DNA from: Bacteroidales bacterium | GTDB taxonomy: Bacteria; Bacteroidota; Bacteroidia; Bacteroidales; PXBB01 | Length of the DNA: 64,000 bases | Reading direction: 5' to 3' | NCBI GenBank assembly: GCA_028698995.1 | Contig: JAQVVM010000003.1 | Location: 1-64,000, forward strand | Shown here: piece after piece, positions 1 through 64,000 of the stretch | Numbering within the stretch: the first letter of the stretch is position 1 | Layout of the letters: each line of letters begins with the position of its first letter | Position numbers and translations under genes: made by a program | Notes under the pieces: model-generated | Told to the model about the DNA's origin: nothing | Databases searched by the model: none | What the model saw: only the letters and a program-made list of their open reading frames with translations

Positions 1-2
1 GG

Positions 3-1616
3 GAAAATAACCTGGCAAGTGGAAATGGATCTTCGTTAATTGGAGGTGTTTACAATACAACAAGTGGTTTTGTTTCCTTGGCATCAGGATACTTCAATAC
101 GGCACAATCTTTTTGTGAAACAGTTATTGGAACCTGTGCCACTATTGGTTCAGGGAATCAGTCAAGTTTTGTAACAACCGACAGACTTTTTGTAGTTGGA
201 AATGGCCCTTCTAATGTAAGCAGAAGCAATGCTCTGATAATTTTAAAGAATGCCAACACAACCATCGGCGGCTCATTAACCATCAATGGCAACGGTACAA
301 ACACAAGCCTTACTTTTCCGACAGGAAGAGGCAACAGCGGACAGGTACTCCAAACCGATGGCAGTGGTGGAATTAGCTGGGCAACGCCCACAAGCGGAAC
401 TGTAAGCTCCGTTTCCGGAAACGCACCAATTTCTGTGGCAACCGGTACCACAACACCTGTTATTTCAATTGCGGCTGCTACCACATCCACTGCAGGAAGC
501 ATGAGCGCTGCTGATAAAACCAAATTGGATGCCATCACAGGCACCAATACAGGCAACCAGACAATAACGCTTACAGGTGATGTAACTGGTTCGGGAACGG
601 GAAGTTTCGCAGCAACTATTTCATCGGCATCTGTTACAAACGCTAAGTTGGCCAATATGGCCGCCAACACCATTAAAGTCAACAATACGGCTGCTTCTGC
701 TTCACCCTCCGATTTATCCATTACTGCCAATACTTTTCCTGCGCGCAGCAGTTCCGGCAACATTGCCGCCAAACCACTTACCGATTTTGCGCTTACCATA
801 CTCGATGATGCCAATGCCGCAGCAGTCAGAACAACCATTGGCGCAGGAACTGGCAATGGAACAGTTACTACAGTTTCGGGAACTGCTCCAATTGCCGTAG
901 CAACAGGCACCACAACGCCTGTCATTTCAATTGCAGCAGCCACCACATCGGCAACCGGCAGCATGAGTGCAGCCGATAAAACAAAACTGGATAAATACCC
1001 CACAGGAACCGTTGCCGGACAAATGCTCTATTGGAATGGTACGGCATGGGTTACTGTAAGTGCCGGTAGTTACGGACAGGTCATGGAGTTTGTTAATGGT
1101 GTACCCACCTGGGTGGATAAAAATGCTAATTCATTAAATGTCGGAGACAAATACAAAGGCGGCATTGTGGCCTATATATATCAACCCGGCGACCCGGGCT
1201 ACGATGCCAATGTTAAACATGGTATCATTGCGGCTCCTTATGATCAAAGTGACGGCTATTTGTGGGGATGCTATGGTACTGCCATTCCAGGCGCAGACAG
1301 CACAGCACTGGGAAAAGGCATGCAAAACACATTGGATATTGTGGCCGGCTGCACTGCCTCTGGTATTCCGGCCCGTATTTGCAACAATCTTGTTTTAAAT
1401 GGGTATGACGATTGGTATTTGCCATCTAAAAATGAATTGCATAAACTGTATCTGAATCAGGCCATTATAGGTAATTTTGCCTTAGTACAGGATTACTACT
1501 GGAGCTCAACTGAAAGTTCTCAATATTTGGCATGGGTGGAAGATTTCTGGGATGGTTCACAATTCACAAGCAATAAAGGAAATCCATTCAGTGTGCGTGC
1601 TATTCGTTATTTTTAA
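3..1616 (+). CDS. Fibre-like surface protein with Lcl_C (DUF1566) C-terminus, 5' truncated
   Basis: The reading frame is open from the first bases of the window, so the gene starts upstream; an internal TTG at 78 is not a credible start. The visible N-terminal part has short repeats of the YadA-head type (ASGYFNTA, GSGNQSS). The middle has two near-copies of a ~45-residue block ending in SAADKTKLD, a motif typical of phage tail-fibre repeats. The last ~170 residues match the Lcl_C/DUF1566 domain (DDWYLPSKNEL, YYWSSTES, VRAIRYF). The product is probably a trimeric or fibrous exported protein. No T9SS sorting domain is visible. The next gene downstream is a paralogue with the same C-terminus. 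Function beyond surface exposure is unknown. Confidence 0.8.
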   Translation, partial: ENNLASGNGSSLIGGVYNTTSGFVSLASGYFNTAQSFCETVIGTCATIGSGNQSSFVTTDRLFVVGNGPSNVSRSNALIILKNANTTIGGSLTINGNGTNTSLTFPTGRGNSGQVLQTDGSGGISWATPTSGTVSSVSGNAPISVATGTTTPVISIAAATTSTAGSMSAADKTKLDAITGTNTGNQTITLTGDVTGSGTGSFAATISSASVTNAKLANMAANTIKVNNTAASASPSDLSITANTFPARSSSGNIAAKPLTDFALTILDDANAAAVRTTIGAGTGNGTVTTVSGTAPIAVATGTTTPVISIAAATTSATGSMSAADKTKLDKYPTGTVAGQMLYWNGTAWVTVSAGSYGQVMEFVNGVPTWVDKNANSLNVGDKYKGGIVAYIYQPGDPGYDANVKHGIIAAPYDQSDGYLWGCYGTAIPGADSTALGKGMQNTLDIVAGCTASGIPARICNNLVLNGYDDWYLPSKNELHKLYLNQAIIGNFALVQDYYWSSTESSQYLAWVEDFWDGSQFTSNKGNPFSVRAIRYF

Positions 1617-1643
1617 ATGCTTATAATTAATAATCAGAATAAT

Positions 1644-3875
1644 ATGAAACATATACTTTTATTTATTTCAGTCCTATTGTTTCTTGGTACCCAAATATTT
1701 GCCCAGAATGTTGGCATTAACGCCGATGGCAGCACCCCCGACCCCGCCGCCATGCTAGATATTAAGTCTTCAGACAAGGGTTTATTGATACCCCGTGTAG
1801 ATTTTACTGCACTTCAGGCCACCCCACCTGCCGGTTTGCTGGTGTATGTAACGGTTAATGGACCGGAAGGGAACAATGCCTTTTATTATTACAATGGTAC
1901 GCAATGGACGAAGTTTTCCACTTTTACTGGTTTGGAAAATTTTGTTGAATCTAATTATTTGTATGATTCAAAAACAGGCGTGAGGCTGACGCCCGATAAT
2001 GCAGCAACGGAAGTGGATTTTGTTATCCAGCCCAAAGGCAGTGGTGCCATAATAGCGCAGCAGCCTGATGGCACTGCCTCAGGCGGAGATAACAGGGGCA
2101 TCCATGCAGTGGATTTGCAATCATCGAGAGGACAATCATCTCAGGTTGCCAGCGGCAGTTTTTCGGTAATTGCCGGTGGATACTGGAATGAGGCAAGCAG
2201 CAACCATGCAACGGTAGGCGGTGGCAGCGTAAATATTGCCTCCGGTTCCTATTCATTTATTCCGGGAGGAAAAACAAACACCGCTCAGGGATTTGCATCT
2301 ACTGCTTTTGGTGTCAACAATGTAGCCATGGGAATGAATTCTACAGTGTCCGGATATAACAACTCCGGTGATGGCGATTACTCTTTTGTGGCCGGCTCTT
2401 ATAATATAGCCAACGATTACAATGAAGTCATCTTTGGACGTTATGCCTCCTTGGGATATGGTTCCACATCTTCGTGGATTGTTTCAGACAGGTTGTTTAC
2501 AATTGGTAATGGCATCTCGGCAGCAGAAAGAAAAAATGCATTTTCAATTTTGAAAAACGGTAATACAACTATTGGTGGAACCCTCAAGGTTAATCAGAAT
2601 GTTTCAGGGGCGTGGTACACTTTCCCCGGCACAAGGGGAACCCCGGGCCAGGTGATGACTACCGACGGGGATGGCCATGCAGAATGGACTTCTCTGAATA
2701 GCAACGGATACCTTTTTGCCTCCGGAAATGGTATCGGGTTGCCTTTGTATGTCGGGACAACTGATAATTATGCAATGAATTTGATGACCAACTATGTAAA
2801 CAGAATAACTATCAGTAATACTGGCACTATAGCCATTCCAGCTATGAACACAGCCGGAATTATACATAATAACGCTTCCGGGGTTTTAAGCAGTTCTTTA
2901 ATAGTAAACGGCGATATTTCAAATGCTGCTGCTATAACTGACAGCAAACTAGCTGCCATCACAACAACAGGAAAAGTAGCCAATTCAGCAACCACTGCAA
3001 CCTCTGTAAATACAGCAAATTCTATTGTTTTGCGCGATGCATCAGGTAACTTTTCTGCAGGAACCATAACAGGCTCCCTCTCAGGAAACGCAACATCCGC
3101 TACAACGGCCACGCATATTGCTGGAGGAGCCCAAGGTTCTGTTCCTTATCAGACTAATTCAGGAACAAGCACATTTCTGCCAAAAGGTACTGCCGGGCAA
3201 ATATTAACCATGAATGCCGGCGCAACAGCACCGGTATGGGGAAACGAAACTGACCCCAAAGTACCAAACGCTACACAAGCCGGACAGATGCAATACTGGA
3301 ACGGCACGGCATGGGTCACGGTGGCAGCAGGAAATTATGGTCAGGTGCTTGAGTTCAGGAATGACGCGCCGGTTTGGGGTGATAAAAATATAAACACTCT
3401 AAGTATTGGCGATACATACCAGGGAGGAATTATAGCTTATTTCCTGCAATCGGGCGATCCCGGTTATGATGCAAATGTCCGTCATGGAATAATTGCAGCC
3501 CCTTCTGACCAAAGCGCTGCGGCAATATGGGGTTGTTACGGCACATCAATTTCAGGTGCGGATGGCACTGCAATTGGAACTGGCGGGCAAAATACTGTTG
3601 ATATTGAGAACGGTTGCACTACCAGTGGCACTGTAGCAGATATTTGTGCCAATTTAGTGTCAGGTGGTTATAGTGATTGGTTCTTACCATCTAAAGATGA
3701 ACTGTATAAGCTCTATCTAAATAAAACGACTATTGGAGGTTTTAGCAACGCTTATTATTGGACATCTTCCGAGGTTAATTCAAACTATGCCTGGGCTTTG
3801 GGCTTTAATGCTGGTTCAAGTGGACAGGGTGGCAAACTGGATTTGTACAGAGTACGGGCTGTGCGTTATTTTTAA
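1644..3875 (+). CDS. Fibre-like exported protein with Lcl_C (DUF1566) C-terminus
   Basis: 743 residues. I chose the ATG at 1644 because it begins a clear signal peptide (MKHILLFISVLLFLGTQIFAQ); the upstream ATG at 1617 would put nine polar residues before it. After the signal comes MLDIKSSDKGLLIPRV, a motif common at the start of Bacteroidota tail-fibre-like exported proteins. The middle has YadA-head-like repeats (ASGSFSVIAGG, DGDYSFVAGSYN), a low-complexity Gly/Thr/Ala stretch, then a C-terminal Lcl_C/DUF1566 domain (YSDWFLPSKDEL, YYWTSSE, VRAVRYF). It is a tandem paralogue of the preceding gene. No T9SS sorting domain is seen, so the export route past the inner membrane is unclear. Function unknown. 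Confidence 0.85.
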   Translation: MKHILLFISVLLFLGTQIFAQNVGINADGSTPDPAAMLDIKSSDKGLLIPRVDFTALQATPPAGLLVYVTVNGPEGNNAFYYYNGTQWTKFSTFTGLENFVESNYLYDSKTGVRLTPDNAATEVDFVIQPKGSGAIIAQQPDGTASGGDNRGIHAVDLQSSRGQSSQVASGSFSVIAGGYWNEASSNHATVGGGSVNIASGSYSFIPGGKTNTAQGFASTAFGVNNVAMGMNSTVSGYNNSGDGDYSFVAGSYNIANDYNEVIFGRYASLGYGSTSSWIVSDRLFTIGNGISAAERKNAFSILKNGNTTIGGTLKVNQNVSGAWYTFPGTRGTPGQVMTTDGDGHAEWTSLNSNGYLFASGNGIGLPLYVGTTDNYAMNLMTNYVNRITISNTGTIAIPAMNTAGIIHNNASGVLSSSLIVNGDISNAAAITDSKLAAITTTGKVANSATTATSVNTANSIVLRDASGNFSAGTITGSLSGNATSATTATHIAGGAQGSVPYQTNSGTSTFLPKGTAGQILTMNAGATAPVWGNETDPKVPNATQAGQMQYWNGTAWVTVAAGNYGQVLEFRNDAPVWGDKNINTLSIGDTYQGGIIAYFLQSGDPGYDANVRHGIIAAPSDQSAAAIWGCYGTSISGADGTAIGTGGQNTVDIENGCTTSGTVADICANLVSGGYSDWFLPSKDELYKLYLNKTTIGGFSNAYYWTSSEVNSNYAWALGFNAGSSGQGGKLDLYRVRAVRYF

Positions 3876-4026
3876 AAGCGAATTCATCTGGTTGTATTTT
3901 TTTGCTTCATATCATAAAAAGAAAAAGCTATGTTTTCGCGCAGATTTGATTATTATTGTACGCGTAGAGAGTTCGATAGGTATCGGAAGTGAACGTTCTC
4001 AGTCTGAAAGCTTGAAATATTTTAAA

Positions 4027-4045
4027 CCCGAAGCTGCGCTTCGGG
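4027..4045. repeat. GC-rich hairpin (8-bp perfect stem)
   Basis: CCCGAAGC-TGC-GCTTCGGG stands out as GC-rich in AT-rich surroundings. No run of T follows, so it is not a typical intrinsic terminator on either strand; it looks more like a REP-type palindrome. Confidence 0.5.
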
Positions 4046-4305
4046 GAATTTAAAAGAAATGAAATTTCGCTCTGAAAGAGCAGCTTAAAAAAACATATAC
4101 ATGGCACAACCTTTATCAAAACTTTTTGATTTTATTGTTATATTTTTTTAGTTTCGTTTTCAAAATCAAGAAGAATTTTCAAAGCTTTTAAGTGATTATG
4201 CTTATTTGATGCGTTTTTATAGTTAGCTATTCTGAATAAATCTGCATTATTGACAAAATAACAAATTCTTTAAATAGATTTTACTTATTATTTTATCTAA
4301 ATACT

Positions 4306-4313
4306 TAAATTTG
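4306..4313 (+). promoter_or_regulatory. -7 box TAAATTTG
   Basis: Matches the Bacteroidota -7 consensus TAnnTTTG, 37 nt before the ATG of the 1442-residue T9SS cargo gene. No clear -33 TTTG was assigned. Confidence 0.4.
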
Positions 4314-4350
4314 TATTAATTATTTATTTATTAATCTTTATTGCTATTCT

Positions 4351-7300
4351 ATGAAAGCAAGATTATTATTTATTCTAACAGGGCTTATTTTGTACAGTAT
4401 TATTCTTAAAAGCCAAACAACTGTTACAGTTGGCAGCAATACCTACAGCAATTTGTATATGCCCATTGCCGGTGGCTCCAATTATTCATATACACAACAA
4501 ATTGTGTATCAAAATCAGATTAATATGAGTGGAAATATATCTGTTTTAAGGTTTTATATCAAATCTGAAATAAGCAATGCAAATAGTTGGACAATTTTCA
4601 TGGGGCATACATCCAAAACCCAATTTAATTCAACTTTAGATTGGGTGCCTGTTTCATCTTTGACAGAAGTCTTTAATGGAAACGTAACATTTAATGGTGC
4701 TAATACATGGGTTGAAATAACATTATCAACACCATTTTTATATAATAATACCGATAATCTTATTATAGCTGTTGACGAAAATACATCGGGCGGTTCCTAT
4801 ATGCCTTTTTTCGCTGCTTATGAAACGTTTGTTAACAGAGGAATGTATATTCGATCGACAGACAATATTGATCCCTTAAATCCTTCTGTTGCAAATAATT
4901 TTAGCACAACATTAAATTATTTACAGTTAGGCATTGCACCTCAGGGTCCTTATTTAAGTATATCTCCCGGCACACTGGATTTTGGTTTTATTCAAAGCGG
5001 CAGCCAATCAATTATACCTAAATCGTTTACAATTTCTGGAGGAAATCTTTCTTCGAGTCCCTTAACGGTTAGTGCCCCAAACGATTTTATTGTTTCTCTC
5101 TCAAGTAATTCCAATTTTCTGGAAAGCATTGATGTTAACTTTACACCACCCTCATTATCCACAACAACTGTATATGTAAATTTTGCACCAACAGGAATTC
5201 CAAAAGCGTATTCTGATACAATTAAAATTGACGTCGATGGGATAACCAATTATGTTTTTGTTTCTGGCAATTCAAATAATTATTGTTCCGGAGGTGCCGA
5301 CCCTATGCAAGGAGGCTTAGATATTACCCGGGTGCAGTTCGGTTCTTCATTAAATAATTATAGCGCATGCAACAGTCTTGTGGGGACTCAGGGAACAGCA
5401 ACCGGTACAATAAGTTCTTATAGTAATTTTACAGGTATTGCACCAACAGTAGTGCAGCAAGGAGAAACAGTGTCTGTTACAGTTGAGATTTCAGAGTGTG
5501 GGGGAGGGGTGCAGTCACATTATGTTTATGTTTACATAGATTTTAATCAGGATATTGATTTTGATGATCCTGGAGAAACTTTTTTGATATACCCCAGTGC
5601 TTCCAGTGGCATTCATACAGTAACAGAAAATATAAATATACCCATTGATGCTTATATAGGCAATACGCGCATGAGGGTTGTTTGTAATGAGTTTTGTGGA
5701 AAATGTTCTGTCTGTGGCAAAGGTGAAACAGAGGATTATAACATTAACATTTTCCCAGCATCTGATTGTTTAAAACCTGAAAACCTTGCTGCATCGAATA
5801 TAAGTACATCAACAGCAGATTTAAGCTGGACAGTCGGCGGCAGCGAAACAAAGTGGAATATCGAATATGGCCCACAGGGGTTTGCACTCGGACAAGGAAC
5901 ATTTGTATCGGGAATAACAAGCACTTCATATCAGTTGACAGGTTTAAATCATACCACATCTTATGCGGTTTATATACAAGCCGATTGTCTTGGGAATAAC
6001 CTCAGTATGTTTGAAGGGCCTTATACATTTATTACAAATTGTGGGGTGTTTTCATTGCCACTAGCAGAAAATTTTAACGATGCAGAAATGCCCGCTTGTT
6101 GGTCTCAGACATATTCGGGCGGAATAACAAGTAATCGTTGGAATGTTAATAACACAACAAATGCAGGAGGTCAATTGCCTAAAGAAATGCAGGCTGTTTC
6201 TCAAATGGCTACCGGTATTTCTCGTTTGATAACGCCCGCAATTAACACTACGGGGTATAACACTGTTGACCTTTCCTTTAAAACAGCTTATTCCGACTTT
6301 GGGCAGGGCTTAACTTTAAAAATTCAATCCAGTTCCGACAAAATAAACTGGACTGATGAAGATTGGTCTTACTCATCTGGCAGCGGTGATATTACTGCAT
6401 CTGATATAAATTTGACCATAACCAACAATCTGGGTGCAACAACTTATTTAGCCTGGGTTATTGAAGGACATCATTTTTATTTCAATGCCTGGTACATTGA
6501 CGAAGTACGCATTAATGCACCCCCTTCGTATCCGGTGTTCGATATTAATACGACAGCGCAAACTTATGATTCAACAGAGATATACACCAATAATATACTG
6601 CCTGTTGTTGTTATGAATTCCGGCATGGATTCTCTTATCATAACAGGTGTGCAAATGGGTGGTGCTGATGCTTCGGATTTCGGGTTAGAAAACCTTTCGG
6701 TATATCCCAAAAAACTTGGCAACGGACAAAAAGACACCATCCTTGTTGCTTTTGAGCCCCAATCTATTGGACAAAAAACAGCCACATTAACAGTTTCTTA
6801 TAACGATGGTTCAGCAAAAACACAAGATGTCTCATTATCTGGTAAAGCCTTTGAGTTTCCTCAAGGGTCTAAATGTTATAACCCCATAGTAATTAATTCG
6901 TTCCCCTACCTATTTAATCAATTTTCAACGCAATACAGCAATGACTACAGCAGTACAGATATCACTCCCAATTCTGATTATTTAAGTGGAAATGATGTCG
7001 TTTTTTCTTTTACAGTAACAGAAAGTAAAAGACTTTCAGCCAGCATTGGTTTTAGTTGGACAGGTGTCTTTCTGCTTGATGCATGTCCCAACAGTACTAA
7101 TCCCCCTCATGTTATTGCATCGGCCTACGGACCAGCCGGAGGCAGTTTTGCAGATAAACTCCTGCAACCAGGTCAGTATTATTTAATAGCTTCATGCTGG
7201 GGGCCTCCTAACGATGTTGAAATATACTTTGAAGTGAGTTTGCAAGACCCTGTTAACTTGATAGTCAGCAATACTCATGAAGTAATTAATACTTCGGCCA

Positions 7301-8679
7301 GTTATGATAATGTAGATATCAATCCTAATGGCTCACTTACTATAGAAAGTGGTAATGTGCTTAATGTGGCAGGGAATCTGACAATTCATTCGGATGCAGG
7401 GGGAACCGGCTCCTTAATAAATCTTGGCACTTTAACTGTACAAGGCAATACGCTTGTTGAAAAATATCTCGAGACAGGTACAAGCACCGGCTGGACTCTT
7501 TCGTTACCGGTTACTAGTGCACCTGCAAGTGTTTTTGACGGCAGTGACAATATTTGGTTTTACGAGCCCGCCTTGGCTTCATGGCAATCGTTTTCTGATA
7601 ATGACCTAAATATCATGACCGGTTATGTTGTTCGTTTTCCCCATACAACAACAATTGAGTTTCAGGGCAATTTGTTAAACAATAGTATTGGAAAAACGCT
7701 ATACCGTTACACAAACCCCAACAACTACGGATGGAACTATGTAGGAAATCCTTATCCATCTCCCTTAGACTGGGACGCCAATCCAGGGGTAACACGAACC
7801 AACATCAATAACGCCATTTATTTCAGAAAAACTGATGGAAGTGTGGCTACGTATGTCGCTGGTGTAGGCACTAATGGGGGCACGAGTATCATCCCCGCCA
7901 TGCAGGCCTTCTGGGTACAAGTTACTTTGGGGCAAACTACCGGAACCCTCCAGTTAACGAGCAATGCACAAGTGCATGCGCATGGAGTGTCCTACAAAAC
8001 TTCACCACAAAATGTTTTAAAAATACACCTGACAAACGAAGATCAAAGCGATGAAACAGCAATCCGATTCACCAACCAAGCTACTGAAGCTTTCGACAAG
8101 GAGTTTGACGCTGTAAAAATGACAGATCAAAACAATAATACCCGTCAAATCTATTCGCTTACAGATAACGAGGTTTTGGCCATTAATGCCCTGCCCGAGA
8201 TAATTGTACCGATAAGTGTTCCAGTTGGATTTACAACGAATACTGTAAACAACAATACTTTGACCTTCTCTGGTTTAAGCACCTTCGATAATGATATTAG
8301 AATTACACTTGAAGATATGAGTACTACCTCTTTTACTGACATAAGGCAACAAAACACCTATACGTTTAGTGCAAACGCGCTTACAGACAATGATCGCTTT
8401 GTTCTACACTTCAACAAATCTGCTAACTCCATGCCGGAGAGCGGGCTTGAAACATCCGACATATTTATTTACTCCTACGACAATGCCATCTATATTTCTA
8501 ATGTTAGCTGTGATAATGTAACCGTAAGTATTTACAATGTGTTAGGGCAGGAAGTTTTAAACAGGCAACTTATGCCCTCCACACTCAACAAAATAACATC
8601 TGATTTGCCCGAAGGAACTTACATCGTAAAATTGACAGGTAGTGACGGGCTTGTTTCGCAAAAGATATTTTTGAAATAA
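4351..8679 (+). CDS. Multidomain secreted protein with T9SS type A sorting domain
   Basis: 1442 residues with an N-terminal signal peptide. In order: an N-terminal beta-rich region (~25-200), an abnormal-spindle-like/Ig-like region (~200-305), a GEVED-type domain (~311-467; DFNQDIDFDDPGE and CGKGETEDYN), a fibronectin type III domain (~471-562), a MAM/choice-of-anchor J-like jelly roll (~566-724), a choice-of-anchor D domain (~747-835), further beta-sheet regions, and a C-terminal T9SS type A sorting domain (~1364-1442; VSIYNVLGQEV, LPEGTYIVKL). Such proteins are secreted across the outer membrane by T9SS and anchored to the surface or released. GEVED and FN3 modules are often found in adhesins and secreted proteases, but no catalytic motif is visible here. 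The substrate or ligand is unknown. Confidence 0.85.
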   Translation: MKARLLFILTGLILYSIILKSQTTVTVGSNTYSNLYMPIAGGSNYSYTQQIVYQNQINMSGNISVLRFYIKSEISNANSWTIFMGHTSKTQFNSTLDWVPVSSLTEVFNGNVTFNGANTWVEITLSTPFLYNNTDNLIIAVDENTSGGSYMPFFAAYETFVNRGMYIRSTDNIDPLNPSVANNFSTTLNYLQLGIAPQGPYLSISPGTLDFGFIQSGSQSIIPKSFTISGGNLSSSPLTVSAPNDFIVSLSSNSNFLESIDVNFTPPSLSTTTVYVNFAPTGIPKAYSDTIKIDVDGITNYVFVSGNSNNYCSGGADPMQGGLDITRVQFGSSLNNYSACNSLVGTQGTATGTISSYSNFTGIAPTVVQQGETVSVTVEISECGGGVQSHYVYVYIDFNQDIDFDDPGETFLIYPSASSGIHTVTENINIPIDAYIGNTRMRVVCNEFCGKCSVCGKGETEDYNINIFPASDCLKPENLAASNISTSTADLSWTVGGSETKWNIEYGPQGFALGQGTFVSGITSTSYQLTGLNHTTSYAVYIQADCLGNNLSMFEGPYTFITNCGVFSLPLAENFNDAEMPACWSQTYSGGITSNRWNVNNTTNAGGQLPKEMQAVSQMATGISRLITPAINTTGYNTVDLSFKTAYSDFGQGLTLKIQSSSDKINWTDEDWSYSSGSGDITASDINLTITNNLGATTYLAWVIEGHHFYFNAWYIDEVRINAPPSYPVFDINTTAQTYDSTEIYTNNILPVVVMNSGMDSLIITGVQMGGADASDFGLENLSVYPKKLGNGQKDTILVAFEPQSIGQKTATLTVSYNDGSAKTQDVSLSGKAFEFPQGSKCYNPIVINSFPYLFNQFSTQYSNDYSSTDITPNSDYLSGNDVVFSFTVTESKRLSASIGFSWTGVFLLDACPNSTNPPHVIASAYGPAGGSFADKLLQPGQYYLIASCWGPPNDVEIYFEVSLQDPVNLIVSNTHEVINTSASYDNVDINPNGSLTIESGNVLNVAGNLTIHSDAGGTGSLINLGTLTVQGNTLVEKYLETGTSTGWTLSLPVTSAPASVFDGSDNIWFYEPALASWQSFSDNDLNIMTGYVVRFPHTTTIEFQGNLLNNSIGKTLYRYTNPNNYGWNYVGNPYPSPLDWDANPGVTRTNINNAIYFRKTDGSVATYVAGVGTNGGTSIIPAMQAFWVQVTLGQTTGTLQLTSNAQVHAHGVSYKTSPQNVLKIHLTNEDQSDETAIRFTNQATEAFDKEFDAVKMTDQNNNTRQIYSLTDNEVLAINALPEIIVPISVPVGFTTNTVNNNTLTFSGLSTFDNDIRITLEDMSTTSFTDIRQQNTYTFSANALTDNDRFVLHFNKSANSMPESGLETSDIFIYSYDNAIYISNVSCDNVTVSIYNVLGQEVLNRQLMPSTLNKITSDLPEGTYIVKLTGSDGLVSQKIFLK

Positions 8680-9354
8680 CATTAAAAGAAATGTCTTCAG
8701 GTTGTATATTCTGTCTTTAATTCATATGGTTGTAGTCCGTGTAACCCAAACAAAAATCAATCTTTGCATTTTAAGATACTTGTTGTAGGTGCAGGTTAAA
8801 GTCCACTTGGTATTTTCCTACTATTATACCAATTATATTTTTGATTATTCCTTTCTTTTAAAAAAATGTAAACAGGGTTAATAATAATGTTATTTTTCCT
8901 TGTTGTATTAACCCCTATGGACGTTAAAAAAACCTTATTAAAACCTTCCTCCTTTACCGAATAACACTCCCCATAAATAAAACTTTTTACATTATTTTTC
9001 CTTAAAGGTAATGCGCTCAGATTTTGAAAAAATGTCTTAAAAATGTTTTTTTTAATCTTTTGCTTCCTATTCTTTAAATAAAATCTATCCCTATAATAAA
9101 ATTTTTGTAAATGATAACCTAATTGATTAATTTTACTTTCCATTAGCTTCAGATTTTTTAGTTTTTAATTTTATAGTTATGCATTAAATCCATTGAAGCT
9201 TTTTTTTTCAAGGCCCTAGTAATTCAAGTTACTAAAAACAATTCGTTCTTAAACATCAGTAATTATATGATTGAGAAAAAATCAAAGACTTATTTTTTAG
9301 ATTATTTTGTGAGTCAAATTTTTATTAGCTATTAATTATTTAAAAATCAAAAAC
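8680..9354. other. Intergenic region, 675 bp
   Basis: Very AT-rich. A minus-strand open frame at 8796-9143 is Lys/Asn/Phe/Ile-rich, with no domain and no promoter box, and is probably chance. No hairpin, tRNA or mobile-element end was recognised. It may be decayed DNA. Confidence 0.5.
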
Positions 9355-10272
9355 ATGAAATCTAAAACCCTTCAATTACTATCTCTATTATTGTTTATAA
9401 ACATCACTGTTTATTCACAAATTGATTCCCTTATGGGTGTTCATGACATTGACAGTTGTAAGTTTGAAAATATGTGTCAAATGCTGGCATTAGATACAAC
9501 ATCAAGCAATATCTGGGAAATTGGAGAACCCGTTAAACCATTTTTTGACACTGCTTTTTCTCCTGACAATGCATTGGTAACAGATTTAAGCTTTCCTTAT
9601 GACACTTCCGTCAATGCTTCATTTTTACTTTTAATACCTAATTATGCATTTACCAATATGATATTAGGATTTAAACATAAATACCAAACGGATAGCTTGA
9701 TTGATGGTGGTTTTATAGAAGTTTCTTACGATAAGGGTCAGTCGTGGATAAACCTTGCTGAAGACACAAACTATTTAATTTACAATTCTGAAAACTTGTA
9801 TTCAATTCACGATACACTTAAGGGAGGTATCAGTGGTTTTTCGGGTACATCAGACGGCTGGGTGCATACGAGAATTCAATGGGTTTGGTATATGCTTACA
9901 AAAACTTTCCCAACAGATTCCGTTTATTTTAAGTTCACTTTTATCAGCGATACTATTCAAAGTGGTAAAGCCGGATGGATGATAGATGACATCAAAATTT
10001 CATTTGCAGATATACCCGGTGCTATTGATGAAAAAGCTGATATCAGTATTTTTAAATTATACCCAAATCCAAATGATGGTAATTTTATTGTGGATTTTAA
10101 AGAGGAAACATATATTACTCTGTATAATTTACAAGGAATACCGCATTTCAAAGGTCTTTTTAATGAAGGTTCGCATCAGCTTAGACTTAATCATCTGGCC
10201 AGTGGTTTATATTTTTTGAAAGCAGAGGGCTCAAACACTTTTGAAATTGGTAAAATACTGATTAACAAATAA
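9355..10272 (+). CDS. Secreted protein with T9SS type A sorting domain
   Basis: 305 residues: a signal peptide (ending near TVYSQ), a beta-rich jelly-roll-like region (~45-215) with FIEVSYDKGQSW and GWMIDDIKIS, which resemble the MAM-like/choice-of-anchor J fold, and a C-terminal T9SS sorting domain (~230-305; FKLYPNPNDGNF, SGLYFLKAEGSN). The sorting domain closely resembles that of the giant repeat protein just downstream (both have YPNPNDG and YFLKAEG), which suggests shared ancestry or gene conversion. No catalytic motif is seen; the ligand is unknown. Confidence 0.8.
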   Translation: MKSKTLQLLSLLLFINITVYSQIDSLMGVHDIDSCKFENMCQMLALDTTSSNIWEIGEPVKPFFDTAFSPDNALVTDLSFPYDTSVNASFLLLIPNYAFTNMILGFKHKYQTDSLIDGGFIEVSYDKGQSWINLAEDTNYLIYNSENLYSIHDTLKGGISGFSGTSDGWVHTRIQWVWYMLTKTFPTDSVYFKFTFISDTIQSGKAGWMIDDIKISFADIPGAIDEKADISIFKLYPNPNDGNFIVDFKEETYITLYNLQGIPHFKGLFNEGSHQLRLNHLASGLYFLKAEGSNTFEIGKILINK

Positions 10273-10400
10273 TTTTTTATCACTTTTACTATTTTATTGT
10301 GTTTTATAATGTTACACCTATATTTGTTATAATTAATTAGTATTTAATATAATATACATTTGATTTAACAATATATTTTCATTTGTTTTTTTTAAAGTCA

Positions 10401-10408
10401 TAATTTTG
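10401..10408 (+). promoter_or_regulatory. -7 box TAATTTTG
   Basis: A TAnnTTTG match ends 16 nt before the ATG of the 2809-residue protein. A TTTG at 10382-10385 lies a little too close to be an ideal -33 element. Confidence 0.45.
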
Positions 10409-10424
10409 TAAAAATTCAAAATTT

Positions 10425-13400
10425 ATGAAAAAATTGTTTTTATTAATCATGTGCATGGTTATGGCAGTATTATTTATTAATAAATCTGCATATACACAGT
10501 TACCTTCATATGTTCCAACCGATTCATTAAAGGGGTGGTGGTCCTTCACCGGAAACGCAAACGATCTGAGCGGTAACAATATAAACGGCACTGTGAACGG
10601 AGCCACACTTACAAGTGACCGACATGGAAACACCGACTGTGCTTATTATTTTGATGGCACTAATGATTGGATTGATTTTGGTGATAATGATTTGCTTAAT
10701 TCACATCTGACAGATATCACGGTGTCTGCATGGATAAAAACAAGCTCTCCTTACAGCAGGATTTTTTCAAAAGGGACGCATGGAGGAACTCAACCCGGAT
10801 ATGCCATCATGTTATACCCCTCTACCGGAGGGAAGGCAGCTGTGATTTTCAGCCCCGGAGGCCACGAACATAACCTGACTAGATCAAATAATCTTGTTAA
10901 CAACAATACCTGGCACATGATTACAGGTGTTATACACCGAAAAGGTGATGCAGAGTTATATGTTGATGGTGTAAAACAAACTTTAACTGTACCCATAGCA
11001 CACGACTCTCTAATTGACGTGGCAGCCAACACTTATAACGCCACAGCTGGAGTTTCTTACTGTAATTTAGGAACACCAAACAGCCTTATGGAATTTTATC
11101 AGGGTTATATCGACGAAATTGGAGTATGGAAAAGAGCTTTAACATCTTGTGAAATCAAACGGCTTTATAAAGAAAGTCTGAGTCACACGACAATTTACTG
11201 TGAAGCCAGTAGTTCTTACACAGCTCCTGACGGCTCTGTTTATAATTCATCCGGAATATATGCAGCAATAATACCTGACATCGAAGGATGCGACAGCATT
11301 ATTACTATTGAACTTACTGTTAACAATCTTCCAATTAACATTCACGACTTAATTCCAACTTCTCTATATGAAAAAGTATCAGATGCCAACACCATTGTCC
11401 TTGACCACTTTAATAATTCTTCAATCGGAGAATTACATACTACATTATCCTATGTTGACGGCATCTGTGGGCTTAACAATGCTGCTGAATTCAAAAATAA
11501 CAACTGGCTCAGATACGGATACAATGCCAATCTGAGAGATGCAGCTACTTTCGATTTCTGGATTTATCCAAAAGCCTATTCCACCCCTCTCGTTGACATT
11601 AACTGGAGCAATTCCGCCACATCTTACCCCGGGAGTGGTCATGTTTTCCACTTAGACATAACATCAAGCGGTAATATTTCAATGAGTAACTGGCCGGGAA
11701 CAGGGTTAGGTATTCTTGTCAGCAATGAAAGTTTACCATTAAATAAATGGACTCATGTAGCAGTTTGTTGGGGAGATAGTACGATTATTTACCTCAACGG
11801 GGAACAAGATATTGCCAGCCCTCTTTCATTCAGACCCTCAGCCAGTGGTTCTTACAGCATTTATGTCCCAAAATGGGGTACTGCTAATCAATTCTACCTT
11901 GATGAATTTCAGGTGTCAAACAAACGCAGAAATTTACAAGAAATAAGAAGTGGGTACAGCTATCTCAATGTGATGGCAGAAACGGATTCCTTATGTGAAA
12001 ATTCTTCCACCAATATTCTGCTTGCAAATCCTCAGTCGGGTGTAAGTTATCAGCTTCTTAATGGGGGTGCTGCTCAGGGTAGTCCCCAAATCGGAAATTG
12101 TGACACGCTTGTATTCCCAACGGGAAATCTTCTACTTACCTCACATTTCACTATCGAAGCCACTGATACTGCTACCCTTTGCAGCACAATACTTGATACC
12201 ATACTGACAATAACTGTTCATCCTAATTTTGAATTAATCCAAGACGAAGATATTTGTCAGGGAGCAATACTAAGCTGGCGAGGAGATGATTATAGTGTTC
12301 AGGGAATCTATTACGATAGTCTTTTAAGTGAATTTGGATGTGACAGTGTGTATGTTCTTAATCTTATGATTCACCCTCATTATGAGTTTCAAATTGCTGA
12401 TACCATTTGTGGCAACAGTGTATATACATGGAGAGGTGATAATTATTCAACAACAGGCACTTATTATGACAGCTTGCTGACACAATACGGCTGCGACAGT
12501 ATTTATGTTCTGCATCTCAATGTACACCCTGTTTTTGAATTTTCTCAAAACACTGCTATTTGTCAGGGTTCTATTTTTACTTGGAGAGGGGACGATTACA
12601 GTCTTCAGGGTACATACTATGACAGCCTGATGACACAAAACGATTGTGATAGCGTATATATCCTTAATCTTACTTTAAATCCTTCTTATGAGTTTACAAC
12701 CGTTGACACCATCTGTGATGGCACTGTGTATTCTTGGAGAGGAAATAATTACAATACTTCGGGCACTTATTACAACAGCTTTTTAACACAAAACGGCTGC
12801 GACAGTGTATATATACTAGAACTGCATTCTAAGTTCTGTCCCGGTCAGCTTTGCGACTGGATGTATTACAACAAAATCACTGTTAACAATACCTCAAACC
12901 CCGAGAACCTTACAGATTACTCTGTGCTGGTTATTGTCAGAACAGACACCCTTATCTCACAAGGGAAAATGAAAGCTGACGGTTCGGATATACGTTTCAC
13001 TACAAACTTTGTTGATAATCTTGAATACTGGATTGAACCAGGTATTCAGAATGAATATGGCATGGATGACGACAGCACACATATCTGGGTTAAAATACCT
13101 TACATCGCAGGTTCTTCTTCAAGCACTATGTATATGTATTATGGTAATGTTGCAGCAACGGCCAAAAGCAGCATTTCAAATACTTTCATTTTTGGGGACG
13201 ATTTTGATGATAACTCTGCAAATTTGTCAAAATGGCAACTAAGCTACGACAATTTAGGACAGATGCTTGAACAAAATCAAAGACTTGAACATAATTCTCC
13301 TAAAACTACACCTGAGTCAAGGTCCAGATTAATATCTAAAACTGCATTTACGGGTCCGATTGTTCTTGAAATGCAATTTAAAAAAGGAGGCTATGTGTAT

Positions 13401-16400
13401 CGTGGCGCAGGCTTTTACCAGGCAGAAAATCAAAGTCAGAATGTGGCAAGTTGCACTTGGCAAGATTGGGGTCCTTTTGGAGCCGGTGTTGATGTAAATG
13501 GGTCTTCGGTTTCTTATACATTTAGAAACGACACATGGAGCAGGTCATACAATCCTGAATACTATCTTAAAATTTACCGCAAGCAAGACAGCACTTTCAA
13601 ATTTGTTGAACAGATACCTTCCTTTGAACCAGATGGTTACAAATATTGGGAACATTCCTTTGTTTCCCCAAAAATGCCTCTGAACACACCGCTGAAAATT
13701 CTTTCTTATGAAAATGTTTGGGTTGGAGCCAGTCCTCTTTGGATCCGCCATGAAGACAATATACGGGTAAGAAAATTAAGCGAACCGGAACCCCAAACAA
13801 TAATTTCTTCTGAAATGCTCATCAGTTCGTTTGAAATTATTACAAGTGATACTATTTGCGCTGGAGATATTTATCCTTGGAGAGGAGACAATTATAGCTC
13901 AACAGGCACTTATTACGACAGTTTACTGACACAATACGGCTGCGACAGTGTTTATATTTTAAATCTATTAGTAAATCCTGTTTATGAATTTGAACAGACG
14001 GCCCATATCTGTCAGGGAGAAGTATTCTCGTGGAGAGGAGATGACTTTTCTGCTTCCGGCACTTATTATGACAGCTTGCTGACACAATACGGCTGCGACA
14101 GTATTTATGTTCTGCATCTCAATGTACACCCTGTTTTTGAATTTTCTCAAAACACTGCTATTTGTCAGGGTTCTATTTTTACTTGGAGAGGGGACGATTA
14201 CAGTCTTCAGGGTACATACTATGACAGCCTGATGACACAAAACGATTGTGATAGCGTATATATCCTTAATCTTACTTTAAATCCTTCTTATGAGTTTACA
14301 ACCGTTGACACCATCTGTGATGGCACTGTGTATTCTTGGAGAGGAAATAATTACAATACTTCGGGCACTTATTACAACAGCTTTTTAACACAAAACGGCT
14401 GCGACAGTGTATATATACTAGAACTGCATTCTAAGTTCTGTCCCGGTCAGCTTTGCGACTGGATGTATTACAACAAAATCACTGTTAACAATACCTCAAA
14501 CCCCGAGAACCTTACAGATTACTCTGTGCTGGTTATTGTCAGAACAGACACCCTTATCTCACAAGGGAAAATGAAAGCTGACGGTTCGGATATACGTTTC
14601 ACTACAAACTTTGTTGATAATCTTGAATACTGGATTGAACCAGGTATTCAGAATGAATATGGCATGGATGACGACAGCACACATATCTGGGTTAAAATAC
14701 CTTACATCGCAGGTTCTTCTTCAAGCACTATGTATATGTATTATGGTAATGTTGCAGCAACGGCCAAAAGCAGCATTTCAAATACTTTCATTTTTGGGGA
14801 CGATTTTGATGATAACTCTGCAAATTTGTCAAAATGGCAACTAAGCTACGACAATTTAGGACAGATGCTTGAACAAAATCAAAGACTTGAACATAATTCT
14901 CCTAAAACTACACCTGAGTCAAGGTCCAGATTAATATCTAAAACTGCATTTACGGGTCCGATTGTTCTTGAAATGCAATTTAAAAAAGGAGGCTATGTGT
15001 ATCGTGGCGCAGGCTTTTACCAGGCAGAAAATCAAAGTCAGAATGTGGCAAGTTGCACTTGGCAAGATTGGGGTCCTTTTGGAGCCGGTGTTGATGTAAA
15101 TGGGTCTTCGGTTTCTTATACATTTAGAAACGACACATGGAGCAGGTCATACAATCCTGAATACTATCTTAAAATTTACCGCAAGCAAGACAGCACTTTC
15201 AAATTTGTTGAACAGATACCTTCCTTTGAACCAGATGGTTACAAATATTGGGAACATTCCTTTGTTTCCCCAAAAATGCCTCTGAACACGCCACTGAAAG
15301 TTCTTTCTTATGAAAATGTTTGGGTCGGAGCCAGTCCTCTTTGGATCCGCTATGAAGATAATATACGGGTAAGAAAATTAAGCGAACCGGAACCCCAAAC
15401 AATAATTTCTTCTGAAACCAACATAAATTCGTATGAGATTGTTACTGATGATTCCATTTGCGATGGAGAAATTTATCTTTGGAGAGGAGACAATTATGCA
15501 TCAACCGGCACTTATTACGACAGTTTGCTGACACAAAACGGCTGCGATAGTGTTTTTGTATTGAACCTTATCGTTCATCCGCTACCAAATATTAGTGTTA
15601 GCCCTGTTGTTATTTGTGAGGGCGAAACAGCCACTCTTACTGCAAGCGGAGGAGTCAGCTACGAATGGAGTACAGGCTCTTTAACCAATCCCCTAATCGT
15701 CAACCCAATAACAACTACAACTTATTCTGTTACAGGTACTAATGTGAATCTTTGCTCAGATTCGACTCAGGTTGTTGTTACTGTAAATCCCTTACCATTA
15801 AATATTTTTGACCTTACAGCAACTAAAATATTGGAAAAAACACCTGATGCCAATACCATAGTCCTTGACCACTTTAATAATTCTTCAGTCGGGGTACTTC
15901 ATAACACGTTGACCTATGTTGATGGCATCTGTGGGCTTAACAATGCTGCTGAATTTAAAAATAACAACTGGCTCAGATATGGATACAATGCCAATCTGAG
16001 AGATGCAGCTACTTTCGATTTCTGGATTTATCCAAAAGCCTATTCTACCCCTCTCGTTGACATTAACTGGAGCAACACGGCCACATCTTACCCGGGGAGT
16101 GGTCATGTTTTCCACTTAGACATTACACCTAGCGGCAACCTCTCAATGAGCAACTGGCCTGGAACAGGCTTGGGAATTCTTGTCAGCAATGAAAGTTTAC
16201 CATTAAATAAATGGACTCATGTAGCTGTTTGCTGGGGAGATAGTACTATTATTTACCTCAACGGGGAACAAGATATTGCAAGTCCGCTTTCATTCAGACC
16301 CTCAGCCAGTGGTTCTTACAGCATTTATGTGCCAAAATGGGGTACTGCTAATCAGTTTTATCTTGATGAATTTCATGTATCAAATAAACGCAGAAATTTA

Positions 16401-18854
16401 CAGGAAATAACAAGTGGGTATAGCTATCTCAATGTGATGGCAGAAACTGATACCTTATGTGAAAATTCTTCCACCAATATTCTGCTTGCAAATCCTCAGT
16501 CGGGTGTAAGCTATCAGCTTCTTAATGGGGGTGCTGCTCAGGGTAGTCCTCAAATCGGAAATTGTGACACGCTTGTATTCCCAACGGGAAATCTTCTACT
16601 TACCTCACATTTCACTATCGAAGCCACCGATACTGCTACCCTTTGCAGTATAATTCTTGACACCATTCTTACAATTACAGTCAATGCAGCTTTTGAACTT
16701 AGCTTTAATGAGGAAATTTGTTTTAACGAACCTTTGATTTGGCATGGTAACACCTATAATGTAAGCGGTACATATTATGACAGCTTAATTACTCCTGTCG
16801 GTTGTGATAGTATCTATATATTGAATCTTATTGTGCATCCTTCTTTTGAGCAAACCATTACTGTTGAAATCTGTGCAGGAGAATTTTACAACTGGCATGG
16901 TGCAAATTACAGTGTCTCAGGTTTATATTATGACAGCCTTGTAACTTCTTTCGGCTGCGATAGTGTATTTATTCTGAACCTTAAAGTGCATCCGGATTTT
17001 GAATTTGTCCAAACAGAACAAATTTGTCAGGGTGAAGTCTTTGCTTGGAGGGGTGATAACTACTCTGTTGCAGGTACTTACTACGACAGCCTTCTGACAC
17101 AATCAGGGTGTGACAGTGTGTTTGTTTTGAATCTCAGTGTAAATCCTGTTTTCAGTTCAACGGCTAACCATGCCATTTGTCAGGGTGAAGTCTTTGCTTG
17201 GAGGGGTGATAACTACACTGTTGCAGGCACCTACTACGACAGCCTTCTGACACAATTCGGTTGCGACAGTGTGTTTGTTTTGAATCTCAGTGTAAATCCT
17301 GTTTTCAGCTCAACTGCTAACCATGCCATTTGTCAGGGTGAAGTCTTTACTTGGAGGGGTGATAACTACACTGTTGCAGGCACCTACTACGACAGCCTTT
17401 TGACACAATCCGGTTGTGATAGTGTGTTTGTGTTAAATCTCAGTGTAAATCCTGTTTTCAGCTCAACAGCTAACCATGCCATTTGTCAGGGTGAATTCTT
17501 TGCATGGAGGGGTGATAACTACACTGTTGCAGACACCTACTACGACAGCCTTCTGACACAATCCGGGTGTGACAGTGTGTTTGTTTTGAATCTCAGTGTA
17601 AATCCTGTTTTCAGCTCAACGGCTAACCATGCCATTTGTCAAGGTGATGTCTTTGCTTGGAGGGGTGATAACTACACTGTTGCAGGCACCTACTACGACA
17701 GCCTTCTGACCCAATCCGGTTGTGACAGTGTGTTTGTGTTAAATCTCAGTGTAAACCCTGTTTTCAGCTCAACTGCTAACCATGCCATTTGTCAGGGTGA
17801 TGTCTTTGCTTGGAGGGGTGATAACTACACTGTTGCAGGTACTTACTACGACAGCCTTCTGACACAATCCGGTTGTGACAGTGTGTTTATTCTCCATTTA
17901 CAAACAAATCCGCATTATGAAATCATTGAAAACTCTGAAATCTGTCAGGGCAGCTCTTTAAACTGGCATGGGACTAATTACACAACCCAAGGAACATATT
18001 ATGATAGCCTGTTAACACAAAGTGGATGCGACAGCGTTTTTGTACTTAATTTAGTTATTAATCCTGTTATAGAATTTAACCAGACAGAAGAAATTTGTAA
18101 CAGAGACAGCCTATTTTGGAGGGGTGATTATTATTATTTTTCAGGAATCTATTACGATAGTTTGCAATCTACTAGCGGAGGATGTGACAGTGTCTATATA
18201 CTGAATTTAACGGTTTATCCTTCTTATGAATTTACACAGATTGAAAGTATTTGCACAGGAGGATTTATATTTTGGAGGGGAAATAATTATTCAACACAAG
18301 GGTTGTTTGCTGACAGTATGTTAACAGTGGATGGATGTGACAGTGTGTACTTATTAAATCTCACAGTTTTCGACCTCCCTATTGTAAACATTAGTGGTTT
18401 AAATAATTTCTATTGCACTTACAACAGCGCTGTTTCAATGACAGGCACCCCTACCGGAGGAACTTTCAGCGGACAGGGAGTCAGTGGGAATACTTTTAGT
18501 CCATCAAACGCGGGTTTAGGTTTCTGGACAGTCTACTATACATACGCTGATACAAATACGTGTGTGAATACAGACTCAGTGATAGTAGAAGTTGATGCTT
18601 GTGTGGGTATTTCCGATAAACAAACAAACCGATTTAGGGTCTATCCCAATCCTAATGATGGCAGTTTCTATATTGAAATACTCGAAAATACCCAAATTCA
18701 TTTATACAATTCTTTAGGTTCGCTTATCTACAGCAACTCTTTTGAGAAGGGTACTCACGCCTTAACGTTTGCTGAACTTCCTGCAGGTGTATATTTCTTA
18801 AAAGCAGAGGGTAATAACACTTTGGATGTTGTACGGGTAATTGTATGGGAATAA
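10425..18854 (+). CDS. Giant repeat surface protein: LamG, DUF2341, WRGD repeats, T9SS
   Basis: 2809 residues with a signal peptide. In order: LamG-like domain (~35-245); a degenerate repeat; second LamG-like domain (~302-598); repeats 1-4 (~600-805); DUF2341-type domain (~804-1129); repeats 5-8; second DUF2341 (~1338-1662); repeat 9; an Ig-like domain (~1716-1785); third LamG-like (~1790-2086); repeats 10-20 (~2088-2650); an Ig-like tail; and a T9SS type A sorting domain (~2730-2809; YPNPNDGSF, YFLKAEG). Each ~51-residue repeat follows C-x-G...WRGDxY...GTYYDSLLTQxGCDSV..LNL; 14 of 20 contain RGD. LamG and DUF2341 are linked to carbohydrate or ligand binding, so an adhesin role is likely but inferred. 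It contains near-identical duplications (see repeats). Confidence 0.9.
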   Translation: MKKLFLLIMCMVMAVLFINKSAYTQLPSYVPTDSLKGWWSFTGNANDLSGNNINGTVNGATLTSDRHGNTDCAYYFDGTNDWIDFGDNDLLNSHLTDITVSAWIKTSSPYSRIFSKGTHGGTQPGYAIMLYPSTGGKAAVIFSPGGHEHNLTRSNNLVNNNTWHMITGVIHRKGDAELYVDGVKQTLTVPIAHDSLIDVAANTYNATAGVSYCNLGTPNSLMEFYQGYIDEIGVWKRALTSCEIKRLYKESLSHTTIYCEASSSYTAPDGSVYNSSGIYAAIIPDIEGCDSIITIELTVNNLPINIHDLIPTSLYEKVSDANTIVLDHFNNSSIGELHTTLSYVDGICGLNNAAEFKNNNWLRYGYNANLRDAATFDFWIYPKAYSTPLVDINWSNSATSYPGSGHVFHLDITSSGNISMSNWPGTGLGILVSNESLPLNKWTHVAVCWGDSTIIYLNGEQDIASPLSFRPSASGSYSIYVPKWGTANQFYLDEFQVSNKRRNLQEIRSGYSYLNVMAETDSLCENSSTNILLANPQSGVSYQLLNGGAAQGSPQIGNCDTLVFPTGNLLLTSHFTIEATDTATLCSTILDTILTITVHPNFELIQDEDICQGAILSWRGDDYSVQGIYYDSLLSEFGCDSVYVLNLMIHPHYEFQIADTICGNSVYTWRGDNYSTTGTYYDSLLTQYGCDSIYVLHLNVHPVFEFSQNTAICQGSIFTWRGDDYSLQGTYYDSLMTQNDCDSVYILNLTLNPSYEFTTVDTICDGTVYSWRGNNYNTSGTYYNSFLTQNGCDSVYILELHSKFCPGQLCDWMYYNKITVNNTSNPENLTDYSVLVIVRTDTLISQGKMKADGSDIRFTTNFVDNLEYWIEPGIQNEYGMDDDSTHIWVKIPYIAGSSSSTMYMYYGNVAATAKSSISNTFIFGDDFDDNSANLSKWQLSYDNLGQMLEQNQRLEHNSPKTTPESRSRLISKTAFTGPIVLEMQFKKGGYVYRGAGFYQAENQSQNVASCTWQDWGPFGAGVDVNGSSVSYTFRNDTWSRSYNPEYYLKIYRKQDSTFKFVEQIPSFEPDGYKYWEHSFVSPKMPLNTPLKILSYENVWVGASPLWIRHEDNIRVRKLSEPEPQTIISSEMLISSFEIITSDTICAGDIYPWRGDNYSSTGTYYDSLLTQYGCDSVYILNLLVNPVYEFEQTAHICQGEVFSWRGDDFSASGTYYDSLLTQYGCDSIYVLHLNVHPVFEFSQNTAICQGSIFTWRGDDYSLQGTYYDSLMTQNDCDSVYILNLTLNPSYEFTTVDTICDGTVYSWRGNNYNTSGTYYNSFLTQNGCDSVYILELHSKFCPGQLCDWMYYNKITVNNTSNPENLTDYSVLVIVRTDTLISQGKMKADGSDIRFTTNFVDNLEYWIEPGIQNEYGMDDDSTHIWVKIPYIAGSSSSTMYMYYGNVAATAKSSISNTFIFGDDFDDNSANLSKWQLSYDNLGQMLEQNQRLEHNSPKTTPESRSRLISKTAFTGPIVLEMQFKKGGYVYRGAGFYQAENQSQNVASCTWQDWGPFGAGVDVNGSSVSYTFRNDTWSRSYNPEYYLKIYRKQDSTFKFVEQIPSFEPDGYKYWEHSFVSPKMPLNTPLKVLSYENVWVGASPLWIRYEDNIRVRKLSEPEPQTIISSETNINSYEIVTDDSICDGEIYLWRGDNYASTGTYYDSLLTQNGCDSVFVLNLIVHPLPNISVSPVVICEGETATLTASGGVSYEWSTGSLTNPLIVNPITTTTYSVTGTNVNLCSDSTQVVVTVNPLPLNIFDLTATKILEKTPDANTIVLDHFNNSSVGVLHNTLTYVDGICGLNNAAEFKNNNWLRYGYNANLRDAATFDFWIYPKAYSTPLVDINWSNTATSYPGSGHVFHLDITPSGNLSMSNWPGTGLGILVSNESLPLNKWTHVAVCWGDSTIIYLNGEQDIASPLSFRPSASGSYSIYVPKWGTANQFYLDEFHVSNKRRNLQEITSGYSYLNVMAETDTLCENSSTNILLANPQSGVSYQLLNGGAAQGSPQIGNCDTLVFPTGNLLLTSHFTIEATDTATLCSIILDTILTITVNAAFELSFNEEICFNEPLIWHGNTYNVSGTYYDSLITPVGCDSIYILNLIVHPSFEQTITVEICAGEFYNWHGANYSVSGLYYDSLVTSFGCDSVFILNLKVHPDFEFVQTEQICQGEVFAWRGDNYSVAGTYYDSLLTQSGCDSVFVLNLSVNPVFSSTANHAICQGEVFAWRGDNYTVAGTYYDSLLTQFGCDSVFVLNLSVNPVFSSTANHAICQGEVFTWRGDNYTVAGTYYDSLLTQSGCDSVFVLNLSVNPVFSSTANHAICQGEFFAWRGDNYTVADTYYDSLLTQSGCDSVFVLNLSVNPVFSSTANHAICQGDVFAWRGDNYTVAGTYYDSLLTQSGCDSVFVLNLSVNPVFSSTANHAICQGDVFAWRGDNYTVAGTYYDSLLTQSGCDSVFILHLQTNPHYEIIENSEICQGSSLNWHGTNYTTQGTYYDSLLTQSGCDSVFVLNLVINPVIEFNQTEEICNRDSLFWRGDYYYFSGIYYDSLQSTSGGCDSVYILNLTVYPSYEFTQIESICTGGFIFWRGNNYSTQGLFADSMLTVDGCDSVYLLNLTVFDLPIVNISGLNNFYCTYNSAVSMTGTPTGGTFSGQGVSGNTFSPSNAGLGFWTVYYTYADTNTCVNTDSVIVEVDACVGISDKQTNRFRVYPNPNDGSFYIEILENTQIHLYNSLGSLIYSNSFEKGTHALTFAELPAGVYFLKAEGNNTLDVVRVIVWE
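11328..12218 (+). repeat. LamG-like module, copy 1 of internal duplication
   Basis: Encodes ~297 residues that recur at 15792-16682, offset 4464 bp, with only scattered substitutions. Both copies include LDHFNNSS, WLRYGYNANLRDAATFDFW and GNCDTLVFPTGNLLL. Both lie inside the 2809-residue gene. Confidence 0.85.
12456..13815 (+). repeat. Recent duplication copy A (repeats plus DUF2341)
   Basis: By eye, 12456-13689 is identical in DNA to 14058-15291 (offset 1602 bp). The next ~125 bp has a few substitutions before the copies diverge. It covers most of three of the ~51-residue repeats and one DUF2341 domain. Confidence 0.85.
14058..15417 (+). repeat. Recent duplication copy B (repeats plus DUF2341)
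   Basis: Second copy of the 1602-bp-offset duplication. Silent positions match too, so the event is recent or the copies are kept alike by gene conversion. The reading frame is preserved. Confidence 0.85.
15792..16682 (+). repeat. LamG-like module, copy 2 of internal duplication
   Basis: Counterpart of 11328-12218. It has more silent and replacement differences than the 1602-bp-offset pair, so it is probably an older duplication. Confidence 0.8.
17019..17893 (+). repeat. Tandem array of six 153-bp coding repeats
   Basis: Units start with an ATTTGTCA-type block at successive 153-bp steps (for example, the preceding GCC at 17172, 17325, 17478, 17631 and 17784). The units are nearly identical, each encoding 51 residues (ICQGEVFAWRGDNYTVAG and so on). 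More diverged units flank them. The unit length is a multiple of three, so copy-number change would keep the frame. Confidence 0.9.
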
Positions 18855-19191
18855 AACTTCTATAAGGAACAATTTCTATGGGATTTTTTATTTCTGAGAA
18901 TAAAATGTGCGTTTTATTAATCCGATTATATTGAGGGCATTAATTATTTCCACAAATTTCAAGTTTTTATATAGTCCGTAGGACTTTAATATCAATAAAA
19001 AACATAAGCAAAAAATATGTTGTCCGTATGGACATTAACAGAAAGGCTTCCTGTGTTTATTCCAGTTCGAATCCGACATCTATCGGAGCTCAATGCATCG
19101 CCTGACGGGAACATCATCTGTCTTGTGTAGTAATTTTTTATTGATATTTATACCAATAGGGGCAAAATAGGTTTTATATAATTATAAATCC
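18855..19191. other. Intergenic region, 337 bp, with REP-like palindromes
   Basis: Lies between convergent genes. It holds two spaced palindromes (18973-18985 and 19021-19034) and a third short hairpin TCCGA-CATCTA-TCGGA around 19075-19090. No gene is seen. Confidence 0.6.
18973..19034. repeat. Paired GTCCGTA palindromes (REP-like element)
   Basis: AGTCC-GTA-GGACT (18973-18985) and TGTCC-GTAT-GGACA (19021-19034) are perfect inverted repeats sharing the GTCCGTA core and separated by an A-rich spacer. The arrangement looks like a short interspersed repeat element placed between convergent genes. Confidence 0.55.
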
Positions 19192-21090
19192 CTAATCTTC
19201 AGCAATGACGATAATTTTATCATGTTCAGTGAATGTTATCATTTCTGACTTTTTGGGATTAACGACCACACCAAAAGCTTTATCACTTTCGTAAGCAAGA
19301 GAAGCAATGCGATATCCGATAGCAATTTGCCCTTTTCGCCTGGCACTTTCAAGAAGCGTATAGAAGTTCACCGAAACACCAGATTTCACATAATCTGTAA
19401 TGGGTTTAAGATAGATTTCGCTGCCATCAGCATCAAAAAGGTCTTTAAAAACCCCCATTAAAAATTTATTTTCTGAAATCTGTGTCATAAGTAAACTAAT
19501 AAGCTTATCGCTTACTATAAAGTCGTCAGCTTTAGTGACCACAGCCAGATCGCGGTTACGCAAATCAAGCATTTCGCTTACAATCTTTATGTCTTTGTCC
19601 TTTTCTTCACAGATACGACGCAAATGGAGAAGTGTTATCAGTGTTTGAGCATCCGCTTCCTGCATGTCTTCAATTTCATTATAGCATAACACCTGAACAG
19701 AAGCAAAAGAAGTAACATCCAGATTTTCAATAACCTCTCTCGAAGTGGTATCAGCATGAAGATATTCAAGTCTTATGTTTGTTAAAACCTGAGCAGTAGC
19801 CTGTACCTCATCTCTGCAACTGTCGTAAGAGGATACAATTTTTATATAAGATCCTGAAGCCACATAATTGTCCATTTCAGTAACAATAGTTTTCGCCCTG
19901 CTATTCCAGCCTAAAATAAGTATTCTTTCGGTTATATTTTCTGAAGCAGAAATTTCTGTTATGGCCGATTCGGCTATATTAAAATTTTGTTTTTTGTTAA
20001 CAACCAAAGTATCATCATCTTCAGTGATGGCAATAATTTCATCATCTGGTTCAAGGGTATAAAACATGGGTGGGTTTATTTTAACAGTGCCGTCTGCAAA
20101 TTTAAGCCCCATAACAGCTGAGTCCTCATAAGCAAAAAGTGATTCTCCGAAAGTCTTACCCACTAAAGCTTTTTCATTATTGAAATAAATTTCAGCTCCA
20201 TCAAAATCCATAAGTTCGGTATAAACAATACTCAAGCCACTTTGCCTTGAAGTTTGAACCATAATTCGAGCAATCACATCATCGGTAAGAATAAGTTCAA
20301 CTTCAGATTTTCCAACCATCTGAGCTACTTCAATATTTTTTTCTTCCTTGATTTCAGCAACAATATGATAAGGGGTTTTTCGCCTATCTGGAGTATTGGT
20401 TATAGCGAGAATGGTTTTAATGGTTTGTGCATCAGCATTTCCTTCTTCAGCAGCTAGGATGATGATGGATTTAGAGGTCTGGGGATTTCCGATTGACATA
20501 TCGACCATATCATTAGGATTTCCTGTTCGGCAAATAACCTTGGTATTTTTCAGGTTGGGAATTTTATCATGGATTTCATCTTCCATTTCAACTTTGTCCT
20601 TATCAGCAAGAATCACGATTCTTGGTTTTTTCTGATTTTCATTAGCAATAACCAGTTCGGATATAATTGTAAAAACTTTACTTGACCAACCAAGAATAAG
20701 TGTATGATTTTTCTCAATCACAAAACTTCTGCCTTTACGCATACTATCTAATTTGCTCTCAATACCCGATGAAAGCACACCAATTAGAGTAGAAATAATG
20801 AAAATACCGCCTAAAGTAACAAAGAAAGCCACGAAGCGAAAATACCATCCTGCATCTCCCCCCATGGTTCCGGAGTCGAGTGTACGCATAAGACTTTGCC
20901 ATGCTCCTTCAAAAAAACCAAGAGGCTCTTCTCCTTCCGGAGCAATATTAAATCCCCATATTATGCCGCCGGCTATTAAAACAACAAATACCGACAATAA
21001 GCCCAAAAGACTAATCATGGCCACAGGCCCTTTACTCATGATATTGTCGAAACGGTAACTGAATTTTTCTTTAAAAGATATTCTTCTCAT
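19192..21090 (-). CDS. CASTOR/POLLUX-like ion channel with RCK domains
   Basis: 632 residues. Two hydrophobic segments (~22-46 and ~84-108) flank a pore-like loop with LDSGTMGGD (~71-79). Two long Rossmann-like RCK/TrkA-N-type regions follow, starting at HTLILGWSSK (~129) and ERILILGWNSR (~390). This layout and the sequence match the CASTOR/POLLUX/SYM8 family, known from plant nuclear envelopes as cation channels and widespread but little studied in bacteria. The protein should sit in the inner membrane with large cytoplasmic gating domains. Ion specificity cannot be read from the sequence. It is transcribed alone on the minus strand, with a REP-like region downstream and a metallophosphoesterase gene upstream. 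Confidence 0.85.
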   Translation of the reverse strand: MRRISFKEKFSYRFDNIMSKGPVAMISLLGLLSVFVVLIAGGIIWGFNIAPEGEEPLGFFEGAWQSLMRTLDSGTMGGDAGWYFRFVAFFVTLGGIFIISTLIGVLSSGIESKLDSMRKGRSFVIEKNHTLILGWSSKVFTIISELVIANENQKKPRIVILADKDKVEMEDEIHDKIPNLKNTKVICRTGNPNDMVDMSIGNPQTSKSIIILAAEEGNADAQTIKTILAITNTPDRRKTPYHIVAEIKEEKNIEVAQMVGKSEVELILTDDVIARIMVQTSRQSGLSIVYTELMDFDGAEIYFNNEKALVGKTFGESLFAYEDSAVMGLKFADGTVKINPPMFYTLEPDDEIIAITEDDDTLVVNKKQNFNIAESAITEISASENITERILILGWNSRAKTIVTEMDNYVASGSYIKIVSSYDSCRDEVQATAQVLTNIRLEYLHADTTSREVIENLDVTSFASVQVLCYNEIEDMQEADAQTLITLLHLRRICEEKDKDIKIVSEMLDLRNRDLAVVTKADDFIVSDKLISLLMTQISENKFLMGVFKDLFDADGSEIYLKPITDYVKSGVSVNFYTLLESARRKGQIAIGYRIASLAYESDKAFGVVVNPKKSEMITFTEHDKIIVIAED

Positions 21091-21185
21091 AAAAGTATTT
21101 TATTAAGTGTTTATGGTACAAAAAATTAAGCAACTAAAGTATATAAATTTTCTAATATGATTTAGAATATATTTTGATTAATAAT

Positions 21186-22346
21186 TTAGTTATTAAATTT
21201 CATTTTTATCTGAATGATTTCAGGTCGTCCATTGGTGCGTATAGGGGGCCCCCAGCCGCCTATACCGGAAGATATGTAATAATGTGTTAATCCTTTCTGA
21301 AAATAGCCGGCTCCTTTTTCGAAAATCCAATCAGTTATATAGTTTAAAGGCCAAATCTGTCCGTTATGGGTGTGCCCCGATAATTGCAAATCAACACCGG
21401 CACTTTGTGCCTCGCTGAGATTAAATGGCTGGTGGTCGAGAAGAATAAGAGGCAGGGAGGTATCAATACCTTTAAGTATTTCGGGCAAATCTTTTCTTTT
21501 TTGACCTTTAAACTGTTTTATTGAAATATCCTCTCTTCCTGCTATGTAGAAACTGCTGTCAATAAGTACCACCGAGTCATTAAGCAGATTAATTTGATGG
21601 TCTTTAAGATATTTTTTTGCTTTGTCAACCCCTCCTATATATTCATGATTTCCGGTTACAGCATACACACCATATTTGGCAGAGAGTTGAGTCAGGATTT
21701 CGCCCACATTATTATGAATAACCGGTGCAATATCTTCATCAATGATATCTCCCGGTATCAGAATGATGTCAGGACTAAGTGCGTTAACTCTTTTTACAAT
21801 ACCTTTCAGATGTCGTTTTTCTATAATCGTACCCAAATGCACGTCTGAAAAAGCCACAATATGCAGCTCTTTAAGAACGCCTGCTTTTTTGTTCACACCA
21901 ATATCCAATTTTGTAACTGCTGGGAACCATGTGTTTACATGCCCTACAATGGTGATGAGAATAGTGCTGAAAACAATCACAACAGCTGTTATCATACGGG
22001 TCTTTACGGGGTTATTAACAATAAAATCAGGAAAATATGGAATGAATTTATTGATACCTTTGAGCAAATCAACCAAAGCCAGTTGAAAGACCAAATAAAC
22101 CATAATACCTAGCCAAAAAGAGCCTATCCAGATAAAGGTGGTTGTAAAGCCGTTTATGGTAATACGTTCTGCAAAACGACCAGCAATAAATGAAGATGAA
22201 AGCAAAACAACACCCCATATAATAATCATTCTCAAAACTGTATTATCACCAGTTAAAGAAAGACCTCTACGGATGATATAATAATTGAGCAACGAATAAA
22301 TTATTAAAACTATTGAAAAGAAAATGACAAATCCGTAGTTTTTCAT
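21186..22346 (-). CDS. Membrane-anchored calcineurin-like metallophosphoesterase
   Basis: 386 residues from the ATG at 22346, chosen because the peptide there begins directly with a membrane segment (MKNYGFVIFFSIVLIIY); the longer frame to 22439 adds an unlikely 31-residue leader. About four N-terminal membrane segments (~1-150) precede a metallophosphoesterase domain with its metal motifs: FSDVHLG, PGDIIDE, GNHEYIGG and SGHTHNGQ. This is the YkuE/YaeI type, whose known members cleave phosphodiesters such as lipid or UDP-linked ones. The substrate here is not known. The catalytic domain probably faces the cytoplasm or periplasm at the membrane surface. Confidence 0.85.
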   Translation of the reverse strand: MKNYGFVIFFSIVLIIYSLLNYYIIRRGLSLTGDNTVLRMIIIWGVVLLSSSFIAGRFAERITINGFTTTFIWIGSFWLGIMVYLVFQLALVDLLKGINKFIPYFPDFIVNNPVKTRMITAVVIVFSTILITIVGHVNTWFPAVTKLDIGVNKKAGVLKELHIVAFSDVHLGTIIEKRHLKGIVKRVNALSPDIILIPGDIIDEDIAPVIHNNVGEILTQLSAKYGVYAVTGNHEYIGGVDKAKKYLKDHQINLLNDSVVLIDSSFYIAGREDISIKQFKGQKRKDLPEILKGIDTSLPLILLDHQPFNLSEAQSAGVDLQLSGHTHNGQIWPLNYITDWIFEKGAGYFQKGLTHYYISSGIGGWGPPIRTNGRPEIIQIKMKFNN

Positions 22347-22564
22347 GGTTTTTTGAGATATAGCGTTTTTTGCTGAAAAAGAGATATTGTGTAATATTTC
22401 TAAAGCATTGCAAAAGTAATAAACATATAGCAAACCCAATGAAGTAACTTAATAAACAACAATTCCTTTTCAAAAAAACTGTAGCTTTGTTTATTGTTGC
22501 AATTGTTTTCTTTAACAAAAAAATGATTTGCATTTTTCTGCATTTTTAAACGTGATATAATCAA

Positions 22565-23794
22565 ATGTTATACGATAACAAAATTTCCTTCAGCCCCAAA
22601 ATACACATTGCCATTCCTGCCATGAATGAGGAGGCATATATAAACAACTGTCTTGAAGCTATAGCTGTTCAAACCTACAGCAATTACGAGGTTTATCTTT
22701 GTATTAACCAGCCGAATGATTGGTGGGAAAACAAAGAGAAGATAGATGTTTGTCTGTCCAATCAAAGACTTCTGCATTTATTAAAAAACTCACCCCATCA
22801 TGTCATTGACAAATCAAGCCAAGGCAAAGGATGGGACTCTAAAAATCATGGAGTTGGCTGGGCCCGAAAAACACTTATGGATTTTATAAACAGAAGAGCC
22901 GATGCTGAAGATATAATAGTCAGTCTTGATGCCGACACCATTTTTGGGGAAAATTATCTGGCTTCTGTTATAAGCATGTTCAAAAACCATCCTGCAGGAT
23001 TGGCATTATCAAATCCTTATTATCATAGGCTGAGTGGCAATGAAATTCTCGACAGGGCGATGTTGCGTTATGAAATTTATATGCGTGCCTATGCCATCAA
23101 TCTGATGCACATTCAATCACCCTATGCCTTTACAGCATTAGGTTCGGCTATAGCAATTCCTGTTTCTGTTTACAGAAAATCAGGCGGTTTGACTCCCAAA
23201 AAAAGCGGAGAAGACTTTTATTTTCTTCAAAAAATCAGGAAATCTGGTCCATTACTTTGTTGGAATACAGAAAAAGTGTTTCCTGCCACACGTTTTTCCG
23301 ACAGGGTGTTTTTTGGAACAGGTCCCGCTCTTATAAAAGGAAGTAAGGGTAACTGGGATAGTTATCCAATTTACCACCGTAAATTATTTGAAGCTATTCG
23401 AAGCACATATGAACTCTTCCCTGAGCTGTATCTAAGAAATTGCGAAACACCTCTCTCTGCATTCATTTGTGAACAACTCAGAGAGCCGGATATTTGGGAA
23501 AAGCTTCGCAAAAATTCAAAATCGCAGGAAACTTTTGTTGCTGCATGTCATCAAAAAATTGATGGTCTGCGTATTCTTCAATACCTGAAATGGAAAAACA
23601 ACATTCTGAAAATTAACGATGAAGAATCGCTTTGTGATTTTTTTGATTTTTTTTATAAAAATGAAGTCCAAACTGATTTGAGTGGTTTTGATTTTAAAAC
23701 CACATCCATCACGGTTCTTGATAATATCAGAAACGTAATGGCTGACAAAGAATCTGAAATGCAAAAGGAGGGCTTATTAAAAATCAGGGTTTAG
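22565..23794 (+). CDS. Family 2 glycosyltransferase
   Basis: 409 residues. A GT-A fold domain begins near residue 13 (IHIAIPAMNEEAYINNCLEAI) and carries a DxD-type motif (SLDADTIFG), followed by an acceptor-side region (KKSGEDFYFLQKIRKSG). No signal peptide or membrane span is visible, so it is probably cytosolic and uses a nucleotide-sugar donor. Its 3' end overlaps the convergent CoA-ligase gene by 11 bp. It is not in a large polysaccharide cluster, so the acceptor is unknown. Confidence 0.85.
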   Translation: MLYDNKISFSPKIHIAIPAMNEEAYINNCLEAIAVQTYSNYEVYLCINQPNDWWENKEKIDVCLSNQRLLHLLKNSPHHVIDKSSQGKGWDSKNHGVGWARKTLMDFINRRADAEDIIVSLDADTIFGENYLASVISMFKNHPAGLALSNPYYHRLSGNEILDRAMLRYEIYMRAYAINLMHIQSPYAFTALGSAIAIPVSVYRKSGGLTPKKSGEDFYFLQKIRKSGPLLCWNTEKVFPATRFSDRVFFGTGPALIKGSKGNWDSYPIYHRKLFEAIRSTYELFPELYLRNCETPLSAFICEQLREPDIWEKLRKNSKSQETFVAACHQKIDGLRILQYLKWKNNILKINDEESLCDFFDFFYKNEVQTDLSGFDFKTTSITVLDNIRNVMADKESEMQKEGLLKIRV

Positions 23795-25103
23795 TCCCGT
23801 TATTATTTCTGTTATCAATAAAAAGTCGGGGTTTTCTCCCGTTTTCGGCATCCTGCAAAATTTTCAAAGTAGCAGAATCTTTAAAACTTATATCGGGAGT
23901 TACACGTAACTTGGCACGGAAATTATCTTTTATTTTCTTTTCAAATTTCAGATTATTGAAACGTGCATCAATATGCACTGTAAGCTCATCTGTTCCTATA
24001 CTGTTTGTGAATACTTCAACCACATATGCATTTACACCTTCAATATTGTTTAGAATATCATAAAATGCTGTTGGATACAAGGTTGTTCCTTTGAATTTTA
24101 TCATTTGTTTTTTTCTTCCGATGATAGGACCAAGGCGCATAGTATTTCTGCCACAAGCACAGACTTCGCTGTGATGATAACAAAGATCTCCTGTTTTAAA
24201 CCTCAGCAGAGGCATGCCTTCGACACCAAGAGTGGTAATGGTAAGTTCTCCTAAATCATCTTTGTGAACAGGATTGTTGTTGTCGTCTAAAAATTCCACA
24301 ATAATAAGTTCCGGGTGATGATGCCCCCCTACCCCATGTTCACATTCTGTAAAAGCAGTACCCATCTCTGTTGAAGCATAAGTAGAAAACAATTTGATAT
24401 CCCACTTTTCTTTGATTCTTTGTCCCAGTAAACTTAAAGAGAAGTCGGCGTTTCGTAAAGGTTCGCCTATACAAACAGCACTTTTTACTGTTGTTGAATT
24501 AAAATCAATGTTATGGGCTTCTGCATATTCAATTACCTTAAGTATAAAAGAGGGCACTACAATAAGGCTTGTAGGTGAAACTCTTTGAATGGTGTCCCAT
24601 TGTAACTCAGGGTTTCCGTTTCCAACCCTTACTATACCTGCACCTAATTTTCGTGCCCCAAGAAAATAGGCAAGACCAGCCATAAAACGCCTGTCAATAG
24701 TAGTCATTAACTGGTATATATCACCAGATTTCCCTCCTGCACACAAAAAACTTATGTATTCGTTATAGGCTAAACGTTCTAAATCGTTGTCTGTCAGAAC
24801 AAAAGTAACCGGATCTCCCAAAGTACCGGATGTGGTTACATAATCAATAATTTTTCGTTCCGGGACACAAATAAAATCCTTATTATACTGTTGTAAGTCA
24901 TCTTTTGTGGTAACAGGAATATGCTGTAAATCTTCTACATTCTTGATTTTATCAATATTTACACCCTGTTTTTTTAATAATTTTTTATAAAACTTTGAAT
25001 GGGTATTGATATAATTTAGGTTCTTTTTTAAAAGTTTATTCTGAAGATTGCAGATCTCCGATTTCGAGGCAGCTTCTATCTTTGGTATTAATTTTTCGGA
25101 CAT
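23784..25103 (-). CDS. PaaK-like phenylacetate-CoA ligase family protein
   Basis: 439 residues of the ANL adenylate-forming superfamily. Visible motifs: the phosphate-binding TTSGTLGDPVTF (~90-101), the adenine-site YASTEMGTAF, and the hinge-side RFKTGD with CACGRNTMRLGPIIGRKKQMIKFKG. This is the PaaK arrangement, with a C-terminal AMP-binding lid (~340-439). It should activate an aryl or acyl acid with ATP and join it to CoA or a carrier. No phenylacetate catabolic genes are nearby, so the true substrate may be another aromatic or fatty acid. It is convergent with the glycosyltransferase and has a TACCTTTG promoter box of its own. Confidence 0.8.
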   Translation of the reverse strand: MSEKLIPKIEAASKSEICNLQNKLLKKNLNYINTHSKFYKKLLKKQGVNIDKIKNVEDLQHIPVTTKDDLQQYNKDFICVPERKIIDYVTTSGTLGDPVTFVLTDNDLERLAYNEYISFLCAGGKSGDIYQLMTTIDRRFMAGLAYFLGARKLGAGIVRVGNGNPELQWDTIQRVSPTSLIVVPSFILKVIEYAEAHNIDFNSTTVKSAVCIGEPLRNADFSLSLLGQRIKEKWDIKLFSTYASTEMGTAFTECEHGVGGHHHPELIIVEFLDDNNNPVHKDDLGELTITTLGVEGMPLLRFKTGDLCYHHSEVCACGRNTMRLGPIIGRKKQMIKFKGTTLYPTAFYDILNNIEGVNAYVVEVFTNSIGTDELTVHIDARFNNLKFEKKIKDNFRAKLRVTPDISFKDSATLKILQDAENGRKPRLFIDNRNNNGTKP

Positions 25104-25129
25104 TTTCCGGATTATTGATTAATGATAGA

Positions 25130-25137
25130 CAAAGGTA
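25130..25137 (-). promoter_or_regulatory. -7 box TACCTTTG
   Basis: Minus-strand TAnnTTTG match, 26 nt ahead of the ATG of the PaaK-like ligase. Confidence 0.45.
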
Positions 25138-25183
25138 AAACTCTCACAGGCAAATACAAATGATTTTCTTCAAAATTTCTATT

Positions 25184-25693
25184 TTACCATTTATTAAAGT
25201 GTATTTTTTTGATATCAAATCTGTCTTCTGGTTCTTTTTTCTCATCAGGATAGCCAATAGCAACAGCACTAATAGGTATAATATGCGGGGGCAATTTAAA
25301 AAGCTTCGTAAAACCCTCCATCCTTTCTTTTCGTCCGTAAACACCAAGCCAAACAGCACCCAAACCAATGGCATGAGCCGCCAATAATATATTTTGTGTG
25401 GCTGCTGAACCATTAATAACTTGATAATCAAGGCTTTCATCTTGTTGTAAATCACCACAAACAATTATGGCTAAAGGCGCATTTTTCAGCATAGCGGCAT
25501 AGGGATGAACAAGTGTTATTTCATTAAGTACCCGTCTTTCATTCACCACAATAAAATGCCAGGACTGGGTGTTTCGTGCAGTCGGAGAAAGCATGGCTGC
25601 TTTCATTAAAGTTTCAATCTGGGTTTGTGAAATTTCTTCACATTTAAACTTACGAATACTGCGCCTTGTAAATATGTTTTCTAATGCTTCCAT
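25184..25693 (-). CDS. Nitroreductase family protein
   Basis: 169 residues. The N-terminus has the typical FMN-binding signature (TRRSIRKFKCEEIS, ~9-22), followed by SPTARNTQSWHFIVV, the flavin-contacting Gly-rich region (AATQNILLAAHAIGLGAVWLGV) and a C-terminal IGYPDEKK. This is the compact nitroreductase type, an NAD(P)H-dependent flavoenzyme normally active as a dimer. Its substrate could be a quinone, a nitro compound or another enone. It lies between the PaaK-like gene (same strand) and a divergent T9SS gene. Confidence 0.85.
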   Translation of the reverse strand: MEALENIFTRRSIRKFKCEEISQTQIETLMKAAMLSPTARNTQSWHFIVVNERRVLNEITLVHPYAAMLKNAPLAIIVCGDLQQDESLDYQVINGSAATQNILLAAHAIGLGAVWLGVYGRKERMEGFTKLFKLPPHIIPISAVAIGYPDEKKEPEDRFDIKKIHFNKW

Positions 25694-25748
25694 ATAATAT
25701 TAATTTTTTGTAAAGATAAAGAAAAAGGGAAAAACCAAAAAAACATTG

Positions 25749-25756
25749 TATTTTTG
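25749..25756 (+). promoter_or_regulatory. -7 box TATTTTTG
   Basis: TAnnTTTG match 46 nt before the ATG of the Ycf48-like T9SS gene, in the divergent intergenic space. Confidence 0.4.
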
Positions 25757-25802
25757 AAAAATTGAAAAATTATTAACAAAAAAAACTACAAAATACATTA
25801 TT

Positions 25803-27023
25803 ATGATTAAAAACACTTTTATTTTATGCGTAATTATTAGCTTCTCAATAAACATAAACGCACAATGGACTTCACTTTCAAGTGGCACAACAGTTGATCT
25901 CACTTCAGTTTTTTTCACTGATCCTAATACAGGATATGCCGTGGGCTTGGAAGGTACCATTATTAAAACTACCAATGGTGGTACGAGCTGGAGTCCTCAA
26001 ACAAGTGGAACAACTGTTATATTAAACGATGTTTTTTTTACGGATGAAAATACCGGCTATATTGTGGGCGGAGCCGGGATAATTTTAAAAACAACCAATG
26101 GGGGTTCTGTCTGGACTCCATTAACAAGTGGAACGACAGAATCTCTGCGTTCGGTATATTTTGTGGATGCCAACATTGGATATATTGTAGGTGGTTATTT
26201 AACCGGTGGTGTCATTTTTAAAACCACAAATGGAGGCACAACATGGACTCCCCAAACAAGTGGCGTTAATTACTGGTTAAATGCTGTTTATTTTACCAAT
26301 GCCAGTACAGGCTATGCAGTTGGAGGGGAAAGTACAAACGGCAGAATTATTAAAACCGTCAATGGTGGCGATACATGGACTTTACAAACCATACCAACCA
26401 ATTATGCCATGTATTCTGTTTATTTTGCCAATGCCAATACAGGACTTGCCGTAGGCAACAGTGGTAAAATATTGAAAACCACCAATGGGGGTATAAACTG
26501 GGAAGATCAAAGCAGTGGCACCGGCAATGTCCTTTACGCATTGGGATTTATTCCTACTGGAACAACAAACATGGGTTTTGCTGCCGGCTGGAACGGCACC
26601 ATCAAAATGACTACTGATGGCGGTGAGACATGGACTACTCAAACCAGTGGAACAACAAAAACTTTAAATGCGATTTGTTTTGCAAATCAAAATTCTACCT
26701 ACACCGCTTATATTGTTGGCGAAACCGGAAAAATACTGAAAAATACTTTTTTTAACGTAGGGTTAAACGAGTCCGATGAAGATCATTTATTTGAAATATT
26801 CCCTAATCCCGCTTTTGAATCTTTTACATTAAATATCAATAACCCAGAAATTTCGGATTTGATTCTGAATATTTACAACATTGAGGGTCGCTTGGTTAGA
26901 AGTGAATCTGTCAACCAAAATCATCAGCTTATTAATGTTGAAACCCTTGCCAATGGTCTTTACACGATTGAAATTATATCTGATGATTCAGTCATTAAAA
27001 AGGCATTACTTATTCATAGATAA
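25803..27023 (+). CDS. Ycf48/BNR-repeat beta-propeller protein with T9SS sorting domain
   Basis: 406 residues: a signal peptide, then about seven ~43-residue repeats of the form GYAVG...I.KTTNGGTSW..QTSGT..L..V.F.D.NTG (~20-310), which are Ycf48-like/BNR propeller blades, then a T9SS type A sorting domain (~325-406; FEIFPNPAFESF, LANGLYTIEI). It should form a seven-bladed beta-propeller secreted by T9SS. Ycf48 itself is a photosystem II assembly factor, but in non-photosynthetic Bacteroidota such proteins are simply extracellular propellers; the ligand is not known. The opposite-strand open frames here are shadows. Confidence 0.85.
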   Translation: MIKNTFILCVIISFSININAQWTSLSSGTTVDLTSVFFTDPNTGYAVGLEGTIIKTTNGGTSWSPQTSGTTVILNDVFFTDENTGYIVGGAGIILKTTNGGSVWTPLTSGTTESLRSVYFVDANIGYIVGGYLTGGVIFKTTNGGTTWTPQTSGVNYWLNAVYFTNASTGYAVGGESTNGRIIKTVNGGDTWTLQTIPTNYAMYSVYFANANTGLAVGNSGKILKTTNGGINWEDQSSGTGNVLYALGFIPTGTTNMGFAAGWNGTIKMTTDGGETWTTQTSGTTKTLNAICFANQNSTYTAYIVGETGKILKNTFFNVGLNESDEDHLFEIFPNPAFESFTLNINNPEISDLILNIYNIEGRLVRSESVNQNHQLINVETLANGLYTIEIISDDSVIKKALLIHR

Positions 27024-27281
27024 TTTGTTATTGCTTACTGAATCGAGATTTAAGTTAAAAATATCAGATGGGTGAAAAGCCAGCTATATTAAAAGGAAGT
27101 CCGGTTTTTGATACAATAGAATCTTTAGCTCTTACTTCGTTTTCTGTGGTTTCTGAGTTGCTTGCTCCTTTAACTGATTTTAATTAATTTTTACAGCCAA
27201 GTTTCTAGACCAAGAGTTGCTATAAACATTTTTCGATTTAATGAAATTCTGTTTTTGTTACTCTCAATTCTTTAGCCTAAG

Positions 27282-28523
27282 CTATTCATACCTTAACGAT
27301 TCAATCGGGTCGAGTTTGGCAGCCTTAACAGCAGGATAAATACCTGAAATAAGGCCTACAATAAAGCAGATAATAGCTCCTGAAATAATCCAGACCCATG
27401 GAATAATAAAAGGACTTTTAATAATCAGAGACATCACATTTCCGATAATAATGCCGATAATAATGCCCAGAATGCCACCTAACTGACAAATAACGATGGC
27501 TTCAATTAAAAACTGATTTCTAATCGTTGTACTTGTTGCACCAATAGCTTTTCTTATGCCAATCTCTCTAGTCCTTTCTGTAACCGAAACAAGCATGATG
27601 TTCATCAAACCAATAGCTGCGCCAATCAATGTAATAATACCAATAATAATAGCTGCATAGGTCACATATTTAATGTTATCAATAAGCATTTTGGCAAGAT
27701 TATCGGCTTTTGTGATTTCAAAATTATCCTCCTGTCCAAGAGGCACATTGCGAATCACACGGAAAAGACCGGTAGCTTCATCAATCGCTGCATCCAAATT
27801 TTCCTGATTATCAATTAATACATTGATGGTGTAATTCATATCTGGACGGGAAAAATAATTTCTCACATTTGTAATGGGTATAATACAAGTTCTATCTCCC
27901 GAAAAACCCATACTGCTGCCTTTCTCTTTTATTACAGCAATGACTCGGTATTTCCCCGAGCCTATAGAGATGATTTCTCCCACAACATTTTTACGGTTTT
28001 TAAAAAGGTTTTTCTCAAGCTCTGATCCAATGATGACAACATTAGCTCCGGAAATAATTTCCTGAGCAGAAAAATTCCTACCGGTTTTTATTTCATAACC
28101 CGATGCCATCAGATAATTCTCATCACTGCCCATTACCGAAACATTCGGGTTGGTTTTTTCGTTCTGGTATTTAACTGTGGCTGTGCCTGTTCCCCATGTA
28201 TTAATTGATACTGATGACTGTAAGGTATACAATAGTTTAAACCGCAGGGCTTCTTCAAAAGAAATACTCTTAAAATTCTTTGGTGCATCACCGGAACCAG
28301 TATGCATACGCATTTGTCTGTTTCGGATCGAAAAAGTATTGGCACCCATCATTGCAAAATTGCTGCTTATTGAGTTTTTTATGGAATCTATTGCTGTTAA
28401 AATTCCAACCAATGCCATAATGCCAAATGCAATTATCAAAATGGTTAGTACTGTACGTAAAGTGTTGCGCCTGATGGAATCAATTGCAATCCTTATATTT
28501 TCGTATGTAACATTTAATTGCAT
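27282..28523 (-). CDS. MacB/FtsX-type ABC transporter permease
   Basis: 413 residues. An N-terminal membrane segment (~20-42) is followed by a MacB periplasmic core domain (~45-260) and three C-terminal membrane segments of the FtsX domain (~285-405), with the marker [19 protein letters not shown]-like stretch ([15 protein letters not shown]). The C-terminus [20 protein letters not shown] is typical. The protein is probably the permease of a macrolide-, lipoprotein- or peptide-handling type ABC exporter. No ATPase or membrane-fusion partner is adjacent, so it is either unlinked or works with a subunit encoded elsewhere. Confidence 0.88.
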
Positions 28524-28590
28524 TTCAAAAAATATATTTCTGTGTAAAAGTAATGTTTTGCTTAAAACAGATTGTAAAAATATATTTTCT

Positions 28591-28598
28591 TATTTTTG
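28591..28598 (+). promoter_or_regulatory. -7 box TATTTTTG
   Basis: TAnnTTTG match 20 nt before the folB ATG. Confidence 0.45.
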
Positions 28599-28618
28599 AG
28601 TTTTTAAATTTATAAAAT

Positions 28619-28978
28619 ATGGCTCAAATTATTCTGTCGGGGATGGAATTTTATGCTTATCATGGCTGTTTTTCGGAAGAACAGATTATAGGAAATAAAT
28701 TTCTTGTAGATTTTTCATTCGACTACGAAACAAATATTGTTGAAAAAACAGACAACCTCAACGATGCAATTGACTATCAGAGTGTTTACAACGTGATTAA
28801 TGCTGAAATGCAAAAAAAATCAAAACTGCTCGAACATATTGGGCGCCGCATCATAATTGCTGTAAAAAGCAAGTATCCTTCAGTAAAAAATATTGTTATT
28901 AAAATTTCTAAATGCAATCCTCCCATTGGAGGAAAGATGGACTTGGTAAGTGTTGTATTAAAGGATGATACTTTATAA
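28619..28978 (+). CDS. folB: Dihydroneopterin aldolase
   Basis: 119 residues, the usual FolB length. Seen: the N-terminal GMEFYAYHGCFSEEQIIGNKFLVD with the active-site region HGCFSEEQ, the substrate-binding LNDAIDYQSVYNVI, and the C-terminal SKCNPPIGGKMDLVSV. The enzyme cleaves 7,8-dihydroneopterin to 6-hydroxymethyl-dihydropterin and glycolaldehyde in folate synthesis. It is cytosolic and probably an octamer. It is followed after 50 bp by an LD-carboxypeptidase gene on the same strand, so the two may be co-transcribed. No other folate genes are in the window. Confidence 0.92.
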   Translation: MAQIILSGMEFYAYHGCFSEEQIIGNKFLVDFSFDYETNIVEKTDNLNDAIDYQSVYNVINAEMQKKSKLLEHIGRRIIIAVKSKYPSVKNIVIKISKCNPPIGGKMDLVSVVLKDDTL

Positions 28979-29028
28979 TAATAAATTGACTGCCCCATTT
29001 TAGGTTCAAAATAATACAAGCATCCGAC

Positions 29029-29949
29029 ATGAATTCAAATCAAACATTTTTGACACCTCCATACCTGCAATCAGGAGATACTGTAGGAATATGCGCACCT
29101 GCAAGAAAAATTTCTCCTGATGAGCTTCAAAATGCTGTTTCAATTTTGAAAAGCTGGGGTTTAAACGTTGTGTTTTCTCCACATTTGTTTAAAAGTTTAA
29201 ATCAATTTTCGGGTAGTGACAGTGAAAGGGCTATTGATTTTCAGGGGCTTATTGATGACGTTGATATTAAAGCCATCTTCTGTGCACGTGGTGGTTATGG
29301 AAGTGTCAGAATTATTGACAAGATAAATTTTTCGAGTTTTATCAGAAATCCGAAGTGGATTGTGGGTTATAGTGATATAACAGTTTTTCATGCACACATT
29401 CACCGCCATTTTTCTACAGAGACCTTGCACGCTGCAATGCCTATAAACATGACCACCGACGGCATCACACCCGATGCTCTAAAAACTATGAAATCGGCCC
29501 TTTTTGGAGATGGTTTAATTTATAGTACAAATTCTCATCCTTATAACAAGCAAGGAAAAGCAGAAGCCGTAATTACTGGAGGCAATTTGTCCGTTATTTA
29601 CAGCCTGATGGGCAGTAGTTCTGATGTGGACACAGAAAATAAAATTCTTTTTATTGAAGACCTTGATGAATACCTTTACCATATTGACCGTATGATGATG
29701 TGCCTTGAAAGAGCAGGAAAACTATACCGTTTAGCAGGTCTTATTGTAGGTGGAATGAACAAAATGAACGATAACAGCATACCCTTTGGAAAAAGCCCTT
29801 ATGAAATCATTGCTGAAATAACCGAAAAATACAACTATCCTATCTGTTTTGATTTTCCTGCCGGACACTTTAATAATAACAATGCCCTGATTCTGGGAAG
29901 AAGAATCTCAATGAATGTTATGGAAAATGCTTGTGAAATAAGATTTTGA
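29029..29949 (+). CDS. LD-carboxypeptidase (peptidase family S66)
   Basis: 306 residues. The N-terminal domain has GDTVGICAPARKISP (~16-30) and ARGGYGSVRIID (~86-97). The nucleophile elbow GYSDIT places Ser115. The C-terminal domain supplies the glutamate (EDLDEYLYHIDRM) and histidine (PAGHFNNNNALILG) of the S66 triad. LdcA-type enzymes remove the terminal D-Ala from murein tetrapeptides during peptidoglycan recycling in the cytosol; microcin-resistance MccF is a relative. No signal peptide is seen, consistent with a cytosolic recycling role. Downstream of folB. Confidence 0.9.
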   Translation: MNSNQTFLTPPYLQSGDTVGICAPARKISPDELQNAVSILKSWGLNVVFSPHLFKSLNQFSGSDSERAIDFQGLIDDVDIKAIFCARGGYGSVRIIDKINFSSFIRNPKWIVGYSDITVFHAHIHRHFSTETLHAAMPINMTTDGITPDALKTMKSALFGDGLIYSTNSHPYNKQGKAEAVITGGNLSVIYSLMGSSSDVDTENKILFIEDLDEYLYHIDRMMMCLERAGKLYRLAGLIVGGMNKMNDNSIPFGKSPYEIIAEITEKYNYPICFDFPAGHFNNNNALILGRRISMNVMENACEIRF

Positions 29950-29956
29950 TAAAACT

Positions 29957-30478
29957 TTACTGCGTTTTTTTGACAACAATCTGAGGGGTTCTAACAGTAT
30001 TACTTTCATTTAGAGCTCTGTCAACAATATAAAAATCAAACAAAATGGTATCATAAAGAGAAACAGGATTAAAGATATCCAGTTCTATTTCAATTTCTCC
30101 TTTTATAGCTTTATTATTCCCTGTTGGTGTTATAACCGGCAGCCGTACATGGAAAGGCTGTGGCAATTCAATTCTTACGATCTGCCCGTTCTGAACTTCA
30201 TTATAAAAAATAAAAAAATTGTAATAATAATCTCCTCCTCTTTGATAAGGGGGTAAAGTATCTCCTGTTGCCAAACCAATGTCTCCATCTCCATCAGTAA
30301 ATGAAAACATGAGCTGACCTTTCACATCAATTCCATTTTCATTTGCAATTTTAGTGAAGCTGACATACTCAATATGAGGCACAATAGGATATTCTTCTCG
30401 TTTCAGACAGGCCGAAAAAGCAATAAGCAAAAGCACCAAAAAAATCCCATATTTTCCTTTTCTAATTCCTTTAAACAT
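29957..30478 (-). CDS. Predicted lipoprotein of unknown function
   Basis: 173 residues. A lipoprotein signal ends at FSAC (~22-25). The rest is a single beta-rich domain with FSFTDGDGDIGLATGD (~58-73), reminiscent of acidic calcium-site loops, and RALNESNTVRTPQIVV near the end. The product probably sits in the outer or inner membrane, facing the periplasm or surface. I do not recognise a catalytic family. It converges on the LD-carboxypeptidase gene (7 bp gap) and is divergent from the downstream barrel protein gene. Confidence 0.75.
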   Translation of the reverse strand: MFKGIRKGKYGIFLVLLLIAFSACLKREEYPIVPHIEYVSFTKIANENGIDVKGQLMFSFTDGDGDIGLATGDTLPPYQRGGDYYYNFFIFYNEVQNGQIVRIELPQPFHVRLPVITPTGNNKAIKGEIEIELDIFNPVSLYDTILFDFYIVDRALNESNTVRTPQIVVKKTQ

Positions 30479-30495
30479 CCAAACATTATTTAAAG

Positions 30496-30503
30496 CAAAT
30501 TTA
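30496..30503 (-). promoter_or_regulatory. -7 box TAAATTTG
   Basis: Minus-strand TAnnTTTG match 17 nt before the ATG of the 173-residue lipoprotein. Confidence 0.45.
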
Positions 30504-30555
30504 TGAATAAATATTTAATTGGTTTTATAAACTTACGACTTCAAAAATAATTGTT

Positions 30556-30563
30556 TAACTTTG
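30556..30563 (+). promoter_or_regulatory. -7 box TAACTTTG
   Basis: TAnnTTTG match 32 nt before the ATG of the outer-membrane barrel gene. Confidence 0.45.
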
Positions 30564-30595
30564 TAATCAATTTATTATAAAAAATCAAAAATATC

Positions 30596-31351
30596 ATGAA
30601 AAAATCTCTTTTTATACTTGTACTATTATTTGGATTTGGTCTTGTATTGACTGCTCAAACTGAAGTTGAGGAAATAAATCCGGACACCATCAACGGTAAA
30701 CAAAAAATGCGACATGAAGATTACTTAATCAGCGACATATTTTCTGACATCTGGCAGCAAACGCCAGTGGGATTAAAACCAGCCTCGGTTAATCGGGGAT
30801 TTAATGCCAGTATTTTAATGGATAATCCTCTGGGAAAATCTAACTTTTCTGTTGCCTTTGGAGTGGGTTTGAGTTTTCACAATCTTTACAGCAACAGTAT
30901 TCTGAAACGTGAGCTTGACACACTTAACCGTTATACAGGAAACACTGAGTTCATTGAAATTGAAGATAAATACAATTTCCAGAAAAACAAACTTACCCTT
31001 ATGTACATTGATATTCCTGTTGAATTTCGTTTCAGGACCAAAAGTGTAACCGACAATTTTAAATTTGCTATTGGTTTTAAAGCCGGTTATAATGTTAAAA
31101 ATTACACCAAATACGCCGGTGATCAGCTTGATGGAACTTTAAACCAAGATGGAACTGCTGCCACAATCAAAACAAAAGATTTTAATATTCAGAATATTGA
31201 AAGAATTCGCTATGGCATCACAGCACGTATTGGTTATGGCAAATACAATCTTACTGCTTATTATGCTTTAACACCCCTGATGACCAAAGGAAAAAGCAAA
31301 GGAGATGAAATGTTTCCAATATCTGTAGGGATTGCTTTTTCTCCTTTTTAA
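30596..31351 (+). CDS. Outer-membrane beta-barrel protein
   Basis: 251 residues: a signal peptide (MKKSLFILVLLFGFG...LTAQ), an extended periplasmic N-terminal region, then alternating amphipathic beta strands (SVAFGVGLSFHNLY, LMYIDIPVEFRFR, FAIGFKAGYNVKNY, YGITARIGYGKYNLTAYYAL) and an aromatic C-terminal residue (VGIAFSPF), as expected for a porin-like barrel of the OMP_b-brl family. It resembles PorT-family annotations in general fold, but I see no feature that identifies it as the T9SS component PorT. Cargo or role unknown. It converges with the membrane-protein gene downstream. Confidence 0.8.
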   Translation: MKKSLFILVLLFGFGLVLTAQTEVEEINPDTINGKQKMRHEDYLISDIFSDIWQQTPVGLKPASVNRGFNASILMDNPLGKSNFSVAFGVGLSFHNLYSNSILKRELDTLNRYTGNTEFIEIEDKYNFQKNKLTLMYIDIPVEFRFRTKSVTDNFKFAIGFKAGYNVKNYTKYAGDQLDGTLNQDGTAATIKTKDFNIQNIERIRYGITARIGYGKYNLTAYYALTPLMTKGKSKGDEMFPISVGIAFSPF

Positions 31352-31367
31352 ATAATATTGTTTGCTA

Positions 31368-31991
31368 TCAAGCTCTGAGCAGAAGCAGGTAAAATAAAAA
31401 TCCCATAAAGCCGACACCCAAAATAAAGCCGGAATATACTTGTGCTTGGGTGTGGGAGTTTAATTTCAGACGGGCAAAGCCAATAAAGCCGGCTATAAGA
31501 ACCATTGCAGCAATTAAAACACCCATATTAATTGACAGATATATAGAAATTCCTGTAAACGTTCCTAAAAGTCCACCAATACCAATCATGTGGGCAGATA
31601 TTTTCCACCAGAAATTTATTACCAATGCAAGGATAACAAGGCAGGTTGAGCCCAGCACAATAAAATAAATAACAGAAGGCAACTGAAATTTCCGAAGAAT
31701 ATAAAAGGTTGAGAAATAAAAAATAATGGTTATGATATAAGGAATAATTCTGTCTTTTTTATTTTCCATCTGAAAATCACTAATCAGCCCTCGCATTTTC
31801 AGAAAATAAATCATTATTACAGGCAACACAACCGTGTTGATAAATATAAGCCCCAACAACGTTAACTTGGCCTTCAAGGGTATAGAGTACGACACATAGG
31901 TTTTAATCTGAAATAGAATAAGCAGTCCATAAGTGGACATTAAAAGAGGGTGAAACAAAATCGAAATAATACGAGCCAATACTTTCTCCAT
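31368..31991 (-). CDS. Six-span membrane protein with PAP2-like C-terminal signature
   Basis: 207 residues from the ATG at 31991, chosen because MEKVLARIISILFHPLL begins a typical N-terminus, sits 10 bp after rpoN's stop and avoids a 28-residue overlap with rpoN. It has about six hydrophobic spans. The last part, LNSHTQAQVYSGFILG, resembles the SxxH-containing region of PAP2-type lipid phosphatases, but the full set of PAP2 catalytic motifs is not obvious, so it may be a degenerate relative. The protein is in the inner membrane. It follows rpoN, probably in one transcript. Confidence 0.7.
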   Translation of the reverse strand: MEKVLARIISILFHPLLMSTYGLLILFQIKTYVSYSIPLKAKLTLLGLIFINTVVLPVIMIYFLKMRGLISDFQMENKKDRIIPYIITIIFYFSTFYILRKFQLPSVIYFIVLGSTCLVILALVINFWWKISAHMIGIGGLLGTFTGISIYLSINMGVLIAAMVLIAGFIGFARLKLNSHTQAQVYSGFILGVGFMGFLFYLLLLRA

Positions 31992-32001
31992 GTTTTTTTC
32001 T

Positions 32002-33486
32002 TTAAAGTTCTTTACGCATACGCGCAACAGGTATATCCAACTGCTCGCGATATTTTGCCACCGTACGCCTGGCAATGTTATAACCTTTTTCCTTCAGAAT
32101 ACTGCATAATTTATCATCCGTCATGGGCCTTTTTTTATTTTCGTTTGAGACACATTCTTTGAGGATATTTTTCACTTCAATTGTTGAAACTTCTTCTCCA
32201 CTCTGAGTTTGCAAAGACTCTGAGAAAAAAGATTTTAGAGGAAAAATGCCATAGGGTGTTTCAACATATTTGCTGTTGGCAACACGCGAAATAGTTGAAA
32301 TATCCAATTCCACTTTATCGGCAATATCTTTGAGAATCATTGGTCTGATAAGATTATAGTCTCCCGATTTGAAAAAATCTCCCTGAAATTCCATAATAGC
32401 ATCCATGGTTAAAAGTAATGTAGCCTGTCTTTGTTTAATGGCATCAATAAACCATTTTGCTTTTTCTATCTTGTCTTTTACAAAAACCTGAGTGTCTTTT
32501 AACTTATCATTTTTTTTCTGATTTGCCATCTCTTTCAGCATTTCATTATAGGCTTTGCTGATTTTAAGATCTGGGGCATTTTTGGAATTGAGAGAAAGTA
32601 CCAGTTTGGTGTCTTCAATTTTAATGGTAAAATCCGGAGTAATATAATGAAGGCTTTTATCCTGTCCTGAATGGGTATTTCCCGGCTTGGGATTGAGTTT
32701 CCTAACTTCATCCATGGCATCTTTCATTTGTTCTTCGCTCAGGTTGTGCTTTTTAATAATTTTATCAAAATGTTTTTTTGAAAATTCCATAAATGATTTA
32801 TCTATAATGGCCATGGCATTTGCAAGAGTAATACAGGGATTATTCTGAAATTTCCTCTTCAACTGAAGGTATAAACATTCCTTAAGATTGCGGGCACCAA
32901 CCCCGGGAGGGTCAAATTCTTGAATAACAGTTAAAGCATCTTCAATTTCTTCGTATGTGACCATAATATTTTGGAAAGCAAGATCATCAACGATGGCTTC
33001 CAACTCCCTTGTGAGGTATCCAGAATCATCAAGGGTGCCAATGAGATGCCTGCCGATGTTGTATTTTTTTTCGTCGCTTACAGCAAGACCTAGCTGCTCC
33101 ATTAGGTAATCCTGAAAACTAATACCTGAGGAATGGGGCATTTCTTTTCTTTCTTCATCAGGGCCAGTGTTGCTTATGTTAAGTTTGTAATTTGGAACAT
33201 CATCATCATCATCAAAATACTCTTTGTATTCGTCTAAAGATACTTCTACAGGAGCATCTTCAAGAAAATCATCCTCTTCAGTTTCCTCATCAAAAACTTC
33301 TTCATATTCTTCATTAAAATCATCTTCTTCCTCATCTTTACCTTCCTCCAATGCAGGGTTTTCTTCAATCTCCTGCTTTATTCGTTCTTCCAAAGCTACT
33401 GTTGGAATTTGTATGAGCTTCATCAACTGTATTTGTTGTGGAGAAAGCTTTTGTAATAGTTTGAGTTGTTGTGTTTGTTTGAGCAT
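32002..33486 (-). CDS. rpoN: RNA polymerase sigma-54 factor
   Basis: 494 residues. Region I (residues 1-49; Gln/Leu-rich LKQTQQLKLLQKLSPQQIQL) contacts activators and the fork. An acidic region II follows (~50-105, mostly Glu/Asp). The core-binding region (~120-300) precedes the DNA-binding region, which ends with the RpoN box ARRTVAKYRE (472-481) that recognises the -24 element. Sigma-54 directs core polymerase to -24/-12 promoters and needs an AAA+ enhancer-binding protein; none is encoded in this window. It sits downstream of asnS and upstream of the six-span membrane gene, in one minus-strand group. Confidence 0.93.
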   Translation of the reverse strand: MLKQTQQLKLLQKLSPQQIQLMKLIQIPTVALEERIKQEIEENPALEEGKDEEEDDFNEEYEEVFDEETEEDDFLEDAPVEVSLDEYKEYFDDDDDVPNYKLNISNTGPDEERKEMPHSSGISFQDYLMEQLGLAVSDEKKYNIGRHLIGTLDDSGYLTRELEAIVDDLAFQNIMVTYEEIEDALTVIQEFDPPGVGARNLKECLYLQLKRKFQNNPCITLANAMAIIDKSFMEFSKKHFDKIIKKHNLSEEQMKDAMDEVRKLNPKPGNTHSGQDKSLHYITPDFTIKIEDTKLVLSLNSKNAPDLKISKAYNEMLKEMANQKKNDKLKDTQVFVKDKIEKAKWFIDAIKQRQATLLLTMDAIMEFQGDFFKSGDYNLIRPMILKDIADKVELDISTISRVANSKYVETPYGIFPLKSFFSESLQTQSGEEVSTIEVKNILKECVSNENKKRPMTDDKLCSILKEKGYNIARRTVAKYREQLDIPVARMRKEL

Positions 33487-33544
33487 GGCTAAAAATTTTG
33501 TCTAATTTACTAAATAAACTAAACGAAAGCAAGTAATTTCTTAA

Positions 33545-34951
33545 TTAAAAATCAGCACTGAGTGGTGCTCTCGGGAAAGGAATAACATCCCTGATATTTG
33601 ACATGGCAGTAACAAAGAGCATCAACCTTTCGAATCCAAGACCGAAGCCACTGTGGGGTGCTGTACCAAATTTTCGTGTTTCAAGGTACCACCAGAGTGT
33701 TTTTTCATCAATTCCCATTTCATGAATCCTGTTCGATAGCTTATCATAATTTTCTTCTCTTTGTGAACCGCCTATGATTTCTCCTATTGTAGGGAACAAA
33801 ACATCCATAGCCCTGACGGTTTTTCCATCGTCGTTCTGTTTCATATAAAAAGCTTTAATATCCTTTGGATAATCGGTAAGAATAACCGGTTTTTTAAAAT
33901 GTTTCTCAACCAGATAACGTTCATGTTCAGATTGTAAATCTACGCCCCAGCTTACAGGAAACTCAAATTTCTGATCTGATTTTTCTAAAATATCAATCGC
34001 AGCAGAATAGGTCAGTCTTTCAAATTTAGTGACTGCCACAAAATTTAAGCGCTCAAGCAAAGATTTATCATACATTTTATTAAGGAATTCCAAATCATCC
34101 ATGCAATGCTCCAAGGCATAATTAATGAGATATTTCAGAAATTCTTCTGCAAGATCCATATTGTCATGAATATCATAAAAAGCCATTTCCGGTTCTATCA
34201 TCCAGAATTCGGAAAGGTGGCGGCTTGTGTTAGAATTCTCAGCCCTGAATGTTGGTCCAAAAGTATATACAAGACCCAACGCCAGAGCCCCCAGTTCTCC
34301 TTCGAGTTGTCCCGAAACTGTAAGATGGGTTGGTTTTCCGAAAAAATCCTTCGAATAATCTATACTGCCATCTTCCTGTCGTGGCGGATTGTTCATGTCT
34401 AGAGTTGTGACATTAAACATGGATCCGGCTCCTTCACAGTCACTTCCTGTAATTATTGGTGTATGCATCCAGAAAAAACCCTTTTCATTGTAGAATTTAT
34501 GAATGGCAAAAGCCATGGCATGCCTTATTCTGAAAATAGCACCAAAAGTGTTGGTACGTATTCTCAGATGGGCATTTTCCCTTAAAAATTCCAGTGTATG
34601 GCCTTTCTTCTGAAGTTGATAAGTATTCACATCTGCTGTACCATAAAGAGTTATACTTTCGGCAATAATTTCAACGGCTTGTCCCTGTCCCTGTGAACTT
34701 GTCAAAATACCTGTTACTGAGATGCAAGAACCTGTAGTTATGTCTTTAAGCAAGGACTCGTTAAATTTATTATTATCCACAACTATCTGTAAATGGTGAA
34801 TTATTGAACCGTCATTGAGTGCAATAAAAACAACATTCTTACTGTCTCTCTTGGTTCTCACCCAGCCTTCAACCTTAACCTGATTGTTAATATACGGATT
34901 CGGATCACTTTTTATAAGATCAATAATTTTTATGCGTTTCATTATCTTCAT
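33545..34951 (-). CDS. asnS: Asparagine--tRNA ligase
   Basis: 468 residues from the ATG at 34951. A TACTTTTG -7 box at 34972-34979 would start the transcript near or inside the first ATG (34969), so I prefer a start at 34951 (or 34942). Domains: an N-terminal OB-fold anticodon-binding domain ([13 protein letters not shown]...FIALNDGS), then a class II catalytic core with motif 2 ([21 protein letters not shown]) and motif 3 ([12 protein letters not shown]). It lacks the GatCAB dependence needed by indirect Asn-tRNA routes. The enzyme charges tRNA-Asn in the cytosol. It lies upstream of rpoN in the same orientation. Confidence 0.95.
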
Positions 34952-34971
34952 TTTTTTATTCTTTATCATTG

Positions 34972-34979
34972 CAAAAGTA
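34972..34979 (-). promoter_or_regulatory. -7 box TACTTTTG (asnS)
   Basis: Minus-strand TAnnTTTG match 20 nt before the preferred asnS ATG. Its position makes the longest possible asnS start (34969) unlikely. Confidence 0.5.
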
Positions 34980-35050
34980 ATAATTAAATTTAAGTCATTT
35001 AATTTATATCTTTTTGACTTTTTTATATGGAAATAATAGGTTTAACCCGT

Positions 35051-35074
35051 ATTCAGCATAAGAAAATGCTGAAT
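35051..35074. repeat. Perfect 9-bp inverted repeat
   Basis: ATTCAGCAT-AAGAAA-ATGCTGAAT could form a hairpin in either transcript or bind a dimeric regulator. It lies between the divergent asnS and T9SS-gene promoters. Confidence 0.5.
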
Positions 35075-35231
35075 CGATAAAGATTTATTTCCAATGCTTT
35101 TCAAAAAAAACATTGGATAAATCATATCGGGGTTACCCTCATGAAATCATTAGTTCGTTTTTACAAAACTCCTAATAATTAATTCGGATTTAATATTATC
35201 GCGTTTTTTTTGATAATTCGGAGTTTTTTAT

Positions 35232-35239
35232 TATTTTTG
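35232..35239 (+). promoter_or_regulatory. -7 box TATTTTTG
   Basis: TAnnTTTG match 32 nt before the ATG of the 631-residue T9SS gene. Confidence 0.45.
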
Positions 35240-35271
35240 AAAAAAAAGTTATTAACATTAATTTTATTAAG

Positions 35272-37167
35272 ATGAAAAAGTTATTTTCTCTCTTTTTGGT
35301 TTTGATATTTTTTAATTCTTTTTCAATCAGGGGGCAAAACTCCAAAGTAAGTCCACCTGAAAATGCTCAGGATATAACATACAATGCGGCTGTCAAATCC
35401 GATGTAATGAGCACTGAACTTTTCGGTTCAGTAGGTCAAGAGGCTTCCGGTGTCAAATGGGCCATATCGGTCAGGCTAAGATTTGGTCGCAAACACTATG
35501 GGGCCGACATTGAAGCCATTAAAGAATCATTAATGCAAGAGAAATTTGACTCATATATTCCTTCAGACATAGAAAGCTCAGCCACAGACAAAGCAGTAAC
35601 ACCTGCTATTGGTACTGATTTCGAAGCAAACTGGTCGATGGTGGCGACACCTCCCGATAATTCCATGGCTGTTTCAAACGGGGGGTATATTGTTACAGCC
35701 AACAATGATGGTGTTGAATATTATAATACCTCTGGTTCTTATTTATATTTTAATTATTGGTCTGACTTTTTCAACAACAGCGCCTTAACATCCATGATTT
35801 ATGACCCTAAAGTTATATACGATGCCAGTGCTGACCGATTTGTCATGGCTGTTTTACATGGTACTACTCCTGCCACTTCAAAGGTTTTGGTGTGTTTTTC
35901 AAAGTCAAATAATCCTCTTAACGGCTGGTGGACTTATACTTTGTCGGGAAATCCTTTAAGTGATAACAGTTGGTTTGACTATCCCGGCTTGGGTGTGTCT
36001 AACAATGAAATATATATCACAGGGAATTTGTTTTCTTCTCAAGGCACATTCAATCAAGCTATAATTTATCAAATTCAAAAATCCAATGGTTATTCCGGAA
36101 GCAATATCAATTTTCAGTACTGGCATAGTTTAAACGCCACCCCCTACCCTGCTTTTTCTTTGGTTCCTGCTTCATTGGGGCAAACAGGCTCTTATGGACC
36201 CGGAATATACTTGGTCAGCAGCAAATCAGGTGGCGACAACAGAATAAGGCTTTGGGATATTACAGATGATATGAGTGGAAGCCCCCAAGTTAATTCATAT
36301 ACCATTAACGTAAGCACAGCTTATAGTCCGGTACCCAATTCGTCTCAACCGGGAACAAGCAATACTCTCGATAATGGTGATTGCAGGATTCAAAATGCTT
36401 TTTATCTGAATGGTCTGATTCATTATGTTTTACACTCCGATATAGGGCAAGGCTGGAATGGCATTCACTACAACAGACTTACAATAAGCAACTTATCTAA
36501 CCAATCTGCTACTTTTGGTCTGCAAGGAAGTTATGATTATTCCTATCCGGCAGTAGCTTCTTTTGCAACTTCTTCATCCGACAAATCTGTCATGATTGCT
36601 TTCCTAAGAGCCTCGGGTTCCCTCTATCCCGAAGTCAGGGTCGTGAATTGTGATAACAATATGCAATGGTCGGGTTCTGTGCTTGTAAAATCAGGAGAAA
36701 CCTATGTAAACTTTCTGTCGGGAGACCAACGTTGGGGTGATTACACCGGTATTGCACGGAAACACAACAGTTCAACACCGCGCGTATGGCTTGCCGGCTG
36801 TTATGGAGCCAGTATTCCGAACCAAAATGTTTACAACACATATAAAACATGGGTTGCAGAAGTGTATGGGGGTGCCAGTGCTGATATTAACGAAACAGAT
36901 GCAACTGAAGACGCCCTTTCTGTATTTCCAAATCCTGTATATGATTTTGTTAATGTGCTGTTCACTGTTGATACAAGAGAGGAAGTTACAATAGAGTTAA
37001 ATGATATTGAAGGCCGGTTGATAAAACTTCTATACAGGGACACACCAAAACCCGGAGAAAATAAACTTACTTTTAATAAAGGAGCTTTAAGCAGGGGAAC
37101 ATATTTTGTTACTATTAAAACAACTTCAAAAATTATTAAGAATGAAAGAATTATTATATTTGATTAG
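35272..37167 (+). CDS. Large secreted protein with T9SS type A sorting domain
   Basis: 631 residues. A signal peptide is followed by a ~100-residue N-terminal region and a long beta-rich domain (~115-530) with propeller-like motifs (NWSMVATPPDNSMAVSNGGYIVTANN, DPKVIYDASADRFVMAVLHG), then a T9SS type A sorting domain (~545-631; VFPNPVYDFVNV, LSRGTYFVTI). The central domain is probably a beta-propeller or similar fold; I see no catalytic motif and do not recognise a named family. The 3' end overlaps the start of a small lipoprotein gene by 26 bp. Confidence 0.8.
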   Translation: MKKLFSLFLVLIFFNSFSIRGQNSKVSPPENAQDITYNAAVKSDVMSTELFGSVGQEASGVKWAISVRLRFGRKHYGADIEAIKESLMQEKFDSYIPSDIESSATDKAVTPAIGTDFEANWSMVATPPDNSMAVSNGGYIVTANNDGVEYYNTSGSYLYFNYWSDFFNNSALTSMIYDPKVIYDASADRFVMAVLHGTTPATSKVLVCFSKSNNPLNGWWTYTLSGNPLSDNSWFDYPGLGVSNNEIYITGNLFSSQGTFNQAIIYQIQKSNGYSGSNINFQYWHSLNATPYPAFSLVPASLGQTGSYGPGIYLVSSKSGGDNRIRLWDITDDMSGSPQVNSYTINVSTAYSPVPNSSQPGTSNTLDNGDCRIQNAFYLNGLIHYVLHSDIGQGWNGIHYNRLTISNLSNQSATFGLQGSYDYSYPAVASFATSSSDKSVMIAFLRASGSLYPEVRVVNCDNNMQWSGSVLVKSGETYVNFLSGDQRWGDYTGIARKHNSSTPRVWLAGCYGASIPNQNVYNTYKTWVAEVYGGASADINETDATEDALSVFPNPVYDFVNVLFTVDTREEVTIELNDIEGRLIKLLYRDTPKPGENKLTFNKGALSRGTYFVTIKTTSKIIKNERIIIFD

Positions 37168-37456
37168 TTTGATATTTTTATCTTATAATCTGTCATCATG
37201 CCATAACAGTGTTAAAAGTACAAATGTTGAAGCTGGTGGGGATACTGTGAAAACCCAAATTGAAGTATCTCCTAATTCAACAGACACCATCAGAACTCTG
37301 CCAAATGAAACAGCACTTCCCCAAAGCGGTCAGGCCTCTACAGAAAGTGCAGATCGAAACAATCCAAACAATAATATACGACATGAAGCACCTAGGCACA
37401 ACAGCAATGACCAACACATTATTGACAGCATTAAGAATACGACTAAGAAAAGGTAA
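37142..37456 (+). CDS. Small Ser/Thr/Asn-rich lipoprotein
   Basis: 104 residues from the ATG at 37142, chosen because it gives a clean lipoprotein signal (MKELLYLISLIFLSYNLSSC; lipobox LSSC) and because upstream codons belong to the preceding gene's tail. It overlaps the T9SS gene by 26 bp, suggesting translational coupling. The mature part is polar and low complexity (Ser, Thr, Asn, Pro), with no recognisable domain, and may be an unstructured surface-exposed linker-like protein. It ends 3 bp from the convergent amidase gene. Function unknown. Confidence 0.6.
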   Translation: MKELLYLISLIFLSYNLSSCHNSVKSTNVEAGGDTVKTQIEVSPNSTDTIRTLPNETALPQSGQASTESADRNNPNNNIRHEAPRHNSNDQHIIDSIKNTTKKR

Positions 37457-37458
37457 GT

Positions 37459-40400
37459 TTATAATTTCAAAAGCTTAATAACCGTTTGCTCTGTGTCAGA
37501 TGATGTTATTTTTAAACTATATATGCCTGATGCAATTCTGTTTGACAAATTCCAATTAAGTGATTGTTTTCCAGTATCATATAGTTGAGTTTCCTTTAAA
37601 ACAAATACTTGTCCAAGAACATCTACCAGCTCAAAACGTAAAGATGTTGGTTTAGCAAGTATCAAATAAATTTCCAAGTTATCCTGTACAGGGTTTTGAT
37701 ACAGGTTGATACTAAAATCGGCATTTGTTTCATTTATTGTATTGGGATCTACGACTGAAACATAATTTGTTTTTACCAAAGTATCGTAGCCACAAAGACT
37801 ATTGCCAGCCGTCAGAAAAACGGTATAAGTCCCTGCTGTTGCATATTCATGCCAGGGATTAACATCGGTAGAGATATAAGAATCTCCGAAAGACCAGAAA
37901 TAAGAAGTAGCACTGGCAGAATTATTTGAAAAATACACAAAAGCATCAGGTAGGTAAACAACAGAATCAATGGCAGAAAAAGATGCTTTAGGAGTGGGAT
38001 TAACTGTAATATACTGTTGTAAAATCAAGGTATCACTGTTATTCATAACATCAAAAACCCTGAGTTCAACATTGAAAGTTCCAGCAGAATCGTATGTTAT
38101 GACAGGATTTGCACTGTTACTTACAGCAGGAGTCCCGCCTTCAAAAGCCCATTCATAGGTTACAGCACCCATGCTCTGATCAAAAAACTGTACATATTCT
38201 CCCTCACACAACATAGTGCTATGCGCATAAAAACTGGCAGCTAGAACACCGGAAGGACTATAAAGAATAGCACCATTACTTGAACTAATATCGCTGAAAA
38301 GCCCGGCCCCGTTTCTTGCTTTGACAGAAACATAATAAGTTGTACCATAACTTAAATTAAGACCACTGTGAATTACGGAGGTGTTTAAACCATTGTTAGT
38401 CCAGTTAACAATATCTGTATCCCCTTGGTTTGTACCAATGGCATACCAATAACTTTCTATACCGGAATTAGGATCTGTGGAGTTACCCCAGTTAGCAGAA
38501 AATTCAGTAACAGAATAAACAGTGTCTGTATCCGGTCCCGAACCATCATTTATAAAAGAAATATTAAGGGGTTTAGTCCAATCCACGTTGAGGTCATGAA
38601 AGGCTATGGCTGATATGTTGTTTGCCGAATCAACAGATAAAGATTTAATTTTGGCGGCAATGGTTACTTCATTTTGATTCTGAAAACGGATCTCTTTTGC
38701 AGAATTATTTCCAACTGTAATATTTACACTGGATGCACGTGTCCTGTAAACTTTCAGCTCGTTCACCGTGAGTTTGCTGTTGCCTGTACGGAATGAAATA
38801 TAATCTCCACTGCTTGAGAAAGGCTGCTGATCTTTCCAATAACCAATCAATTCATCATTTCGAAACACATATGATTCACCGGTAATACGATCATACAAAA
38901 TTTTAAAATCATAGGTTATGCCCAGTGTTGTGACAATATCATCAATCACACTTTCAAGTGAAAAAGTATTGTTTACCACCTTGTAAAATTCAAGTTTATT
39001 GGTTTCAATTCTGAACCAGATAAAATAAGAATTACCTCTGTTGGTTTGTGAAGCATCATCACAAAAGTAATGAAATCCAAAGCGTCTGCCATTGGCATGC
39101 CCAGCACCTTCAACCTTGGCTGTAAAATGGTATAAATAGGTATTTGACAAGGTTTGGGTTAGTGGTGCATAAATATTGGTATTGTTTATAGATTCATCCG
39201 ACTGAACCAATGCGTTATTTACGATGCTCCATGTCCCACTTGAAGCAGGGACAGTCCATATATTTGAATTTATCGTTTCAAAGTTGTCGGCAAAAAATCC
39301 TCTTTGGAAATTGGCCCCCCAATAATTGCCATCGAATTCTATAACCTGATAAAACTTACGCGCAATTCCTGAACCACCAACATTATCTACATCGGTGAAT
39401 GATGCTGAAAAATCCTGAGTTTTCCAGTTTCCCGAATTGGCGATACTTGTAACAGGTGATACGTCGTCACACATGGGATAAATAAAAGATGGTCCATTTG
39501 TAAAAGTACTGCCATCCCATATTTTCCAATAATAAGCCGTACCGGTAACAAAATTTAAAGGGCTTGTGCCATCCGATTGAAGTACAAATCCGGTAGGTCC
39601 GCTGGTAGTTGAAATCCCTGAAATCCACTTTATGTAAGGAGCTGAATAGGTTTGATTATTTGCAAGAAGAATGTACCATCCATTTCCTGTGTTAGTCCAT
39701 GACATGTTCACGTTGGGATTGGGACAATTGCCCACCACTACTTGTAAATTAATTGGACCTGTTGGAGGAGGCGGATTGCCACAACTGTCAATAATTGCTT
39801 TTGTTCCTGTTCTGATTGAAGGCAGATAATTGTAAAGGATTGTTCCGGGACATGAAGTTTGCCCAACGTCTTTATGTCCACAAATACGTGGTTTTACCTG
39901 AACGCCATAAGCCTGAGTGGTCATACTTGCTGATGAAGTCGGGTCGAGGCCTTTATTGTCGTACCACCAAGCTAAAAAAGCCTTAAGTTTGTCCAACTGA
40001 ACAGTTGTTGGTAAAGTTATATCTGCATTGCCTAAAAAATTCAAACCAATGGAACAATCATTGGCACTACCGGCATGAGCACCCCTCACATCGGTATTGG
40101 GCAGGTTGGGATTATGTCTTCCCTGATAAAAATTCCCTGCTTTACAAAAAAGATAATTATACCCAATATCAGACCATCCAAGTGTATTGACATGATAATT
40201 CCAATATCCTCTTACAACAGTAGCACCATCGGTATAAGTGTCAGGAGAAGCTCCATGATGAACGACAGTATGAGTGGCTGAAATGTTCGCATAACTTGTG
40301 GTATTATGACAGGCTGTATAGCTTCCACACCATTGTGAACGAGGAATAATTGTCGGAAACGGGGGACAAATCAATGTACCAGTAGTATTGTTTATGTCAA

Positions 40401-40929
40401 CGGCTTCGGGAGTAGTAGTACCGGTACCTGTCATGTCTATAAGTGAAAGCCTTAACTTACTGAGACTTACTCCGGAGGGGACATATAAATTAAATTCCAA
40501 TTCCGTATGTTGCGCTTCATTATCCAAAAAAAGCAAGTCCGTCCAATACATGTCGGTTGGTGTTTCTTCGGGTTTTACATAACCTTCGTTGCTAAACCAT
40601 TTACTCCATTCTTCGGATCCGGAACGTGACCTGTAGATGATTTCAAAGTCTGAGGCAGGAAAATTTGAATTCCCTACATCCCAACCGACACCAAATGCCG
40701 TAAAAGAAATAGGGGTTTTAAGTATAAAGTCATAACTCTCGTCCTGATTTCTTTTGAAATTATTCCACTCAATTATAGCACCTGGTGAAGCTGTAATATC
40801 GTATCTGTCAATAACTTCTGATGGCTGAGGATCATAAAGCGCCCTGTGGTTATCAAAATTATTGGGGATTTGACCAAAAAAAGATGCATTTATGCATAAA
40901 TAAAGTAATAATAGCGTGATTTTCTTCAT
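37459..40929 (-). CDS. T9SS-secreted N-acetylmuramoyl-L-alanine amidase with PKD domains
   Basis: 1156 residues with a signal peptide. An N-terminal beta-rich region (~20-190) precedes a PGRP/Amidase_2 domain (~194-372). Candidate zinc ligands are His224 or His225 (VVHHGA), His352 and Cys360 (CGHKDVGQTSCPG), and a Tyr/Lys site is plausible. Then come beta domains (~390-860), two PKD domains (~885-1060; FFDQSMGAVTYEWAFEGG and YFWSFGDS), and a T9SS type A sorting domain (~1070-1156; NLYQNPVQDNLEI, IASGIYSLKI). The enzyme should cut the amide bond between muramic acid and the stem peptide. Export by T9SS puts it outside the cell, suggesting action on other cells' walls or on shed murein. Confidence 0.85.
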   Translation of the reverse strand: MKKITLLLLYLCINASFFGQIPNNFDNHRALYDPQPSEVIDRYDITASPGAIIEWNNFKRNQDESYDFILKTPISFTAFGVGWDVGNSNFPASDFEIIYRSRSGSEEWSKWFSNEGYVKPEETPTDMYWTDLLFLDNEAQHTELEFNLYVPSGVSLSKLRLSLIDMTGTGTTTPEAVDINNTTGTLICPPFPTIIPRSQWCGSYTACHNTTSYANISATHTVVHHGASPDTYTDGATVVRGYWNYHVNTLGWSDIGYNYLFCKAGNFYQGRHNPNLPNTDVRGAHAGSANDCSIGLNFLGNADITLPTTVQLDKLKAFLAWWYDNKGLDPTSSASMTTQAYGVQVKPRICGHKDVGQTSCPGTILYNYLPSIRTGTKAIIDSCGNPPPPTGPINLQVVVGNCPNPNVNMSWTNTGNGWYILLANNQTYSAPYIKWISGISTTSGPTGFVLQSDGTSPLNFVTGTAYYWKIWDGSTFTNGPSFIYPMCDDVSPVTSIANSGNWKTQDFSASFTDVDNVGGSGIARKFYQVIEFDGNYWGANFQRGFFADNFETINSNIWTVPASSGTWSIVNNALVQSDESINNTNIYAPLTQTLSNTYLYHFTAKVEGAGHANGRRFGFHYFCDDASQTNRGNSYFIWFRIETNKLEFYKVVNNTFSLESVIDDIVTTLGITYDFKILYDRITGESYVFRNDELIGYWKDQQPFSSSGDYISFRTGNSKLTVNELKVYRTRASSVNITVGNNSAKEIRFQNQNEVTIAAKIKSLSVDSANNISAIAFHDLNVDWTKPLNISFINDGSGPDTDTVYSVTEFSANWGNSTDPNSGIESYWYAIGTNQGDTDIVNWTNNGLNTSVIHSGLNLSYGTTYYVSVKARNGAGLFSDISSSNGAILYSPSGVLAASFYAHSTMLCEGEYVQFFDQSMGAVTYEWAFEGGTPAVSNSANPVITYDSAGTFNVELRVFDVMNNSDTLILQQYITVNPTPKASFSAIDSVVYLPDAFVYFSNNSASATSYFWSFGDSYISTDVNPWHEYATAGTYTVFLTAGNSLCGYDTLVKTNYVSVVDPNTINETNADFSINLYQNPVQDNLEIYLILAKPTSLRFELVDVLGQVFVLKETQLYDTGKQSLNWNLSNRIASGIYSLKITSSDTEQTVIKLLKL

Positions 40930-40950
40930 ACAAAGAATTTTAATTCATTA

Positions 40951-40958
40951 CAAAAATA
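40951..40958 (-). promoter_or_regulatory. -7 box TATTTTTG
   Basis: Minus-strand TAnnTTTG match 21 nt before the ATG of the T9SS amidase. Confidence 0.45.
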
Positions 40959-41025
40959 CGTGATTTTTTTTAAGGACTGACAAAATCAGACTTATTAACA
41001 ATTTGAAATTATTAAATATCTTTCC

Positions 41026-42207
41026 CTATTTAATATCATATTCAATCATTCCTGCATCTAATAAGCCCTTTTCTACCCCCTTTGCAAATGCAGAATACCC
41101 CTCTTCATTATGATGTCCGTCATTTAACCAGTAATAATTTGAAAGTTCTTCTCCTGTTATTTTTAATTCCTTAGAATAATAATCAAGCAAATCAACAATG
41201 GGAAAATCTTTTTTAATTTGGGGAATGATCTCTTGCCAATAGTCGTATTTACCCATAAATACTTCATGGATTTGTGGATAAATGACAATGAGAAACTTGA
41301 AATTATTTTCTTCTGAAAGAATTGCAAAATCATTCAAACAAACAATTAATTCTTGAACAGCTTTTGCCCTTTTTCCTTCTTGGAAACCATTAGGAATCAA
41401 TAATTTGTAATAAATCAAGCGATAGGTATAAAACAATGAAAAAAGGTAATCTGAGAAATTTAGCTCCTTATACTTCAGTTGTCCGTTTCCGATAAATCTT
41501 TCATTTCCTCCCCTTGCTGATATTTCTTCCAATTCGTAACCGACAGCAAGAATAACTATATCCGGTTTAAATACTAATAGTTTATCCTTTAAAAGCATAT
41601 ATTCAAAAATGGGATCACTTCCACTTATTCCGGCATTTATAGTTCTCACCTTTTTTGTTTGTTTAGAAGCTAAACGATGTTCTAAAACTTTAAGCCAAGT
41701 AGAATCAGCATTGGTTCCAACTCCTTCAGTAAAAGAATCTCCCAATCCAATAATCAGCAATTCGTTAGTATCATTCTTTGAATAAGGTTCTTCATCACAT
41801 AAACCCATAGAATTTGTTTTTCTGTAATATGAAAATTCAGGAATTGAAAACCCAAAACTGCTGTTATTTTTATGTGTGAAATACCACGAGTTCGTGAAAA
41901 CATTATTGGGAAAAAAGTAATATCCTGATGCTTTTTCAGAAGTTGTTTTTAAAGAAGAAAAACGCAAAATAATTTCAAATACAAACCAAATCAAAAAGAA
42001 AGTACCTACAGAAAGTGTGATATTTTGTCTGATCTTTATATTCGTTTTAAGCAATACGTAGATAAATCCCATTATCAGCTGAAATAAGCACACAATTGTC
42101 AGTAAACCAGTAAATAAATGTACTTTTTCTAAGAAAAAAATCTGAAAAAAGATAATAATTATAAAAAACACAAATGAGGCAACAAAAATAAATTTCAGAG
42201 GTTTCAA
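41026..42207 (-). CDS. Membrane-anchored SGNH/GDSL hydrolase
   Basis: 393 residues starting at a TTG at 42207; the codon before it is an in-frame stop two codons upstream, so no longer form is possible. Three N-terminal hydrophobic spans (~5-75) lead to an SGNH domain with block I GLGDSFTEG, a Gly block (NAGISGSD), an Asn-equivalent region (ILAVGYELEE) and the C-terminal DGHHNEEGY containing the catalytic Asp/His. Such enzymes esterify or de-esterify glycans or lipids, often adding or removing acetyl groups. It probably acts on a surface or exported glycan. The substrate is not known. Confidence 0.8.
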   Translation of the reverse strand: MKPLKFIFVASFVFFIIIIFFQIFFLEKVHLFTGLLTIVCLFQLIMGFIYVLLKTNIKIRQNITLSVGTFFLIWFVFEIILRFSSLKTTSEKASGYYFFPNNVFTNSWYFTHKNNSSFGFSIPEFSYYRKTNSMGLCDEEPYSKNDTNELLIIGLGDSFTEGVGTNADSTWLKVLEHRLASKQTKKVRTINAGISGSDPIFEYMLLKDKLLVFKPDIVILAVGYELEEISARGGNERFIGNGQLKYKELNFSDYLFSLFYTYRLIYYKLLIPNGFQEGKRAKAVQELIVCLNDFAILSEENNFKFLIVIYPQIHEVFMGKYDYWQEIIPQIKKDFPIVDLLDYYSKELKITGEELSNYYWLNDGHHNEEGYSAFAKGVEKGLLDAGMIEYDIK

Positions 42208-42257
42208 TTTTTATAAAGTCTAATAAGCTGTATTAAATTTTTTTAAAACCATCAGTG

Positions 42258-42265
42258 CAAATATA
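42258..42265 (-). promoter_or_regulatory. -7 box TATATTTG
   Basis: Minus-strand TAnnTTTG match 50 nt before the TTG start of the SGNH hydrolase, in the gap after the upstream type B gene. Confidence 0.35.
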
Positions 42266-42267
42266 TT

Positions 42268-45200
42268 TTATAATAAAGTCACATGCCCTACGAATCGGTG
42301 TTCTTTCCCATTTATATCCTTTAAGATAATTTTATACACATAAACGTCCTGCGGCAACACCATGAAATTTGAAGAGGAACGTCCATCCCATGCAGAATTG
42401 ATATTATCGGATTCAAAAATCAGAGCTCCCCAGCGGTTATAAATATACATTTTATAGTCTATTATGCTTTCACCATAGCCCCTGAAGTGGTCATTAATAC
42501 CATCACCATTAGGCGTAAATGTATTGGGCACATAAAATGTAAACTCAGGCAGAATTCGTATTTGTGCGAATGCTGAATCGGTGCATCCAAATTGCGATTG
42601 AACTGACAGATAAACAATATAGAGTCCTTCATTATAAAAAGCATGTTCAGGATTCTGATTATTTGAATAATTATTGCTTCCTGAAGCAGGGTCCCCAAAG
42701 TTCCATAGCCAGGTACTGGCACCTATGGATTCATCTGTAAAGCTTATTGTCGGCTGTTCAATAGATCCGGTGTCCGGTGATGCATTAAATGAAGCAACGG
42801 GATTGGGATAAACATTTATGATGTTATTGTACTGAAGTGTTTTCTGACAACCGTCCGGTGTGGTAACAGTAAGTGCAATGGAATAGGCTCCCGGATTCTG
42901 AAATGTATGCAAAGGATTTTGTAAGCTTGATGAATTATTCGAAGAATTTGTATCTCCGAAATTCCATAACCACGACTGCATCTGAGGCGTTGAAAGGTCA
43001 TTAAAATTAACCGAAAGTGGTGAACATCCATTATAAACATCGGCATTAAAAGCAATATTGGGAGCAGGGAAAATACTGACAGTAACATCATCGGTGGCAC
43101 TGCATCCATCGATATCCGTAACAGTTACGGTATAGGTTGTTGTCATAGGAGGAGATACAGTAGGTGCAGCAATACCAATATCACTCAGGCCGTAAGTGGG
43201 GCTCCACTGGTACTGAGTACCTCCACTGGCATTAAGGGAGCCAAAATCGCCCAAACAAAGCGAAAAATCCTGTCCTGCATTGGCAGGAGGGGGGTAGTTA
43301 ACCTGTACAACAACGGAGGATGTTTCAGAACATGTAAACTGGTCAGTAACTGTAACAGTATATGTGGTGGTGCTTGGTGGAGATACAGTAATAACGGGAG
43401 TTATGTCTCCTGTATTCCAAACATATGAAACGCCACCGGAGGCTGTAAGTTGTGTGGAAAAGCCTTCACAAACTGCTGAATTATTACCGCCACTGGCATT
43501 GGGCAAGCTGAGAATGGACACCACTACTGCATCTGTTTGTAAGCAACCATTAGCATCAGTTACTGAAACCATATATGTTGTGGTATTTTGAGGACTTGCA
43601 ACCGGATTATTAATATTGTTGTTATTCAATGAATTTTGAGGAGACCATGTATATGAAACACCTCCAGAAGCATTCAAATGAGCAGATGTACCGGAGCAAA
43701 CAGCTGTATCAATCCCTGCATTTGCCGGTGGTAAAGCCAAAACAGTCAAAACCATATTATCCGTGGCTGAACAACCACTGGCATCAGTAGCCGTAACGGT
43801 ATAAGTAGTTGTTAAGGATGGGTTGGCTGTGGGATTGAAAATGTTTGTATTGTTTAAACCTGTTGCAGGTGACCAAGCATACGAAACACCACCAGAAGCG
43901 TTGAGTTGTGTGCTGCTGCCAAAACATACAGATGCATCCGGTCCCGCATTCACAGGAGGAAGGGTCAGAACTGTCAAAACCATATTATCGGTGGCAGAGC
44001 AACCACTGGCATCTGTAGCAGTGACAGTATAAGTAGTAGTTATGGAAGGATTTGCAGTTGGAGAAAAAGTATTGGTATTATTTAGACCTGTAGCCGGAGA
44101 CCATGTATAACTAGTACCTCCACTTGCATTCAGAATAGCAGAATACCCTACACAAATGCTTTGATCAATACCTGCATTGGCAGGAGGCAGAGAATTGACT
44201 GTTACAACAACACTGCTGGTAGATGTACAACCATTTCCATCCGTAAGTAAAACAGTATAGGTTGTGGTGGCATTTGGAGTAGCCAGTGGATTAGGAGTAT
44301 TGGTATTGCTCAAACCCGTAGCCGGAGACCAAACAAAAGAACTTCCTCCTGAAGCATTCAACTGTGTGCTGTTACCAATACAAATATACACATTATTACC
44401 TGCATTAGCAATCGGCAATGGGTTCACAGTAACCACCACATTGTCGGTGGCAGAACACCCGTTTGCACCCGTAACACTTACAACATAAGTGGTATTTACA
44501 TTAGGGGTTACATTGATGTTCTGTGTTTGATTGTTATTGCTCCACACATAAGAAACGCCACCAAAAGCTGTCAAGTTAGCCGATTGCCCTGCACATATTA
44601 TCTGATCAGTTCCTGCATTGGCATTGGGTGCAGGCAGTACATTAATAACTTTAGTTGTGGTGCTATTGCATCCAACAGATGTATTATATGAATATGTTAT
44701 TGTGTGTTGACCGGCTCCGGCTGTTGCAGGATTAAAGATATTGCCACTCATACCAGGTCCGCTGAATGTACCCCCTGCAGGATTTCCGCTAAGGGCTATA
44801 GTTCCAGAATTTGAACAAACGCTAGAAGGCAAATTATTGATTTGTAATACAGCGGGTTGTTGTACAATAACCTGCACACTATTTTGAACTGTTTCTGTTT
44901 GGTTAGAAATATATACCGTATAAGTTGTTGTTGTTGTGGGTGATACCGTTGGAGGATTAGGACCTGTAGGACCATGAGCCCACCAAATATTAATATTGGG
45001 AGGTGGTACTCCTATTGTAACATTATCTATTCCCCAATGGTCATATACATTGGATGTTGAAACTGTCTGCGCCCATCTGAAACGGGTTGCATTCGTTTGT
45101 GCTGCAGCAGGAATCTGTAAGGTTTGGGTTGTCCACACAGTAAAAGGAGTCTGACCGGATGTCCCTGGAGAGGTTGAAGTAGGAATTGCAGTCAGAATAT

Positions 45201-45696
45201 TTCCGTTTGGTGCATAATAGGCAATAGTAACCCATGTTGAGCCATTATTTGTTGAATACTGCACAGCTATTCCTTCATTATATAAGTCAGGACCTTCACA
45301 AGGAGAAGACAAACTTTGAACGGCATAACGCATCTGAAAGCTGATAGTACCCCCTGATGAAACATTAAACGGTACAGTTGTTAAAATTCTTGGCGCGGTA
45401 GAAGTAGATCCCATCCACATATAGGTTGTGCCATCCGGGGAATGTGGAGCACAAGGATTGGTAAACATGGCCTGATTTGTTGCTTGCCAACCGGTACCGG
45501 CATGCCCAAGATTAAAATCATTATTCATCAGATAAGTAGGACAATTCCCAACTGCACTTAAAACCACATTTGTTCCAGGGCAAACCTGAATGGATGAGGG
45601 TGTGCCGTTGGCGTAGGAAGTAATTGTACACTGCGCATAGATTTGTGCTGAGAGTAATAATATAAAAACTACAACAAAGAGATTTATTTTGCGCAT
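42268..45696 (-). CDS. Ig/PKD-repeat adhesin-like protein with T9SS type B domain
   Basis: 1142 residues from the ATG at 45696, which begins a signal peptide (MRKINLFVVVFILLLSAQIYAQ). The promoter box at 45718-45725 lies inside the longer frame, excluding the 45759 start. A choice-of-anchor-like region (~35-235) is followed by about eight Ig-like repeats of ~76-80 residues (ASGG.SY.WSPATGL...TTTYTVTATDA.GC), then two PKD domains and a gliding-motility-associated type B sorting domain (~1060-1142; YVPNTFTPNGDGINDHF, IYNRWGALIFES). It is a T9SS type B cargo, probably surface-bound. An adhesin or sheath role is inferred. Confidence 0.87.
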   Translation of the reverse strand: MRKINLFVVVFILLLSAQIYAQCTITSYANGTPSSIQVCPGTNVVLSAVGNCPTYLMNNDFNLGHAGTGWQATNQAMFTNPCAPHSPDGTTYMWMGSTSTAPRILTTVPFNVSSGGTISFQMRYAVQSLSSPCEGPDLYNEGIAVQYSTNNGSTWVTIAYYAPNGNILTAIPTSTSPGTSGQTPFTVWTTQTLQIPAAAQTNATRFRWAQTVSTSNVYDHWGIDNVTIGVPPPNINIWWAHGPTGPNPPTVSPTTTTTYTVYISNQTETVQNSVQVIVQQPAVLQINNLPSSVCSNSGTIALSGNPAGGTFSGPGMSGNIFNPATAGAGQHTITYSYNTSVGCNSTTTKVINVLPAPNANAGTDQIICAGQSANLTAFGGVSYVWSNNNQTQNINVTPNVNTTYVVSVTGANGCSATDNVVVTVNPLPIANAGNNVYICIGNSTQLNASGGSSFVWSPATGLSNTNTPNPLATPNATTTYTVLLTDGNGCTSTSSVVVTVNSLPPANAGIDQSICVGYSAILNASGGTSYTWSPATGLNNTNTFSPTANPSITTTYTVTATDASGCSATDNMVLTVLTLPPVNAGPDASVCFGSSTQLNASGGVSYAWSPATGLNNTNIFNPTANPSLTTTYTVTATDASGCSATDNMVLTVLALPPANAGIDTAVCSGTSAHLNASGGVSYTWSPQNSLNNNNINNPVASPQNTTTYMVSVTDANGCLQTDAVVVSILSLPNASGGNNSAVCEGFSTQLTASGGVSYVWNTGDITPVITVSPPSTTTYTVTVTDQFTCSETSSVVVQVNYPPPANAGQDFSLCLGDFGSLNASGGTQYQWSPTYGLSDIGIAAPTVSPPMTTTYTVTVTDIDGCSATDDVTVSIFPAPNIAFNADVYNGCSPLSVNFNDLSTPQMQSWLWNFGDTNSSNNSSSLQNPLHTFQNPGAYSIALTVTTPDGCQKTLQYNNIINVYPNPVASFNASPDTGSIEQPTISFTDESIGASTWLWNFGDPASGSNNYSNNQNPEHAFYNEGLYIVYLSVQSQFGCTDSAFAQIRILPEFTFYVPNTFTPNGDGINDHFRGYGESIIDYKMYIYNRWGALIFESDNINSAWDGRSSSNFMVLPQDVYVYKIILKDINGKEHRFVGHVTLL
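43080..44660 (-). repeat. Coding Ig-like repeats, ~228-240 bp units
   Basis: Adjacent units in the type B gene are similar in DNA; for example, the segments starting near 43751 and 43979 match at a 228-bp step. They encode ~76-80-residue Ig-like domains. Confidence 0.7.
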
Positions 45697-45717
45697 TAAC
45701 AAGTGTTTAATTTTTTT

Positions 45718-45725
45718 CAAATTTA
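45718..45725 (-). promoter_or_regulatory. -7 box TAAATTTG
   Basis: Minus-strand TAnnTTTG match 21 nt before the ATG of the 1142-residue type B cargo gene; it decides that start. Confidence 0.5.
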
Positions 45726-45826
45726 AATAAAATAATTTGTTTACTGACGCTTTTAACAAATTTCGTTGCCTTTATTTTTTTTAACAATTTATTAAAACTT
45801 CAAACACACAAATAGACATATTTGTA

Positions 45827-47794
45827 TTATTTTTTATGTTGTATCTGATTTATTTTTGTCTGATAATACAGGGCTTTTTCAACATCATTTCTTCTTTCAT
45901 AGAAATTGAGCAGGCTAGAAAGCAAACCCAAATTATCCGGTGCAAGTTCAGCTGCTTTTTCAAAGTTCATCATACTTTGTATGGTATCTCCCTGCATGAG
46001 ATAAATTTTACCTAAATTGATATATGGTAAATCATTTTCAGGCAAACGGTTTTTTAGTTTTACATTGATGCCCTCAGCATTTTGCCAATCAGCATTCATG
46101 GCATATATTTCACCTAAATTAGTATAGGCATTATAAAAGTTGCTGTCGAGAGCAATGGTTTTCTCATAATTGATAATCGCTTTTTCTGAACTCATAAGCA
46201 TTTGATAACAATAAGCCAGATTAAAATAGGCTTCAGTATAATCACTTCTCAATTCGATTGCTTTTTCCAAAAGAGGAATAGCTTTTTCATAATCTTTAAA
46301 AAATTGGTAATAAATAAAAGCGAGGTTGTTATACGATGAAAAATAACCATCATAAACATCAATAGAGATACTGTAATGTTTAACTGCCAATGCCAATTTG
46401 TTTTCCATATCTCGTGGTTGCCTACCGTTCATATGATCTGTATAAATTTCATTAATGGCCATATCTGCATAAATGGCATTGGCAAGTGCTGAATTTTCGA
46501 GGTGCTTAATATCGTTGGCATACAGTACTGAATGGTTTTCCCAGTCTTTTGTACGATTTTTTGCAATAAGAAAATAGGGGATGATAAAGACGAGACTTAG
46601 CATTATCAAGAATTTTATTCTTTTTTTATCAGGAACAGCTTCAAAAGCTATTCTTAGAATTTTAAATATCCCAAAGGCCAGAGCCATACAAAAACCTAAA
46701 GAGGCATAATAAGCAAACCTTTCTGCCACAATACCTGCAACCGGTTCAATAATGTTTAAAAACATTGAAATTGTAATAACAAAATAAATTATGGCAAAAG
46801 ACAGCAAGTGTTTTTTGGGAAATTGTACTATTACAAAAAAAGCAAAACCAATACTTATAATAAAACTAAGAATTACTATAGGGTTTGATATTACAGGAAT
46901 AGGAATCATATTATAACCGTAGTAAAAAACCAAAGGATGGGGATAAATAAGTTTAATGATATAAAAGAAAAAAACATAAAAAGCTGTTAATAGCCGGTCT
47001 GAAAAACCAGTACTAAGCACGAGCGGATTTTCAAAAAAGAAAATTTCTCGTTCTACCGGGGGCAGTAAATACCTTGGTAAAGAAGCAATAAAAACACCAC
47101 TAAGCAGGGTCATTAAAACAAATAAAAAAGTCTTCTTATCAATTTTAAGTTCTGAAAAATGAAGGCTCAATGGTATAACAAACAAAAAACTATACGCTGT
47201 TTGTTTCGAAAAAATACCCATCACAAATGTCAGCATGATGATTGGCAGCCAAAAAGTCTTTTTTGACCGGACATATCTGAACACAAGTAACAGCGTCAAC
47301 AAGCTTAAAATAAAGCTCAAAAGCTCATCGCGGCTTTTGATACTGCAAACAACTTCGGTGTGAATGGGATGTACAACAAATAAAACAGTAACCAACACAG
47401 AAAAAGCAAAATGGATTCTTGGAAATATTTTTTGGATGACAATAAAAATCAAAAAACAATTAATAATATAAAACAATAGGTTGAAAAAATGGCTTACATG
47501 CGGATTTTGTCCAAAGAACTGATGTTCTATGGCAAAGCTTGTCATAACCATAGGCCTGTAGCCAAATTGCATTTTCTTATCAATAAAATAATAAGAAGTA
47601 AAAATTTCAGGAATGCCTTCAAATCCCTTTTGAATAATGGGATGATTTTGTGAGACCAAATCATCATCAATATTGTAATCATGAGAGATTGTATTTGCAT
47701 AAAGCAAAACAATCAGTACAATAAGCAACGAAAAGACATAAAGGTACGTCTTAGCATCCGTATTCGTGGGTTTGAGTTTTACTTTTGGTTTCAT
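45827..47794 (-). CDS. TMTC-like multi-span membrane protein with TPR repeats
   Basis: 655 residues from the ATG at 47794; the longer frame adds a hydrophobic stretch with no support. About ten membrane spans (~20-415) carry a first loop with DYNIDDDLV (acidic motif of the GT-C type) and YRPMVMTSFAIEHQFFGQNPHVSHFFN, resembling PMT/TMTC-like glycosyltransferases. The C-terminal third (~440-655) contains about six TPR units (EAYFNLAYCYQ, NAYTNLGEIYA, LPYINLGKIYL). Eukaryotic TMTC proteins are O-mannosyltransferases with the same layout. Here it may glycosylate or handle exported proteins; the activity is inferred. It is flanked by two type B cargo genes. Confidence 0.75.
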   Translation of the reverse strand: MKPKVKLKPTNTDAKTYLYVFSLLIVLIVLLYANTISHDYNIDDDLVSQNHPIIQKGFEGIPEIFTSYYFIDKKMQFGYRPMVMTSFAIEHQFFGQNPHVSHFFNLLFYIINCFLIFIVIQKIFPRIHFAFSVLVTVLFVVHPIHTEVVCSIKSRDELLSFILSLLTLLLVFRYVRSKKTFWLPIIMLTFVMGIFSKQTAYSFLFVIPLSLHFSELKIDKKTFLFVLMTLLSGVFIASLPRYLLPPVEREIFFFENPLVLSTGFSDRLLTAFYVFFFYIIKLIYPHPLVFYYGYNMIPIPVISNPIVILSFIISIGFAFFVIVQFPKKHLLSFAIIYFVITISMFLNIIEPVAGIVAERFAYYASLGFCMALAFGIFKILRIAFEAVPDKKRIKFLIMLSLVFIIPYFLIAKNRTKDWENHSVLYANDIKHLENSALANAIYADMAINEIYTDHMNGRQPRDMENKLALAVKHYSISIDVYDGYFSSYNNLAFIYYQFFKDYEKAIPLLEKAIELRSDYTEAYFNLAYCYQMLMSSEKAIINYEKTIALDSNFYNAYTNLGEIYAMNADWQNAEGINVKLKNRLPENDLPYINLGKIYLMQGDTIQSMMNFEKAAELAPDNLGLLSSLLNFYERRNDVEKALYYQTKINQIQHKK

Positions 47795-47845
47795 ATTATT
47801 AAAAAATAAAAGTAGTAAAAATGAATACATTTTTAAAAAAATCTT

Positions 47846-47853
47846 TACATTTG
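47846..47853 (+). promoter_or_regulatory. -7 box TACATTTG
   Basis: TAnnTTTG match 37 nt before the ATG of the choice-of-anchor L type B gene. Confidence 0.4.
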
Positions 47854-47890
47854 CTTTATTCTTTAAACTTTATCTACAAAACAAGCTGTT

Positions 47891-50245
47891 ATGAAATATA
47901 TTAAATTTTTATCATTTATTTTTATTTTTCATTTCAATATTTCCCAAGCACAATTGATAATTGATAATACCAGTATGACACCTGCACAATTAGTGCAGAA
48001 TGTCCTAGTAGGAGGAGGTGTAACGGTAAGTGCTGTTACCTATTCGGGCAACATACCCAATTCGATAGGAAAATTCTCTACCGGTGGCAATCCTACCAAT
48101 TTAGGATTAACCGAGGGAATAATTATGTCATCTGGTAACGTAATGGATGCACCTGGTCCTAATTCAAGCGGGAGTACAGGAGCTACTAATGGAACAGGCA
48201 GCGACCCTCAGTTGGCGAGTCTTGTACCTGGCTATACTGTTAACGATGCCGCTGTTTTAAGCTTTACTTTTACACCCCTATCCGATACCATTCGTTTCCG
48301 TTATGTGTTTGGCTCCGAAGAATATCCTGAATGGGTGGGCTCAAGTTATAATGATGTATTTGGATTCTTTATTTCAGGTCCTAACCCTGGTGGGGGCACT
48401 TACAACAATTTGAATATTGCACAGATACCAGGCACCACACTACCTGTTACTATTGATAATGTAAATGCCAGCTCATATTCGCAGTATTATATAAATAACG
48501 CAGGGGGGTCTTCTATTGAACTTGATGGTTTTACTGCCGTTCTAACCGCATGGGCACTTGTTACACCATGTGTGCCATACCAAATTAAAATTGCTATTGG
48601 TGATGCTGGCGATTCTGTCTACGATTCTGTTGTTTTTTTAGAGTCGGAAAGTTTTTCTACCAATGCTGTTTCTGTTGATTTTAATTACACAATGCCCAGC
48701 GATACTATGGCTTATAGGGGCTGCTCTAATGCCGTTCTGAACTTTAACCTTCCACAAGTTGTTCCTATAAATACAGATATTTGTTACGAGGTACTTGGCA
48801 GTGCTGTTAATGGGGTTGATTACCAGCAGATAGACACATGTATCACCATTCTTCAGGGGCAGCAAACGGCTCAATTAGTAATAGTTCCTATTGATTTAGG
48901 AGTACCCAGTGGTGTTGAAACTGTTCAAATTGTTTTAGAAACAAATCCTTGTCAGGACGATACCATAACTATCTATATCAGAGACTATCCTCCCATGTCA
49001 TTAAATATACCTTATGATACAATTTGCAATGGGGAATCAACAACCATGTTCAGTTTTCTCTCAGGAGGCGTTGGGCCTTTTACTTATGAATGGGCTAGCG
49101 GAGAACAAACAACATCCATTCAGGTAGCACCACCGGGACCCTCAGTCAATACTTATGTACTTACAATCACAGATGCCTGTGTGCCTCATACCAAAACCAT
49201 TGTGGATTCAACAATTTTAGTGGTTCATGCAATTCCAACTTCGGACTATACGACAAGTAGTGACACAATCTGCCTTGACGAAGATTTGTTAGCTACTTAT
49301 ACCGGTACTGCAACCGTTAATGCTAATTATTACTGGAATTTTTCGGGAGGCAATATTATTTCCGGTAGCGGACAAGGACCCTATCAGATTGATTGGAATG
49401 CACCGGCAACACACAGTCTTTCATTGTATGTTGAAGAAAATGGTTGTTATTCCGATACAGCCTATAAATCTGTTACTGTTCTACCTATCCCTGTTATTGA
49501 TATCACTTCAGACATAAATGATGGTTGCAATCCAATAACCGTTCAGTTTCAAGACCTTACAAATGAGTCAGAACAGTGGAACTGGACTTTCCAAGGAGGT
49601 AATCCTTCATCCTCAACCATCGAAAATCCAACAGTAACTTACAGTTCTGCAGGTACTTTTGATGTTACACTCAATGTGGTTAATATTTATGGTTGTGTCA
49701 ACACTTTAATCTTTAATGACTATATTACTTCTCACCCTATTCCTCAGGCTGATTTTACTTTTGCTCCCACTGTCGGAACTCCGGGTTTGTATGTTCAATT
49801 TAACTCATCCTCTTCTTCGCCATATGTAACCAACTGGAACTGGGATTTTGGGAATTCTTCATTTCCCACCACGTCTACCTTGCAAAATGATTCAACCTCA
49901 TTTGGAGAAACAGGATACCAAACCATCACACTTACAGTGACAACGGCATACGGTTGTACAGATACTATTTCAAAAGAAATTCTCATTATTGACATAACCA
50001 TCCCAAATGTTTTCACTCCAAATGGTGATGGTATTAATGATTTCTTTGTTATAGACGGGATAGAATATGTTCCCGATTGTAAAATTATGATTTTTAACCG
50101 TTGGGGTAGTAAAGTGTATGAAAGTGATAATTACAAAAACGACTGGGATGGAGAAAATCATTCGGATGGTGTGTATTATTACATTTTTAGTTTGCCACAA
50201 AACATTGCAGAACCCTATCATGGAACTGTGACCATCTTAAAATAA
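47891..50245 (+). CDS. Choice-of-anchor L/PKD protein with T9SS type B domain
   Basis: 784 residues. A signal peptide, then a choice-of-anchor L domain (~30-255; FRYVFGSEEYPEWVGSSYNDVFGFFISGP), a Calx-beta-like domain (~267-367), Ig-like regions, two PKD domains (~538-700; WNWTFQGGNPSSS and WNWDFGNSS) and a type B gliding-motility-associated sorting domain (~705-784; IPNVFTPNGDGINDFF, IFNRWGSKVYES). It is a T9SS type B cargo divergent from the TMTC-like gene. Probably surface-exposed or part of an extracellular matrix; no enzymatic motif is seen. Confidence 0.87.
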   Translation: MKYIKFLSFIFIFHFNISQAQLIIDNTSMTPAQLVQNVLVGGGVTVSAVTYSGNIPNSIGKFSTGGNPTNLGLTEGIIMSSGNVMDAPGPNSSGSTGATNGTGSDPQLASLVPGYTVNDAAVLSFTFTPLSDTIRFRYVFGSEEYPEWVGSSYNDVFGFFISGPNPGGGTYNNLNIAQIPGTTLPVTIDNVNASSYSQYYINNAGGSSIELDGFTAVLTAWALVTPCVPYQIKIAIGDAGDSVYDSVVFLESESFSTNAVSVDFNYTMPSDTMAYRGCSNAVLNFNLPQVVPINTDICYEVLGSAVNGVDYQQIDTCITILQGQQTAQLVIVPIDLGVPSGVETVQIVLETNPCQDDTITIYIRDYPPMSLNIPYDTICNGESTTMFSFLSGGVGPFTYEWASGEQTTSIQVAPPGPSVNTYVLTITDACVPHTKTIVDSTILVVHAIPTSDYTTSSDTICLDEDLLATYTGTATVNANYYWNFSGGNIISGSGQGPYQIDWNAPATHSLSLYVEENGCYSDTAYKSVTVLPIPVIDITSDINDGCNPITVQFQDLTNESEQWNWTFQGGNPSSSTIENPTVTYSSAGTFDVTLNVVNIYGCVNTLIFNDYITSHPIPQADFTFAPTVGTPGLYVQFNSSSSSPYVTNWNWDFGNSSFPTTSTLQNDSTSFGETGYQTITLTVTTAYGCTDTISKEILIIDITIPNVFTPNGDGINDFFVIDGIEYVPDCKIMIFNRWGSKVYESDNYKNDWDGENHSDGVYYYIFSLPQNIAEPYHGTVTILK

Positions 50246-50399
50246 AAACTGTCTTAGAGGGCATAATCTTCTGTTAATAATTTTATTCTCCTTTTTATTG
50301 AAGATTAAAATATGTAATTAAATTTAGTTTGTTTGGTTTTAATCGGATGTTAATAATTTTTCGTATAAAAATTATTTTTATTATTAGAAATTATTTTTC

Positions 50400-50407
50400 T
50401 ACTTTTG
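50400..50407 (+). promoter_or_regulatory. -7 box TACTTTTG
   Basis: TAnnTTTG match 27 nt before the ATG of the small His/Cys-rich membrane protein; it supports that gene being real. Confidence 0.5.
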
Positions 50408-50434
50408 TGTATTATTAACTAAAAACTTATTGTT

Positions 50435-50800
50435 ATGTGCACATCTTCTATTGTTTTTATTTTATTATTATTGGCTAAGATTCTTGGTTTTATTGGTTTG
50501 GTTGTATTAATATATGGTTTTAAAAACAACACTTTGGGAACCATTAAAAAAGGAACTATTCTCGTTTCAATTGCTATACTTTTTGCAAGTATCAGTATGT
50601 TTATGATTACAAAAAAATGCTTAAAACACTACAAAAACAAAGTTAAAAGCATTGACATGATTATGGAACATGCCTGTTGCTCTCCATTTTCACACATGCA
50701 ACATGGCAATAAATCCCATTGTCAGGATGAACAAATGACAGTTTCAGAAGAAGGTGATAGCATCTGTATAAAAACAGAAGTTATTAAAATTGAAGAATAG
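50435..50800 (+). CDS. Small two-span membrane protein with His/Cys-rich tail
   Basis: 121 residues. Two hydrophobic segments (~5-28 and ~40-60) are separated by a short basic loop (NNTLGTIKKG). The hydrophilic tail has Cys81, Cys82, His87, His90, His95 and Cys96, a cluster that could bind a metal ion, then an acidic end. I do not recognise a family. The gene has its own TACTTTTG promoter box, which supports it being expressed. It precedes a thiamine-binding protein gene, but the gap is large (158 bp). Metal binding is inference. Confidence 0.6.
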   Translation: MCTSSIVFILLLLAKILGFIGLVVLIYGFKNNTLGTIKKGTILVSIAILFASISMFMITKKCLKHYKNKVKSIDMIMEHACCSPFSHMQHGNKSHCQDEQMTVSEEGDSICIKTEVIKIEE

Positions 50801-50958
50801 GTATTAATCTGTTTTTCCCTTCTTTAATCTTTTTGTTACGTTTTTTCGATAGAAATTATTTTACTATTAAAGATTTTCATGTTTCTTGTTTGAAATGTAA
50901 TTGATACTATTGATTATCAATTATATCGAAATCTGTTAAATTTCATTTATAATAAATT

Positions 50959-51270
50959 ATGTCAGTTTTATTAGAATTTGCAATGTTTCCTACAGATAAG
51001 GGAGACAGTGTCAGTAAATATGTAAGCCAAATTATTGCCATGATAAAAGACAGCGGTGTCAGTTATCAACTCACACCTATGGGAACTATAATCGAAACAG
51101 AAACCATGGCAGAAGCCTTAAATATTTTAGAACATTCCTACAAAATATTGGAACCTCAGTCCGGCAGGATATATTCCTCTGCAAAATTTGATATTCAAAA
51201 AAACAAAAGCAACCGGCTTATCAGTAAAGTAAAATCTATTGAAGAAAAAATTGGAAAAGTTAATACTTAA
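50959..51270 (+). CDS. Thiamine-binding (MTH1187/UPF0045 family) protein
   Basis: 103 residues, the normal length of the family. The sequence MSVLLEFAMFPTDKGDSVSKYV, then YQLTPMGTIIETETM and the C-terminal basic helix (NKSNRLISKVKSIEEKIGKV) match the MTH1187/YkoF-like thiamine-binding fold. Family members bind thiamine or related ligands and form small oligomers; the cellular role is unclear. It is cytosolic (no signal). No thiamine biosynthesis genes lie nearby and no TPP riboswitch was recognised upstream. Confidence 0.8.
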   Translation: MSVLLEFAMFPTDKGDSVSKYVSQIIAMIKDSGVSYQLTPMGTIIETETMAEALNILEHSYKILEPQSGRIYSSAKFDIQKNKSNRLISKVKSIEEKIGKVNT

Positions 51271-51318
51271 TTTTTTTTAATTCTGTTAAAAAACAAATCT
51301 TCATTAGAGAAAAAAGTG

Positions 51319-51326
51319 TAGGTTTG
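51319..51326 (+). promoter_or_regulatory. -7 box TAGGTTTG
   Basis: TAnnTTTG match 60 nt before the ATG of the TlpA-like lipoprotein gene. Confidence 0.35.
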
Positions 51327-51386
51327 CAATTAATTTATGGCTGCCCTTAAGCAGCATCAATAGCTTTAACTAAAAAAAGGAAACAC

Positions 51387-52805
51387 ATGCAACGTTTAAT
51401 TATTTTTATTTTAATTTTTGTATTTGTAGGCTGCGAGAGCAACAGTGAAATAACAGCCGGAACAACTCCAGAGAAAAAAGATTTTACAGTTAATGGGTAT
51501 GTCAAAGGTATATTAGGAGAACGTGTTTTCCTGACCGGTTTTTATGGGCATAAAACACATCTCATTGATTCTGCAGATGTTGACAGGTCCGGACATTTTA
51601 TTTTTAATGTTGATAAAGACATTACTCCGGGCTTGTACAGAATTATGCTTGGTCAGAATTTACGATCTCAATTTATGGGAGGCGGTGAGCAATTTGTAGA
51701 TTTAATTTTCAATTATGATGATATTTCATTTGAAACCCATTTTGAATTTCCCTTTGACAGTATGAATGTTCAGCAATCAAATGAAAACAAATTGTATTAT
51801 GAATATCTTTTAAAAACTGAGGCTTTCAAAACAAAATTAGAATTGCTTCAGCAAACCATATCTTATTATCCCAAAGAGGATGACTTTATTAATGTACTTA
51901 TTAAACAACACCAAAAGGAAGCAAAAGCGTATGATAAATACATTGAAAAACTCATCAAGAACAACAAAGGAAGTCTTCTGGCAAAAATTGCTGCTTTCGA
52001 AAAAATTCCAACCCCAGACCCAAAACTCACAACAGATCAACGTAATGAGTTGATTAAAAAAGACTTTTTTAATCCCGATGATTTTAAAGACACTGTAATG
52101 CTTTACACTGATTTAATACCTACAAAAGTCATCCGCTATTTATCTTTGTATCGTCAAGAAAGGTTTACACAAGAAGTTCAGGAAGCAGAGTTTATAAAAG
52201 CTGTTAATCTTATTATGGCTCAAGTGGGAACCAATGAACAAATTTACAATAATGTTCTTGACTATCTTATAGACGGCTTTGAGCGCTTTGGCATGGAAAC
52301 CGTGCTTTTGCATATTTACGATAATTTTATTCTTGGAAATTCCTGTTTTGATGATGAAAAAACAGCTTCAATCAGAGAAAAAACCGAAGCTATTAAACGC
52401 ATGGCAAAGGGTCAAACAGCACCTGATTTTGTTATTACCGACCTGAATAATAACACATTACATCTTAATGATATAACCGCCGAATTCACATTGGTTGTGT
52501 TCTGGGCTTCATGGTGTCCCCACTGTACTACCGTTCTACCTGAAATCAAAACACTCTATGACAACACAGACAGAAGCCGATTTGAAGTTGTTGCCATTTC
52601 ATTGGACAGAGAAAGAGATGAATGGCTGAATTATGTTAACACCAACAATCTCAATTGGATTAATTTCTCTAATGTATCAGGATGGGATTGTCCAATAGCA
52701 AAAAGCTATTATGTATTTGCCACACCCAGCTTATTTTTATTGGATAAAGACAAGAAAATTTTAGCAAAACCGCTAAATATCAGAGATTTGAGCTCCTATC
52801 TGTAA
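51387..52805 (+). CDS. TlpA-like thioredoxin-fold lipoprotein with DUF4369-type domain
   Basis: 472 residues: lipoprotein signal with VGC (Cys ~15), a DUF4369-like beta domain (~30-120; FTVNGYVKGILGERVFLTGF), a helical DUF5106-like middle (~130-330), and a C-terminal TlpA/thioredoxin domain (~340-472) with the active-site motif WASWCPHCTTVLPE. A cis-Pro region (YVFATPSLFLLDK) is visible. This architecture is common in Bacteroidota and suggests a periplasmic disulphide reductase or oxidoreductase. No cytochrome c maturation genes are close by. Its partner substrate is unknown. Confidence 0.85.
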   Translation: MQRLIIFILIFVFVGCESNSEITAGTTPEKKDFTVNGYVKGILGERVFLTGFYGHKTHLIDSADVDRSGHFIFNVDKDITPGLYRIMLGQNLRSQFMGGGEQFVDLIFNYDDISFETHFEFPFDSMNVQQSNENKLYYEYLLKTEAFKTKLELLQQTISYYPKEDDFINVLIKQHQKEAKAYDKYIEKLIKNNKGSLLAKIAAFEKIPTPDPKLTTDQRNELIKKDFFNPDDFKDTVMLYTDLIPTKVIRYLSLYRQERFTQEVQEAEFIKAVNLIMAQVGTNEQIYNNVLDYLIDGFERFGMETVLLHIYDNFILGNSCFDDEKTASIREKTEAIKRMAKGQTAPDFVITDLNNNTLHLNDITAEFTLVVFWASWCPHCTTVLPEIKTLYDNTDRSRFEVVAISLDRERDEWLNYVNTNNLNWINFSNVSGWDCPIAKSYYVFATPSLFLLDKDKKILAKPLNIRDLSSYL

Positions 52806-52827
52806 AAATATTTACTTTTAAACAGAA

Positions 52828-53436
52828 TCATTCTTCCCGCCAGTGAAATGTTTCAATAAGATGCTGGATATCTGCTGATATATAATCAATTACAGGCTCA
52901 AGAGAATCGTTGTTAGGTAAGAAATTGAAATATAATGCCCCTCTCACGAAATGGGCAGTACTATCGGTAAGATAAAACTGAAGGGGGGATGCCGCCCCAC
53001 TTCCTTCAATATCGAATAGAAGACCATAAACCCGTGATTCCGGATTGATATATTTTCTTTCATTAATCAGATTGGCCTTAGGAATATGTTTAGAAACGAA
53101 CAAATGGGCATCGTCAATGAAAACATTTAAATTATTGTTTACATGTTTATAACTAAAATGCATTGAGGCATTAAAAACAGGGAAATACATATTGAGCCAA
53201 AAAGGCTCGGCAAAAGAATCTGTATCAGGGTAAATGACGGCATAATCTGGTATTTCAAAGGAATATGGAAACGGAAGAGAATCAAACATTTTGTACTCTT
53301 TTTCCGGTAAATCAATTCTAAAAAATCCTTTTGGCTTGGGGTAGTAATTATTTTCACAAGCGCTGAGAAAAAATAAAAACGTGATAACGGAGCTGATTAA
53401 TAAATATTTTTTTTTTGGAAAAAGCTTATTTTTCAC
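52828..53436 (-). CDS. gldD: Gliding motility lipoprotein GldD
   Basis: 202 residues starting from a GTG at 53436, because this codon begins a lipoprotein signal (MKNKLFPKKKYLLI...LSACENN) and no ATG is in frame just upstream. The mature protein matches GldD: YYPKPKGFFRIDLPEKEY near the lipobox, DYAVIYPDTD, CWLNMYFPVFNASMHFSYK-like core (WLNMYFP), and SGAASPLQFYLTDSTAHFVRGALYFN. GldD is an essential gliding-motility lipoprotein in Flavobacterium, associated with T9SS function. It lies directly downstream of gldE, the usual order, 29 bp away. Confidence 0.93.
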   Translation of the reverse strand: MKNKLFPKKKYLLISSVITFLFFLSACENNYYPKPKGFFRIDLPEKEYKMFDSLPFPYSFEIPDYAVIYPDTDSFAEPFWLNMYFPVFNASMHFSYKHVNNNLNVFIDDAHLFVSKHIPKANLINERKYINPESRVYGLLFDIEGSGAASPLQFYLTDSTAHFVRGALYFNFLPNNDSLEPVIDYISADIQHLIETFHWREE

Positions 53437-53465
53437 TTTATCAATATTAATAATGTTGTTTTTAC

Positions 53466-54794
53466 CTAATTAACTATTACAACCTTAACTTTTTTAATTC
53501 TTCTTTTATCAACTGTTTCGGCTATGAAAGTCATATTTTCGAAGTCAATTCTTTCATTTTTTTGAGGTATTTTTCCCGATAACTCAAGAACCAATCCCGC
53601 AAGAGAATCCGAATCGCCCCTTACTTTATCAAAAATACCGTCGTCAATTTCAATTATTTTACAAAAATCGTTAAGGGATATTTTCCCTTCAAAAATGTAT
53701 GTGTTTTCATTGATTTTTTGATAATTAACTTCATCTACATCAAATTCATCATTAATTTCTCCTACTATTTCTTCAATAATATCTTCCAGAGTAACAATAC
53801 CCGAAGTGCCACCATATTCATCTACAACAATTGAAAGATGGATTTTTCTTGCCTGAAATTCCTTGAGAAGATCATCAATTCCTTTATTTTCAGGAACAAA
53901 AAAAGGAGTTCTGAGTAATTCTCTCCAATTGAAATCCTTGTCTTCGTCCAGATGTTTCAATAAATCTTTCACATATAAAATGCCCGTGATATTGTCAAAG
54001 GTTTCAGAATATACCGGTATGCGTGAATACGCTGATTCGTTCAAAAAGTGTAGTAGTTTGTCAAAAGAAGTTGATTCTTCAATGGCCACAACATCTATCC
54101 TCGATTTCATTATTTCCTTTACCTCAATATTGCTAAATTTAGCAATTCCTTTTAGCATTTTTCTTTCATCTTCAGTTGTTGTTTTATCATGTGTAGAAAG
54201 CTCAATAGCCTCAAACAAATCTTCGGATGTCATATTGATGTGTTTTTTTTCAATGCGGTTGTCAATAAAAGAACCAAACCTAACCATTATAGAACTCAAC
54301 GGATAAAAAATTACACGTAAAAACAGTATGGGTCGGGCAAAAAACTGTGCTGCGGGTAAAGCATAACGATGTGCTAAAATTTTAGGTAATATTTCTCCAA
54401 ATAAAAGTAATAAAAAGGTTATCAATACAACCTGAATTAAAAATCCAATCAGGGGATTTGACAATAAATGAACATAATGAGCAGTAATAAAAGTTGAAAG
54501 AATGACAATGGCAATATTGATAAAATTGTTGCTGATGAGTATTGTGGCCAATAAATGTTTTGGTTTATCAAGAAGTTTTAATATTTTTAAACTGCTTGAT
54601 GTTTTAAATGTTTTAATTTCAGTTATCTGAGCATGGGTCAAGGAAAAAAAGGCTATTTCGGAACCAGAGACCAAAGCACTGCCGCATAATAGTATTATTA
54701 TTAAAAACAAGCTGATGATAATCTTCACCGGCAAAAAGCCGGTTGATAATAAAACAAATAAGTTTACAAGTAAGTGAATCGAATCAGGTTCCAT
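53466..54794 (-). CDS. gldE: Gliding motility-associated protein GldE (CorC/HlyC family)
   Basis: 442 residues from the ATG at 54794; the preceding TTG (54797) is an alternative. N-terminal membrane segments (~20-165) with a CNNM-type layout (LVSGSEIAFFSLTHAQI), then a linker with GSFIDNRIEKKHINMTSEDL, a CBS pair (~205-330; VDVVAIEESTSFDKLL, IPVYSETFDNITGILYVKDLL, VDEYGGTSGIVTLEDIIEEIVGEI) and a C-terminal CorC/HlyC domain (~355-442). GldE partners genetically with GldD in gliding. Upstream VanZ and gcvH genes share its strand; a promoter box lies 56 nt ahead. Confidence 0.92.
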   Translation of the reverse strand: MEPDSIHLLVNLFVLLSTGFLPVKIIISLFLIIILLCGSALVSGSEIAFFSLTHAQITEIKTFKTSSSLKILKLLDKPKHLLATILISNNFINIAIVILSTFITAHYVHLLSNPLIGFLIQVVLITFLLLLFGEILPKILAHRYALPAAQFFARPILFLRVIFYPLSSIMVRFGSFIDNRIEKKHINMTSEDLFEAIELSTHDKTTTEDERKMLKGIAKFSNIEVKEIMKSRIDVVAIEESTSFDKLLHFLNESAYSRIPVYSETFDNITGILYVKDLLKHLDEDKDFNWRELLRTPFFVPENKGIDDLLKEFQARKIHLSIVVDEYGGTSGIVTLEDIIEEIVGEINDEFDVDEVNYQKINENTYIFEGKISLNDFCKIIEIDDGIFDKVRGDSDSLAGLVLELSGKIPQKNERIDFENMTFIAETVDKRRIKKVKVVIVN

Positions 54795-54850
54795 CAATTT
54801 GGGCTACAATATTATTTAATTATCTGAAAAATAAGACTTTAATTGTTTTG

Positions 54851-54858
54851 CAAAAATA
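54851..54858 (-). promoter_or_regulatory. -7 box TATTTTTG (gldE)
   Basis: Minus-strand TAnnTTTG match 56 nt before the gldE ATG, between vanZ and gldE. Confidence 0.4.
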
Positions 54859-54874
54859 ACATAAAATTAATAAC

Positions 54875-55219
54875 TTAGAGGTTGAAATCTTGAATTTTTT
54901 GCCTCCATTTATATGAAAAAATTGCTGCCGTGAGGCTGCCTAAGGCGTCAGATGCAAAATCAAACACATCTGCATATCTGTTTGACGTAAAAATGCTTTG
55001 TAATAATTCTGTTAGTCCGCCATATAAAAGAACCAGAAAAAAACAGTACAAAATTATTTTGTTTTCTTTGACATTGTTTTGTTTCAACCATGCAAAAACA
55101 GAAAGGATATATAAAACAAAAAAAAGGATAAAGTGTACTAATTTATCAAGAGGGATAAAAAATCGGAATCTAAAAGAGGGAATTTTATCTCCTGAAAGAA
55201 GCAACACATATAATATCAA
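54875..55219 (-). CDS. VanZ family membrane protein with uncertain start
   Basis: At least 114 residues. The VanZ signature is clear (PLDKLVHFILFFVLYILSVFAWL, YGGLTELLQSIFTSNRYADVFDFASDALGSL). From the TTG at 55219 the first membrane span would be missing part of itself; the open frame continues upstream to just past the gcvH stop (55280-55282) and encodes FIRYNTPWIIWSVLILYV, a complete first span, but with no ATG or GTG. So the real start is probably a TTG or AUU-type codon near 55265-55276. VanZ-family proteins are small membrane proteins of unknown biochemistry. gcvH-vanZ neighbours are common in Bacteroidota. Confidence 0.75.
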   Translation of the reverse strand: MILYVLLLSGDKIPSFRFRFFIPLDKLVHFILFFVLYILSVFAWLKQNNVKENKIILYCFFLVLLYGGLTELLQSIFTSNRYADVFDFASDALGSLTAAIFSYKWRQKIQDFNL

Positions 55220-55271
55220 AACACTCCAAATAATCCATGGAGTATTGTATCTGATAAATTTCTTTAAATCA

Positions 55272-55279
55272 AAAATACC
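55272..55279 (-). promoter_or_regulatory. -7 box TATTTTTG (vanZ)
   Basis: Minus-strand TAnnTTTG match between the gcvH stop and the vanZ frame. Transcription from it would start near 55265, giving a very short leader for any upstream start. Confidence 0.4.
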
Positions 55280-55663
55280 TTAAGCGTTGATTAAGTTTTT
55301 GTAAGCATCGGCTGACAGAAGCTCGTCAACTTCACCAGGATTACTTATTTTAACTTTCACTATCCAGCCTTCACCGTAAGGATCTTTATTAATGAGTTCT
55401 GGGTTTGTTGTCAGAGCATCATTAAACTCAATAATTTCACCACCTACTGGCATGTACATGTCTGATACAGTCTTAACGGCTTCTATACTGCCGAAAACTT
55501 CTTCTTTGTTAAGTGTTTCACCAAGAGTTTCAACTTCAACAAAAACGATATCACCAAGTTCTCCCTGAGCAAAATCGGTAACCCCTACCACAGCGATACC
55601 ATTACCTTCAACCTTTAACCATTCATGGTCTTTTGTGTACTTAAAATTGTCTTTTACTGTCAT
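55280..55663 (-). CDS. gcvH: Glycine cleavage system H protein
   Basis: 127 residues, the normal GcvH length. The lipoylated lysine is Lys64 in GSIEAVKTVSDMYMPVGGEI. The beta-sandwich frame is visible (YTKDHEWLKVEGNGIAVVGVTDFAQGELGDIVFVE). GcvH carries the aminomethyl group between the P and T proteins of the glycine cleavage system in the cytosol. The P and T genes are not in this window. It is followed directly by the VanZ gene, sharing the same reading frame after its stop. Confidence 0.95.
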   Translation of the reverse strand: MTVKDNFKYTKDHEWLKVEGNGIAVVGVTDFAQGELGDIVFVEVETLGETLNKEEVFGSIEAVKTVSDMYMPVGGEIIEFNDALTTNPELINKDPYGEGWIVKVKISNPGEVDELLSADAYKNLINA

Positions 55664-55694
55664 GATTTTTCTTTTTGTAATTTCAATAATTTTT

Positions 55695-55702
55695 CAAAAG
55701 TA
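55695..55702 (-). promoter_or_regulatory. -7 box TACTTTTG (gcvH)
   Basis: Minus-strand TAnnTTTG match 31 nt before the gcvH ATG. Confidence 0.5.
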
Positions 55703-55769
55703 CATTTTTTTCTAAATTGTATAAAAAATTTGAAAAAAAAAATGCGAAGGTTTGCAATAAATAACATTT

Positions 55770-56774
55770 TTATTCCAAAATCTCATTAAATCCCTTAGTT
55801 GCAAATGTTTTCAATTCATTATTTTCATTCACATAAATTATAAAGACATCCAGTTCTTGGTGGTTATTTACAAATTCGAGAATTTTATCATAACCCATGA
55901 CCATAAAGGCTGTGGCATAAGCATCTGCAGTCATGCAATCATTGGCGAGAACACTGACACTGAGTAAATTATTCTGAGCCGGGTAACCGGAATGCGGGTC
56001 TATTGAATGTGAATAGCGTGTGCCATTTTCCTCAAAATACCTTCTGTAATTTCCGGAAGTTGCCAGACCATTATCTTTAAGTTCAATGACCTGCATAACC
56101 GTCTGTTCATCTGTAGAATGCTCAGCAGGTTTTTCAATACCGACACGCCATGTGCTACCATCCGGTTTTTGGCCTTTAGAAGCTATTTCTCCACCAATTT
56201 CAACCAAATAATTATTGATTCCTTTTTGTTCAAAAAAAGAGGCCGCCACATCAGAACAGTAACCTTTGGCAATGGCATTAAAGTCTAACATAACGCGGGG
56301 GTCGTGCTTAATGATCCTACCGTTTTCTATGCGGATTTTATCAAATCCCACAAACACGAGAATGCTGTCCACTATTTCCTGAGTCATTTCTTCGGCATTT
56401 GTAAACCCAAAACCCCATGCATTAACGAGTGGAGCTACGGTAGGGTCAAAAATACCATTTGTTTCATCATAAACGATTGCAGCTTTATTAAAAACTGTTT
56501 CAAGCCATGAATCAGTTGTTAAGTCCTTATTGCTGTTGATTTTTGAAATCACAGAATTGGAGTCATAAATAGACAAAGAGTTATTAAACTCAAGAAATAA
56601 TGAGTCTATACTTTTTTGATAATTCTGCCCCTGCGGTTCATAATATGAAATACTGTAATAGGTTCCCAATGCACGACCTTCAAATTTGACCAATTTAAGC
56701 TCTGTGTTGTTTTTACATGTAGTCAGCGATAGTATTGCTAAAAAAAACAATAATTTAATATTAACCTTTTTCAT
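55770..56774 (-). CDS. apbE: FAD:protein FMN transferase (ApbE family) lipoprotein
   Basis: 334 residues. A signal with a lipobox-like LTTCKNN (Cys ~20) is followed by the ApbE fold: GRALGTYYSISYYEP (~35-49), SLSIYDSNSVISKIN, FDPTVAPLVNAWGFG (~115-129), LDFNAIAKGYCSDVAASFF, EIGGEIASKG, and TSGNYRRYFEENGTRYSHSIDPHSGYP with the metal-binding region near ADAYATAFMVMG. ApbE covalently attaches FMN to Thr/Ser residues of periplasmic proteins such as Nqr/Rnf subunits. It overlaps the CDF transporter gene by 4 bp (ATGA), so the two are translationally coupled. No Rnf/Nqr genes are in the window. Confidence 0.92.
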   Translation of the reverse strand: MKKVNIKLLFFLAILSLTTCKNNTELKLVKFEGRALGTYYSISYYEPQGQNYQKSIDSLFLEFNNSLSIYDSNSVISKINSNKDLTTDSWLETVFNKAAIVYDETNGIFDPTVAPLVNAWGFGFTNAEEMTQEIVDSILVFVGFDKIRIENGRIIKHDPRVMLDFNAIAKGYCSDVAASFFEQKGINNYLVEIGGEIASKGQKPDGSTWRVGIEKPAEHSTDEQTVMQVIELKDNGLATSGNYRRYFEENGTRYSHSIDPHSGYPAQNNLLSVSVLANDCMTADAYATAFMVMGYDKILEFVNNHQELDVFIIYVNENNELKTFATKGFNEILE

Positions 56775-57673
56775 TTTATTATATTTTTTGGTTCAACATG
56801 AACAGATATAAAAGACTCTTCCCCAAAACGCTCTTTTAAAGAACTTTCTACATCTCTGCTAATATCATGGGCTTCAACAATATTGAGATGGTCTTCGACA
56901 TAAATATGCATATCAATAGCTATTTGATTGCCAACATTTCGGGTTTTAAGGTTGTGCGGTTTTATAACGCCTTCAACATTTTCGGCTATGCTGAGTATTT
57001 CAGTTTGAATATCTATGGGCAGCGATGTTTCAATAAGTTCTTTCAAGCTATCCCTTATGAGTTTGAAAGCCAATAAAAAGATAAACACACTCACCAACAT
57101 GGCTGCAAGAGGGTCAAGTATTACCCACTTATCTCCTAAAATCAAAGCACCTCCAATCCCCAAGAAAACACCAATCGAAGATAAAGCGTCTGATCTGTGA
57201 TGCCATGCATTGGCTATCAACATTTTACTATTAATACGATTTCCAACTTTGACTGTTAACTGATAAAGAATTTCTTTACTGATAATTGAAATTCCTGCAA
57301 TTATTAAAGTAATGAAGTTTGGTTTTTCAATGTGATTGCCATTCAAATGATTAATAATATTAACAGCTCCTGCATAAAATATATAAACAGCAGCTCCAAG
57401 TAAAACAGTAGCAACTAACGCAGTAGATAATGTTTCAATTTTGCCGTGTCCGAAATTGTGATTACTGTCCTTTGGCTTATTTCCAAAGAAAGAACCAACC
57501 AATACAATAACATCTGTAATTAAATCTGAAGCGGAATGTATAGCGTCTGCTATAAGAGCAGCACTTTTTCCCAAAAAACCGACAACCAATTTTAAAATAA
57601 TTAGTACGATGTTTACCACCATACCTTTAATGGTTATACTTTTAAGGTCTTTGTTTCTTTCTTCGGCTTTCAT
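56771..57673 (-). CDS. Cation diffusion facilitator family transporter
   Basis: 300 residues from the ATG at 57673; a promoter box at 57689-57696 argues against the longer start at 57724. Six membrane segments with the CDF metal-site signatures: SAALIADAIHSASDLITD (~36-53, DxxxHSxxD), FGHGKIETLS, and NAWHHRSDALSS in span V (HxxxD). A C-terminal cytoplasmic domain ends with HVEPKNII. CDF proteins export Zn2+, Co2+, Fe2+ or Mn2+ in exchange for protons; which metal cannot be read with certainty. Overlaps apbE by 4 bp. Confidence 0.92.
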   Translation of the reverse strand: MKAEERNKDLKSITIKGMVVNIVLIILKLVVGFLGKSAALIADAIHSASDLITDVIVLVGSFFGNKPKDSNHNFGHGKIETLSTALVATVLLGAAVYIFYAGAVNIINHLNGNHIEKPNFITLIIAGISIISKEILYQLTVKVGNRINSKMLIANAWHHRSDALSSIGVFLGIGGALILGDKWVILDPLAAMLVSVFIFLLAFKLIRDSLKELIETSLPIDIQTEILSIAENVEGVIKPHNLKTRNVGNQIAIDMHIYVEDHLNIVEAHDISRDVESSLKERFGEESFISVHVEPKNIIK

Positions 57674-57688
57674 TAAATTGCTTTTTGT

Positions 57689-57696
57689 CAAAATTA
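57689..57696 (-). promoter_or_regulatory. -7 box TAATTTTG (CDF-apbE operon)
   Basis: Minus-strand TAnnTTTG match 15 nt before the CDF ATG, giving a short leader and fixing the start at 57673. Confidence 0.45.
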
Positions 57697-57860
57697 ATAA
57701 TTTGTTTTTGAACAACATCAACAAATAAATATTTATAACGTTTTTATCAAACGCCGCTATTTATTTCATATTCAATAACGTTTGGGTAATCTCAAAAAAT
57801 TAAAACAGGGTAAATATCTAAAACATTCATCATGTATTTAAATAATTCATAATTTTTATC

Positions 57861-57868
57861 TATTTTTG
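57861..57868 (+). promoter_or_regulatory. -7 box TATTTTTG
   Basis: TAnnTTTG match 43 nt before the ATG of the WD40-like T9SS gene. Confidence 0.45.
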
Positions 57869-57911
57869 AACTAAATTTTACTTCAAAACAAATAAAGGAT
57901 TAAATAAAAAA

Positions 57912-59171
57912 ATGAAAATACTTAACCAATTTTTAAAAAATCTGGCTTTTACTCTTTTTTTTATGTGTATCAGTTCGATTACATTTCCACAAAGCCAAGT
58001 TGTTTTTACCAGTTTAACAAATGATACACTACAAAAATTCTGGCGTGTAAATGTGGATTCTCCGTTTGTTTTTGATAATATTTCTCAGAGACTTGATCAG
58101 ATTGCACCTTTACAGGGAGCTGATTATGGTCCTATAACAGTATCTGCTGATGGTAATTGGTATGCATTTGCGAGTGAACGTTTTGATGTTGATGCACAAG
58201 GTTGGGCAGCCCTGACAATAACAAATTCAGATTTTACAAGCTATGAAGTTATTCGTGATTCTACAGCTCAGGTAATTCATCATGAAGGCCTCGCACATGT
58301 ACTGGCAGGAGGAAATGCAATTGTTTTTGTTTCAGATTTCGGAAATCATAGCAGGGATATTTTTGTTATACATAAAAACGGCAACAATTGGGGGATGCCT
58401 GTTAATCTTACTTACACATCATCCTACAACTATAATTATTGCCCATATATTTCTTCGGATGGTTCAAAAATTCTATTTGATGCCGGGAATTCGTCTTTCC
58501 CGAGTACAGCTATAGGACAGGTAAACATTAATGGTACGGGATTGGGATTCCCTATTACTGCTTCTTCCTTACCAAATGGCATCGCAGTCCATTCACCATG
58601 CTACAATATAAATGAAGACATTATTTTTGAGGGAGATGCTGCCGGAGAAAAAATATGGTGGCTTCCTAACGGAAGTCTGACAACATTCATAATCAATCCA
58701 TCTTATAGCAACGACAACTCTCCCGTAACTTTACCGGACGGACGCATTGCAAGTCTATGGTTACCCGATAACTGGCACCAAATAAAAATAATGAATGCAG
58801 ATGGAACAAATGGCTACTTATTAACTGACAGCTCAGCCCTTTTTACAGAAGTTTTTGATATTGGCATCAGCACCGGACCTGCTTATCCTGTTAATATTAA
58901 TGAAACTTTAAATCAATATTTATGGGATGTATTTCCTAATCCCACAGAAGGTATTCTTAATCTGACATTTGAGAATGTCTTAAGTTTAAACAGCAAATTT
59001 ACCATGTGCAATATCCTTGGTGAATTAGTGTTTGAGTCTGATATTAAAACAAATAATATGCACGAAAAAAAATCAACAGTCTTAGATATTTCAAAATTTC
59101 CTAAAGGAACTTATTTCATTGTTTTGTTCGATGGAAAAACAACAACCACGAAAAAAATTATTAAACTCTGA
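57912..59171 (+). CDS. WD40/PD40-like beta-propeller protein with T9SS sorting domain
   Basis: 419 residues. A signal peptide, then TolB/PD40-like propeller repeats (~60-310; ADYGPITVSADGNWYAFASE, YNYCPYISSDGSKILFDAG, NSPVTLPDGRIASLWLPD), then a T9SS type A sorting domain (~335-419; LWDVFPNPTEGILNLTF, FPKGTYFIVLFDGKTTTTKKIIKL). It is a secreted propeller, ligand unknown. Directly after its stop lies a fragment of another T9SS sorting domain (59183-59296). Confidence 0.85.
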   Translation: MKILNQFLKNLAFTLFFMCISSITFPQSQVVFTSLTNDTLQKFWRVNVDSPFVFDNISQRLDQIAPLQGADYGPITVSADGNWYAFASERFDVDAQGWAALTITNSDFTSYEVIRDSTAQVIHHEGLAHVLAGGNAIVFVSDFGNHSRDIFVIHKNGNNWGMPVNLTYTSSYNYNYCPYISSDGSKILFDAGNSSFPSTAIGQVNINGTGLGFPITASSLPNGIAVHSPCYNINEDIIFEGDAAGEKIWWLPNGSLTTFIINPSYSNDNSPVTLPDGRIASLWLPDNWHQIKIMNADGTNGYLLTDSSALFTEVFDIGISTGPAYPVNINETLNQYLWDVFPNPTEGILNLTFENVLSLNSKFTMCNILGELVFESDIKTNNMHEKKSTVLDISKFPKGTYFIVLFDGKTTTTKKIIKL

Positions 59172-59182
59172 AACCATGCAAA

Positions 59183-59296
59183 ATTTTTTTTTCTGATAAT
59201 AAAGAAATTGATATTTCTGAATTACCCCCCGGTTGTTATTCAATAAGGATAAAGACGACCAAAGAAACCGTGATAAAAAAACTGATAAAAGAATAA
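59183..59296 (+). pseudogene. Orphan T9SS sorting-domain 3' remnant
   Basis: In one frame (codons from 59183, TAA at 59294-59296) the DNA encodes the tail of a T9SS type A sorting domain: DISELPPGCYSIRIKT followed by KETVIKKLIKE, ending at the stop. No start codon or body is attached; an in-frame stop lies at 59162-59164. It starts 12 bp after the stop of the intact cargo gene, in a different frame. It is best read as the surviving end of a deleted or recombined cargo gene, or a spare sorting-domain cassette. Confidence 0.65.
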
Positions 59297-59398
59297 ACCA
59301 ACAGGTTTATCATACGTAAAATCACTAATTCACCTCCTTGATTTTCTCTAAAGACAAAAAGAAAATGTTCTTTAAAAAACAAATTATCATTTTATTCT

Positions 59399-59406
59399 TA
59401 AATTTG
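59399..59406 (+). promoter_or_regulatory. -7 box TAAATTTG
   Basis: TAnnTTTG match 39 nt before the ATG of the nitrilase-family gene; probably drives it and the sugar amidotransferase. Confidence 0.45.
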
Positions 59407-59445
59407 TAATCTTCAAACATAAAATTATCTTTAACAAGATATCTG

Positions 59446-60303
59446 ATGAAGAAAGATACATTCAATCACATCCGTCTGGGGATGGCCCAACTGCTTGTAG
59501 AGGGGCGGGAGCCAGAAAGGAATCTTGAAAGGGCCGCAAAATTGATTAATGAAGCAGCATTACAAGGCTGTCAAATTGTTCTTTTACCCGAAACCATCGA
59601 TTTTGCATGGACACATCCGGCAGCACTTTCGGAAAGTGAACCTATTCCGGGTAAATATTCAGATTTTTTTTGTACTAAAGCCCGTCAACACCAGATTTAC
59701 ATTTGTGTGGGTCTGACAGAAAAAACAGAACGGGGAAATTTTAACACAGCCCTTTTAATCAATGACAGAGGTGATATTATTTTAAAATACAGAAAAATAA
59801 ATCTTTTAGAAGTTGAGCATCCCTATTACGAGGTAGGCACCTCTTTGAATGTAGTGGAAACACCATTCGGACGTATTGGCTTAAATATTTGCGCTGATAA
59901 TTATATTGAAGCTTTACACATTGGTCATACGCTTTCACGTATGAGGGCTCAGATAATTTTATCACCTTCATCCTGGACTGTAGATTACTCTGTTACAGAA
60001 GAAGACGACCCTTATAAAGATAAGTGGATTAAACCCCTAAGCATTTTGGCAAAATTGTATAACATCGTTGTTGTAAGCACTACAAGTGTGGGCTATATCA
60101 TTGGTGGCCCGTATGAAGGCAAAAAACAGGTGGGATGTTCTCTCGCCGTTAATAAAGATGGCATTATTGCCCAAGGACAGTTTAATGAATTTGCAGGAGA
60201 ACTGGTGGTTACAGAATTTGATATTCCGGACAATCAACTTAAGGGAACTCAGTTTGGTGATTTCATCAGGAAAAAAGGCTATAAATTTGATGAATTAATT
60301 TAA
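59446..60303 (+). CDS. Carbon-nitrogen hydrolase (nitrilase superfamily)
   Basis: 285 residues. The nitrilase catalytic triad is visible: Glu49 (LLPETIDF), Lys117 (YRKINL) and Cys149 (GLNICADNY). The sandwich fold is complete. No signal peptide is seen, so it is cytosolic. It ends 5 bp before an N-acetyl sugar amidotransferase gene, suggesting translational coupling. In NAD synthetase a nitrilase-type glutaminase domain feeds ammonia to a PP-loop ATPase domain; the same pairing here makes a glutaminase or ammonia-supplying role plausible, but this is inferred. It could also be an amidase for an unrelated small molecule. Confidence 0.88.
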   Translation: MKKDTFNHIRLGMAQLLVEGREPERNLERAAKLINEAALQGCQIVLLPETIDFAWTHPAALSESEPIPGKYSDFFCTKARQHQIYICVGLTEKTERGNFNTALLINDRGDIILKYRKINLLEVEHPYYEVGTSLNVVETPFGRIGLNICADNYIEALHIGHTLSRMRAQIILSPSSWTVDYSVTEEDDPYKDKWIKPLSILAKLYNIVVVSTTSVGYIIGGPYEGKKQVGCSLAVNKDGIIAQGQFNEFAGELVVTEFDIPDNQLKGTQFGDFIRKKGYKFDELI

Positions 60304-60308
60304 GATTA

Positions 60309-61502
60309 ATGGAAACTGTTATTGTAAACGGCATAAAAACCAATTTAAAACCCCAGACCTGCACCCGTTGCGTTCAGGATAACTCTGTACCGGGTATTGA
60401 GTTTGATACTAAGGGTGTTTGTAATTTCTGCCACCAGCACGATTTTTTAGAAAAGGAGTTCCCAAACGATGAAAAAGGGGAAGCCATTCTTCAAAAAATA
60501 TTTCATAAAATTAAATTAATTGGGAAAAAGAATAAATATGATTGTGTTATAGGAGTGAGTGGAGGAAGGGATAGTACATATCTTATATACCTCGCTGTAA
60601 AAAAATGGGGTTTGCGTCCTTTGGCAGTTCATTTTAATGATGGTTTTGACAATCCTGTGGCAGGGGAAAATATGGTAAAATCATGTAAAAAGTTGGGTAT
60701 TGATTTACGCACCATCACATCGGATTGGCGTGAAGGCAAAGACCTTAAAATAGATTTTCTCAAAGCTTCTGTTCCCGACATCAATTTAGGCACCGACATT
60801 GGCATTGCTTCATCTCTTTATGGTGTTGCCGCAAAAGAAAACATCAAATATATACTTATCGGACAATCTTTCCGTACAGAAGGAGTCAAGCCACTTTCAT
60901 GGTCTTATTTCGATGGCGACTATCTGCGACATGTGCACCAGAAATTCGGTACTGTTAAACTAAGGCCCTGGAAAGCAACCGATCCGGGTTTTAATCTTGG
61001 GATAAGGGAATTGTTTTATTATACAGCAATAAGAGGAATTAAGACAATCACACCCATGTATTATTTTCCTTATATAAGAAAGGAAGCGGAAAAAATTATT
61101 ATTGATGAGTTGGGCTGGGTATACCCCGGTGCTCATTACTTCGATGATTTGTATCATAGTCTTATTAAATATGTACATAGGGTTAAATTCAATATAGACC
61201 TGAATATGAACAGCGACTCGGCTCTTGTGCGCTCAGGACAGATGGACAGAATAGCAGCTCTTGAAAGAGCACATGGTATCTACACTATAGAAGACCCGAG
61301 AATAATTGATTTGTGTATAAAAAGATTGGGATTAAGTCGTGAAGAATTTGATTCTTTTATGAACTTATCACCTAAAACATTTAAAAATTATAAAACAAGT
61401 TACAATATCATCCGGTTATTCCGATTACCAATTTTAGTTTTGTCGTACTTTAACCTTTTACCAAAAGTTACTTATTACAAGTACTTTAAGTGTGGCAAAT
61501 AA
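60309..61502 (+). CDS. N-acetyl sugar amidotransferase (WbpG/PseA-like PP-loop)
   Basis: 397 residues. An N-terminal zinc-ribbon-like motif has Cys18, Cys21, Cys38 and Cys41 (CTRC, CNFC). The PP-loop SGGRDS (84-89) binds ATP as in N-type ATP pyrophosphatases. The remaining core (GVAAKENIKYILIGQSFRTEG, LRPWKATDPGF, GAHYFDDLYH) matches the WbpG/PseA/LegX family, which adenylates an acetamido group on a UDP-sugar-derived intermediate and replaces it with an amidino group using ammonia. The usual ammonia donors are HisH/HisF-like proteins; none is nearby, but the nitrilase gene is 5 bp upstream. The product is probably a surface glycan sugar. Confidence 0.9.
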   Translation: METVIVNGIKTNLKPQTCTRCVQDNSVPGIEFDTKGVCNFCHQHDFLEKEFPNDEKGEAILQKIFHKIKLIGKKNKYDCVIGVSGGRDSTYLIYLAVKKWGLRPLAVHFNDGFDNPVAGENMVKSCKKLGIDLRTITSDWREGKDLKIDFLKASVPDINLGTDIGIASSLYGVAAKENIKYILIGQSFRTEGVKPLSWSYFDGDYLRHVHQKFGTVKLRPWKATDPGFNLGIRELFYYTAIRGIKTITPMYYFPYIRKEAEKIIIDELGWVYPGAHYFDDLYHSLIKYVHRVKFNIDLNMNSDSALVRSGQMDRIAALERAHGIYTIEDPRIIDLCIKRLGLSREEFDSFMNLSPKTFKNYKTSYNIIRLFRLPILVLSYFNLLPKVTYYKYFKCGK

Positions 61503-61520
61503 TTTTGAATTCTATAAATT

Positions 61521-62009
61521 ATGGAATGTAGCTTTACTGCTATAGATTTTGAAACCGCACATCCTCAGGGATGGAGTATTTGTCAGGTTGGATTAGTAAG
61601 GTTTGAACAAGGTGTCATCACCAAGGAAATGAGCATATTGGTGCAGCCTCCCGATAATTATTACTGGTACAAGTTTATAGAAATTCATGGCATCACACCA
61701 CATGATACTTTATCAGCACCCACCTTCGACAAAATCTGGCCGCTTATTGATCCCTTTATTACCGGGCAGGTGGTGGTAGCCCATAATGGTTTGTCCTTCG
61801 ACTTTCCGGTATTAAGCAAAACCTTGGCCTATTATGGCATGCAAGCCCCTGAATACACAAAACACGACACCTACAGAATTTTTAAACAGAACTTAAAATC
61901 ACTTTGTCAATTTCATAATATTCCCTTACATCATCATGATGCTTTAAGTGATGCCAAAGCTTGTGCGGAGCTTTATATAATGCATTTGGATGGAAAGAAT
62001 AATCGGTGA
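61521..62009 (+). CDS. DEDDh-type 3'-5' exonuclease domain protein
   Basis: 162 residues forming a stand-alone exonuclease domain. Catalytic residues: Asp9 and Glu11 (IDFETA), Asp94 (LSFDFPVL), His139 and Asp144 (HHDALSDA), the DEDDh set of the DnaQ/PolC-epsilon family. A 3'-5' exonuclease acting on DNA or RNA ends is expected. It sits 18 bp after the sugar amidotransferase gene and before the carbamoyltransferase, so it shares strand and spacing with that group but no obvious functional link; it may simply be co-transcribed. Confidence 0.88.
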   Translation: MECSFTAIDFETAHPQGWSICQVGLVRFEQGVITKEMSILVQPPDNYYWYKFIEIHGITPHDTLSAPTFDKIWPLIDPFITGQVVVAHNGLSFDFPVLSKTLAYYGMQAPEYTKHDTYRIFKQNLKSLCQFHNIPLHHHDALSDAKACAELYIMHLDGKNNR

Positions 62010-62099
62010 ATTGAGATTTTGTATTTCTAAGAGAATCCATATCAATGATTCAATAAAATTTCATGAATTAGAAACAATGGTGATTTTTTAAAGTTTTTA

Positions 62100-62107
62100 T
62101 ATCTTTG
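62100..62107 (+). promoter_or_regulatory. -7 box TATCTTTG
   Basis: TAnnTTTG match 63 nt before the carbamoyltransferase ATG, in a 161-bp gap, suggesting separate transcription. Confidence 0.35.
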
Positions 62108-62170
62108 TTAAATTGTTATATGCTTCCTAAGCTCAGAAGCGTGAATTAAAATATTTAATAACAGCATATT

Positions 62171-63790
62171 ATGTACATTTTAGGAATTAATGGTGGTGTA
62201 AGGGCCGGGTATCAGGACATATCGGCTTCACTGCTATACAAAGGCAGCGTGATTGCAGCTGTCGAAGAAGAACGATTAAACCGTATTAAATTTTCTCCCG
62301 GACAATTGCCTGAACTTAGCATACATCAGGTACTGAAAATGGCAGGAATCTCCATTCATGATGTTTCTTATGTGGCTTCTCACGGCAGTACATGGGGTCA
62401 GGAATATGCCGATAAGCTGCAGTCGTATTTTAAATTTACTTTTGGGCACTGCCCTCCCCTTGCTTTTGTTCACCATCATGATGCACATGCAGCCGGTGCT
62501 TTTTACGGCTCTGGATTCGATGAGGCGATGGTTATAACTATTGACGGATCAGGTGATGGTGTATCAACGCAATTAGCCATAGGAAAAGGTCTTGATATAA
62601 AAATAATGGAACGTTTTTCCCGTCCCGACAGTCTTGGCATTTTTTATTCAATGATAACGCAATTTTGCGGTTTTAAACGCGACAGTGATGAGTACAAGCT
62701 CATGGGACTGGCTCCATATGGCAATCCCGAAGCTTATGATATGACAACATTACTAAGTTATGGCAATGGCCGATACAAAGTCGATGATTCTTATCTTCGC
62801 CCCATTCCTCACGGTCAATCACAGCCCATAAGACAGGAAATGATGTTCGGACAGAAACTCATTGACATGTTTGGCCCATACCGTCTTAAAGGCGCACCCA
62901 TAGAACAAAATTATAAAGATATAGCCGCATCAGCTCAAAAACACCTCGAAGATGTTATAGTTGACTTGGTAACCGCTTTTCACAAAAGAACGGGTCTTAG
63001 AAAGCTTTGTCTTGCAGGTGGAGTTGCACTCAATTGTCTGGTAAATCAGAAGCTTATGAATCTTGATTTTATAGATGATTTTTATGTGATGCCCGCTTCC
63101 AGCGATGCCGGTATTTCTATGGGAGCGGCCATGTATATAGCTGCCCAAAATGGATTCAAAACAGAAGCTTGTCAGCATGTCTTTTTGGGTAACAATTATA
63201 CAAATGATGATATTTTAAGCATTTTAAAAGCGACAAACATTAACTATAAAGAAGTTAATCCTATAGAAAAAGCGTCAGAATACATAGAAAACAATAAAGT
63301 AATTGCATGGTTTCAGGGGGGAATGGAATTTGGACCCAGAGCACTGGGTGCACGAAGTATTTTGTCCAACCCGGGACATCCCGGCATGAAAGATATTCTC
63401 AATTATAAAATAAAATTCAGAGAATCATATCGTCCTTTTTGTCCATCTGTGACAGAAGAGGATGCCATGAAATATTTTTCTGGGAAAAAAGAAGTATCTC
63501 CTTATATGACAATAACTTATGATGTTAAAGAAGGCATGGGTGTAAAAATCCCGGCTGTGACCCATGTAAATAATACGGCAAGAATTCAAACCGTAAATGC
63601 TTCGCAAAACAAACTATATTATGAATTGTTGTTAAATCTTAAAAAAATAACGGGACATGCAGTTGTGATTAATACAAGTTTTAACACGAACAATGAGCCG
63701 ATTGTGTGTTCTCCATTTGATGCGCTGGCTACTTTTCACAGAAGCGGTATTGATGCTTTATTTATTGGGGATTTTTTGGTTGAAAAGTAG
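62171..63790 (+). CDS. Carbamoyltransferase (NodU/CmcH family)
   Basis: 539 residues. The N-terminal Kae1/YgjD-like domain has VEEERLNRIKFSPGQLP (~31-46), HHHDAHAAGAF (101-111) and ITIDGSGDGV (~123-132), which bind iron and carbamoyl-adenylate. The C-terminal domain carries MEFGPRALGARSILSNP and INTSFNTNNEPIV, hallmarks of NodU/TobZ-type carbamoyltransferases. These enzymes move a carbamoyl group from carbamoyl phosphate via ATP to a hydroxyl on a sugar or antibiotic. The neighbouring sugar amidotransferase makes a glycan substrate likely, but the acceptor is unknown. A TATCTTTG box lies ahead. Confidence 0.92.
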   Translation: MYILGINGGVRAGYQDISASLLYKGSVIAAVEEERLNRIKFSPGQLPELSIHQVLKMAGISIHDVSYVASHGSTWGQEYADKLQSYFKFTFGHCPPLAFVHHHDAHAAGAFYGSGFDEAMVITIDGSGDGVSTQLAIGKGLDIKIMERFSRPDSLGIFYSMITQFCGFKRDSDEYKLMGLAPYGNPEAYDMTTLLSYGNGRYKVDDSYLRPIPHGQSQPIRQEMMFGQKLIDMFGPYRLKGAPIEQNYKDIAASAQKHLEDVIVDLVTAFHKRTGLRKLCLAGGVALNCLVNQKLMNLDFIDDFYVMPASSDAGISMGAAMYIAAQNGFKTEACQHVFLGNNYTNDDILSILKATNINYKEVNPIEKASEYIENNKVIAWFQGGMEFGPRALGARSILSNPGHPGMKDILNYKIKFRESYRPFCPSVTEEDAMKYFSGKKEVSPYMTITYDVKEGMGVKIPAVTHVNNTARIQTVNASQNKLYYELLLNLKKITGHAVVINTSFNTNNEPIVCSPFDALATFHRSGIDALFIGDFLVEK

Positions 63791-63829
63791 TATTTTTTAT
63801 CTGTTTTTAAAATTAAGGAACAAGGCTTC

Positions 63830-64000
63830 TTAAAGATTTCTTCTCTTTAACTCTCTTTTTATCAGGTTTAATTCTCTTGAGGTTTGACCGGCAACAGAAG
63901 TATTTTCCTTTGCTCTGCGCATCAGATAAGGCACAACCGTTTTTACTGGTCCATAGGGAACATACTTTGCAACATTAAATGCTGCATTGGCCAGAATATA
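63830..64000 (-). CDS. Proline dehydrogenase family protein, C-terminal fragment
   Basis: The last 56 residues, reading in from the window edge to a TAA at 63830-63832. The sequence contains NVAKYVPYGPVKTVVPYLMRR and ENTSVAGQTSRELNLIK, matching the C-terminus of bacterial proline dehydrogenases (PRODH barrel end). The enzyme oxidises proline to pyrroline-5-carboxylate with FAD. The N-terminus and start lie beyond the window. It is convergent with the carbamoyltransferase gene (39 bp gap). Confidence 0.8.
   Translation of the reverse strand, partial: YILANAAFNVAKYVPYGPVKTVVPYLMRRAKENTSVAGQTSRELNLIKRELKRRNL

Follow-up and report, generated by a model that had tools for sequence, protein, structure and literature searches.

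Two adjacent genes in a 64,000-nucleotide stretch of a Bacteroidales genome (the whole stretch analysed, hereafter the window) are best read, with a probability of roughly 0.7, as encoding a two-subunit, glutamine-dependent sugar-amidine synthase, in which a class IV (nitrilase-type) glutaminase replaces HisH/HisF. The observations on which we base this reading are the pairing of the two genes, the exclusion of HisH/HisF, the folds of both proteins, their invariant catalytic residues, and the sugar gene clusters in which the pair is found in several genomes. That the nitrilase and the PP-loop gene are functionally coupled is highly probable. The pair and the two genes that follow it are:

59446-60303, + strand: nitrilase-fold amidase, proposed glutaminase (ammonia-making) subunit; 285 aa; PF00795, 3.8e-32
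60309-61502, + strand: WbpG/WbuX-type PP-loop N-acetyl sugar amidotransferase, proposed amidine-forming synthetase subunit; 397 aa; TIGR03573
61521-62009, + strand: DnaQ-like exonuclease, between the pair and the carbamoyltransferase; PF00929, 8e-15
62171-63790, + strand: NodU-type carbamoyltransferase, recurrent third gene of the unit; PF02543 and PF16861

Both ORFs of the pair are complete and lie on the + strand, with 5 nt between the nitrilase stop codon and the PP-loop ATG. These coordinates bear out an earlier sequence-only reading, which had placed a nitrilase gene 5 bp ahead of a WbpG-like PP-loop gene. The positions that it gave for the nitrilase triad (Glu49/Lys117/Cys149), and the SGGRDS motif and four cysteines that it named in the PP-loop protein, were confirmed, and the absence of hisH/hisF that it reported extends to the whole of the window's contig.

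A forward survey, using the nitrilase as query and one genome per species, returned 80 loci. Many of these came from Hymenobacter and others from further Bacteroidota (Chitinophagales, Flavobacteriales, Cytophagales and Bacteroidales), together with loci in Omnitrophota and in one Verrucomicrobia and one Nealsonbacteria bin, which may be contaminated. The PP-loop gene adjoins the nitrilase gene in 78 of the 80 loci, following it directly in 76 and preceding it directly in 2, and hisH/hisF was found in 0/80. The exceptions are L121, a fragmented bin, and L112, in which the intact nitrilase lies 3.3 kb upstream and a C-terminal nitrilase remnant immediately precedes the PP-loop gene, so that the adjacency of the pair is probably ancestral in L112.

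So as to avoid circularity, the reverse survey took the PP-loop protein as query across 60 genomes of the family of G166 and 395 of the phylum; loci were inspected with 1.5 kb flanks. Of the 17 loci in the subclade of the window's protein, 16 had a nitrilase gene next to the PP-loop gene and 0 had hisH/hisF, whereas related WbpG proteins had hisH and/or hisF beside them in 31/33 loci and a nitrilase in 0/33. Taken as guides, since the loci are not fully independent, the Fisher p values are 3e-12 for the nitrilase (16/17 vs 0/33) and 2e-11 for hisH/hisF (0/17 vs 31/33). The same partner pattern emerged when the TIGR03573 model was used in a search of its own. The one reverse exception (L203, Hymenobacteraceae, G342) is a second PP-loop copy that lacks a nitrilase of its own; an intact pair is present at another place in that genome. 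The apparent neighbours of the L203 copy, both named by eye, are a flippase-like membrane protein and an ArnT-like glycosyltransferase.

The pairing is thus far beyond chance, and the nitrilase and HisH/HisF are mutually exclusive. The recurrence across genomes for which the sequence-only reading had proposed a gene-neighbourhood survey therefore extends over several phyla. A chance or hitchhiking neighbourhood without functional coupling might be argued from the fact that most forward loci belong to a single genus, Hymenobacter, and share common flanks. Yet the pair occurs in several phyla, with unrelated flanks and with its order swapped, and it segregates against hisH/hisF at the first of the p values above; in the light of the survey results we regard this explanation as refuted and give it almost no weight. 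The distance matrices of nitrilase and PP-loop proteins also correlate (r = 0.87), as expected for any linked genes, and were not used as proof. No natural fusion of the two proteins was found among the ORFs of the loci examined, and viral contigs and plasmids held no relatives at the thresholds used.

In 21 of the 80 forward loci the gene immediately after the pair encodes a homologue of the NodU-type carbamoyltransferase; in the window it follows after the intervening exonuclease. The latter has a homologue in 0/80 related nitrilase loci and is probably a passenger. With the carbamoyltransferase recurring in this way, the product may bear both an amidine and a carbamoyl group.

The PP-loop protein scores 224.2 bits against TIGR03573 (WbuX, N-acetyl sugar amidotransferase), above the curated cut-off of 203.2, and it carries the tetracysteine motif and SGGxDS PP-loop of N-acetyl sugar amidotransferases, as PMC10607449 defines them. 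C18, C21, C38 and C41, together with S84-S89 (SGGRDS), are invariant in 29 PP-loop homologues. An AlphaFold2 model (pLDDT 91.0) matches the Legionella N-acetyl sugar amidotransferase (NASAT) structure 8wex with a Z of 25.6 and an rmsd of 3.1 over 312 residues, the next match being at Z 12.2. A nitrile-making role was considered and set aside, as ArtA, a nitrile synthetase, is a weak second fold match (Z 12 vs 25.6). A quickly built tree, which has some long branches in other parts, unites the PP-loop proteins that are paired with a nitrilase in a single clade (SH-aLRT 96). Most of the HisH/F-paired proteins are its sister group, and fusions of a class II glutaminase to a PP-loop domain make up a further clade.

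The nitrilase belongs to its superfamily by a match to PF00795 (CN_hydrolase; 112 bits, 3.8e-32) and by its E-K-C triad. E49, K117 and C149 are invariant across 32 aligned nitrilase homologues, as is E124, the counterpart in the alignment of a second glutamate known from enzymes of the nitrilase superfamily (PMC6946656). No curated NCBIfam cut-off is exceeded by the nitrilase, and the models that it matches best in part are those for nitrilase, N-carbamoylputrescine amidase and, weakly, NAD synthase. Membership of three named subfamilies was rejected. The N-carbamoylputrescine amidase model (TIGR03381) gave 59.7 bits against a cut-off of 410. The NadE model (NF010588) gave 39.4 bits against a cut-off of 479 that is set for the whole two-domain NadE protein, and the tree places the nitrilase in a separate clade. 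Grouping with omega-amidases (YafV/Nit2), which would count against the sequence-only reading, was looked for in the same tree; this parts the nitrilase both from YafV of E. coli and from the separate YafV-like protein (L162) that the window's genome encodes.

The paired nitrilases form a clade of their own, apart from the NadE glutaminase domains, both the fused ones and a probable split one in genome G005, and were therefore recruited separately from NadE. Nearest to this clade in the tree are N-carbamoylputrescine-amidase-like proteins, a label taken from sequence motifs read by eye. The CED and SP[FY] motifs of the NadE glutamine pocket are replaced by CADN and SPSSW in the paired nitrilase, so that its substrate is not readable from NadE motifs, and the loop past the catalytic lysine is four residues shorter than in NadE. 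The AlphaFold2 model (pLDDT 90.8) has the nitrilase fold, matching 6ypa at Z 34 and the glutaminase domains of NadE at Z 29; the amidases, carbamoylases and NadE domains returned by the fold search fall within these few Z units (34 to 29), which do not separate substrates. The sequence-only reading had likened the pair to glutamine-dependent NAD synthetase: the comparison holds for the two folds, but the tree separates this nitrilase from the glutaminase domain of NadE and its recruitment was independent. A distant nitrilase relative in genome G158 (L010:1411-2247; 169 bits to the clade profile) has an N-terminus that resembles a signal peptide, and no PP-loop gene lies within 1.4 kb of it.

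In the mechanism we propose, the nitrilase subunit would hydrolyse an amide, most likely glutamine, to release ammonia, with C149 as nucleophile, E49 as base, and K117 and a supporting E124. At the PP-loop of the WbpG-type subunit, ATP would be split to AMP and PPi and the AMP attached to the N-acetyl oxygen of an acetamido sugar; ammonia would then displace AMP from the adenylated sugar to give an acetamidine. We infer the glutamine donor, a physical complex, the transfer or channelling of ammonia, and the exact sugar. The main argument for the nitrilase as ammonia supplier is that it exchanges strictly with HisH/HisF. The NAD synthetase of Thermus thermophilus, which has separate nitrilase and PP-loop subunits and uses glutamine as a complex (PMC3376133), offers an experimental precedent that supports a two-subunit reading. 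The earlier suggestion of an independent, split version of a glutamine-dependent amidotransferase acting on an N-acetyl sugar is supported by the pairing, the exclusion of HisH/HisF and the tree, with channelling remaining the conjectural part. Against the glutaminase reading we counted the replaced NadE pocket motifs and the shortened loop, the lack of a natural fusion, the L203 copy without a nitrilase, the position of the pair outside a sugar cluster in the window's genome and in Hymenobacter, and the possibility that the PP-loop enzyme might use free ammonia.

The nitrilase might instead be a separate amidase or carbamoylase that removes an N-acyl, amide or carbamoyl group from a sugar intermediate, while the PP-loop enzyme takes free ammonia. 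Its closest relatives by sequence and fold are indeed amidases, N-carbamoyl amidases and omega-amidases and not NadE, a carbamoyltransferase is often next door, and ammonia-only PP-loop synthetases exist, for example single-domain NadE (PMC3376133). The nitrilase nevertheless occurs regardless of whether the carbamoyltransferase or sugar genes accompany it, and it is missing wherever HisH/HisF adjoins the PP-loop gene. This pattern of presence and absence points to a replacement of HisH/HisF and not to an extra pathway step; the exchange is left unexplained by a separate amidase, which we therefore think unlikely.

The setting of the pair bears on its acceptor. The loci of Omnitrophota, Flavobacteriales and Cytophagales place the pair among genes for a Gfo/Idh oxidoreductase, an NDP-sugar epimerase and a DegT-type aminotransferase, as well as a hexapeptide acyltransferase whose N-terminus weakly matches PglD, a GT2 glycosyltransferase and a small membrane protein of EamA type. 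A large membrane protein follows in these clusters, which has no Pfam match in L085 and a weak likeness to GT-C mannosyltransferases in L057. An apparent cluster for an amino sugar and lipid-linked sugar surrounds the pair in L085 (830-12001), and likewise in L057, L067, L101 and L116. To judge from their gene content, these look like clusters in which an amino sugar would be made, acylated, loaded on a lipid carrier, flipped and transferred. The 4-amino-arabinose system of lipid A follows a comparable order of steps.

In the window's genome the pair sits among housekeeping genes, outside any sugar cluster, as it does in Hymenobacter. These neighbours, together with some 30 positions of the PP-loop enzyme that are specific to the nitrilase-paired clade, some of them near the ATP site, could mean that the nitrilase supplies ammonia for the amidation or amidination of a metabolite other than an N-acetyl sugar. 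Set against this are the score above the curated NASAT cut-off and the match to 8wex at Z 25.6, the amino-sugar and lipid-linked sugar clusters of the three lineages named above, and the ArnT-like glycosyltransferase apparently beside the L203 copy; we consider a different acceptor distinctly improbable and retain the sugar-amidine synthase as our preferred reading.

The window's genome contains three members of the PP-loop family, each with a different gene arrangement: a WbpG-HisH-HisF set (C30) within a polysaccharide cluster, a fusion protein (C84) and the window's pair. The C30 set includes the only clear hisH-hisF pair of the genome. A PF00977 search of the genome gave one clear HisF, that of C30, and a weak partial match on C69; no HisH/HisF is therefore to spare for the window's PP-loop gene. 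A hisH/hisF pair elsewhere that was tied to this gene, which the sequence-only reading had named as counter-evidence, was thus looked for, and the only pair belongs to another wbpG. The fusion (L039:2310-4295, G000) is a 661-aa protein that joins an N-terminal class II glutaminase (GATase_6/GATase_7) to a WbpG-like PP-loop domain; similar GATase-PP-loop fusions of 672-676 aa are found in other Bacteroidota (L143, L144). Nitrilase-fold genes number four in the genome: NadE (C27), a YafV-like, omega-amidase-like protein (C3), a 552-aa protein of Lnt-like length (C72) and that of the window. In genome G005, an apparently split glutamine-dependent NAD synthetase has its nitrilase subunit and single-domain NadE 150 kb apart (C1:1944328-1945068 and 2096185-2096943).

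Compared with known systems, the pair shares with the WbpG/WbuX-HisH-HisF systems (TIGR03573; LpNASAT 8wex) the PP-loop family, the tetracysteine motif, the fold and, in part, the sugar gene context. It differs from them in having a nitrilase as ammonia partner and no adjacent hisH/hisF, and in its PP-loop motif, which is SGGRDS in every nitrilase-paired clade member and mostly SGG[VKLT]DS in the HisH/F-paired ones. With the two-subunit T. thermophilus NAD synthetase it has in common the adjoining nitrilase and PP-loop genes and an E-K-C triad with a second glutamate; unlike in glutamine-dependent NAD synthetases, the nitrilase is of a separate clade without CED and SP[FY], and the synthetase is of the NASAT family and not NadE. 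The C84 fusion likewise has a related PP-loop domain with a glutaminase of its own, although this is a class II Ntn glutaminase within a single 661-aa chain.

In the literature searched, class IV glutaminases are given only as a component of NAD synthetase (PMC3376133), and no description of a nitrilase-PP-loop pair was found. In the pair, a familiar family of synthetases is joined to a type of glutaminase with which that literature had not connected it. We consider it fairly probable that NAD synthetase is not the only enzyme to have acquired a class IV glutaminase, and that a second, independent recruitment made this fold the ammonia-producing subunit of a PP-loop sugar-amidine synthase. On this view the glutaminases that serve the sugar amidotransferase family have three unrelated folds, those of class I (HisH), class II (fused) and class IV (nitrilase), all of them in the window's genome. 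If true, this second recruitment would show the nitrilase fold to be a supplier of ammonia to PP-loop enzymes in general. A nitrilase clade that falls outside every named subfamily, and a clade of N-acetyl sugar amidotransferases without a known ammonia source, would both gain functions, and nature would offer three types of glutaminase for comparison at work with a single synthetase family.
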